Shown piece by piece: positions 1-42,741 of a DNA stretch of 42,741 bases. The translations under genes and the position numbers were made by a program. This DNA comes from Candidatus Brocadiia bacterium. GTDB lineage: Bacteria > Planctomycetota > DG-23 > SLPQ01. Location of the stretch: NCBI GenBank assembly GCA_007131925.1, contig SLPQ01000065.1:1-42741 (forward strand). Direction: 5' to 3'. The stretch's first letter is position 1. Every line of letters begins with the position of its first letter. The notes beneath the pieces are model-generated. The model saw nothing but the letters and a program-made list of their open reading frames with translations. It was not told the DNA's origin and did no database searches.

Positions 1-928
1 ATATGTGGCGGCCCGTCCTGCCCACGACGGTGGCGCCGGTGAGATCGGCGAAACGATCGGCCTGCTCCGCTGACGGCAGTGTATACATGACGTGAGTGGC
101 GCATTCCCAGTCGAGACCGATGGCACGAATGGGCTGGAGGCCGCTTTTTTTCGTGCCTTCGAGAATCTTTTTCTTCTCGGCTCGCATGCGCTTTATCATC
201 CCGGGCAGGCGCGTGAGCTGGACGTTAAGCATGGCGCCCATAACTTCACTGGCGCGAGCGCCGGCCGCGGCGAAATGCTCGATCGCATCGTCCCGGCCCT
301 TCCAGTAAAAGTTGCAGCAGTCGATGTAGCAGCCGGCGCGCCGGATCACGTCGTCATTGTCACTGACGAGGGCGCCTCCCTCCCCGCAGGAGATGTTCTT
401 GTAGTAGTTGAACGAAAAGGCTGCCGCGTGGCCGATCGAACCGAGCATCCGCCCGCGGTAAGCGCCGCCGACTGCCTGGCAGGCGTCCTCTATGACGAGA
501 AGCTTGTGCTTTTCGGCAACCTTCATGATGGCGTCCATGTCGCAGGATAATCCCCACATGTGAACCGGTATGACAGCCTTTGTACGCTCACCGACTGCAG
601 CGTCGAGCGCCTGCGGGTCCATGGTGATGGTGTCATCGATATCGATTATGACCGGGATGGCGCCGGCGGCCAGCACAGCTATGGCAGTGGCCATGTACGT
701 GACCGAAGGGACAATGACTTCGTGGCCTGGTCCGACACCGAGGCCTACAAGTGAGGCCGTCAGCGCCGTGGTGCCGCTGGATGTGAGCAGCGCGCCTGAC
801 ACACCGAGATGCCCGGCCCAGCGCTTTTCAAAGCGCGCGCATTCGTTTCCGATATTGTACCGAAAGAGCTTGCCGCTCTCGAGGACCTTTCTGACCGCCT
901 CGGCCTCCTTTGAACCCATAAGGTACAT
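1..928 (-). CDS. DegT/DnrJ/EryC1/StrS-family PLP aminotransferase (3' end runs off window)
   Basis: Own minus-strand translation (not in ORF track because it is open at the edge): MYLMGSKEAEAVRKVLESGKLFRYNIGNECARFEKRWAGHLGVSGALLTSSGTTALTASLVGLGVGPGHEVIVPSVTY...FSFNYYKNISCGEGGALVSD; SGTTAL and the K-x4-GEGG PLP-Lys motif are typical. Confidence 0.92.
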   Translation of the reverse strand, partial: MYLMGSKEAEAVRKVLESGKLFRYNIGNECARFEKRWAGHLGVSGALLTSSGTTALTASLVGLGVGPGHEVIVPSVTYMATAIAVLAAGAIPVIIDIDDTITMDPQALDAAVGERTKAVIPVHMWGLSCDMDAIMKVAEKHKLLVIEDACQAVGGAYRGRMLGSIGHAAAFSFNYYKNISCGEGGALVSDNDDVIRRAGCYIDCCNFYWKGRDDAIEHFAAAGARASEVMGAMLNVQLTRLPGMIKRMRAEKKKILEGTKKSGLQPIRAIGLDWECATHVMYTLPSAEQADRFADLTGATVVGRTGRHI

Positions 929-977
929 GCTGCGCCCCCTTTATCATCAACTGTGCCCGTTATCCTGCAGGTCTTCC

Positions 978-1946
978 TCAAACCTGCCGCTCTCCCTGCC
1001 GGTCATCACCATCCCCCGCCGCAGGAGCCCCGGAGACCTTATTGCTATTCTTGAAGCTCAGCTGCGGCTCTGCTATCGCAACCCGTGTGCCGGGCTCGAC
1101 GCTGTGAGTGAGCCAGACATTTCCGCCTATAATCGAGCCCCTGCCGATGACAGTGGAGCCGCCGAGGATGGTGGCGCCAGGGTAGAGAGTCACATCATCC
1201 TCTATGGTGGGGTGCCGCTTCTTACCGCGAAGCTTCTGCCCCTTGCGCGGGGAAAGCGCACCGAGGGTCACGCCGTGGTAGATCCTGACGCGGTCGCCGA
1301 TCTGGGTCGTTTCGCCGATTACTACGCCGGTGCCGTGGTCGACAAAAAAAGACCGGCCGATAACAGCGCCGGGGTGGATGTCTATACCCGTCAAATTGTG
1401 CGCGTACTCGGTCATGATGCGAGGGATCAGTGGAACGCCGATATCGTACAGCTCATGGGCCAGGCGATAGACTGTGATAGCATACATGCCCGGGTAAGAG
1501 AAGATTATCTCGTCAAGGGTCTTGGCGGCAGGGTCACCGTCGTAGTGGGACTGGACATCCAGTGAGAGCTTTTCCCGTATCTCAGGTAGTCGCGCTATGA
1601 ACTCCATCGCCACCTCTTCACCCTTGCCCCTGCACAGCGGCGCCAGCAGATCGAGGCGCTGTCGCTCATGCTCGACGCTCAGGGTGACCTCCCGGCAGAG
1701 AGTCCGCGCGATCCGGTCGATATGGCCGCCGATGACAAACTCGAGATTGGTCTCGTCGATGGATTTTTCCCCGTAATAGCCGGGATAGATAACAACAAAG
1801 CAGGTCTGGAGGATCTCGATTATCTTCTGGCGGTCGGGCAGCGCTGCACTGGCAATATGCCTGATAGCGCTGGTGCGCGTGTAGGAGTCCACGATTTTCT
1901 TGACGAGGCCGGGTAGCCGCCGCCGCAGGCTTTCATCGCCCATCAA
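978..1946 (-). CDS. cysE: Serine O-acetyltransferase (CysE/EpsC type)
   Basis: Left-handed beta-helix hexapeptide repeats: IDIHPGAVIGRSFFVDHGTGVVIGETTQIGDRVRIYHGVTLGALS...HPTIEDDVTLYPGATILGGSTVIGRGSIIGGNVWLTHSV. Confidence 0.93.
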   Translation of the reverse strand: MMGDESLRRRLPGLVKKIVDSYTRTSAIRHIASAALPDRQKIIEILQTCFVVIYPGYYGEKSIDETNLEFVIGGHIDRIARTLCREVTLSVEHERQRLDLLAPLCRGKGEEVAMEFIARLPEIREKLSLDVQSHYDGDPAAKTLDEIIFSYPGMYAITVYRLAHELYDIGVPLIPRIMTEYAHNLTGIDIHPGAVIGRSFFVDHGTGVVIGETTQIGDRVRIYHGVTLGALSPRKGQKLRGKKRHPTIEDDVTLYPGATILGGSTVIGRGSIIGGNVWLTHSVEPGTRVAIAEPQLSFKNSNKVSGAPAAGDGDDRQGERQV

Positions 1947-2019
1947 TCAAACCTTTCGTCAGTTAATATGCCGCTCGACGCACTATGCAGAGCGCGCCGA
2001 GAAGTGCTTACGGCAATTG

Positions 2020-2048
2020 ATTCTACGTTTGCCGTTGATAAGGGTCAA
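2020..2048 (-). promoter_or_regulatory. Sigma70-like promoter for cysE
   Basis: Minus strand TTGACC-N17-TAGAAT (plus 2043-2048 ggtcaa, 2020-2025 attcta), about 75 nt upstream of the cysE start. Confidence 0.5.
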
Positions 2049-2199
2049 CAGTGACGCCCACTGAGGCAGGCGCACTCCTGTCTTTGCCGGCTTTCACCAG
2101 GGGCTCATGCCCACCCTGCCATAGGGCGGTATACCCAGCGGGGCAACAGCAGGATGACCAGGCGCGACCGTACGGCTGATCAGAGCCCATCCACCCCCC

Positions 2200-2844
2200 T
2201 CAGGTGCGAACCCCCGTCAGCGCCCCATAGCCGAACATGCATGCATAGCCTATCAGCATGAGCGCCAGGACTACAATGAGTCCACGGTAGAAGCCGTCGG
2301 GTATGTGTTTGCGGCCAAAGCCAACAATGAACGAGACAAATACATACCATGCAAAGTCACTGGAAATATGTCCGCTGTAAAAGACGGCTACGTTGGTGGG
2401 GGTGGGATCGACCCTCGCTGCCAGCGACAGGCCGATAGCAATCCACCACAGCGAGAAGCTGGGGTTTATGAGACTTATGAAGAAACCCCCAAGTATTGGG
2501 TTTTCGATCCTCGAGGGGGGCTTTTCTCCGGCAACTATCGCGGCAAGGGAGAGCCTCGGCGCCTGCCTGATCATCATTATGCCCATGGCGGCAAGGGTCA
2601 CTGCACCTGCTCCTGCGATGATCCTCAGTGTGGTCTGGTTCTGAAAAAAGCGGCTTGCCCCGGCAAATATTGCCACCACGATGCTTGCCTCGAGTATCGC
2701 ATGGCCCGTGACCACCAGAAAGCCGGTGTGGGCGCCTCTTTTGGCCGCCGAGTGGATATTAAACGCCAGAAGGGGGCCCGGGATCAAGGCGCCGCTCAGG
2801 CCGGTAGTGAAAGCAAAAAGGAAAATATCCGTTGCATCTTTCAA
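2200..2844 (-). CDS. LysE family translocator
   Basis: 214-aa polytopic protein: TGLSGALIPGPLLAFNIHSAAKRGAHTGFLVVTGHAILEASIV...NPILGGFFISLINPSFSLWWIAIG. Confidence 0.85.
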   Translation of the reverse strand: MKDATDIFLFAFTTGLSGALIPGPLLAFNIHSAAKRGAHTGFLVVTGHAILEASIVVAIFAGASRFFQNQTTLRIIAGAGAVTLAAMGIMMIRQAPRLSLAAIVAGEKPPSRIENPILGGFFISLINPSFSLWWIAIGLSLAARVDPTPTNVAVFYSGHISSDFAWYVFVSFIVGFGRKHIPDGFYRGLIVVLALMLIGYACMFGYGALTGVRT

Positions 2845-3016
2845 AAAAACGTACCTCTATGTCGTCGGCGCGTCTAAAATCTTGCCTGCAACGATTCTAC
2901 ATTCGGCCACGGGGGCGCGCAACAGGTCCATGATGGCGCTTCCAATCGGCGTATGGCGCTTTCTCGGCGCTTTGCGGGAACATTCCCGCGACGAATACGT
3001 ACTAGAAAGGGCAAGC

Positions 3017-3598
3017 ATGCAGCAGCGAAGTGATGAAGAACTGCTGGCCGGCAGCCTCAAGGGGCACTCCGGCGACTTCAAGCTGCTTGTTGAAAGGTAC
3101 GAATCTGAGCTCTTTAACTTTCTGTATCGTCTGACAGGAGACAGGCAGACGGCCGAAGACCTCTTCCAGGAGACGTTTCTACTTGTTTATACGAAGATGG
3201 ATGTCTTCAGGCCTGACGCCGCCTTCAGACCGTGGGTATACACTATAGCAGCCAACCTCGCCCGCGACACGATGCGTAAGCGCAGGACGAGGAGAGCGCT
3301 CTCGCTCGATGCCAACCTGGGCGCCGACGAGAATGGCCGCTTCGGTGACATGCTCGCGGGTGATTCGCCGGAGCCGCAGGCTATGCTTGACATGAATGAG
3401 TCAGCGGACCTTGCGCATGAGCTTGTGAAAAGGCTGCCTGAAAACCTGCGGGAGGTTGTGGTGCTGTACTTTTTCAACGCAATGAAATATTCGCAGATAA
3501 GCGAGGTACTTGGCCTGCCGATGGGGACCGTCAAGTCGCGGCTCTTCCGCGCGGTACGCCATATGGCAGCCGACCTTAAGGCGAAACGGGGTTACTGA
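3017..3598 (+). CDS. ECF-type RNA polymerase sigma factor
   Basis: Start chosen at MQQRSDEELLAGSLKGHSGDFKLLVERYESELFNFLYRLTGDRQTAEDLFQETFL...(sigma2); ELVKRLPENLREVVVLYFFNAMKYSQISEVLGLPMGTVKSRLFRAVR (sigma4). Confidence 0.93.
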   Translation: MQQRSDEELLAGSLKGHSGDFKLLVERYESELFNFLYRLTGDRQTAEDLFQETFLLVYTKMDVFRPDAAFRPWVYTIAANLARDTMRKRRTRRALSLDANLGADENGRFGDMLAGDSPEPQAMLDMNESADLAHELVKRLPENLREVVVLYFFNAMKYSQISEVLGLPMGTVKSRLFRAVRHMAADLKAKRGY

Positions 3599-3600
3599 AC

Positions 3601-4380
3601 GTGGACGACAAATGTAAAATCTATCAGGATATGCTCGTCGAGGAGGCTCTCGGCGAAGCGGGCCAGAGGGAGAGGACATTTCTCAAGGCCCACCTGGCAA
3701 AGTGCGCTCACTGCCGCAGAGAGCTTGCTCTGATCAGCGATGCGGTGGGAGCGCTAAGGCGCGAGCAGCCGGCGAGCACACCGGTTGGTCTTGCCGAGCG
3801 TGCCTGTCATCATGTCGGCACCGTTGGCGAGCGACTGACGACGGCTGCATCATCATTCGGCCCTGCAGACCTGTTCAGGCCCTCCACCTGGCGCGCGCGA
3901 AAGTCCTTGGTGGCATGGATGGTAGCCGCATCTATACTCGTTATGAGCATCGCCTCGCTCGTTCCGGGATGGATGAACGCAGGTGACAGCAGGCAGATAG
4001 CCCAGTGCCAGCAGGGACTTCGCCTCGTGGCTGCCTCACTCAGGCAATACGCCGCTGACAACGGCGGACTGTATCCCACGGGCTCCAAGTGGTACGAGAG
4101 CCTTGACTACGCCTACCTGCGCAGGCAGGGCGCACTTATCTGTCCGGCCCGAATAGCGATCGGGCAGCCCAGCAGGGCCATTGTGGATTATGCCTATACC
4201 CCTCAAAGGGCGAGCATTCACTCCGGCCATGACTACCCCCTGCTCTGGGACCGAAAGGGCAGACATGACAGACTCGGCAGAAATGTCGTCTTCGCAAGCG
4301 GCCATGTCATGTGGCTGGACGAGGATCGTTTCGAGGTGCTGCTTGCCAAGTATAGAATTGACGAAGCGGAGGCTTATTAA
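3601..4380 (+). CDS. Anti-sigma factor: N-terminal zinc finger (zf-HC2), TM helix, C-terminal pseudopilin/H-X9-DG-like domain
   Basis: GTG start 2 nt after the sigma stop; HLAKCAHCRREL (HxxxCxxC) zinc finger; TM LVAWMVAASILVMSIASLVPGW; tail LRQYAADNGGLYP...GRNVVFASGHVMWLDEDRFE. Confidence 0.82.
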   Translation: MDDKCKIYQDMLVEEALGEAGQRERTFLKAHLAKCAHCRRELALISDAVGALRREQPASTPVGLAERACHHVGTVGERLTTAASSFGPADLFRPSTWRARKSLVAWMVAASILVMSIASLVPGWMNAGDSRQIAQCQQGLRLVAASLRQYAADNGGLYPTGSKWYESLDYAYLRRQGALICPARIAIGQPSRAIVDYAYTPQRASIHSGHDYPLLWDRKGRHDRLGRNVVFASGHVMWLDEDRFEVLLAKYRIDEAEAY

Positions 4381-4404
4381 CGCCCAAGCAAGTCCGCCGA
4401 AGCC

Positions 4405-4442
4405 AAAACTGCCGGCGCGTGGTAAAGAGCGCCGGCAGTTTT
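4405..4442. terminator. Intrinsic (likely bidirectional) terminator between convergent genes
   Basis: Perfect 14-bp stem AAAACTGCCGGCGC / GCGCCGGCAGTTTT with a 10-nt loop GTGGTAAAGA. Confidence 0.85.
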
Positions 4443-4492
4443 CTGATTTTACATCTCTCAGCTCTTAACTGCCCCTCAGAGCGTTGAGCCGG

Positions 4493-4999
4493 TCAGCGTC
4501 GCCGTCCCTGCGGCGGTGCGGGCGCGTCGATGGGAAGCTCCGGCGCTGTACCGAAATCAACGCGCAGGTCGTTTCTCTGCACGGCGTTGATGACCCGGTT
4601 GCTGACATCGTAACTGTACACGGCCATCCGCTCGCTGTCGGTGTCGATAACCATAACGACCGAGCGGGTTGAGGATGTCCTCATCGGCACGATCATGAGC
4701 GGACCTAAGGCACGCTGCTGGAGATCCTCACGCAGGTTGCGCCGCTCGACACGCTCCAATGGGACATCTCCGACCGTCGGCGGATAGTCGTAAACAACCA
4801 GCGTGCCGGATACTCTGTCGGCCAGCCAGAAGGCATCTCTCGAGCTGGAAATCTGTGAAGAGGCGGCCGCCAAGGCACCCTGGCTGGCCGAAACCTCACC
4901 AAAGGCATAGCGACTGTCCTGGCCGGGGATCAGAAGAAGCGCCACAAGCAGCGCATTAAGGGCTATTGATCCATACAATGCCAGTGATCTTGTCTTCAT
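4493..4999 (-). CDS. Hypothetical single-pass membrane/secreted protein
   Basis: N-terminal TM SLALYGSIALNALLVALLLIPG; body VVMVIDTDSERMAVYSYDVSNRVINAVQRNDLRVDF; no family recognised. Confidence 0.65.
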   Translation of the reverse strand: MKTRSLALYGSIALNALLVALLLIPGQDSRYAFGEVSASQGALAAASSQISSSRDAFWLADRVSGTLVVYDYPPTVGDVPLERVERRNLREDLQQRALGPLMIVPMRTSSTRSVVMVIDTDSERMAVYSYDVSNRVINAVQRNDLRVDFGTAPELPIDAPAPPQGRRR

Positions 5000-5042
5000 T
5001 GGGTTGCCCCTCCTAACGCTGTACCATCAGACTGCAAAGTCC

Positions 5043-5294
5043 TCAATCGACCGAAACTACCTTCTTTATACCTCTGAGCTGAGCATATGTCGCGGCCGAC
5101 CCGAGTACCACAAAAATGAGAATTGAAAAGAACCTCTGCCTGTTTGCCTCACTGGTACTTGATGAATAGAAGGCATCCACCCGGGCGGCGAAGTCCATTT
5201 CCCGCGGCGGAGCCTGCGCCAGAGCACCGGGCAACAGCAGTGCACACAAAATTACTGCCGCGAGAGAAAAAACAGCTGCTCTTCTGAGTGTCAT
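5043..5294 (-). CDS. Small hypothetical membrane protein (signal peptide plus C-terminal TM)
   Basis: MTLRRAAVFSLAAVILCALLLPGALAQAPPREMDFAARVDAFYSSSTSEANRQRFFSILIFVVLGSAATYAQLRGIKKVVSVD; same strand as, and just upstream of, 4493-4999. Confidence 0.55.
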   Translation of the reverse strand: MTLRRAAVFSLAAVILCALLLPGALAQAPPREMDFAARVDAFYSSSTSEANRQRFFSILIFVVLGSAATYAQLRGIKKVVSVD

Positions 5295-5741
5295 CTCATC
5301 CTCCCATAAAACGACATATCGCACCCAGCCTGCGCCGGCAGCAGATATGACGTTTCAAATCACATGCTGGTACCATATATGACATATTTTAGCAGCAATA
5401 ATTCGAAAAAGCGCCTCGAAAACAGCAGCGAGATCAAAAAGTGGCCATTTCATAGACAATTTTTCGGTAGCGGCGACGGCGAAGTGTATAAGATTCTGGA
5501 GCCAATGCCACAAAAAGCCGGCTGCGCCGCCCCAGGCTGAGAAGCAGGCGCCCTTTGCCAGCGATGCTCCCGCGCCATGGGCTGAGGGCATCTCTTCTCG
5601 TCCGCGGCGAGCCCTCTTTGTGCACAAGACGCGCCATGGCGCACTTGAGACTTGCCGAGCGTGGCGAGCGCCTTAGAATGTACACCACGATGGAGGGCCG
5701 CGCGCCATCTCACGCTTATTGAGTCTTGCAGGGGAACCCCC

Positions 5742-8351
5742 ATGGCCGTGACGGCGATGATGGAGCAGTATAACCGCATCAAGCGGCAGTGCCGCGATGC
5801 GATACTGTTTTTCCGGATGGGGGACTTTTACGAGATGTTTTACGAGGACGCAAAGATCGCATCGCGCGTTCTGGGCATAGCGCTGACCAGCCGCAGCAAG
5901 GGGGATGCAGCGGTGCCTATGGCGGGCGTACCCCATCATTCGGCCTCTGACTATCTCAAGCGCCTCGTCGAGGCGGGCTACGACGTGGCAATATGCGACC
6001 AGGTCGAAGACCCGGCAAAGGCCAAAGGCATCGTGCGCCGCGAGGTCACACGCGTGGTTACGGCCGGGACGCTCACCGAAGATGACATGCTCGATGACAA
6101 GAGTGCAAACTTTCTGGCAGCTGTCATGCCGGCGTCGCCGCTGTGCGGGGTGGCTTGGGCGGATATCTCCACGGGGGCGTTTTTCGTAGAAGAGATCCAG
6201 GCCGCCGAGCTCGAAAGTGAGCTCTTCCGGCTCCAGCCTGCCGAGTGCCTCATACCCGAGGGCGCTAACTCTCGAAGGGCCGGGCTGGCTGCCGATATCG
6301 AGGGCGCCATTCCGGGCAGGCTCACACCCCGCAGTGACTGGGCGTTTTCACCGGCTGAGGCAACGCGCCTTCTCGAAAGGCATTTCGAGGTTTCGAGCCT
6401 CGACGGCTTCGGTCTTTCAGGGATGAGCGCGGGCGTCGGCGCGGCGGGGGCCGTCTTTGATTACCTCAGGGAGACGCAGAAAGGCGCCCTTTCGCATGTT
6501 CTCAAGATTGTCCGGGTAGAGCCCTCTGACAGGCTCATACTGGACCGCAGCGCACAGGCAAGTCTCGAGATCCTGCGAACGCAGCGTGATGGCAGCACCG
6601 AAGGCTCTCTGCTGGCTGTCCTCGACCACACCAACTCCTCCATGGGAGCTCGGCTGCTGCGCGAATGGATCACAGCGCCGCTTGTGGATATCGATGCGAT
6701 AAACAGGCGCCACGACGCTGTCGGAGAGTTTCTGGCGAAGGGGCAGGCACGCGCGCGCATCAGGGACAGGCTCCGAGAGACGAGCGACCTCGAGCGCATC
6801 GCCACCCGCCTTGCCACCGAGACCGCCCGGCCCCACGAGCTTGTAGCCGTTGCCACGACTGCCGAGGCGCTTCCGAGAATAGTCGAGGCAGCCTCTGCGC
6901 TTGACACAAGGTCAATCGGCGGGATTATCGAGAGGCTGGATACTCTTGATGACATGCGTAAGCTGATTCGCACTGCCATGGCCGAAAAGCCACCTTCAAA
7001 TCCTCGCGACGGCGGGCTTATCCGCGCCGGGTATGACGAGGAGCTCGACAGGCTGCGCTCCATAAGCCGCGACGGCAGGACATGGCTTGCCCAGTACCAG
7101 GCGCGAGAGGTCGAGCGCACAGGTATTGAAAACCTCAAGGTCGGCTACAACCGGGTCTTCGGCTACTATATCCAGGTCACAAACGTAAATCGCGACAAGG
7201 TACCGCCCAACTACGTCCGCAAGCAGACACTCAAGAACGCAGAGCGTTATGTCACAGGCGAGCTTCGAGAGTACGAGTCGAAGGTACTGTCGGCCCAGGA
7301 GCGCGCAGGCGAGCTCGAGTACGAGATTTTCAGGGAGATCCGACGCCTGCTGGGCGCGCAGGCGGGCAGGCTTCAGAAGGTGGGTGCAGCCCTTGCAGAG
7401 ATAGACGTCCTATCGGCCCTGGCAGAGGTCGCCGAGTGCAACAGGTACGTCCGCCCCGAGGTAAACAACTCCCGGGAGATTCATATAGAGGCGGGCAGGC
7501 ACCCTGTCCTGGATGTGATGCTGGAGGAGGAGTTTGTCCCGAATGACATCCATATCGGCACCGACGGGTGTGATCTGGCGGTGATAACAGGGCCGAATAT
7601 GGCCGGCAAGTCCACATACATCAGGCAGGCAGCGCTTCTTGTCATAATGGCTCAGGCGGGCAGCTTTGTGCCGGCGCGCCGGGCCTCTGCGGGAGTGGCG
7701 GACAGGGTTTTTGCGAGGGTGGGCGCCTCTGACGAGCTCGCACGCGGGCAGAGCACTTTTATGGTTGAGATGACGGAGACGGCGAATATCCTCAATAACG
7801 CCACCGAGCGCTCGGTGGTGGTCCTCGACGAGGTCGGCCGCGGCACAAGCACGTTCGATGGCCTTTCGCTGGCCTGGGCGGTCTGCGAAGAGCTGGCCTG
7901 CCGACTGAAGGCGCGGGTGCTTTTTGCGACGCACTACCATGAGCTCACGGAGCTGGCTCTTGTCCTCGAAAATGTAAAGAATTTCAACGTCCGCGTGTCT
8001 GAGTGGCAAGGCAACGTAACCTTTCACCATGAGATAGTCGAGGGAGGCACCGACAAGAGCTACGGCATATATGTGGCAAAGCTGGCGGGAGTGCCTGGCG
8101 AGGTGGTCGAGAGGGCAAAGGCGATACTCTCGCGGCTCGAGGCGCAGGCGGTCGACGGCGAGGAAAGGCCGGCCTTTGTGCCGCACGACCAGCAGAGCCG
8201 GGAGGCGCAGTACGGACTGTTTGCGCCACTGGATCAGAGGGTGATGGACGAACTGCGCTCAATAGACGTCGATAACCTTACGCCGGTCGAGGCCCTGCTC
8301 AAACTGCGGCAGTTGCAGAGGCGGGCTGACTCAACAGGGGCGATCCGGTAG
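5742..8351 (+). CDS. mutS: DNA mismatch repair protein MutS
   Basis: MAVTAMMEQYNRIKRQCRDAILFFRMGDFYEMFYEDAK...; Walker A ITGPNMAGKSTYIRQAALLVIMAQAGSFVPA; VLDEVGRGTSTFDGLSLAWAV; ATHYHELTEL. Start trimmed from the track's TTG at 5652. Confidence 0.98.
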   Translation: MAVTAMMEQYNRIKRQCRDAILFFRMGDFYEMFYEDAKIASRVLGIALTSRSKGDAAVPMAGVPHHSASDYLKRLVEAGYDVAICDQVEDPAKAKGIVRREVTRVVTAGTLTEDDMLDDKSANFLAAVMPASPLCGVAWADISTGAFFVEEIQAAELESELFRLQPAECLIPEGANSRRAGLAADIEGAIPGRLTPRSDWAFSPAEATRLLERHFEVSSLDGFGLSGMSAGVGAAGAVFDYLRETQKGALSHVLKIVRVEPSDRLILDRSAQASLEILRTQRDGSTEGSLLAVLDHTNSSMGARLLREWITAPLVDIDAINRRHDAVGEFLAKGQARARIRDRLRETSDLERIATRLATETARPHELVAVATTAEALPRIVEAASALDTRSIGGIIERLDTLDDMRKLIRTAMAEKPPSNPRDGGLIRAGYDEELDRLRSISRDGRTWLAQYQAREVERTGIENLKVGYNRVFGYYIQVTNVNRDKVPPNYVRKQTLKNAERYVTGELREYESKVLSAQERAGELEYEIFREIRRLLGAQAGRLQKVGAALAEIDVLSALAEVAECNRYVRPEVNNSREIHIEAGRHPVLDVMLEEEFVPNDIHIGTDGCDLAVITGPNMAGKSTYIRQAALLVIMAQAGSFVPARRASAGVADRVFARVGASDELARGQSTFMVEMTETANILNNATERSVVVLDEVGRGTSTFDGLSLAWAVCEELACRLKARVLFATHYHELTELALVLENVKNFNVRVSEWQGNVTFHHEIVEGGTDKSYGIYVAKLAGVPGEVVERAKAILSRLEAQAVDGEERPAFVPHDQQSREAQYGLFAPLDQRVMDELRSIDVDNLTPVEALLKLRQLQRRADSTGAIR

Positions 8352-8386
8352 GCACAGAGTTTCTCGAAGAGAGGGATTGTCTCCAG

Positions 8387-8701
8387 ATGATAAAGCTTAC
8401 CGAAGCCCAGCTGGTAGAGATGGTCCTTGTGGCCGCTCGCCGCGGATATAAGCAGGCCCTCGAAGACGCCGAAAAGACCAGCCGCCGCCAGCGCGATGCG
8501 TGTGCGCAGGAGGGCGTGGATGCCTACCGCGCGAATGCGCTCGAGTGTCTGCGCAGGCGCCTTGGCGAGCTCAAAGACTTGAAGGCCAACGAGCTTCTGG
8601 TTGCCGGCTTCAATGAAGCCGTGGAGTACCTTGAATTCGGCGCGTCAAAGGATTGGCAGGAGCTCTCGAGCGGCACAGATCAGGGCAAAGAAGGAACGTA
8701 A
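8387..8701 (+). CDS. Hypothetical protein, 104 aa, helical
   Basis: Short ORF 35 nt after mutS on the same strand: MIKLTEAQLVEMVLVAARRGYKQALEDAEKTSRRQRDA...; plausible coding context only. Confidence 0.55.
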   Translation: MIKLTEAQLVEMVLVAARRGYKQALEDAEKTSRRQRDACAQEGVDAYRANALECLRRRLGELKDLKANELLVAGFNEAVEYLEFGASKDWQELSSGTDQGKEGT

Positions 8702-8769
8702 ATTCTTATCGATAAGCTTACACTGTTGCTGCCTGCGCCCCCCCGCAGCCGGCTGCATGGAGACAAACA

Positions 8770-9399
8770 TTGAAAATAGACCTTCACATACACACCAGTG
8801 AGCGCAGCGGCTGCGGCAAGTCCACCGAGGCGGAGATGATAAGAGCCGCGAAGGCCGCCGGGCTCGGCGCGATCGCCTTGACTGATCACGGCGCGCTTGC
8901 GCCATCCCTTCACCTGGCCGAGCTCAACCGCCTCCACCACCCCTTCCGCATCTTTCCCGGCATAGAGATAGAGTGCGAAGACGAGCATATCGTCGTGGTC
9001 GGCCTCGAAGAAGGCGCGCTCGAACGGGACGGATGGAGCTACGAGGCACTCTACAGATTCGTCGCGCGAAAGGGCGGCTTTCTCTTTCTGGCACACCCCT
9101 TCCGGTACCATGACCATATCAACGTCGATGTCGACGCCTTTCCGCCGGGGGGTGTGGAGATAGACTCAAAGAACATGGCTGATGTCGACCGGCAGCTCCT
9201 CGATGACTTTTTCGCGCGCACGGGGCTTGCCCCCCTCTGCAACAGCGACGCCCACGATGCCGAGACCGTCGGCCTCTATCACAATACGCTCCAGCGCAGC
9301 CCGGCCGACCCTGTCGACCTCGTGCGCATCCTCAGAGAGGGGCGCTTCGCCTGCGGTGATCGCCCGGACGTGCGCTTCATGAGAAAGGAGAGCAGCTGA
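8770..9399 (+). CDS. PHP-domain metal-dependent phosphoesterase
   Basis: TTG start; MKIDLHIHTSERSGCGKSTEAEMIRAAKAAGLGAIALTDHGAL...FPGIEIECEDEHIVVVGL...FLAHPFRY...NSDAHDAETVGLYHN. Confidence 0.88.
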   Translation: MKIDLHIHTSERSGCGKSTEAEMIRAAKAAGLGAIALTDHGALAPSLHLAELNRLHHPFRIFPGIEIECEDEHIVVVGLEEGALERDGWSYEALYRFVARKGGFLFLAHPFRYHDHINVDVDAFPPGGVEIDSKNMADVDRQLLDDFFARTGLAPLCNSDAHDAETVGLYHNTLQRSPADPVDLVRILREGRFACGDRPDVRFMRKESS

Positions 9400-10154
9400 T
9401 GCAGGCACAGGTAATACTCACGGCCAGTCAGTCCAAGAGACTCATCGCAAAGGGCATCCTGAAGTGGGAGCCCTTCCGGCACGCTCAGCGCTCAGGCATA
9501 ATCGCAATATGCAAGGGCACGACCAATTCCTATATCGTCGAGGAGCTGCTGGCCGAGGCCTTTGACAAGCGCCGGTACGTAATGGGCCGCACAGCGCCGG
9601 CAGGGCTCGACACCTCCTGGGCCGACGCCGAGGCAGCAGAGGTCGTACTGGAGGAGGGCAGGCGCATCGAGGGGGCCTTACTGGCCGACATCGTCACCCG
9701 AATGGGTCCAGGCGACCTCTTCCTCAAGGGCGCAAACGCCATCAACTACGATCTCGGCCAGGCAGGGGTGCTCATCGCTCACCCCTCAGGCGGCACGCTC
9801 GGGGCGACCATGGGGACGATTGTGAGCCGAAAGGTGCGCCTTGTGCATCCGGCGGGCCTTGAAAAAAGCGTGCCCGCAGACATTGCAGCGGCCGCGCGCC
9901 GCCTCTGCGAACAAGACGCCTGTGTCGGCCAGGTTTACGGACTCTGGCCTACACATGGAGAAATCTTTACCGAGATAGAGGCAATCGAGGCCCTTTTCAA
10001 TATCGAGGCCGTACCGGCAGGCTCAGGCGGCATCGCGGGCGCAGAGGGCGCGCTCACACTGTCTGTTTTCGGCGAAAGGGCCGAGCTTGACAGGGCCCTC
10101 GCCCTGATCGACGAGATTCAAAAGGAGCCCCCTTTCGGGGCCGGCGGCCCGTGA
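9399..10154 (+). CDS. Conserved-looking protein of unknown function
   Basis: MQAQVILTASQSKRLIAKGILKWEPFRHAQRSGIIAICKGTTNSYIVEELLAEAF...; start overlaps the PHP stop by 1 nt (TGATG), indicating coupling. Confidence 0.75.
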   Translation: MQAQVILTASQSKRLIAKGILKWEPFRHAQRSGIIAICKGTTNSYIVEELLAEAFDKRRYVMGRTAPAGLDTSWADAEAAEVVLEEGRRIEGALLADIVTRMGPGDLFLKGANAINYDLGQAGVLIAHPSGGTLGATMGTIVSRKVRLVHPAGLEKSVPADIAAAARRLCEQDACVGQVYGLWPTHGEIFTEIEAIEALFNIEAVPAGSGGIAGAEGALTLSVFGERAELDRALALIDEIQKEPPFGAGGP

Positions 10155-10248
10155 ATAGCGGGCTGTGAAGACGCCCTTGGCGGCAGAGATCAGCCACTGA
10201 GGTCTCGCTGCAGAAAAAAAAGCAGGAACCCCTATCGACGAAGCGACC

Positions 10249-11832
10249 ATGGGTGCTTTTGACTACATCATAAGGGGCGCAAAAGTATATGATGGATCGG
10301 GCTCATCGCCCCGCCTGACCGACGTAGGCATTACGGGCGACCGGGTAGGCGCGGTGGGGGATCTTTCCGGCGCACATGGCAATGTCATCGATGCCAGCGG
10401 GCTTGCAGCAGCGCCCGGCTTCATAGACCCGCATACGCACAGCGATCTGCCGAGCCTGCTGGCGCCTCTGGCCGAGAGCCGTCTCTATGCCGGCGTCACG
10501 ACAGAAATCGGGGGAAACTGCGGCTTTGCCGCCGGACCGTTTCTCAAGCCTGAAGACCAGGCCTTTCTTGAAAACCATGACAAGATAGAAATAACGTGGC
10601 GCAGCCAGGCTGAGTTTTTCGACAGGCTGGAGGCGGCCGGTTCCGCTGTCAACCACGCATTTCTTGCCGGCCACGGCAACATCCGTCACGTAGCGATGGC
10701 AGGCGACTTCGACCGGCCGGCAACGGCCACCGAGATCCGCCGTATGCGTGCCATACTGGCAGGCGAGCTCGCCGCGGGCGCCATAGGCATGTCCAGCGGG
10801 CTTATATATCCGCCGGGCTGCTTTGCGACGGCCAAGGAAATCGCCGAGGTCGCAAGTGTGCTGGCAGACGGCCCACTCATTTATGCAACCCACATTCGAA
10901 ACGAGGGGCCGCTGCTGATGGAGTCCCTCGACGAGGCGCTTTTCATCTCAGAGACGGCCGCCTGTCCGCTGCACATCTCCCATCTCAAGGTCTATGAGCG
11001 CGAAAACTGGCACATTATCGACCAGCTGCGTCAGTGGTGGGCCGGGCGCTCAGAGCGCGCCGTTCGCATCAGCGCCGACAGCTATCCCTACACGGCATCG
11101 CACACCCGTCTTGACACTATACTTCCGCAGTGGGTATTTGAAGGCGGCTTTGCGGCCGAGCTCACCCGGCTCTCCTGCGAGAGCGAGTGGTCCAGGATAC
11201 AAAGGGATATGCCCGGAGACGACGTAGATGACGCATTCTGGGACTCGATCATGATAGCCTCCGTCGCATCAGCAGAAAACCGGCGATGGCAGGGGACTCT
11301 GCTTTCCGATGCGGCCGCCGGCATGGGCACCTCACCGTTAGAAGCGGTCAGGAGACTACTTCTGGCCGACAAGGCGCGCACGATGGCAGTCTTTTTTCGG
11401 ATGTCCGAGGCAAATATGCTCGATATTCACAAATGGAGCGACGTGCTTGTGGGCAGCGACTCGGCCGTGCGTGCCGCCTGCGGGGCGACCGCCGACGGAT
11501 TTCCCCATCCGCGTGCGTGCGGTACCACAGGGCGCGCGCTGCGCCTTCTTGTGCGAGAAAGGGGCGTACTTACGCTTGCCGAAGCGATACACAGGATGAC
11601 GGGCCGGGTTTCAGACATATTTGCTCTGAGATCCCGGGGCTATCTCAAAGAGGGCTATGCGGCCGACGTGGTCGTCTTTGATCCGGACAGTATCACCGAC
11701 CGGGCGACTTTCCAGAACCCACTCGCCTTTACTGTCGGCGTCAGACATCTTTTCGTAAACGGCAGACCGGTGCTGACCGACGGGGCTGTTACGGGCCTGA
11801 AGCCGGGCAGGCTCCTGCGCCATGGAGGGTGA
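10249..11832 (+). CDS. Amidohydrolase, N-acyl-D-amino-acid deacylase family
   Basis: MGAFDYIIRGAKVYDGSGSSPRLTDVGITGDRVGAVGDL...GFIDPHTHSDLP...GVTTEIGGNCGFAAGPF...IYATHIRNEG...LHISHLKVY; C-term GYLKEGYAADVVVFDPDSI. Confidence 0.9.
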   Translation: MGAFDYIIRGAKVYDGSGSSPRLTDVGITGDRVGAVGDLSGAHGNVIDASGLAAAPGFIDPHTHSDLPSLLAPLAESRLYAGVTTEIGGNCGFAAGPFLKPEDQAFLENHDKIEITWRSQAEFFDRLEAAGSAVNHAFLAGHGNIRHVAMAGDFDRPATATEIRRMRAILAGELAAGAIGMSSGLIYPPGCFATAKEIAEVASVLADGPLIYATHIRNEGPLLMESLDEALFISETAACPLHISHLKVYERENWHIIDQLRQWWAGRSERAVRISADSYPYTASHTRLDTILPQWVFEGGFAAELTRLSCESEWSRIQRDMPGDDVDDAFWDSIMIASVASAENRRWQGTLLSDAAAGMGTSPLEAVRRLLLADKARTMAVFFRMSEANMLDIHKWSDVLVGSDSAVRAACGATADGFPHPRACGTTGRALRLLVRERGVLTLAEAIHRMTGRVSDIFALRSRGYLKEGYAADVVVFDPDSITDRATFQNPLAFTVGVRHLFVNGRPVLTDGAVTGLKPGRLLRHGG

Positions 11833-12086
11833 GACGACCAGAGCGCCCGACGCGGTTGTCCCTGCAGCTGTAACGTGCCGGCGCCCTCCGAAGATATAAT
11901 TACAAGGTCGAGCCCTCCTGCTTTTTCAGGGTGAAGAGATGCTTCATCCCATGGACGCGGCGGGAAAAATCGGTCGATCCTTTAAGGTCGCGACAGAAAA
12001 TCACAATATGAAGGATTGATTTGAAGGCCAATGCTCTTCCTGCGGCATCCCCATCCGCGCCCAGTCAAAAACGGAAAGCACCCACC

Positions 12087-14246
12087 CTATCGGCTGATGG
12101 CAGTTTGAAAGTCATCTTCGGTAAGAAACTCGACGCGCCCGTCAACGTAGAGCACATATCTGCCATCGGCTCGGATGCCCTCACGTTCGTACACCAGTAT
12201 GGACCTTGCCGGAGAGTGTATGGTCCGGCCTTTCACGTAGCGATAGTCGGACGAAGCCGTCGAGGCGCCTGCTCTTGGCGCGCCGAGCATTTCCGGCGCC
12301 ACCGCCTCCTCCAGCGTATCAGGGAAGCGCCCGTGCCTTGTTGTGGTAGCCAGGTGCAGGAGTCCGCCTATCTTGAGAAGCCGCTGCCTGTCGGCAGAGG
12401 CGCTCTCTCCCGGCGAGAGGCCCGGCTGGGCGGCCACCTGGCGAGCTGCATTTGCCCTGGCGATGCCTATGATGGCCGGGCCGGCCAGGCCCGCAATCCC
12501 GCAGGGGCTGTACACCTGGAGCTCGATGAGGCTTCCATTGGTGGTTGCAGCCATGGCTATGCCGTCGATATGCCTCTTGAGGCGAAAGGCCGGTGGTATG
12601 TCGGCGCTGCTGAAGGACAGCCGTTCGTCGTAGTATGCCCTGTCTATCTCGGAGCCGACACCGGCAAGGACATGCTCGTAGGCTATGTCGATGATGTGAT
12701 CGAGGTTAAAGTAAGCCAAATGGGAGACGTCCGCAGCCAGGGCGCTTCGTGCTCGCGAATAGCCTGCGCTGTCGGCTATGGATGCACTTGGAGCTATCAC
12801 GCGATCAAAGGCGGCTCGCAGGCTCTCCCTGCTTTTGGCGCAGACAAGGTAGCCGCCGCCGACCGTCAGGGATGGTGAAGGCCCGCCGGCGCCACCGGAT
12901 ACTAAGGAATACACGCGCTGGTTGCCGAGCATGGAGATTTCGAGCCTGGCCGAACGGCTCCCGGACGCCGCAAGCGGCGAGAGAAATTCGGGATCGGCCT
13001 CGGCATAAGCTGCGATCTTGCGCAGGGCCTCACGAAGGGCCGCCTCATTGCTGACCTCGACCAGAGTCACGCGGCTTAAACCAGCGCCGCTGATCAGAGC
13101 CATGACATCCCCTGACGCCGATATCCTGTAATAACCGATGGCCGCCTTTCCAAGAGAACCTATGACATCGCGGCGAAAGTTGACACCGGCCGACTGCTGG
13201 AGCCGCCTTGTCAGCGCATCCGGGTCAAAGCCGCCGTCTCCGGAGGTCGCCCTGAATAGACGCAGCGCCTCATCCCAGAGTCGTGCAGGGTCGCTCATTC
13301 GCGCGCCGAAAAAAACCGCGTCCCGCGGAACAACCGACAGGCGCCTTTCCGAGAAAGGCTCGCTTCCCACCATCTCCAACAGCCTCGAATCCTCCGAGCG
13401 CATCGAGACGAAGATACGATCGACGACACCTGAGCGGTCAAAACCGCTCTCCATGATTACTGATTCTATCTCATCGAGCCCGACCATGCCGATAAGGCCC
13501 GGAAGATCGAAGGGCACCCCGTCCGATGCCTCCCCTTTCAACCTCTCCACCAGCTCAGGAAAGTCAAGATATGCACGCAGTACACCCGATCCCTCGGCCA
13601 GGACCTCCCGAGCGTTGATGAAACGGGTCGATGCACTCAGGCTGCCGGCGGTCGAGGAGGCATTTCGACGGTCAATCGCCCCGAGCACAGCGTACCTGGA
13701 GCCCATCACAAGCAGGCCGTCAACGATGGCAGCGTGCCTGCCATCCACGCCCGATATATTCACCATCACCCCAGAGACCTGTATCCTGGTAGGGGGCATG
13801 CCCCGGTCGGCTTCTGCCGCATAGAGGCTATTGAGAAAATCCCACCCCGCCGCTTCCCGCTCGCCGATCTGGGCGACTACAAGGTGTTCAAAGCCCTCGT
13901 CAGCAGGAGAAAAGCCGATCGCGGCACCGCCTTTAATCGAGCCGACCATTTCGAGAAATCTCCCGACCACCTCAGGGGCGCTGCCGGTGCTCTCGCCCTC
14001 TTGCGACTCAAGGGAAAGCCTGATGCTCTTGGTCGAGTCGTCCTGCCATAGCGCCCAGAGGCCGGTATCCCTGGCCTTTTCGATGGCCGCCGGCACACTC
14101 GGACATTCTACGAAAAGGACGGTGTCGGCGGGAAAGAGCTGTGCCAGGGGCCTTGCCGGATGTAGCTCTTGAGCAAAGCCGGTTATAGCACAAGCGCACG
14201 CCACGACCATGAGCAGGCCGGATCGAAAATACGCCGGGAGCCGCAT
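12087..14246 (-). CDS. Large secreted/hypothetical protein (DUF3352-like body) with pseudopilin-like C-terminal tail
   Basis: Start trimmed to MRLPAYFRSGLLMVVACACAITGFA (signal peptide, AGGAGG RBS); body LFPADTVLFVECPSVPAAIEKARDTGLWALW...; tail HGRFPDTLEEAVAPEML...YVLYVDGRVEFLTEDDFQTAI. Confidence 0.75.
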   Translation of the reverse strand: MRLPAYFRSGLLMVVACACAITGFAQELHPARPLAQLFPADTVLFVECPSVPAAIEKARDTGLWALWQDDSTKSIRLSLESQEGESTGSAPEVVGRFLEMVGSIKGGAAIGFSPADEGFEHLVVAQIGEREAAGWDFLNSLYAAEADRGMPPTRIQVSGVMVNISGVDGRHAAIVDGLLVMGSRYAVLGAIDRRNASSTAGSLSASTRFINAREVLAEGSGVLRAYLDFPELVERLKGEASDGVPFDLPGLIGMVGLDEIESVIMESGFDRSGVVDRIFVSMRSEDSRLLEMVGSEPFSERRLSVVPRDAVFFGARMSDPARLWDEALRLFRATSGDGGFDPDALTRRLQQSAGVNFRRDVIGSLGKAAIGYYRISASGDVMALISGAGLSRVTLVEVSNEAALREALRKIAAYAEADPEFLSPLAASGSRSARLEISMLGNQRVYSLVSGGAGGPSPSLTVGGGYLVCAKSRESLRAAFDRVIAPSASIADSAGYSRARSALAADVSHLAYFNLDHIIDIAYEHVLAGVGSEIDRAYYDERLSFSSADIPPAFRLKRHIDGIAMAATTNGSLIELQVYSPCGIAGLAGPAIIGIARANAARQVAAQPGLSPGESASADRQRLLKIGGLLHLATTTRHGRFPDTLEEAVAPEMLGAPRAGASTASSDYRYVKGRTIHSPARSILVYEREGIRADGRYVLYVDGRVEFLTEDDFQTAISR

Positions 14247-14442
14247 TTTAAGCCTCCTGATAGAAGCCCAACAGCAAACGTTCCTGTCTTTGAATATAGC
14301 ACAGCCTTTGCACGTCGGCAAGAACGGGCAATCGTGCTTGTGCCGGCTCACAGCCAATAAATTGTTGAATTTGACCCTTGCGTGATATAAATTTGGTCTG
14401 CTCTAACCAGCAGGTACGGCCGGCGACCCCGGAGGTATACGG

Positions 14443-15645
14443 ATGAAAGAGTGGTGCGCTGCGCTTGTCTTGTGGCTGTCTGTGGCGGCGACGGCCGCTC
14501 CAGGTGCACTCGTGGTGGCGGATTTCGAGGAGCCGCAAGAGTTTCGCATCGCTGAAAGCGTGGCAGGATCCCTCAGGTACGAGTTTGCCAGTGAAGAGAA
14601 CAGGGGGCACTTTCTGTGCGTGGAGTTTACACGCCTGCAAAACTCCGGCTTCGCATATATCTACCTGCCCATAGCGGACGCGCTCAGCGGGTCTGCCGAA
14701 GATTACGACGGCATATCTTTCATGGTCCGAGGCGATGGTTCGAGCACGTTCGGGACAGTAGAGATGCGCTTTGACGGCTTTGTGAACATTTTTCAGGCGG
14801 TCTTTCCGCTCGACTGCACGGAGTGGCGCCGCGTGGATATACGTTGGGACGAGTTTTTCCAGATGAACGACGGCGTTCGAAAGGCCGAGATGAACTGGGA
14901 CACGCTGAACCGCTTCGCTCTCGGCTCGAGAGGGATGTGGGGCTCATGCTCCTACGCCATAGACGATATTGCACTGGCCTCAATAGAACCTCGCGAGCCA
15001 CGGCAGGCTTACCGGGGAATGGCCCGGCTCGAGCGTACCGGCGAGAAACTGCGCAAAGAAGGTGCACAGCTGACGATCGCGGCGCTGGGCGACTCTATCA
15101 CTTTCGGCACAAGGTTGCCGGCGGATGAAAGGGAGGATGCGACATATCTCGCGCGCCTGGCGGCCGGCATCGAAGAGCGCTTTGCCGGCGCAGCAGTCAA
15201 GACGGTCAACGCCGGCGTTGGAGGCGATACGATAGCCCGGGGGATCGTGCGCATCGGCCACCAGGTCGCATATCATGAACCTGACCTGGTGCTCGTGTAT
15301 CTCGGCGCCAACGACGCCATGTACGCACTGCCCGAAAGCCGTGTTAGACATGCGATGTCGCTGCTGGTCGAAAAACTCCTGGAAACCACCGATGCAGACA
15401 TACTCCTGCTCGGCCCCACCCAGATCCTGGGCAAGCCCGGTCTGCCCGAGTCCTACGGGCGGATTTACGCCAGTATAGCGCGCGAACGTGGCGTGGCGTA
15501 TTTCGATCTTTCAGAAGCCCTCTCGATGCTGACGGAGTCGGATTTCAGGAACGCGCTGGCCGATAATGTGCACCTTTCAGCCTATGGGCACAGGGTCATA
15601 GCCGATGCGATACTTGATTTTGTCGCTGAAAGGGTCCAGCGCTGA
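14443..15645 (+). CDS. Secreted SGNH/GDSL hydrolase with N-terminal CIA30/CBM11-like domain
   Basis: Signal peptide; ALVVADFEEPQEFRIAESVAGSLRYEF...YDGISFMVRGDGSSTFGTVEMRF; SGNH blocks ALGDSITFGTRLP, NAGVGGDTI, LVYLGANDAMYALP, DNVHLSAYGHRVIA. Confidence 0.88.
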   Translation: MKEWCAALVLWLSVAATAAPGALVVADFEEPQEFRIAESVAGSLRYEFASEENRGHFLCVEFTRLQNSGFAYIYLPIADALSGSAEDYDGISFMVRGDGSSTFGTVEMRFDGFVNIFQAVFPLDCTEWRRVDIRWDEFFQMNDGVRKAEMNWDTLNRFALGSRGMWGSCSYAIDDIALASIEPREPRQAYRGMARLERTGEKLRKEGAQLTIAALGDSITFGTRLPADEREDATYLARLAAGIEERFAGAAVKTVNAGVGGDTIARGIVRIGHQVAYHEPDLVLVYLGANDAMYALPESRVRHAMSLLVEKLLETTDADILLLGPTQILGKPGLPESYGRIYASIARERGVAYFDLSEALSMLTESDFRNALADNVHLSAYGHRVIADAILDFVAERVQR

Positions 15646-15687
15646 TGTGAAAAACCCCTGTGCTGCACTCGCCGGTGGGCAGCGTTT

Positions 15688-17808
15688 TCAAACGCCGAAC
15701 GAACGTCGTATGTTCTGGCGCAACCTCATATAGATGACCTCCCATAGGCGCCGATGTCCGTAATCGATCCTGGCCCTGCCGGCCATACCGGGCTTGAGGG
15801 GGCGAGAGGGGTCATCATTAGGCAGCTCTATTGCGATCTCAAAGGTAGCATCGACCGCCACGATGGCGCGTCGGATGTCCGAACGTGTCTGCACACCGCC
15901 GCCGGCCCTGTCGGCAAGGACCGGGCTGGGCAGGAAACGGCGCGGCGCCGCGGATATCTCCGTGACAACGCCTGCAAAGGACTCCCACGGATAGGCCCTG
16001 AGAGTAATGCGGGCCCGCGCATCTTCGGTGACAAACGGAAGGTCCTTTTCAGTGACGGCTACGGTGACCTTCGTCGAGGTGATGTCAGCAAACTCCATGA
16101 GGAAACCGCCCTCGCGGATGTACTTGCCGACGAGGCTGTAATTGGGTGGAGTCAGGATGACGCCGTCGAATGGCGCTCGAATCGTCAGGTCCTCGATACG
16201 CTCGCGGATGTCAGCTATTCTCAGCTCCACTTCGCGCTTTGAGTCGAGGTGGTATTCGCGCGTGGCAAGGTCGCCGGTCGCTGCGGCGTAGTCCGCCTGC
16301 ATCTGGTGGCTCTCGGCAATACCAAGCATCTCTTGCAGCGCGATCTCGAGCCTGGGGTTTTCCAAGCGGGCGATGACAGCGCCGGCGGCGACCGGCCGGC
16401 CCGGCTCAAAGGGCGTCTCTGCAAGTACACCATCGCTGGCAGCATACACCGTGTGCATGCGTGCGGGAGTTATGACGCACGGCGCCGTTACAGAATATCC
16501 CATGTCATGAAAGAAGAGAAAGTAGGCTCCGGCAGCGGCTATCGCAAGTATCACTGCGATACGACCCGGATTTACGCTGGCCGGACGGCCCTTTCGCCTG
16601 GCGATGTACACTGCAAGCCGGATGATGGGCACCAGCAGAAGTCCGTATACGGTGGTGATCATGATCCAGACGCCCAGCGGCGGGATGCGCCACAAGAGCC
16701 CCCTGACGATCCGGTACATAATGTAGATGATCCAGATCGACGAGGCCGTGCCGTAGACGAGTTTGATGGCATTTTCACGCGAGAAGATCGAGGCTCCCGG
16801 CACCTTGAGACCCAGGATGTAGCGCTGCACGAAGCGGCGGACGTACTGCACCGAGCTCGAGCGCAGGTTTGGTATGGCGAGTATGTCGCTGAGGATATAG
16901 TAGCCATCAAACTTCATGAGCGGATTGCCGTTAAAGAGCAGAGACGATATGCCCGCCAGGATCATGATCCGGTATGATATGGCCCTCGCCACACCCGGCG
17001 CACTGGCCCACCAGACCACAGCCGCGACCGAGGCGATGATAAGCTCAGTAATGATGCCGGCAGCGCTTATATAAAACTTGCGAGAATGCTTGTCCTGTAT
17101 CCATGCGTCGCTGATGTTGCAGTAAAGGCACGGCGTGAGCACCAACACGAGTATGCCCACCTCGTGGACTTCCCCGCCGAAGTACTTGCACGTGAAGCCG
17201 TGGCCGAGTTCGTGAAGGGTCTTGACAAGAATGAACATCAGCCAGAAGAAAAGCAGGTTTTCTGCGGTCAGCAGGTCTGCAAAGCCACCAGTGGCTTCAC
17301 TGAGGTTGCCGAAAAATATCACCAGAGCCCATGCAAAAAGGCCCCCGTAGATCGCAAGGGCCGGCCGCGACCACAGGAAACGCAGGTAAGGCATCGCCCT
17401 GGTGAAGATCCGGTCCGGATCGTAAAGCGGTATCTTGATGAAGAGTATCCGCTTGATCTGCTCCCACAGGCTCTTCTGCCTGCGCCGAAGCACCGCCAGG
17501 CGGTATAGTGACTCCGACTGGTTGGGAAGGACATTTTCGAAAAAGTTCGCCGTGCCAAGCTGCTGGATAAATGCCTGCAGCTCCTCATCGTCGATTTCGT
17601 GGCCGAGCTGCTCGAGGCGCGCCTTGACCTCGTCGATGGAGGTCTCCCCGTCCAGCATCCTTGTTATTGCGTACTCGGTGGGCATCAGCCGGAAGTAGCG
17701 CAGGCTGATGGGATCCTTGACAACATAAACAAGCTGGCCCTGCTGGTTTTGCGTCGATATCACCAGGTCGTCGCGGACCTTGAGCTGCTGCCAGTGGCTA
17801 AGCTTCAT
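15688..17808 (-). CDS. PqqD-like domain + M50 site-2-protease-like membrane domain + HlyD-like periplasmic adaptor fusion
   Basis: N-term YVVKDPISLRYFRLMPTEYAITRMLDGETSIDEVKARLEQLG (PqqD-like); HELGHGFTCKYFGGEVHEVGILVLVLTPCLYCNISDAW and NGNPLMKFDGYYILSD (M50); C-term SDGVLAETPFEPGRPVAAGAVIARLENPRLEIAL...IRAPFDGVILTPPNYSLVGKYIREGGFLMEFAD (HlyD). Confidence 0.9.
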   Translation of the reverse strand: MKLSHWQQLKVRDDLVISTQNQQGQLVYVVKDPISLRYFRLMPTEYAITRMLDGETSIDEVKARLEQLGHEIDDEELQAFIQQLGTANFFENVLPNQSESLYRLAVLRRRQKSLWEQIKRILFIKIPLYDPDRIFTRAMPYLRFLWSRPALAIYGGLFAWALVIFFGNLSEATGGFADLLTAENLLFFWLMFILVKTLHELGHGFTCKYFGGEVHEVGILVLVLTPCLYCNISDAWIQDKHSRKFYISAAGIITELIIASVAAVVWWASAPGVARAISYRIMILAGISSLLFNGNPLMKFDGYYILSDILAIPNLRSSSVQYVRRFVQRYILGLKVPGASIFSRENAIKLVYGTASSIWIIYIMYRIVRGLLWRIPPLGVWIMITTVYGLLLVPIIRLAVYIARRKGRPASVNPGRIAVILAIAAAGAYFLFFHDMGYSVTAPCVITPARMHTVYAASDGVLAETPFEPGRPVAAGAVIARLENPRLEIALQEMLGIAESHQMQADYAAATGDLATREYHLDSKREVELRIADIRERIEDLTIRAPFDGVILTPPNYSLVGKYIREGGFLMEFADITSTKVTVAVTEKDLPFVTEDARARITLRAYPWESFAGVVTEISAAPRRFLPSPVLADRAGGGVQTRSDIRRAIVAVDATFEIAIELPNDDPSRPLKPGMAGRARIDYGHRRLWEVIYMRLRQNIRRSFGV

Positions 17809-18644
17809 TCCATGGTCTCGGCCTGCGCGGTCTGTACAGGCAAAACATAAAGCTCGGCATTCATGCCAGGTATCAGTGCACCGTCGGAGTTGTCCACTAC
17901 GGCCCTTATGCCGAAGGAGCGCCCCCCCACATCAGCAACGGGCGCGATGAAGGTCACATCCCCTTCGAAGACGGTTTCGTCGCAAGCCGCAGTCTTTACC
18001 TCCACCCTCATGCCATGCCGCAGCTCCGCCCGGCGCGCGATGTGGGGATGTGCCTCTATATAGACCTTACTTGTGTCAATCAGGTGGAAAAGGCGCTTGT
18101 CGAGAGGATAAGTGGTTTCGCCAAGCTCGATGTACTTTTTTGCGACTATGCCGCTGAAAGGCGCACGCACGGTGTACTCATCGAGCGTAGCCTTTCTGAG
18201 CTCCGCGATGAGCCTCAACTGCTCTAGCTCCTGCCGCTGGGCCTCGACCTGGATGCGGGAGACTTCGAAGTTGTACTCGGCCCTTTCAAGATCCACCTGA
18301 GAGTCGGTGCCTCGCTGGGTAAGGGTGGTGGCGCGCTCAAGGTCTCTTTTGGCCTGCTCGAGGCGCACCTCGGCGGACTTCAGGGCCGCACGATTGCCTG
18401 CCTGCATGACGGCAAGGTCATAATTGGCCTGCTGCACACTCGCGGCGAGCCTGCATAGCACGTCGCCCTCCTCGACCCGCTGGCCCTCCTCGACCAGTAT
18501 CTCCGCGACGATGCCTACTACCTCGGCATTTACGTGAGAAGAGCGCACGGCCTGCACGGTAGCTCTGATGGCAGGCTCGTCGGCGGCCTTCGCACCCTCG
18601 GCCAGCAGCGCCGCCGCAAGAACCGCAAAGAATATCTTTCTCAT
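17805..18644 (-). CDS. HlyD/RND-type periplasmic adaptor protein with signal peptide
   Basis: Start trimmed to MRKIFFAVLAAALLAEGAKAADEPAIRATVQAVRSSHVNAEVVGIVAEILVEEGQRVEEGDVLCRLAASV...YTVRAPFSGIVAKKYIELGETTYPLDKRLFHLID; 4-nt overlap (ATGA) with the downstream gene. Confidence 0.9.
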   Translation of the reverse strand: MRKIFFAVLAAALLAEGAKAADEPAIRATVQAVRSSHVNAEVVGIVAEILVEEGQRVEEGDVLCRLAASVQQANYDLAVMQAGNRAALKSAEVRLEQAKRDLERATTLTQRGTDSQVDLERAEYNFEVSRIQVEAQRQELEQLRLIAELRKATLDEYTVRAPFSGIVAKKYIELGETTYPLDKRLFHLIDTSKVYIEAHPHIARRAELRHGMRVEVKTAACDETVFEGDVTFIAPVADVGGRSFGIRAVVDNSDGALIPGMNAELYVLPVQTAQAETME

Positions 18645-18654
18645 GGTCGACACC

Positions 18655-20535
18655 TCAGAGAAAAAATGCCCGGAACCTTTCGATCGTCGTTCGAAAGAGC
18701 ACGTACAGGACATGTCGTCTTCCGGCCTCAATTGAGGCCGATCCGCTCACGCCGACCCGCAGCGCTTCGGTGGTTTCATCATCCATCGGCAGGCACCTGA
18801 CGACAAAGACGTTCTGGCCGGCCATGGGGCGCGTGGTGGGGCTTATGTGGTCGACCCGCCAGCGATAAACCACGTTGGGGGCGCCGCTGAGCGCAAACTT
18901 GACCGTATTACCCACCTCCACAAAGCGTATATCCCTCTCTTGGACCTCCACCTCGAGTACGAGCTGGGAGATATCCGCGATCTCAGTCAGGGGATCCCCG
19001 GCGTTCATAACCGAGTTGAGCGAGGCATTCAGCTGGTCTCGTGGGGTGACGATGAGTCCGTCAATGGGGCTTTTTATTTCCATGCCGGCGAGCCTCAAAC
19101 GGGCGTTTTCCAGCCTGGCGTCGAGGATGCTCAGCTCAATGTCGGCCAGGCTCGCCGCGGCCGGATTGGTCGCGCGCTTGATCTCACGGTCTGCCTCCTT
19201 GAGGTGCATCTGCAGCTCGATGTCCCTGATGGTGTTCAAGACCTCCCGCTGATCCATCACCGCGATCGTCTCCCCGGCCATGACAAAGTCGCCCTCTGTC
19301 TTGAGAAGCCGCTCTATCTTGCCCTGATAGCGAGGCGCGGCAAATGCGCTCACGCGCGGTGCCAGGCGGCACTCACCCCTTATAGTCAGGTCCCAACTTC
19401 CAAAGGCGAGAAATGCCACCGCCGCTGCAATCAGCGCTACCTTCGCCAGAAATCCGATCCTCTGCGACCCGGTAGCCCGTTTCTTTATGGCGGCCGCCTT
19501 GCGGACAAGGCGGATGCCAGGCATCTTTTCGACCTCGCGCGCCCTCAGAAGGGCACCGGCCGACGACCTGCAAAAGCCCTGCACGAGGGAAAAGTCCTGC
19601 GGCGAATGCCCCTGCTGACTGCGCCGCTCAAAGCCCATGACCGCCAGAAGCGAGTCTTGATGCTCCAGGCGCATAAACAGCACCGACTTGTACTCGCTGG
19701 CCTCAAAGTACAGCCGCAGCCTCTCGCGCAGGTCTTCATCCTCCACCTTTTCGAGATATGCCGCGGTAAAGTGCCAGTCACCCCCTATGCGCGCCACCTC
19801 GGATACGAGCTGTCTTAAGTTTTGCACGGCCGCGCCCTGCTGCGAGACGTCGTCGATGCCGGATATGGCAGCTATGCGAAAGCCCGTGCGCGTGGGCAGC
19901 GCCACAAAGGTCCTGTCGAAAAAGACCATCTCCCGGACGCGGTTGGCCAGTGTAAAGGCCATCCGTTCAAGATCATCTGCGCATGCGAGCTCGCTTTCGA
20001 TCTCGGCCAGTTTGGCAAGCCTGCCGGCGGTCTCCTTGCTGCCTCGCAGCTGCAGGTTGGCGAAATATACCACCAGGTATACGCAAAGGCTCTGAAGCGT
20101 GTGAACGTCGTCCCGCGCGTAGGCGGCGTTTTCCCGCTTTCGCCGCGCGAAAAGCACCACCGCCTGCGTGGTCTCATCAAGCTCGACCGGCACGGCTATA
20201 AGGCAGACATCCTGCAGCTCCTGGACCTCCTCACCCTCCTCCGGATAGTACAATACGGGCTGCTTCTGCTCGATTGTGCGGTAGACGATGCGGGTGATGT
20301 TTTCCTCGCTGAGGCTGCTGAGAGGCCCCTCTTCTGGCAGGTGCGATGCCTTCGGCACGAGCTGGCGGTTCTTTGAATCATAGAGCCACAGACTGCCCCC
20401 CTCCGCGGCCATGCCGACATAGAGCATTCGGAAGAATTCCTTGAAGAACTCATCCGGACCAACGTCGCTACGCGCCAGGCGCGCCAGTCTGGCTGCTATG
20501 GGAAGTGTCTGTCTGCCGGTGGTTTCCTGCGCCAA
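18655..20535 (-). CDS. GAF sensor domain(s) + TM + HlyD-like adaptor fusion
   Basis: N-term FFRMLYVGMAAEGGSLWLYDSKNRQLVPKAS...CLIAVPVELDETTQAVVLFARR (GAF); second GAF-like region FFDRTFVALPTRTGFRIAAISGIDDV; TM IGFLAKVALIAAAVAFLAFGSW; HlyD YQGKIERLLKTEGDFVMAGETIAVMD...IKSPIDGLIVTPRDQLNASLNSVMNAGDPLTEIAD. Confidence 0.85.
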   Translation of the reverse strand: MAQETTGRQTLPIAARLARLARSDVGPDEFFKEFFRMLYVGMAAEGGSLWLYDSKNRQLVPKASHLPEEGPLSSLSEENITRIVYRTIEQKQPVLYYPEEGEEVQELQDVCLIAVPVELDETTQAVVLFARRKRENAAYARDDVHTLQSLCVYLVVYFANLQLRGSKETAGRLAKLAEIESELACADDLERMAFTLANRVREMVFFDRTFVALPTRTGFRIAAISGIDDVSQQGAAVQNLRQLVSEVARIGGDWHFTAAYLEKVEDEDLRERLRLYFEASEYKSVLFMRLEHQDSLLAVMGFERRSQQGHSPQDFSLVQGFCRSSAGALLRAREVEKMPGIRLVRKAAAIKKRATGSQRIGFLAKVALIAAAVAFLAFGSWDLTIRGECRLAPRVSAFAAPRYQGKIERLLKTEGDFVMAGETIAVMDQREVLNTIRDIELQMHLKEADREIKRATNPAAASLADIELSILDARLENARLRLAGMEIKSPIDGLIVTPRDQLNASLNSVMNAGDPLTEIADISQLVLEVEVQERDIRFVEVGNTVKFALSGAPNVVYRWRVDHISPTTRPMAGQNVFVVRCLPMDDETTEALRVGVSGSASIEAGRRHVLYVLFRTTIERFRAFFL

Positions 20536-20557
20536 GATAGCCTCCTGAAGCCCATAA

Positions 20558-20586
20558 CTTATAGTAGTTTAAAACAACCAACTCAA
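20558..20586 (-). promoter_or_regulatory. Sigma70-like promoter for the GAF-HlyD/HlyD/M50 operon
   Basis: Minus strand TTGAGT-N17-TATAAG just upstream of the start at 20535. Confidence 0.5.
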
Positions 20587-20619
20587 AGTTCAAGTGCCGA
20601 TACTGTTGCATTGCAAAGC

Positions 20620-20647
20620 TTGACACAACGGGAATAATCGTTACACT
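20620..20647 (+). promoter_or_regulatory. Sigma70-like promoter for the Trm112-metallophosphoesterase-yidC genes
   Basis: TTGACA-N16-TACACT, divergent to the promoter at 20558-20586. Confidence 0.6.
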
Positions 20648-20680
20648 GCTCATGTTCAATTTGAAGGAGCGATACAGATA

Positions 20681-20866
20681 GTGTATAATTCAATAATTGA
20701 CAGTGAACTTCTTCAAATCCTGGCCTGCCCGGCCTGCAGGGGCCCGCTCGCCGAAAAAGGCGGGCGGCTCTCATGCAGTACCTGCAGCCGCGTATATCCT
20801 GTAAGGCAGGGCATACCGATACTGCTCGAAGAAGAAGCCCTGCCGATTGAAAAAGGGCTGGATTGA
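20681..20866 (+). CDS. Trm112 family zinc-ribbon protein
   Basis: GTG start; MYNSIIDSELLQILACPACRGPLAEKGGRLSCSTCSRVYPVRQGIPILLEEEA (CPxC...CxxCxxxYPV..GIP). Confidence 0.88.
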   Translation: MYNSIIDSELLQILACPACRGPLAEKGGRLSCSTCSRVYPVRQGIPILLEEEALPIEKGLD

Positions 20867-20896
20867 GAGCTGGCCAGCCGGCATGGAGCGTGCGAC

Positions 20897-21646
20897 TTGA
20901 AGGCCGTCATCTCTGACATTCACAGCAATATAGAAGCGCTTTCGGCTGTTCTGGACGACATTAAAGGCCGGGGCATCAGGGAGATAATATGCCTCGGAGA
21001 TATAATCGGATACGGCCCGAATCCCAAGGAATGCATTGACCTTGCCCGCGAGTTCAAGCTGACAATCCTCGGCAACCACGACGAGGCAGCGCTCTGGAGC
21101 GAGCAGACAGAGTCTTTCAACCCGATCGCCCATAGTGCTGTCGAATGGACCAGAGGCGTGCTCGAAGATGCCAGAGACTCATTTCGAAACAACAAGCGCT
21201 GGGGGTTTCTGGGAGAGCTTCAGCGCACCTTTTCTGAAGGCTCCAGTCTTTACGTACACGGCTCTCCGAGGCGGCCGGTAAGAGAGTACATATTTCCCGA
21301 GGATATCGCCAATAATGCCAAGATGTCGGATGTATTCGCCCAGATAGATCATATCTGCTTTATAGGACATACCCACATGCCGGGCGTTTTCACCGATGAT
21401 ATGACTTTCAAACCGCCCCAGGAAGTCTTCAACAAGTTTCAACTCAACGCCGCCAAGACAGTCGTGAACGTAGGGTCTGTAGGCCAGCCGCGTGACGGTG
21501 ACAATCGAGCCTGCTACGTGGTCCTGGATGGGGCAAAGGTGGAATGGGTCCGCGTCCAGTACGACTTCGAGGCCACCATGAAAAAGATTTACGAAGTCCG
21601 CGAGCTGGATAATTTCCTCGCCGACCGCCTTGCCGAAGGCAGGTAG
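20897..21646 (+). CDS. Calcineurin-like metallophosphoesterase
   Basis: TTG start; MKAVISDIHSNIEALSAVLDDIKGRGIREIICLGDIIGYGPNPKECIDLARE...TILGNHDEAAL...ICFIGHTHMPGVF...NVGSVGQPRDGDNRACYVVLD. Confidence 0.92.
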   Translation: MKAVISDIHSNIEALSAVLDDIKGRGIREIICLGDIIGYGPNPKECIDLAREFKLTILGNHDEAALWSEQTESFNPIAHSAVEWTRGVLEDARDSFRNNKRWGFLGELQRTFSEGSSLYVHGSPRRPVREYIFPEDIANNAKMSDVFAQIDHICFIGHTHMPGVFTDDMTFKPPQEVFNKFQLNAAKTVVNVGSVGQPRDGDNRACYVVLDGAKVEWVRVQYDFEATMKKIYEVRELDNFLADRLAEGR

Positions 21647-21672
21647 CCGCGCACCCGCTTTGAAGGATTGGA

Positions 21673-23604
21673 ATGGACAAGAGAACCGTTGCCGCCGTTG
21701 CCATCACCATTGCCTTTTTCGTGATATGGTCATGGCTGATCTTGCCGTACTTTGGAATAGGCCCAGCCCCTGTCGAGGATGAGACACCGGCTGTCGAGCG
21801 GGATGTCCCAGTCGATGAGCTGCCTGTCGAGCCGACACCTGCGGAGCCGGTTACGCCGCCTGTTGCAGTGCCGCCGGTCGAGCCGGTGCCTGAGAGAGAG
21901 GCAGCTGTCGCGCCGGACGAAGATGTAGATGTGATCAGCCCGGACTACGTCATACCGCCTGAATACAGGCAGGAGAACCTTCAGGATGCCCTGATCACCG
22001 TCGAGACCGACCTGCTCAGCGTTGACTTCACGGCAATGACCGGCTCGGTAAAGAGTGTAACTCTGAAGGAATACGAAGACTTTGAGAGAACCGGCAACCT
22101 CGTGCTGCTCGAGGATTTCACCGAGGGCATATTTCCCACTGAGATCGCCCAGATCGAAGGGCTTGACATCAGTGACCGCCTGTGGCGGCTCGAGCAGGAA
22201 CCTCTCGCCGACGAAGACGGCATAACGCGCGTTTCTTTTGCCACGATCCTTGAGCACGGCATTGCCGTGACCAAAACCTACATCCTGTATCCGGACAGGT
22301 ATGGATTTGCACTCCAGGTGCAAGTGGAAAACCTGCTCGACTCGACACGCCGCATTTCGTACGAAATCCTCGGCCCCACGGGCGTCCCCTCAGAGGACGT
22401 CGCAAAAAATGACGTCCAGGGAGTGCTCGCGACCGTGCCCGCCGAAGCCGGGCTCGAAGGCAAGATGGATGTCAGTATGCGTGCAGCGGCCAGCCTGATC
22501 ACCGAAGGAAGAAACAGGGGCCGACTTGTTACCGACCCCACTATGCGCGTCACCTTCGCCGGCGCTCTCAACAGGTATTTCGCATCCGTACTGCGCCCCT
22601 CCATCGACGTGCCTGTCGATAGGGCATGGAGCGACGCCTATTACGACAGCGCCCTGGGCATAACCGAGCTTGAGGGGCTCACCGCCGAAGATGCACGTCA
22701 CAGATACACTCCTGAGCAGCGGGGCAATATCGCAAGCTATTTTTACACCGCCGGCTCAGGCTTCGTGGTAAACACAGGTGAGCTTGCACCTTTCGGCAGC
22801 GCGGGGTCGGCTGTTGTGCACGACTACCTGATGTACAGCGGCCCGAAGGAGAGCCAGGCGCTGGCGGGTTTTGACACGGAGGCATTCAGGACGGGCTTTC
22901 CGGTGCTCCTGGACTACGGGATGCTCGAGCCGCTCGTCAAACTCATCCTGATACTCTTGCGCGCCTTCTATATCGCTATCCCCAACTGGGGTATTGCGAT
23001 TATTATCCTGACGCTCGTGATGCGCGGAGCCATGCACCCGCTGATGCGCAAGAGCCAGGTTTCCATGGCCAAGATGCAAAAGCTGCAACCGCAGATCAAG
23101 AAGCTCCAGGAAAAATACAAGAAGGACAAGCAGCGCCTTGGCCAGGAACAGATGAAGCTTATGAAGGAGTCAGGCGCAAACCCGCTTGGCGGCTGCCTGC
23201 CCATGCTTATACAGCTGCCTATCTTCTTCGCGCTTTACCGCTCGCTGATGCTGTCGATAGAGCTCAGACATGCCCCTTTCATCCTATGGATCAACGACCT
23301 AGCTCAGCCCGACAGACTGATGGAGCTGCCGTTTGTCCTGCCGCTTCTGGGAACCCCCTGGCTGAACCTGCTGCCGATAGCCATGGTAAGCTCCATGATA
23401 GTCCAGCAGCGCATGATGCCGAAGGGAGCTACGCCTGAGGCAGCCCAGCAGCAGCGGCTGATGGCATTTTTCATGCCTGTCTTCATAGGTTTCATACTGT
23501 ACAATCTCGCTGCCGGGCTCAACCTTTACATCTTTACCAGCACCGTGTTCGGCATTGCCGAGCAGTGGTGGGTGAAACGACACCTTGCCGCGCAGGAAGG
23601 CTGA
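21673..23604 (+). CDS. yidC: Membrane protein insertase YidC
   Basis: N-term TM AITIAFFVIWSWLILPYFGI plus Pro/Glu-rich linker; C-term core IPNWGIAIIILTLVMRGAMHPLMRKSQVSMAKMQKLQPQIKKLQEKYKKDKQRLGQEQMKLMKESGANPLGGCLPMLIQLPIFFALYRSL. Confidence 0.97.
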   Translation: MDKRTVAAVAITIAFFVIWSWLILPYFGIGPAPVEDETPAVERDVPVDELPVEPTPAEPVTPPVAVPPVEPVPEREAAVAPDEDVDVISPDYVIPPEYRQENLQDALITVETDLLSVDFTAMTGSVKSVTLKEYEDFERTGNLVLLEDFTEGIFPTEIAQIEGLDISDRLWRLEQEPLADEDGITRVSFATILEHGIAVTKTYILYPDRYGFALQVQVENLLDSTRRISYEILGPTGVPSEDVAKNDVQGVLATVPAEAGLEGKMDVSMRAAASLITEGRNRGRLVTDPTMRVTFAGALNRYFASVLRPSIDVPVDRAWSDAYYDSALGITELEGLTAEDARHRYTPEQRGNIASYFYTAGSGFVVNTGELAPFGSAGSAVVHDYLMYSGPKESQALAGFDTEAFRTGFPVLLDYGMLEPLVKLILILLRAFYIAIPNWGIAIIILTLVMRGAMHPLMRKSQVSMAKMQKLQPQIKKLQEKYKKDKQRLGQEQMKLMKESGANPLGGCLPMLIQLPIFFALYRSLMLSIELRHAPFILWINDLAQPDRLMELPFVLPLLGTPWLNLLPIAMVSSMIVQQRMMPKGATPEAAQQQRLMAFFMPVFIGFILYNLAAGLNLYIFTSTVFGIAEQWWVKRHLAAQEG

Positions 23605-23849
23605 GAAAGTCTCTGTACCTTCACTCTCGATGCGCAAGGCCTTTCAAGCTTCTCGCGGCGCCGTCGCCGCGTGGACACTCCTGCGCATCGAGGCTGCCCT
23701 GCTTCTGGTAAGATCTGCACAGAAAGCCACCTCAAGAAAACGGCAAATCAGCCACTCCCCGTGCGGCCACTCCGGGCGAGTGCAATGCCCTGAGATCAGA
23801 GCTCGCCTTTGTCGGCGCAGGCGCTCAATGCGGGAACGCGCCAAATAAA

Positions 23850-23928
23850 AAACCCCTGCGACGCCTTGCTGAGTTAAAGTAGCAGGAACGAACATATAGG
23901 GGGATGGCGCCAGCGACCGCAGGGGTTT
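23850..23928. terminator. Terminator-like long hairpin between the convergent yidC and rmd-like genes
   Basis: 11-bp perfect stem AAACCCCTGCG / CGCAGGGGTTT around a 57-nt loop; on the minus strand the stem is followed by a T6 run. Confidence 0.5.
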
Positions 23929-24462
23929 GTCTTTCTGCCGGGGACAAGTTCGACACTTACATGGCCACACCCTGTATGCCGCTCATCCCCGAAACAGTAT
24001 GGGGAGGCGAGCAGGCCCCTCAAGAGCCCGCTCGACAATCTCCAACAGCGTCTTTTCAAAGATCTACCCGGCGTTTCAAAAACAAGAGCAGTTACGAAAC
24101 GTTTGTCGCCATGTCGGCGGGTCATTTCGTTCCTGCAGTTGGCGGCAAAAACACAACGCCGCCGACACACCATGAGCAATAGCCGTGCCAAAAGCCCTTA
24201 CAAAGTAACACTCGCCAAGCATGCGCACAATGACCGTCACCGTAACCTATGGATGATTAAGGGCTTGAGACCATCTTGAATGATGATCGACACCGGCCGA
24301 ATTTCGGTTGATCCGGGATCGCGGGGGCATGTGTGGATGCACCGGATGTATATCGCGCTATACATCTCCGCCGCGGCAAAGATCGTAACAGAAGGTGTCA
24401 TACAGTGTTAGACAGATATGTACTGTTCCGCTATACAGTGTATAGGGCCGAATACATGCACG

Positions 24463-25422
24463 CTAAGCGCACCGGATGCGCCTGCGCCACCATGAGAGTA
24501 GCCCTGCAAGGCTCTCTTCGATAGGGGTTCTGCCGGGCTGCCAGCCCGTCCTGTAACGAAACTTGGTGTTATCCCCCACCACTACCGGCGTGTCCGACGG
24601 GCGCATCTTGGCCTGATCAGCGACAACCTCTATCTCGCAGGAGGCCATTTTAAGCAGAATCTCAAGAATGTGCCCAACTTCAACAGCTCTACCGCTGGCG
24701 ACATTGTATATCTCGCCCGCCTCGCCTTTCTGCGCCGCGGCCAGGTATGCACGCGCCACGTCGCGAACGTCGCTGTAATCCCGCATCGAACGAAGGTTTC
24801 CGACCGATATGCGCGGCGGGTCGAGGCCCGCTTCTATTCTCGCTACAGCCATTGCGAAGTCGCTTGGTGCAAAGCCCGGCCCCTGACGGGGTCCGGTGTG
24901 GTTGAAGGGGCGCAATATTACCACTGGCAGGGACTCCGTACGCCATCTTTCGAGGGCTATTATCTCACCTGCCGCCTTGGACGCTGCATAGGGGTTTGAG
25001 GGTTTCACCCGCTTGCTTTCACGTACCGGCGTATCATCGGGCCTGACGTGGCCGTAAACATCCGCCGATGATACGTGGACGATCTTCGAAAGCTTGCAGC
25101 GTGCAATTTGATAGTACAGGTTTGCAGTGCCGAAGGCATTGACCCGCACAGCCTCGGCGGGGCTTTTCAGGGAAAGGGGCACACTGGCAAGCGCGGCAAG
25201 GTGAAATACCCAGTCCGCCCTCAGGCTCGTCAGCGCAGCGGCGAGATCATCAGCGTTGCAGAGGTCCGCGCTGGCCAGGCGCAGACGTCCGGCAAAGCCA
25301 TCAAGTCGGGAGAGATCCTCGCCGGGACGCGCTATTCCGGTGACCTCCAAGCCCTCTTCCAGCAGCAGCTCTGCAAGGTGCGAGCCGGCAAAGCCCGCTA
25401 TGCCTGTTATGACAGCATGCAT
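24463..25422 (-). CDS. NAD-dependent epimerase/dehydratase, GDP-4-keto-6-deoxymannose reductase (RMD)-like
   Basis: [40 protein letters not shown]...VFHLAALASVPLSLKSPAEAVRVNAFGTANLY...NPYAASKAAGE...RPFNHTGPRQGPGFAPSDFA. Confidence 0.85.
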   Translation of the reverse strand: MHAVITGIAGFAGSHLAELLLEEGLEVTGIARPGEDLSRLDGFAGRLRLASADLCNADDLAAALTSLRADWVFHLAALASVPLSLKSPAEAVRVNAFGTANLYYQIARCKLSKIVHVSSADVYGHVRPDDTPVRESKRVKPSNPYAASKAAGEIIALERWRTESLPVVILRPFNHTGPRQGPGFAPSDFAMAVARIEAGLDPPRISVGNLRSMRDYSDVRDVARAYLAAAQKGEAGEIYNVASGRAVEVGHILEILLKMASCEIEVVADQAKMRPSDTPVVVGDNTKFRYRTGWQPGRTPIEESLAGLLSWWRRRIRCA

Positions 25423-25423
25423 G

Positions 25424-26395
25424 TCACTTCTCACAGGACAGGCGTTCGAGGTCGGCTGCGACCATCATCTCCACCAGTCCGTCAAAATCAACTCGCGGGC
25501 GCCACTTGAGCTGCCTGTGAGCCTTTGAGGCATCGGCGATGAGATGATCCACCTCCGCCGGCCTGAAAAATGCATCATCTATGACCACGTGCTTTTCCCA
25601 GTCGAGGTCTGCCGCGGCAAAGGCCTTTTCCACAAAGTCGCGAACGCTGTGCGACTTTCCTGTCCCGACAACAAAATCAGACGGCTCGTCCTGCTGCAGC
25701 ATCAGCCACATGGCTCTGACGTAGTCACCGGCAAAGCCCCAGTCCCGGTGCGCATCAAGGTTTCCCAGATGCAGCTCGTCCTGAAGCCCCGCCCTGATGC
25801 GCGCGATGCCGTCGGTTATCTTTCGCGTCACAAACTCCCTGCCTCGCCGTGGCGACTCATGGTTAAAAAGTATCCCCGAGCATGCGAAGAGGCCGTACGA
25901 TTCACGATAATTCATCGTAATGTAGTGGCCATAAACCTTGGCTACACCGTACGGGCTGCGCGGATGAAACGGTGTGTCTTCGTTCTGGGGGACCTGGCGG
26001 ACCTTGCCGAACATCTCCGACGAAGATGCCTGGTAAAAGCGTATTCCAGGGTTTACGAGGCGCACCGCCTCGAGCATCCTCGTGACGCCGATGCCGGTAA
26101 ACTCCCCTGTAAGAACGGGCTGCACCCAGGAGGTGGGCACGAAGGACATCGCAGCGAGGTTGTAAAGCTCCTCCGGCTGGACCTCGCGCAGGATGCTTAT
26201 GATGGAGAGCTGGTCGAGCAGATCCGCCTGGTGAAGAATCAGCCGGGGCTTGAGATGCGCAATCCGCTCAAACTTCTCTGTGGACGAGCGGCGCACCATG
26301 CCGTGAACCTCATAACCCTCTTCCAGAAGAAGCTCGGCCAGGTATGAGCCGTCCTGGCCTGTAATGCCGGTTATGAGCGCCCTTTTCATCATCAT
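25424..26395 (-). CDS. gmd: GDP-mannose 4,6-dehydratase
   Basis: [45 protein letters not shown]...[73 protein letters not shown]. Confidence 0.96.
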
Positions 26396-26634
26396 TTCCC
26401 CCAAATAAAATTAACAGCCTGCACCGCGGTAGACGTCTTTGCAGCAGTCAGCGTAGTATACACTAAGCCGCGCCCTCTTGCATCAGAATAAGCCCCTTTG
26501 CCGCGCGCAGGCAGCGCGATTGCCCGGGAGCCGTGTATCGCCCCCTGCGCACAGTTGCGGCCCTGGAGGCTCGTGATTAAAATTATGACCTTAGGGCATG
26601 TTTTCACCTTCTTTTTTGCAGAGAGGCGATTTCT

Positions 26635-27549
26635 TTGGACGCAAGCGCAAGTCTCGGCATGGTACTGGGCCTGGCAACAGCCTTTGCCATCGGCCTTTTC
26701 ATGGTGCCGCGCAGATATTTCAGGGGCAACACGATCACCTTTCTGGTGGGGATGACATTCGGGGCGATGGCTGGAAACGGCGCCTATTGGTTTTTGGCCG
26801 GCATGCCGTTTTCAATGCGGCCTATGGCTTTATTTTCGCTGGTTCCCGGCATAAACTGGGCTGTAGGCACCTTCGCTTATGCTCATGGCACGCACAGGGT
26901 GGGTCTGGCCAAGGCCACAGGCATCAAGAATACCCAGGTCCTGGTCGCCACCACGGGCGCTTTCATCTTCTTCGGTGAGGCCGAGACCACCAGGCCGACG
27001 TTAGCATTTCTGGGAAGCGCCCTCGTCGTAGCGACTGCCTTTATTCTCTCAAGAATCCGCCACCGCGACGAGGTCCTCCCGCACGCAGGCCTCGGCGGGT
27101 ACCTGATACCGATAATAGCAAGCCTCCTTTACGGCCTCAACGGGCTCATGATGACTGTTCTGATCGGGGCCGATATCCCGCGTGCACAGATTAACCTCGG
27201 CATCGGCACTGGCGCGTTCATCGGCGGAGTCGCGGTGTATCTTCTTGCAGAGCGCAGGCTCGACTTTGTACGCGCGGCGACCTTTTCCCAGCATGGGTTG
27301 GCCGTTCTCGGGGGACTCGTATGGTCGCTTGCCCTTGTTACAATGGTGCTGGCTATCGACTTTGCGGGCCTTGCGGTGGCATGGTCGCTGATGAATCTCT
27401 CAATCGTCGTAAGCGTACTTTACGGAGTAGTGCTCTTTCGGGAGGTGGACCTGACCCTGCGCTGGAAGCAGGTGGCAGCGGGCCTTCTTGTGGCATCCAT
27501 GGGTGTGCTGGCGCTGTATCTTTCCAAGGCTATCCCCGCCCCGGTGTAG
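26635..27549 (+). CDS. DMT-superfamily sugar transporter (GRP/RhaT-like)
   Basis: TTG start; ten-TM pattern; GLATAFAIGLFMVPRRYFRGNTITFLVGMTFGAMAGNGAYW...GTHRVGLAKATGIKNTQVLVATTGAFIFFGE...VAWSLMNLSIVVSVLYGVVLFREVDL. Confidence 0.75.
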   Translation: MDASASLGMVLGLATAFAIGLFMVPRRYFRGNTITFLVGMTFGAMAGNGAYWFLAGMPFSMRPMALFSLVPGINWAVGTFAYAHGTHRVGLAKATGIKNTQVLVATTGAFIFFGEAETTRPTLAFLGSALVVATAFILSRIRHRDEVLPHAGLGGYLIPIIASLLYGLNGLMMTVLIGADIPRAQINLGIGTGAFIGGVAVYLLAERRLDFVRAATFSQHGLAVLGGLVWSLALVTMVLAIDFAGLAVAWSLMNLSIVVSVLYGVVLFREVDLTLRWKQVAAGLLVASMGVLALYLSKAIPAPV

Positions 27550-27669
27550 CCGACCTGCGCCAACGGAGCTCAAACGGCACTGGAGGATGGCCCACGCGAT
27601 ACCACAGTCCATCCGAAAGGCCGTTTGCTGCCCCTTCAGAAATCGCGGCCTGCTGACGGAGCTCCAGCC

Positions 27670-29064
27670 ATGAGTACTGACGATAACACTATAGTAGCCG
27701 TGGCCACGCCGCGCGGCAGAGCGGCACTGGGTATAGTGCGTCTGTCTGGCGGCGAGGCGTTGCGCATTGTCTCGGAGTGTCTTGACCGGCCGCTCAAAGC
27801 AGGGAGCTTCAGGAGGGTCGAGTCGCGGCTCACTCTGTCGCGAACTGCTGGGTTTCCAGTCGTTCTTTACGTGATGCTGGCAGGGCGCTCCTACACTCGT
27901 GAGGACGTAGTCGAGATACACGCGCCAGGTTCGCCGCCTCTTCTTGCAGCCATACTCTCAGAGATGCGCACGCGCGGCGCTCGCCTGGCTGAGCCGGGGG
28001 AGTTTACCCGCAGGGCCTTTCTTAACGGCCGCATAGACCTGGCACAGGCAGAGGCGGTCATGGCCATTGTGCGCGCGGGCAGCGAGACGGAGGAGCGGCT
28101 TGCCCTCTCGGCGCTCAAGGGCGACCTCTCAAGACGAGTGGGGGCGGTGCGCGGCGAGCTCGTACATTTGATGGCGGATATCGAGGCAGGGCTCGACTTT
28201 GTGGAAGATGAGGATATCTTCGTGCCGCCTGAGCGGCAGCGCCGCAGCATCGAAGGCGCCGCCGCCGCACTGGCGCAGGTGCTGTCAACAAGTGCGGTCA
28301 GGCGCCTGTACCGCGAAGAAGCCGCAGCCGTCCTGTACGGGCCGGCAAACGCAGGTAAGTCCAGCATCTTTAACCTGCTGGCAGGCTCCCCCTCGGCGAT
28401 AGTGGAGGATATGCCCGGCACAACGCGCGACTTTCTCGAAGCAGCAGTCGATCTTGAGGGGGTGCGGTTTATCCTGGTGGACACCGCAGGCATAAGGCCG
28501 CCGGCGGAGCTTGTCGAGCAGATCGCCCTCGAGCAAAGCGAAAGGGCGGCCCGCGACGCCCAGGTCGTGGCCTTCGTGGTTGACGCTTCTCGTGTGCCGG
28601 ACGATACAGCACGGCGGCTTTACGAGAGTGCGAGAACTTTGCCGCACCTTGCGATCCTCAATAAGTGCGACCTCGCCCAGCCACGAGACATCGCGGCATG
28701 GAGGCGCTTCTTCTCAAAGGGCGGTCCCGCCCAAGCCTCTACACGCCACGGGGTGCTGGAGCTCTCGGCGGCTACCGGAAGGGGAATAGACGACCTGGAA
28801 GCGGCCCTCGCGGAAATGGTGCTCGGCGGGTTTGTCAACCTTTCCGGCAGCAGGTATCTCATTGATGCGAGACAGCAGACATGCCTTGAGCATGCGCTGG
28901 CGGCGCTTGAAAGGGCCGGACGCATGGTTGAAACCGCCGCAGGCGACGAGCTTACCGCCCTGGAGATGAGAGATGCCATCGAGGCGCTCGGCAGGGTGAC
29001 AGGCGAGGATTACTTCTCTGATCTTCTCGACGAGGTCTTCAGTCGCTTCTGCGTAGGAAAGTGA
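27670..29064 (+). CDS. mnmE: tRNA uridine-5-carboxymethylaminomethyl(34) synthesis GTPase MnmE
   Basis: MSTDDNTIVAVATPRGRAALGIVRLSGGEAL...GPANAGKSSIFNLLAG...GTTRDFLEAAVDLEGVRFILVDTAGIR...NKCDL; C-term DYFSDLLDEVFSRFCVGK. Confidence 0.97.
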   Translation: MSTDDNTIVAVATPRGRAALGIVRLSGGEALRIVSECLDRPLKAGSFRRVESRLTLSRTAGFPVVLYVMLAGRSYTREDVVEIHAPGSPPLLAAILSEMRTRGARLAEPGEFTRRAFLNGRIDLAQAEAVMAIVRAGSETEERLALSALKGDLSRRVGAVRGELVHLMADIEAGLDFVEDEDIFVPPERQRRSIEGAAAALAQVLSTSAVRRLYREEAAAVLYGPANAGKSSIFNLLAGSPSAIVEDMPGTTRDFLEAAVDLEGVRFILVDTAGIRPPAELVEQIALEQSERAARDAQVVAFVVDASRVPDDTARRLYESARTLPHLAILNKCDLAQPRDIAAWRRFFSKGGPAQASTRHGVLELSAATGRGIDDLEAALAEMVLGGFVNLSGSRYLIDARQQTCLEHALAALERAGRMVETAAGDELTALEMRDAIEALGRVTGEDYFSDLLDEVFSRFCVGK

Positions 29065-29065
29065 T

Positions 29066-29203
29066 ATGCCGGCCGACTTGACCCTGGCCGTGGATCGGCT
29101 GCCCACGGTGTCTTTTGTCGCGGCCTGCGGCGGGAGCGTCCGATGCCGCAAGTGCCGGCATACACACCGCCCGGCAAACACCCCCCCGCCCGGGGCGCGC
29201 TAA
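29066..29203 (+). pseudogene. Possible remnant of a 2Fe-2S ferredoxin (RACo/ASKHA N-terminal type)
   Basis: Own translation: MPADLTLAVDRLPTVSFVAACGGSVRCRKCRHTHRPANTPPPGAR*. C-x5-C-x2-C spacing as in CGGxGxCGKC ferredoxin motifs, but far too short and missing the fourth Cys. Confidence 0.3.
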
Positions 29204-30168
29204 GTAGCGAGGTCTAAGATACGGCGGGCGTTTTCCCAGTAGATATGTTTGAGCACCTTTGCCGGCAGGTCGAGGCCGCAGATGACCGGCTCGGTCTCGC
29301 TGTCGGGGTCTCTTATCATCGAGCGCCCGTTGTAGGGTGTCTCCCACATCATGCGCTGGACGTGAAAACGCGAAGTGTAATACGTTGGAGATACCCCCGC
29401 CTGCACCACAAGGTCGGACCCGAAAAGTATCCGGCCGGCGTTTCTGATGAAAAACTCACGCGCTCTCTCGTGCTGACGCGAAATCTCACGTATGGTCCAC
29501 TTCGTCGCTGAGGTATCCACGTAAAAGTGCGGATAGGTGTCAATGAGCTGCTGAAGGTAGGCCAGGTTCTCAGGGTGTCCCCCCATGTGAACCCCCACGT
29601 ATGTCAGGCCCGGATGGGCATCCAGCAGATACTCCACCTGGTGAAAATAGTGGCCCTTGTGCCCGGCGCGGCCATCGACGTAAAACCGTCGCCACCATGC
29701 ATCAGGCTGCGCGATATGTGCCTGCACAGCAAGGCCAAGCTCCTGTGCACGATCAAAGAGCGGCTTGAGCATCGGGTCGTCGAGCCAGACGCGGGGAGCG
29801 CGGCCCTCGCGATCCGGGACGATCTTGAACTTCAGCGCCACAAAGCCTTCATCGCGCTGCTGCTCGATCTCGCGGACGCATTTATCGATAAGCTCGGCAG
29901 TGAGATTCACATCGCGAATTGGCGGCCACCCGCAAAAAAGGAAGAAATCGCCAAAGGCGTGCCTGATCTCACGAGCCCTCTCAAGCGTGGCAATGCCGAG
30001 GGCACGCTCCACACCGTAGCCGAGCGCACACTCATGGTACACCTGCGTAGCGCGCGCATCACCGAGGTGCATGTGATGGTCGAAAAGGGGCGAAGGTGGA
30101 GCCGAGAGCGGCTCATCGAGCGCACCCGCCAGGTCTTCGTACAGACTGTGGTGAAATTCGCTCATCAT
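29200..30168 (-). CDS. Amidohydrolase (metal-dependent TIM-barrel, amidohydrolase_2-like)
   Basis: LFDHHMHLGDARATQVYHECALGYGVERALGIATLERAREIRHAF...FVALKFKI...GLAVQAHIAQPDAWW...LTYVGVHMGGHPENLAYLQQLIDTYPHFYVDTSA...RILFGSDLVV. Confidence 0.85.
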   Translation of the reverse strand: MMSEFHHSLYEDLAGALDEPLSAPPSPLFDHHMHLGDARATQVYHECALGYGVERALGIATLERAREIRHAFGDFFLFCGWPPIRDVNLTAELIDKCVREIEQQRDEGFVALKFKIVPDREGRAPRVWLDDPMLKPLFDRAQELGLAVQAHIAQPDAWWRRFYVDGRAGHKGHYFHQVEYLLDAHPGLTYVGVHMGGHPENLAYLQQLIDTYPHFYVDTSATKWTIREISRQHERAREFFIRNAGRILFGSDLVVQAGVSPTYYTSRFHVQRMMWETPYNGRSMIRDPDSETEPVICGLDLPAKVLKHIYWENARRILDLAT

Positions 30169-30348
30169 GTATCCTGTCTTAGCAGATGCGCGGTCGGATC
30201 CCCATTGCGGCCAAACTGCAGGCGCAACTACTGAAAGATTAAAAAGGGGGGCGCGCCTCGTAAAGGCTTTTGTCGGCGCCTGGCAGCCGGGCTGCTGCAG
30301 ATGCGCCCACCGAGGGGTTCCTTTTGCAGCTCTTCGCAGAAGCGTTTC

Positions 30349-31836
30349 TTAGTGTTTGTCGGGTCTGACGGGATTGCCGCGAATGGCGGCTGTGACCTTC
30401 GGCACAACAGATGGAGCCTGCTCTGAATCTTCTTCTATAACACGCATCGACTTCCATGCGCCCGATTTGTACCTGAGACGAAAGGCCAGCGCCAGCAGTC
30501 CCACATACGTGGTGCCTATCATGGCAGCGGTAAGAAAGCCTGCCTTCCAGACCTCCACGGCAAGGTACACCGGCAGCACGAGGCAGAGCCCGGAAAGAGA
30601 TGTAATCATCACCATGACAAAGCGCGTATCGCCTGCGCCCTTTAGGGCCGACGAGTAAATGATGTTAAAAGCGTCAAAGAGGCTGTAAATCGCCACAAAG
30701 CGCAGGAAGACGATGGCGATCCGATAGGCCTCAGGCCAGTTTCCCCCAATCTCTCCAGGCCTGAAAAGCCGCGTGAGCGGTCCGCCAAAGAGCACAAATA
30801 CAGTCGCTACAAGCGCCATATACACAAAAGTCATCTTGAAGGCGCTCCTTGTAGCCCGCTCGGCGAGGTCGGTCTCGCCGCGGCCGACAAACTGCCCGAC
30901 GAGTATCGACGTCGCGATTCCAAAGCCGATCATCGGCAGAAAGGCCAGGTGGTTTATCGAAAACGCAATGCTGCCTCCCTGCTGCTCGGCCGCTCCGATA
31001 CGGTACATCAGCATCACAAAGGCCGTCCAGCCGACCATGTCCACAGTCCACTGGACACCGTTGGGCAGGCCGTAGCGGATAAGGCGCCTGAAGAGTGCCA
31101 TCTCGAAGATGGGCCTCCTCAATATCCCGAACTCCCGCCCAAGGCGCCCAAAGCGCACGAAGATCACAAATGTCAGACAGATCGCGCCCGAGGCTATTAC
31201 CGTCGCCGTCGCCGCGCCCCTCGTGCCCCAGCGAGGCAGGCCGAAGCGTCCGAATATGAGAGCGTAGTTGAGGATTACGTTCAGAATGTGCCCGGGGATG
31301 TGTATGGCCATGTTGTAGTAGGTCTTACCCAGACCGCCGTAGAAGCTCGAAAGCGCTCCGGTCATTATCATCAGCCCCGCACCGGAGACGAAGATGCGAA
31401 AATATACCACCTCTTCCGCCTGCGCCTCCGGCGAGTGGTCCGCAAAGCGCATCAGCGGGCCGGCAAAGCGGGAGATGACAAAAAGAAGCACCGCCGAGAT
31501 AAGCGCGACATACACCCCGTGCCATACCGCCACCGATATGCGCTCGTGCCTGCCCGCACCGAAATACTGCGCCACAAACGTGCCGGTATACCCCGTCGTG
31601 CCCATGAAAAGGCTCAAGACCGTCCAGCCGGCAATGCTGGCGAACATCGCTCCCGCCAGCGCATTTGTCGAGTAGCGCGCAAGGAAGATGCGATCGACAA
31701 AGGACATGACGGTAGCGGAGGCCTGCGCCATGACAAGTGGGCCTGCTATCTCCAGCACGTGTCTGTAGCCACCGTCACGCCGACCGGCCGGTATCGCTCT
31801 CAATCCCTGCACGCCGCCTCCAGAAACCGCAGCCAA
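30349..31836 (-). CDS. MATE family efflux transporter
   Basis: GPLVMAQASATVMSFVDRIFLARYSTNALAGAMFASIAGW...FVAQYFGAGRH...NVILNYALIFGRFGLPRWGTRGAATATVIA...FNIIYSSALKGAGDTRFVM. Confidence 0.92.
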   Translation of the reverse strand: MAAVSGGGVQGLRAIPAGRRDGGYRHVLEIAGPLVMAQASATVMSFVDRIFLARYSTNALAGAMFASIAGWTVLSLFMGTTGYTGTFVAQYFGAGRHERISVAVWHGVYVALISAVLLFVISRFAGPLMRFADHSPEAQAEEVVYFRIFVSGAGLMIMTGALSSFYGGLGKTYYNMAIHIPGHILNVILNYALIFGRFGLPRWGTRGAATATVIASGAICLTFVIFVRFGRLGREFGILRRPIFEMALFRRLIRYGLPNGVQWTVDMVGWTAFVMLMYRIGAAEQQGGSIAFSINHLAFLPMIGFGIATSILVGQFVGRGETDLAERATRSAFKMTFVYMALVATVFVLFGGPLTRLFRPGEIGGNWPEAYRIAIVFLRFVAIYSLFDAFNIIYSSALKGAGDTRFVMVMITSLSGLCLVLPVYLAVEVWKAGFLTAAMIGTTYVGLLALAFRLRYKSGAWKSMRVIEEDSEQAPSVVPKVTAAIRGNPVRPDKH

Positions 31837-31915
31837 AATCGACCGCCAACGCCACCTTTAGTGCCCCGGCCGAGGCCGACACACGCGCATATCGCCGGCT
31901 CAGTACGTTGCCCAT

Positions 31916-32395
31916 TCATAATGCGCGACTTCCGGCGGGATCGTTTTCTTCGATCCTGGAGCGCAGGAAGGCGACAAACCCCTCGGGATCATCCGTCCCA
32001 AGCAGCAAGGTCTTTGGGCCCATCTGTATCCGCACGCAGGGGCCCATGCGGATGTTCCAGAGCCAACCCTTTCTGGTCCAGTGAATGCCCATCCCTCCCG
32101 GGAGCCCGACGCGATCCCGCTCGACGCCGGTGATGCGCTCATACGGGATGCTCATTCTGAAAACCGAGAGCGGTCCGAAGCGCACGGCAAGCCGATCGCC
32201 CTCGTCTCTGATTGTGAGGGACGCAAACGCGAATGAAAACACGCCAATGACCACAGCTCCAGCCGTAAGTACGACCAGGGGCACCACGTGGCCGCGGGAG
32301 GCATACGCCAGCACCAGCCAGATTACCGCCGCAAAGAGCATAATCGGCCGGATAATTCCATTCTGGGTATGCAAGTATCCGGGCACTTCAGACAT
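31916..32395 (-). CDS. Hypothetical membrane protein (two TM plus PH-like domain)
   Basis: Start trimmed to MSEVPGYLHTQNGIIRPIMLFAAVIWLVLAYASRGHVVPLVVLTAGAVVIGVFSFAFASLTIRDEGDRLAVRFGPLSVFRMSIPYERITGVERDR. Confidence 0.65.
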   Translation of the reverse strand: MSEVPGYLHTQNGIIRPIMLFAAVIWLVLAYASRGHVVPLVVLTAGAVVIGVFSFAFASLTIRDEGDRLAVRFGPLSVFRMSIPYERITGVERDRVGLPGGMGIHWTRKGWLWNIRMGPCVRIQMGPKTLLLGTDDPEGFVAFLRSRIEENDPAGSRAL

Positions 32396-32560
32396 CAGAA
32401 AACCCCTGCTGCAAGGAAAACCACCATGAACACGGTCAGCGATTATAAGGCTGCGTGGCCGCAATGGAAATGCTTTGTACGGTCGCTCGAGGCTTGACGG
32501 CCCGTTGCGTCTTTCCGTGGGACGTTAGTCGAGCTGACGCTTCAGCGAAGTGAACGAAAC

Positions 32561-32597
32561 GGCGCGCGAAAAGGCGTTTCTTGCATTTTCGCGCGCC
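32561..32597. terminator. Strong hairpin terminator at the end of the sulfur operon (3' of cysK)
   Basis: Perfect 12-bp stem GGCGCGCGAAAA / TTTTCGCGCGCC, 13-nt loop; adjacent GAAAC/GTTTC could form an alternative pairing. Confidence 0.7.
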
Positions 32598-32645
32598 GCA
32601 CTGCTACAAATGGGGCAGCTGGACGTAAGCTCCCGCCGCCTTTGC

Positions 32646-33602
32646 CTACAGGAGCCCCTCGTACAATATGCTCGACAGGTACCGCTCACCGGAGTCAGGC
32701 AGTATTACGACGATAGTCTTGTTTTCGAAGGCGTCATGACCGGCCAACCGAGCGGCCACCGCTGCGGCCGCGCCGCTGGAGATACCTGAGATTATCCCCT
32801 CTTCACTGGCGAGCCGCCTGGCAAAGTCGATAGCCTCCTCATCCCCGACCGTCTCCACCCGGTCGACGAGGTTGAGGTCCAGCACCTTGGGGACAAAGCC
32901 TGCGCCGATGCCCTGGATCTTGTGGGGGCCGGGCTTGATCTCGCTGCCGGCGAGCGTCTGGGTCAATATCGGGCTTTTCTCAGGCTCGACGGCGATGGAG
33001 ATGATCTGTTTGGACTTCTCGCGCTTTATGAAGCGCGATACGCCTGTAATGGTGCCTCCCGTCCCGACGCCTGAGACCAGCACGTCTATCGCGCCGCCGG
33101 TGTCATCCCAGATCTCAGGACCGGTGGTACGTTCGTGTATGCCGGGATTTGCGGGGTTTTCAAACTGCTGCGGCATGTAGTACTTGTCGGGATCAGACGC
33201 CATGAGCTCCCCGGCGCGGGTAATAGCACCGGGCATGCCTTCCGACCCGGGAGTCAGGATGACGTTGGCGCCGAAGGCCTTCAGGACCTTTCGCCTCTCA
33301 AGTGACATTGTCTCAGGCATGGTCAGGTCCACCTTGTACCCGCGCGCAGCTCCGACAAAGGCAAGGGCAATGCCCGTATTACCGCTGGTCGGCTCCACGA
33401 TCACCTTGCCCGGCCGCAAGACGCCCCTCTCTTCGGCGTCCCATATCATTGATGCACCGATGCGGCACTTGACGGAAAAGGCAGGATTGCGCGCCTCGAT
33501 CTTGCCTAAGATGGTCGCCTTTGACCCGGGCGCCAGCCTGTTGAGCCTTACCAGCGGGGTCCTGCCGATCGCAAGCGAGTTGTCGTCATACGTTCGAACC
33601 AT
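32646..33602 (-). CDS. cysK: Cysteine synthase A
   Basis: [49 protein letters not shown]...[21 protein letters not shown]...[47 protein letters not shown]. Confidence 0.97.
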
Positions 33603-33627
33603 GTCCCAACCCCTTTCACTCTATGTA

Positions 33628-34299
33628 TTAGGTTGTCGTCGTTTCGGTCGCGTCTCCAGGCTTCTCGCTAAGGTGCGACGAGCCAGCCCTGGCGATAATA
33701 AAGCAGCCCCACTCAGCGGTCAGGTTCGGCAGGAGAATGTGCGGTCGCACTTTGCCGCCTCTGACCGCATAAGTACAGTCTATCCGACCACCGCAACGGC
33801 GCGCAAGTTTCACAAAATCGGCAAGTGTCGTATGATGTATGTTTGGCGTCTCATACCATTCGTGGGGCAGCGCAGCAGTTTTCGGCATAAATCCTCTCAA
33901 GAGCTGCCAGCGCACTCGCCAGTGAGCGAAGTTCGGAACGAAGCATATTGCACGCTGCGCCACGCGCAGCATCTCGGTGAGGACGCGGTCCGGTCGGCTC
34001 AAGACCTCGAGTGTCCGGTTGAGTACGGCCGTGTCAAACGAATCGTCCGAGAAGCATCCAAGCCCCTCGGCAGCATCGAGCATTATAACATCAAGGCCGC
34101 GCGATATGCAGTGGATCACCGCGTCCCGGTCGATATCCACACCCACGGTAAATTCGCGCCGCCCGAGGCTTTCCAGCAGCTCGCCATACCCGCAACCTAT
34201 GTCCAGGACACGCCTGTCGTCTCGCAGAAGCTCGAGCAGCACTCGGTTGGCGCTCCGGCGTGTCGCTTGTTCGCTGTGGAAAATCTCACTTCTTTCCAT
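33628..34299 (-). CDS. metW: Methionine biosynthesis protein MetW
   Basis: LLRDDRRVLDIGCGYGELLESLGRREFTVGVDIDRDAVIHCISRGLDVIMLDAAEGLGCFSDDSFDTAVLNRTLEVLSRPDRVLTEMLRVAQRAICFVPNFAHWRVR; directly downstream of metX with overlap. Confidence 0.93.
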   Translation of the reverse strand: MERSEIFHSEQATRRSANRVLLELLRDDRRVLDIGCGYGELLESLGRREFTVGVDIDRDAVIHCISRGLDVIMLDAAEGLGCFSDDSFDTAVLNRTLEVLSRPDRVLTEMLRVAQRAICFVPNFAHWRVRWQLLRGFMPKTAALPHEWYETPNIHHTTLADFVKLARRCGGRIDCTYAVRGGKVRPHILLPNLTAEWGCFIIARAGSSHLSEKPGDATETTTT

Positions 34300-35443
34300 C
34301 TCGCACCGATTGGATGAAGCCTGATACTATCGTGGCCAGCGGTTCATACTCCAGAAGGAAAGCATCATGTCCGTACGCCGACTCGAGCTCCACGAAGCTC
34401 ACGCGCTTGCGGCCGACCAGCAGTGCATCGACCAGCTCGCGCGACTGCGCCGTAGGAAAGAGCCAGTCGCCGGTGTACGACACGACCAGCCACCTTGCCT
34501 TGGATGGCGCCAGGGCTTCCGCGAGAGAGCTGCACTCGGCGGCCGGGTCGTAGTAGTCCATGGCCTTGGTGATATAGAGATACGAATTTCCGTCGAAACG
34601 CTCCACAAACTTGGCGCCCTGGTAGTCAAGGTAGGTCTCCACTGCAAACTCGCTGTCAAAGCCGTACGAGAGCTTCTCGGCCTCCCGGAGTGCCCTGCCA
34701 AACTTCTCCTGCATGGAGGAGTCGGAGAGATAAGTTATATGGCCTATCATGCGCGCGACTGCCAGACCCCCCAGCGGCTCTCCGTTGTCATAATAGTCGC
34801 CTCCGCACCAGCGGGGATCGCTGGTGATGGCATTTCTGCCCACTGCGTTGAAGGCTATCGACTGCGCCGACAGGCGTGACGTGGACGCTATTACAATGGC
34901 CGATCCGACACGCTCCGGAAATGATATCGCCCACTCAATCGCCTGCATGCCGCCCATTGACCCGCCAATGACCGCGGCTACCCTGTCGATACCGAGCCTG
35001 TCTAGAAGCCGAGCCTGTACGCGCACCATATCACCGATCGTCACAGTTGGAAAGCTCATGCCGTAACGCCTGCCGGTGGCTACGTTTATGCTGCCAGGGC
35101 CGGTCGTTCCGCGGCAACCGCCGAGGACGTTCGAACAGATTACGAAATACCGATCGGTATCGATGGCCCTGCCCGGTCCCACAAAATCATCCCACCAGCC
35201 CACAGCCGCCTCATCCGGTCTGTACCGGCCCGCTACGTGCGCGTCACCCGAAAGCGCGTGCGCAATGAGGATGACGTTGTCCTTTGTACGGGAAAGCTCG
35301 CCGAGCGTCTCGTAGGCGACGGTTATGGGCGAGAGGTGCGCTCCGCTTTCAAGCTCAAACCTCTCGCCCGGTTCCACCACCTGCATACTCGCACGCTGTG
35401 CAAGGGGCACGCCAGCAGGTGTCTCTTGTGCGACTCTTCTCAT
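34286..35443 (-). CDS. metX: Homoserine O-acetyltransferase MetX
   Basis: [31 protein letters not shown]...[38 protein letters not shown]...[24 protein letters not shown]...[12 protein letters not shown]. Confidence 0.96.
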
Positions 35444-36738
35444 GTACGTTTCCCGTGGGCTCTGGCGATGGCCTGGTCGATGTCGGCCTTTATGTCTCCG
35501 GCGTCCTCCAGACCCACCGAGAGCCTTATATAGTCTTCGCTCACACCGGCGGCCAGCTGCTGCTCGGGCTTGAGCTGCTGGTGGGTGGTCGAGGCCGGAT
35601 GTATCACGAGGGTTTTTGCATCACCGATATTGGCAAGGTGGCTGCATAGCTCGAGTGAATCGATGAATGTCACCGCCGCATCGCGCCCGCCCTTGATGCC
35701 AAAGCCAACAATCGCTCCGGCACCCTTGGGAAGGTACCTGGCGACCCTGGCGTGGTCGGCGTGCGACGGCAGACCGGGGTAGTTTACCCATGTGACGCCG
35801 GGATGACTCTCCAGCCAGCCGGCCAGCTCCAGGGCGTTCGAAGAGTGTTTAGCCATCCTGAGGGGCAGTGTCTCAAGGCCCTGCAAGAAGAGAAATGCGT
35901 TAAAGGGCGAAAGACACCCTCCCATGTCACGAAGCAGGCACACCCGCGCACGCAGGATGTAAGCAAGCGGGCCAAAGGCCTCCGACAGCACCAGGCCATG
36001 ATAGCTCTCGAGCGGCTCGGTGAACTCGGTGTAAGGCGCAGCCGTCCAGTCAAATCTTCCGCTGTCGACTATCGCGCCGCCTATCGACGTTCCATGGCCG
36101 CCGATGTACTTGGTGAGCGAGTACACGGCGATGTCGGCCCCGTGGTCAAACGGCTTGAGAAGGGATGCGGTCGTGACCGTGTTGTCTACCACCAGCGGCA
36201 CTCCCGCCGAGTGCGCAATGTCAGCGAGCGACTCGAGGTCGGTGACGTCGTTTTTCGGATTGCCCAGCGACTCACAGTAAAGAAGACGCGTCTTGTCATC
36301 AAAGGCAGCCTTTACCGCGTCAAGATCGCCGACGTCCACAAAGCGCACCTCGATGCCAAGCCTCGCCATGGTATGCTCAAAGAGCGTACGCGTGCCGCCG
36401 TAGAGGCTGTCGGACGAGACAATGTTCTGGCCTGCAGAGGTAATGTTCAAAACGGCGGCCGTGATGGCAGCCTGCCCCGAGGCGAAAGCCAGCGCGCCGA
36501 CACCACCGTCCAGCGCCGCAAGGCGCTTTTCAAGCACATCGGTGGTGGGGTTCATGATACGGGTGTAAATATTTCCAAACTCCTTGAGTGCAAAAAGCCG
36601 CGCGGCATGGCCGGAGTCCTCGAAGTTAAATGATGTCGTCTGATAAATCGGCACCGCCCGCGCCCCGGTAGCCGTATCCGGCTCCTGCCCGGCGTGCAGG
36701 CTCAGCGTGTCAAATCCGAAAGTCTTTTCTATACTCAT
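35440..36738 (-). CDS. metY: O-acetylhomoserine sulfhydrylase / aminocarboxypropyltransferase
   Basis: [71 protein letters not shown]...[22 protein letters not shown]; 4-nt overlap with metX. Confidence 0.95.
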
Positions 36739-36924
36739 TCATGCGCCCCTTTCCCGGCGACAGCGACCAAGACGTCATGCCTGGACTTACGCGCCGGAGA
36801 CCGGAAGTTATATTTGAAGTCAAGCTCATCAAGCGACACATAGTGCAGCGATTTTCAGACGAATTCGCACCCCTCATCTCCGATCTCATTTCTTCAAGGA
36901 AACCCGCTACGGCACGGGTTGTCT

Positions 36925-37752
36925 TCAGCCGGCCCTTACCGTTTCACGGGCCGGTGCTCCCATCGAAGCGTCCAGAATCCGGCCGGCCGCCCTTGCAGCT
37001 GCGCATCCGGACAGGAGCATCGCACCGAAGGTCGGGCCCATGCGCGGCGTGCCGACTACGGTGCTGACGCTCATCCCGCAAGCGATGATGCCGGGAAAGA
37101 CTTCACCAGTGCCGGCCAGCACTGCGTCCTCAGCATTTTCTGCATCCATCGCGCCCATGCCGGCCATCTCCAAGAGACCGCGCCGGGCGAGTTTCTCGCA
37201 TACGGCCGCATCATGGCCGGTGGCGTCGACCACGACCTTTGCCTCTATCGAGATCGGGTCCACACAGGTGATCTGCCTCGGCAGAGCACCTACGGGCGTC
37301 CAGTTTACAACCACGCCGCTCACACGCCTGCGGCGCACTATCAGGTCTTCGACGGTGGTCATGTTCAGCACCGACACGCCGGCATCGCACGCACTGGCTA
37401 TCAGCTTCGAACATGCCTCTGGCGCATCGGCTACGTACAGCCCTTCGCAGGCCTTATCGTATCTGACACCTAAGCGGTTGAATTGCTCCTGTGCCGGGTG
37501 GCGCACGGTCACTTTGTTCATGAGAAAACCGCCTATCCAGAATCCCCCTCCGAGATAATTGTTTCGCTCGATGAGCAGCACCTTGCGACCGCCGGACGCA
37601 AGCTCCCGCGCGCATACCAGGCCGGCAGGGCCGGCGCCGACTACAACGACGTCACTTGAAACATGCCTTTCGAGAGTCTCAGTGAAGCTCGATAGTATCG
37701 CGCGCGTAACGTCTGCATCCTTTACGGAGGCGAAAACCCTTTCATCAGACAT
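36925..37752 (-). CDS. thi4: Thi4-family thiazole synthase (sulfide-dependent ADP-thiazole synthase / ribulose-1,5-bisphosphate synthetase family)
   Basis: DVVVVGAGPAGLVCARELASGGRKVLLIERNNYLGGGFWIGGFLMNKVTVRHPAQEQFNRLGV...VVVNWTPVGALPRQITCVDPISIEAKVVVDATGHDAAVCEKL...GIIACGMSVSTVVGTPRMGPTFGAMLLSG. Confidence 0.93.
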   Translation of the reverse strand: MSDERVFASVKDADVTRAILSSFTETLERHVSSDVVVVGAGPAGLVCARELASGGRKVLLIERNNYLGGGFWIGGFLMNKVTVRHPAQEQFNRLGVRYDKACEGLYVADAPEACSKLIASACDAGVSVLNMTTVEDLIVRRRRVSGVVVNWTPVGALPRQITCVDPISIEAKVVVDATGHDAAVCEKLARRGLLEMAGMGAMDAENAEDAVLAGTGEVFPGIIACGMSVSTVVGTPRMGPTFGAMLLSGCAAARAAGRILDASMGAPARETVRAG

Positions 37753-37800
37753 TGCCTCTCTCCCTCAAAAAACCGTGCAGTATGTTGTGCGGCCCGCCCC

Positions 37801-38232
37801 TCAGTCTGTGAGCGCAGGCCCCTTTTCCTTTTCCTTTGACGCGAGGTCCTCGATGGTCACTCCAAGAAGCACCTCGCCTATAGCCACGGATACCGCCTTC
37901 CAGACCTCTCGTGTGGCGCATCCGGGCGACCTGGAGCACTGCGCAGGGTCATCCAGGCACGGCACCAGCGCGGTACCCCCCTCGAGAACCTCCACAACCT
38001 CGTTGGCGCTGATCTGGCCCGGCGCTCGCGAAAGCGTATAACCGCCCCCCTGCCCCCTGTGGCTTTCAATGAGCCCCGCGCCACGCAGCGCGCCAAGAAT
38101 CCCGTCAAGATACTTCTTCGAGACGTCCTCCCGACCAGCGATTTCCTCGCTCGTGAGCGGCTCACCGCCCGCAAGCGCTATGCACTTCATTGCCCTCAGA
38201 CCATACCTTGACCGCGTCGAAAGCCTCATCAT
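37801..38232 (-). CDS. Rrf2 family transcriptional regulator with three-Cys (Fe-S type) motif
   Basis: Start trimmed from 38610 to MMRLSTRSRYGLRAMKCIALAGGEPLTSEEIAGREDVSKKYLDGILGALRGAGLIESHRGQGGGYTLSRAPGQISANEVVEVLEGGTALVPCLDDPAQCSRSPGCATREVWKAV. Confidence 0.94.
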   Translation of the reverse strand: MMRLSTRSRYGLRAMKCIALAGGEPLTSEEIAGREDVSKKYLDGILGALRGAGLIESHRGQGGGYTLSRAPGQISANEVVEVLEGGTALVPCLDDPAQCSRSPGCATREVWKAVSVAIGEVLLGVTIEDLASKEKEKGPALTD

Positions 38233-38243
38233 GGCCCCTATGA

Positions 38244-38268
38244 ATAGTCTATCAATGCGATATACTAT
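38244..38268. promoter_or_regulatory. 25-bp imperfect palindrome, putative Rrf2/IscR-type operator
   Basis: ATAGTCTATC-AATGC-GATATACTAT (9/10 arm match) overlapping the -10 of the Rrf2 gene promoter. Confidence 0.6.
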
Positions 38269-38291
38269 ACAGCGGGCCGGCCTGCTTGCAA
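38264..38291 (-). promoter_or_regulatory. Sigma70-like promoter of the Rrf2 gene / sulfur operon
   Basis: Minus strand TTGCAA-N16-TATAGT. Confidence 0.5.
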
Positions 38292-38717
38292 ATAAATTTT
38301 TGATAAAGTGAACACGCAGGCTGGGATGACATCCGGATTGCACTATTTGCCGGCGGACAAGCCGCCGGCGCCTCAGGCGCGGGGGGAGCTGGCCGTGCCG
38401 AGCCGGCTGTTTACCAAAACTTTTTGTGCTTGCAGCCAGCACGCGCTGCATCGGGCGCAGCACGTCGTGACAGGCGAATATGCCGGTTTCTTTGCACTTG
38501 CGGCCCTTCAAAATGCTCTTGGCGGGGGCTGTACGTAGTGAGAGATACCTGCCGCGCGAGATTGGACGAATGACGCCAAGCTTGCCCATGGCAGGAAGGT
38601 TGAGCGCCAATCACTCGAAGACTCCGCCAATCAAGCGGCTCTTGCCGGCCCGGCCAAGGCAATGCTCAATCCCGCTTGAGGGTACAAGCAGCCCTGAATG
38701 AGCTCAGGCCAGGACGG

Positions 38718-40199
38718 CTACCTGTGCGAAAGGGCTTCGACCTGCTCGAATGGTACCAGCCTTACGGAACCGTCTCCAAAAAGCGCGTTTACGTGGTTGT
38801 CCCAGGTCACCCACCTGCCATACGCCACAAGGTCGCGCGGATCTTCGCGCATGCCGCTGCCAACGTAGGCTAATGCCCCTTCTCCCGTTAAAGCCCCTCT
38901 GTGATCGGAAGTCGCGATATAACCCCTGGCTGCAAGCACATCGAGGCGCTCCGGAAAGGCGCCATCGTGGTCCATTGCATACATTAGCAATGCGAGCCCC
39001 ACCTGTCTGAGCGTCTGACTTTCGGCAAAAATGGGGGACTTCTGCTCGAATGTCTCCCGGGCCATGGATTCCTTCTTCTCGAGGTCTTCCAGGGCGCTGC
39101 TTAACCGCGGGTCCATGTGGTGGAGGGGCTCTCTATCCAGGTACGCCTTCAAAGCCGTGTCGTTGGCACACACAAGCTCCAGAAGGTTAAGTGCGGCCCG
39201 CCGGTGCTCCTCAAAGGCCTGCTCCAGGATCGCTTGCGCCTCTTCATCCACATCAGGGTCCCCACGTAGAATCTGCGTTATGGCAGCCCTGGGGTAAAAG
39301 ACGTCGTGAAGCGCCCCCTCCAGCATGCCGCTCCACCTGGCGCCGGCACGCATCTCACTTTCTTCTTGCGAGCCGATTATCTCTATGAGGCTCGCATACG
39401 CCGCTGCAGCCGGCGAATCCTCCGCCGCTGCGACCGCCTGCTTCAGTCTGCAGGCGGCCCTGAGCGCGGACTTTGTCGCCCACCTCTGGTAGACCGTATC
39501 GTTGTGCGGCGCCATGTGACCCGCAAAGGCGAAAAGCAGCTCGGCCGCCAGGTCGCGCTCGCTTTCGGGAAGGTCGCTTACACACACTGTGACCCCAGGG
39601 CCCAGGCGGCTCAGAGAATGCACATGGCGCACAACACGTGTTGTGCTCACAGCAAGGAACCGCTCGGTCCCCTGAAGGCCCAGAACGTCAAGGGCCCGAA
39701 GAATCGCCGCGTGCAATGCAGGCTCAGGCAGTGTCATCTTCTCCGCCGATGCACCTTTTCTCAGCATCTCTATTGCATCGAGAGGCCTGCTCGACCAGGC
39801 ATGATCCTTGGCAACAAGGTAATAGCCCAGCGCATTGGATGGATCTTCGGCGATCAAGGCTCTTGCGAATGCTTCACCTTGTTGAGCTCGCACCGCGGTG
39901 AGTGCCGCCAGTTGCGCGGGCTCCTGTGGCATGAAGTAAGCGGCTTTCTGCAAGGCACTCTCTCGCACCTGGTAAAGGCGGGTGCCACTGAGAACGGCCA
40001 GACCTAAGAGGGTCTGGAAGTCTGAGGTCCGGTCTATGACGGACATGAGATTTTCCGCAGAAACCACTTTCTCAAAGCGCTCGCGGGCCTCCCCCAGGGG
40101 CTCGCCGGTCTCGCCGGCGACGTACGGCGCGGCTGCAAGACACAAAATGACAGCCGGCACCACTGTGGATTTCCAGAGTTTCAGACAGTCTGAGCCCAT
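38718..40199 (-). CDS. Secreted hypothetical protein with helical-repeat body and pseudopilin/DG-like C-terminal tail
   Basis: N-term LWKSTVVPAVILCLAAAPYVAG signal; tail FAESQTLRQVGLALLMYAMDHDGAFPERLDVLAARGYI...HVNALFGDGSVRLVPFEQVEAL. Confidence 0.75.
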   Translation of the reverse strand: MGSDCLKLWKSTVVPAVILCLAAAPYVAGETGEPLGEARERFEKVVSAENLMSVIDRTSDFQTLLGLAVLSGTRLYQVRESALQKAAYFMPQEPAQLAALTAVRAQQGEAFARALIAEDPSNALGYYLVAKDHAWSSRPLDAIEMLRKGASAEKMTLPEPALHAAILRALDVLGLQGTERFLAVSTTRVVRHVHSLSRLGPGVTVCVSDLPESERDLAAELLFAFAGHMAPHNDTVYQRWATKSALRAACRLKQAVAAAEDSPAAAAYASLIEIIGSQEESEMRAGARWSGMLEGALHDVFYPRAAITQILRGDPDVDEEAQAILEQAFEEHRRAALNLLELVCANDTALKAYLDREPLHHMDPRLSSALEDLEKKESMARETFEQKSPIFAESQTLRQVGLALLMYAMDHDGAFPERLDVLAARGYIATSDHRGALTGEGALAYVGSGMREDPRDLVAYGRWVTWDNHVNALFGDGSVRLVPFEQVEALSHR

Positions 40200-40471
40200 A
40201 CTTCGTCCTCCTCCACGCGACGGTGAAATATTGAAGTCTCCCGAGCAATGAGTGATTGCGCAGGCATTATTGTCTATCCGTCAGTGGCAGCGCATGGAAT
40301 TATTACACGTTGGGCGCGAGATTGTTCCCCGGGACTTCGCTTTTTTAAGGTGTTGACTCCGGCTGGCCGGTGCTTAAGGTTCAATATTGGCTTACATGCT
40401 GGCTTATCATGCGCAGGCGCCGAGCGCGCATCGGCCCTGCCGGACACCAAGGCACGTTTGGGAGGCTTTTC

Positions 40472-41488
40472 ATGGCTGCAAACGCAACAGTAGTCTTCAC
40501 TGCACCCAGGACCGTCGAAATCGAAGACCGCCCCATTCCTGAGCCCCGCGAGGGCCAGGTGGTTGTAAAGACCAGGCGCTCACTTATATCGACCGGAACC
40601 GAGCTTACCATCCTCAACGGCGAGTACCCTGAGGGCTCGGCATGGGAAAGGTACGGCAAGTTTCCCTTTGTCCCGGGCTACGACAACATCGGCGAGGTTG
40701 TCAAGACCGGCCCGGGTGTGGACGAGGCCCTTATCGGCAGGCGTATCTCATCATACGGCACGCACAGCATGTATGCGGCGGTTTCAATCGACCAGATCAG
40801 GCCTGTTCGCGAGGACACGCCGGATGACCTGGCGGCCTTCGGCACCATAGCAGACATCGTTTACAACGGTGTCCGTCGCGGCAGGCCCGAGTGGGGCGAG
40901 TCGGCGGTCGTATACGGTTTGGGGCTTCTTGGGCAGATGACGGTCAGGTGCTTGATTTTCGCAGGGCTCAAGCCGGTCTTTGCCGTCGACATAAGCGATG
41001 AGCGCCTCGCGCGCCTGCCGGAGCACCCCCGCATCGTACCTTTAAATCCGAAGACCACCGATGTGCGCAAGACGGTCGCCGAGAGGACCCGCGCCCGCAT
41101 GGCCGACATAGTGTACGAGGTCACCGGCGCGCCGGGGCTCATACCGAAGGAGTTTGAGGTTCTTAAGAACGTCGGGCGCATGGTGATCCTGTCGAGCCCT
41201 TCGGGGCCGACCGAGTTTGACTTTCACGACCTGTGCAATTCGCCCAGCTACACCATAATCGGAGCGCACGGCTCCTCATCGCCTGCATGCGAGACACCTT
41301 ACAACCAGTGGACCCGGCCGCGCAACACAGAGCTGTACTTCGACATGGCTACAGATGGCGACCTGGAGATGGAGAGTCTGATATCTCATTGTGAAGATTA
41401 TACCGAGGCTCCAGAGCTCTACCGGATGCTCATCGAGGACCGCAGCGCAGCCATGGGCGTTATTTTGAAGTGGAGCAGCAGTGGCTGA
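40472..41488 (+). CDS. Zinc-type alcohol dehydrogenase-like (MDR superfamily) oxidoreductase
   Basis: Start trimmed to MAANATVVFTAPRTVEIEDRPIPEPREGQVVVKTRRSLISTGTELTILNG (GGAGG RBS); PGYDNIGEVVKTG; VYGLGLLGQMTVRCLIFAGLKPVFAVDISDERL. Confidence 0.85.
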   Translation: MAANATVVFTAPRTVEIEDRPIPEPREGQVVVKTRRSLISTGTELTILNGEYPEGSAWERYGKFPFVPGYDNIGEVVKTGPGVDEALIGRRISSYGTHSMYAAVSIDQIRPVREDTPDDLAAFGTIADIVYNGVRRGRPEWGESAVVYGLGLLGQMTVRCLIFAGLKPVFAVDISDERLARLPEHPRIVPLNPKTTDVRKTVAERTRARMADIVYEVTGAPGLIPKEFEVLKNVGRMVILSSPSGPTEFDFHDLCNSPSYTIIGAHGSSSPACETPYNQWTRPRNTELYFDMATDGDLEMESLISHCEDYTEAPELYRMLIEDRSAAMGVILKWSSSG

Positions 41489-41539
41489 GGAACCTCCACA
41501 GCGCATTTTTTGTTTCGGTATTCAGGGAAGGAGCAAGTG

Positions 41540-42741
41540 ATGAGAACGTTGATAATCGCAGCGGCTCTTGCGGGTATTGTGCTCTGCATCACCGCCACAA
41601 CGCACGCAGATGAGTATCCGGAGAGGTGGATCATGGCCTTTGGCCTGCGCCTTGCCGAGCCGGAGGATGCCGAGAGTTTTATCGAGTTTATCCGGGAGGC
41701 GAAGGATCTCGGCTACACGCACGTATTCTTTGATGACTTTTACAACCAGACACTGCGCGCTATGCCGCAGAAGTATTTCGACCACATCGTGATGGTGCGC
41801 GATGCAGCCCGGGAAATCGGCATCACGATCGTGCCGGGCATATTCAATGTCGGCTATTCGTGGAGGGTCATATGGTATGACAGCAACCTCGCCGCGGGCA
41901 TACCGGCACGAAATGTGCCATTTGTCGTAGAGGACGGCGTTGCCACTGTCGACCAGACCGCCGTACCGCCTCTGAGAAACGGCTCCTTCGAGGTTTCCCC
42001 GGACGGAGGTCTCGGCGGCTGGAGGATTGCCGAGGGGCTCGAGCAGGTCATCAGCATCGATACAGAGGTCGCTCGCACTGGCAACTCCTCCCTCAGCATG
42101 ACAAACTTCGAGTCGCTGCCGCGCGATGACAGGGACCGCCCGATCAATGCCAATGTCGTACAGACCGTCGAGGTCGAGCCCTTCCAGTACTATCGACTCA
42201 CCATCTGGCGCAAGACCAGCGGCGTCGATGCAAGGGGCTCCAGTGTGCTCATTGCCCCCACTGACGGCAGGCGCCGTCGCCTCTCATACACTCACTTCGA
42301 GGTTGACCCGGTACAGGACTGGCGGGACTATGTATCGCCCGACTCTGACTGGCGGGAGTTTGAACTGACCTTCAACACACTTGAGTCAACCTCCATCGAC
42401 ATCACAGTCGGCGTGTCAGGCGCGACTGCCGGCACAGTGTGGTGGGATGACCTCAAGATCGAGCCTGCGGGCCTGGCAAACCTGCTGCGCGGCGACACGA
42501 AGCCCTTCGTGGTAACCAGCGCCGACGGCAATACTGTCTATGAAGAGGGGCGCGACTTCATGTACGTGGCCGACACGAAGCTGGGCATGGAGCCGCTGCC
42601 TGAGTGGCTCTCCTACCTGCCGCCGGGGGGCACCTACAGCGTGTGGCATCCCGGCCCGGACATCCGTCTCACGGAGCGTTCTGCGATCCAGGATGGAGAC
42701 ACGATACTGGTGTCGTACTTTCATCCGCACATCGTATACGG
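41540..42741 (+). CDS. Secreted glycoside-hydrolase-like TIM-barrel protein with internal carbohydrate-binding-like insert (truncated by window end)
   Basis: Own translation: MRTLIIAAALAGIVLCITATTHADEYPERWIMAFGLRLAEPEDAESFIEFIREAKDLGYTHVFFDDFYNQTLRAMPQKYFDHIVMVRDAAREIGITIVPGIFNVGYSW...NGSFEVSPDGGLGGWRIAEGLEQ...TVWWDDLKIEP; open at window edge. Confidence 0.7.
   Translation, partial: MRTLIIAAALAGIVLCITATTHADEYPERWIMAFGLRLAEPEDAESFIEFIREAKDLGYTHVFFDDFYNQTLRAMPQKYFDHIVMVRDAAREIGITIVPGIFNVGYSWRVIWYDSNLAAGIPARNVPFVVEDGVATVDQTAVPPLRNGSFEVSPDGGLGGWRIAEGLEQVISIDTEVARTGNSSLSMTNFESLPRDDRDRPINANVVQTVEVEPFQYYRLTIWRKTSGVDARGSSVLIAPTDGRRRRLSYTHFEVDPVQDWRDYVSPDSDWREFELTFNTLESTSIDITVGVSGATAGTVWWDDLKIEPAGLANLLRGDTKPFVVTSADGNTVYEEGRDFMYVADTKLGMEPLPEWLSYLPPGGTYSVWHPGPDIRLTERSAIQDGDTILVSYFHPHIVY

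Follow-up and report, generated by a model that had tools for sequence, protein, structure and literature searches.

A GAF-HlyD, HlyD and PqqD-M50-HlyD gene trio in a Brocadiia bacterium and its possible link to LE-x-R-led giant extracellular proteins

Three adjacent genes in the genome of a Candidatus Brocadiia bacterium each encode a HlyD-type adaptor, one of them fused to a putative intramembrane protease, and this locus raises the question of what such a module is for and which substrate it acts on. The whole stretch of DNA analysed (42,741 nucleotides) is hereafter referred to as the window. The original prediction, made from the sequence, had proposed an undescribed and self-contained system for peptide processing and export or envelope remodelling, in which the M50 domain replaces the usual inner-membrane pump.

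Layout and domain content of the three genes

The trio consists of three open reading frames (ORFs), all on the minus strand, within positions 20535-15688 of the window:

20541..20546, minus strand: ribosome-binding site of gene 1, AGGAGG (read from the sequence)
18655..20535, minus strand: gene 1, GAF-GAF-TM-HlyD, 626 aa, TTG start (Pfam domains, hydropathy)
19402..19458, minus strand: predicted transmembrane helix of gene 1, residues 360-378, between the cytosolic GAF domains and the periplasmic HlyD part (hydropathy)
17805..18644, minus strand: gene 2, HlyD-family periplasmic adaptor, 279 aa, ATG start (Pfam, RND_mfp)
15688..17808, minus strand: gene 3, PqqD-like/M50/HlyD, 706 aa (Pfam, AlphaFold2 model)
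17539..17781, minus strand: PqqD-like (RRE-like) N-terminal domain of gene 3 (weak Pfam match, model fold, coverage by the daptide-protease model)
17200..17214, minus strand: HELGH zinc/catalytic motif of gene 3 (sequence)
16903..16926, minus strand: NPLMKFDG, NPxxD-type second zinc-site motif of gene 3 (sequence)

The stop codon of gene 1 is separated from the ATG of gene 2 by 10 nt, and the end of gene 2 and the start of gene 3 have ATGA (17808-17805) in common, a 4-nt overlap. The ORF coordinates and Pfam matches thus bear out the predicted layout and domain orders, but not the single promoter placed in front of them, since a search upstream of the trio returned no sigma-70-like site on the minus strand.

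Gene 1 matched GAF_3 (2e-13), GAF (7e-7), HlyD_D23 (5e-16) and HlyD_3, with a single strong transmembrane segment in its hydropathy profile. Gene 2 has a signal-like stretch at its N-terminus, matched HlyD_D23 (7e-25) and exceeded the RND_mfp cut-off (7e-40); at about 97 aa, its hairpin is the longest among the adaptors of the trio. Within gene 2, RATTLTQRGTDS reads as the R-x3-L-x6-S (RLS) tip motif for TolC docking, which was dropped as evidence, being present in 11 of 81 family members against 7.4 expected by chance.

The adaptor part of gene 3 matched HlyD_D23 (4e-13) and HlyD_3, and Peptidase_M50 scored 26.1 bits against a gathering score of 27.2. The PqqD match was weak (14.4 bits, cut-off 23.4) and recurred in four of 20 relatives, at best with 2.6e-6. 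In the AlphaFold2 model (mean pLDDT 84, pTM 0.63), a three-strand/three-helix N-terminal domain (beta-beta-beta-alpha-alpha-alpha) leads into a bundle of membrane helices, and the C-terminal adaptor resembles MacA/AcrA; hydropathy indicates at least six hydrophobic segments. The modelled fold of the N-terminal domain is compatible with the predicted leader-binding type. Of the named families, the RRE-M50 daptide leader protease NF041824 comes closest (7e-53, residues 28-393).

Both hallmarks of M50/site-2 proteases, HExxH in a membrane helix and an NPxxD-type motif, are present and, as had been predicted, intact. HExxH was found in 102 of 103 M50 loci, the remaining one being truncated, and in all 34 gammaproteobacterial loci; the corresponding counts for the NPxxD-type motif were 103/103 and 28/34. 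With no untruncated relative among those checked having lost HExxH, the M50 part probably has protease activity.

A recurrent module and its neighbours

The module belongs to a widespread family of more than 560 loci, and all three proteins recur together in Planctomycetota, Verrucomicrobiota, Kiritimatiellae and Proteobacteria, so their association is not due to chance. A GAF-HlyD gene lay within 8 kb of the M50 gene in 70 of 103 loci and an HlyD gene in 76, and the contiguous order GAF-HlyD > HlyD > M50 was found in 38 M50 loci out of 103, supporting the originally proposed envelope system as a conserved module. For gene calling in relatives, domain-bearing ORFs were given priority over shadow ORFs (GC-rich contigs), and a recurrent cluster of ~800-aa neighbours was discarded as a shadow frame.

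The gene set can no longer be called undescribed. Genome comparisons had already shown these three proteins to be encoded alongside a "secondary SecA", with the suggestion that the M50 protein could substitute for the pump (Kamneva, Poudel & Ward, 2015; PMC4452313), and prior characterisation of this exact set therefore exists at the level of comparative genomics. No other paper was recovered from the open-access literature on GAF, HlyD, M50 and PqqD with planctomycetes.

No ABC gene occurs among the window genes read near the trio. The predicted lack of a nearby pump is true within the window, and no canonical ABC, RND or MFS pump is linked to the conserved module; an ABC ATPase family was present in only 8 of about 105 relatives' loci. 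The lack of a nearby TolC gene likewise holds within the window, but about five TolC-family (OEP) genes are found elsewhere in the genome, and a secondary SecA, TolC or DUF3467 gene is linked at the loci of many relatives, which makes a self-contained complex doubtful. The DUF3467 neighbour was considered as a SecB-like chaperone and set aside, its AlphaFold model (pLDDT 75) giving no significant PDB match, with no solved relative. In the window's assembly (91% complete), SecA_DEAD matched once, on a different contig, in a frame of 937 aa, which is the size of a canonical SecA, and no secondary SecA (SecA_DEAD without the SW domain) was found. Such a SecA was rejected as an obligatory partner, as the complete genome G027 and genome G008 have an M50 module but only one SecA.

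In an alternative reading, the M50 protein takes the place of the ABC pump, as suggested by Kamneva et al. (2015; PMC4452313) and in the original prediction; it would form the channel of a type-I-like exporter in the inner membrane, and its protease activity would be incidental. The fusion of M50 and HlyD in a single protein, the unlinked state of ABC, RND and MFS genes, and the secondary SecA (an ATPase) and TolC genes linked at some loci are consistent with this reading. A mere pore, however, would need neither HExxH, conserved without true exception, nor the second motif, conserved nearly so, and the trio in the window's genome has no linked energy source; we consider a channel role unlikely.

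The M50 family also includes proteases of regulated intramembrane proteolysis, and the trio might serve signalling, with GAF sensing a ligand, M50 cutting a membrane-bound regulator and HlyD only acting as a scaffold or periplasmic sensor. Family membership, the GAF domains of gene 1 and the single-copy window operon, with no linked substrates, would fit; nevertheless, three adaptor modules, together with the SecA2, TolC and giant surface-protein genes linked in relatives, point to secretion, and the immediate neighbours of the module in relatives include no recurrent regulator family, rendering signalling improbable.

Giant LE-x-R-led proteins as candidate substrates

The new observation of the present analysis is that relatives of the module co-occur with, and often adjoin, LE-x-R-led giant extracellular repeat proteins that show no evident signal peptide; their N-terminal leader is of the type L-E-x-[ILMVF]-E-x-R (LEPR-XLL, LEDR/LEER, LExRIAP). 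Among 274 Gammaproteobacteria genomes, NCBIfam LEPR-XLL was matched in 23 and the M50 protein was found in 38, including 19 of the 23 LEPR-XLL genomes (19/4/19/232; Fisher p=2.6e-15, uncorrected for kinship). Some of the 19 M50-positive genomes with no LEPR-XLL match have a related leader missed by the model. A giant gene lay at most two genes from the module in eight of the nine gammaproteobacterial genomes with both on one contig, giant ORFs near these modules reach about 14,000 aa, and the sole LEPR-XLL gene of genome G059 is directly downstream of its module. The leader pattern was located at the N-terminus of 20/566 large neighbouring ORFs and in 0/1959 internal windows, and is usually not preceded by a hydrophobic stretch.

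Neighbours in relatives include proteins with cadherin, RTX, DUF4347 or dockerin domains, and DUF4347 surface proteins occurred in 7/16 M50-positive versus 1/43 M50-negative Planctomycetota genomes (p=2e-4). As a co-occurrence probe for Planctomycetota, PF07595 (Planc_extracel) was uninformative, with no genome above the cut-off and matches in controls too. The open-access papers searched contained nothing relevant on LEPR-XLL and described no route by which LE-x-R-led giant surface proteins are exported.

The window's M50 is placed in its own deep clade, for which we infer the same substrate link. About a quarter of the window's genome yielded one LEELEERIAP protein, a 693-aa repeat protein starting ...RLEELEERIAPTMLV. 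No large leader-bearing neighbour was present at the window locus or at the loci of its two family members (short contigs), and the genome gave no match to PF07595 or DUF4347.

The PqqD-like domain and the daptide protease as nearest named family might suggest maturation and export of small, RiPP-like ribosomal peptides, which is very unlikely given that the conserved neighbours examined are giant proteins, DUF3467, SecA and TolC with no RiPP modification enzymes among them, and that gene 3 scores far under the curated daptide cut-off (180 vs 300 bits). The predicted processing and export role is still plausible, with large LE-x-R-led extracellular proteins as likelier substrates than small peptides.

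Our preferred reading, held tentatively and at a little under an even chance, is a GAF-regulated machine acting on large extracellular proteins led by LE-x-R instead of a Sec signal, which it would recognise, process and help to export. The leader (LEPR-XLL/planctomycete extracellular motif) may itself be the signal by which the PqqD-M50-HlyD machine recognises and cleaves these proteins, a proposal that we regard as credible though not quite probable. The PqqD-like domain would bind the leader in the cytosol, and the M50 domain, its active site being conserved, could cut at or behind it inside the membrane. The three HlyD parts, in which the adaptor fold is recognisable, may assemble into a mixed ring leading to a TolC-family channel encoded elsewhere, while the GAF domains, on binding some ligand, would gate or localise the complex. 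A linked secondary SecA, where present, would supply force; in the window's genome, this might fall to the housekeeping SecA/SecYEG, or the trio may perform the processing step alone.

Neither a substrate nor a function has been attached to the locus since its description in 2015, and the LE-x-R link supplies a candidate substrate and makes the job of the machine testable by mutating the leader motif and inactivating the protease. If true, giant extracellular proteins of Planctomycetota, Verrucomicrobiota and Proteobacteria would be exported by a route that uses no Sec signal and has a RiPP-style leader-binding intramembrane protease at its front end, whether or not SecA2 is present. Secretion would then have a front end of a new kind, with RiPP-type leader recognition serving very large proteins.

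Comparison with known systems

The closest described locus, that of Kamneva et al. (2015), likewise combines GAF-HlyD, Peptidase_M50-HlyD and HlyD with no ABC transporter, and an OEP gene is linked in some cases. It differs in its secondary SecA, which is absent near the window trio and was not found elsewhere in that 91%-complete assembly, and the window's clade has no linked SecA2; the trio represents the SecA2-less variant of this widespread machinery. Type I secretion shares membrane-fusion proteins with the trio, which has no ABC transporter partner nearby. All three proteins have the adaptor fold of the HlyD/EmrA/MacA membrane-fusion proteins (type I secretion, tripartite pumps), whereas the window offers no ABC, MFS or RND partner and the adaptors are fused to GAF-TM or M50. 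The epipeptide maturation metalloprotease YydH/LiaK (NF058609) resembles gene 3 in a weak match restricted to the M50 core (1.5e-10), with no epipeptide genes at the window. The daptide protease (NF041824; MpaP, PMC10036551) has an RRE-like N-terminal and an M50 domain in the same order as the weakly matched PqqD-like domain and the M50 domain of gene 3, whereas gene 3, below the family cut-off, adds a C-terminal HlyD adaptor and sits in a secretion-type operon with no adjacent daptide enzymes or precursors. The daptide leader ELExMEAP, in which a Leu and a Met three apart are needed (PMC10036551), resembles LExLEPR.

Architecture and distribution of the module

The gene structure, domains and conservation of the trio could be established directly. 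Its three genes occupy the minus strand, with 10 nt between the first two and an ATGA overlap between the second and third, an arrangement confirmed from the sequence as originally predicted; no promoter-like site was found upstream of gene 1 on this strand.

20535-18655, minus strand: gene 1, two GAF domains and an HlyD part by Pfam, one transmembrane segment
18644-17805, minus strand: gene 2, HlyD by Pfam
17808-15688, minus strand: gene 3, M50 and HlyD by Pfam, PqqD-like N-terminus

Pfam thus bore out the predicted GAF, HlyD and M50 domains, with the PqqD-like N-terminus being only a weak match. For gene 3, AlphaFold2 (pLDDT 84, pTM 0.63) gives this N-terminal domain three strands and three helices, places HELGH and NPLMKFDG within a membrane helix bundle, and yields a C-terminal domain with MacA, MexA and AcrA as its best PDB matches. 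On the opposite strand, beyond the start of the trio, two genes read by eye look like a YidC insertase (21673-23604) and an MnmE GTPase (27625-29064).

Counting proteins with both an M50 region and HlyD, and leaving out HlyD-only matches, which occur in more genomes, the M50 protein (gene 3 and its relatives) turned up in 16 of the 59 genomes sampled from the phylum and at no fewer than 561 loci in the species-representative collection. Among 103 loci selected by M50 similarity, a GAF-HlyD gene lay within 8 kb of M50 in 70, an HlyD gene in 76, a secondary SecA (SecA2) in 16 and a TolC-family gene in 8, and the uninterrupted order GAF-HlyD, HlyD, M50 was present in 38; given this selection and the contig edges at which some loci end, these counts are lower bounds. 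An NPxxD-type motif was kept in all 103 and HExxH in 102, the remaining locus starting past the motif at a contig end.

The original prediction presented an M50 protein in place of a pump as new, which it is not, since Kamneva, Poudel and Ward (PLoS One 2015, PMC4452313) had already described these three proteins next to a secondary SecA and suggested that the M50 protein forms the pore. They pointed out that the locus lacks an ABC transporter and sometimes includes an OEP gene, and they ascribed a likely regulatory role to GAF.

At 23 loci (24 genes; e.g. L097:12481-12876), a gene for a small DUF3467 protein (PF11950) accompanies the module on its strand, placed either immediately downstream of M50 or upstream of GAF-HlyD, whether SecA2 is present or not. 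The protein is possibly an overlooked fourth component; neither a paper on its function nor a solved relative was found. The single DUF3467 gene of the window's genome (G000:C41:30252-30503; L154/L155) lies away from the trio.

A SecA2-independent variant

The assembly containing the window (3.03 Mb, 257 contigs, 91% complete) is SecA2-less, its one SecA_DEAD match being a 937-aa frame on a different contig from the trio; an M50 module with a single SecA also occurs in the complete genome G027 and in genome G008. A tree built from 85 M50 domains joins the window's copy to its two family members and the copy of genome G055 (SH-aLRT 99-100), a group in which every member lacks a linked SecA2, and the SecA2 label required 11 changes versus 26 in shuffles. 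Given the one-SecA genomes and this SecA2-less group, the trio is a distinct SecA2-independent variant, to be kept apart from the SecA2 locus.

Leader-bearing neighbours of the module

Large neighbours of the module are often extracellular-looking, carrying RTX repeats (L052), cadherin repeats (L056, L122) or DUF4347 (L058, three in tandem; L060; L061), and in many of them an L-E-x-R motif recurs at the N-terminus, 3-80 residues in (e.g. LEALEPRILLSADP, LEERVLFDAAP, LEPRIAPAS, LEDRRLLAG). The tandem DUF4347 proteins (L058:9674-16698; ~690 aa) have near-identical leaders, LRVLEERVLFDAAP, and lie ~5 kb from an M50 gene; downstream of another module, L139:13612-17673 encodes a large protein with cyclophilin-type isomerase, SdrD-B and PKD-like domains.

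In two locus sets, a fixed leader pattern matched the N-terminus of 14/465 and 6/101 large non-module ORFs, 0/1459 and 0/500 internal windows, and nothing when reversed; composed after part of the sequences had been seen, and with controls covering composition only, it places the motif at the N-terminus, enrichment near the module being outside the reach of these controls. Most leaders have no hydrophobic stretch before them, which makes a standard Sec signal on these proteins unlikely.

An independent test used the NCBIfam model, curated by others, for LEPR-XLL, one type of LE-x-R leader, on 274 Gammaproteobacteria. It matched in 23, the M50 region of a gammaproteobacterial relative, used as query, matched in 38 of the same genomes, and both occurred together in 19 (19/4/19/232; odds ratio 58, Fisher p = 2.6e-15, uncorrected for kinship). 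Both lay on one contig in nine genomes (G059, G116, G144, G169, G170, G253, G269, G287 and G303), some of these contigs being 1.9 to 4.4 Mb long, with the giant LEPR-XLL ORF at most two genes from the module in eight and ~13 kb away in the ninth; in G059, the genome's sole LEPR-XLL match comes directly after the module. Several M50-positive genomes without a LEPR-XLL match carry a related leader beside the module (MRKLEQRVVLDAAA in G175, MRKLEERVVLDAAV in G292, SALEPRMMFDGAV in G225, RLESQERRILFSADA in G321). G303, G116 and G170 each have several LEPR-XLL open frames, 8,000 to 14,000 aa long, beside or near a SecA2-type module. Within Planctomycetota, DUF4347 was present in 7/16 M50-positive versus 1/43 M50-negative genomes (p = 2e-4, uncorrected for kinship).

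Candidate substrate and comparison with daptides

No large leader-bearing gene was found beside the trio in the window or in two family members, and roughly a quarter of the window's genome, as sampled, gave one leader match, a 693-aa repeat protein starting MTTTEQQTAPLPRKGEPLRLEELEERIAPTMLV on contig C243; the window's substrate link is therefore suggested by its relatives, together with this one consistent finding. The repeat protein (L325:10379-12460, minus strand; leader RLEELEERIAPTMLV) is a candidate substrate. TolC-family genes number about five in this genome. In the proposed mechanism, the machine would bind the leader and might cleave it, a mixed adaptor ring could form and partner with TolC, GAF domains may gate the process, and an energy source is presumed.

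Among named families, gene 3 comes closest to the daptide intramembrane protease (7e-53, under the family cut-off), in which an RRE is fused to a site-2 protease. Daptide leaders carry the motif ELExMEAP, of which Leu(-7) and Met(-4) are required for processing via the RRE of MpaB, and their removal is attributed to MpaP, an RRE-dependent M50 protease (PMC10036551). By analogy, and as a resemblance alone, the putative LExLEPR recognition signal shares with ELExMEAP an equal spacing of two large hydrophobic residues amid acidic ones.
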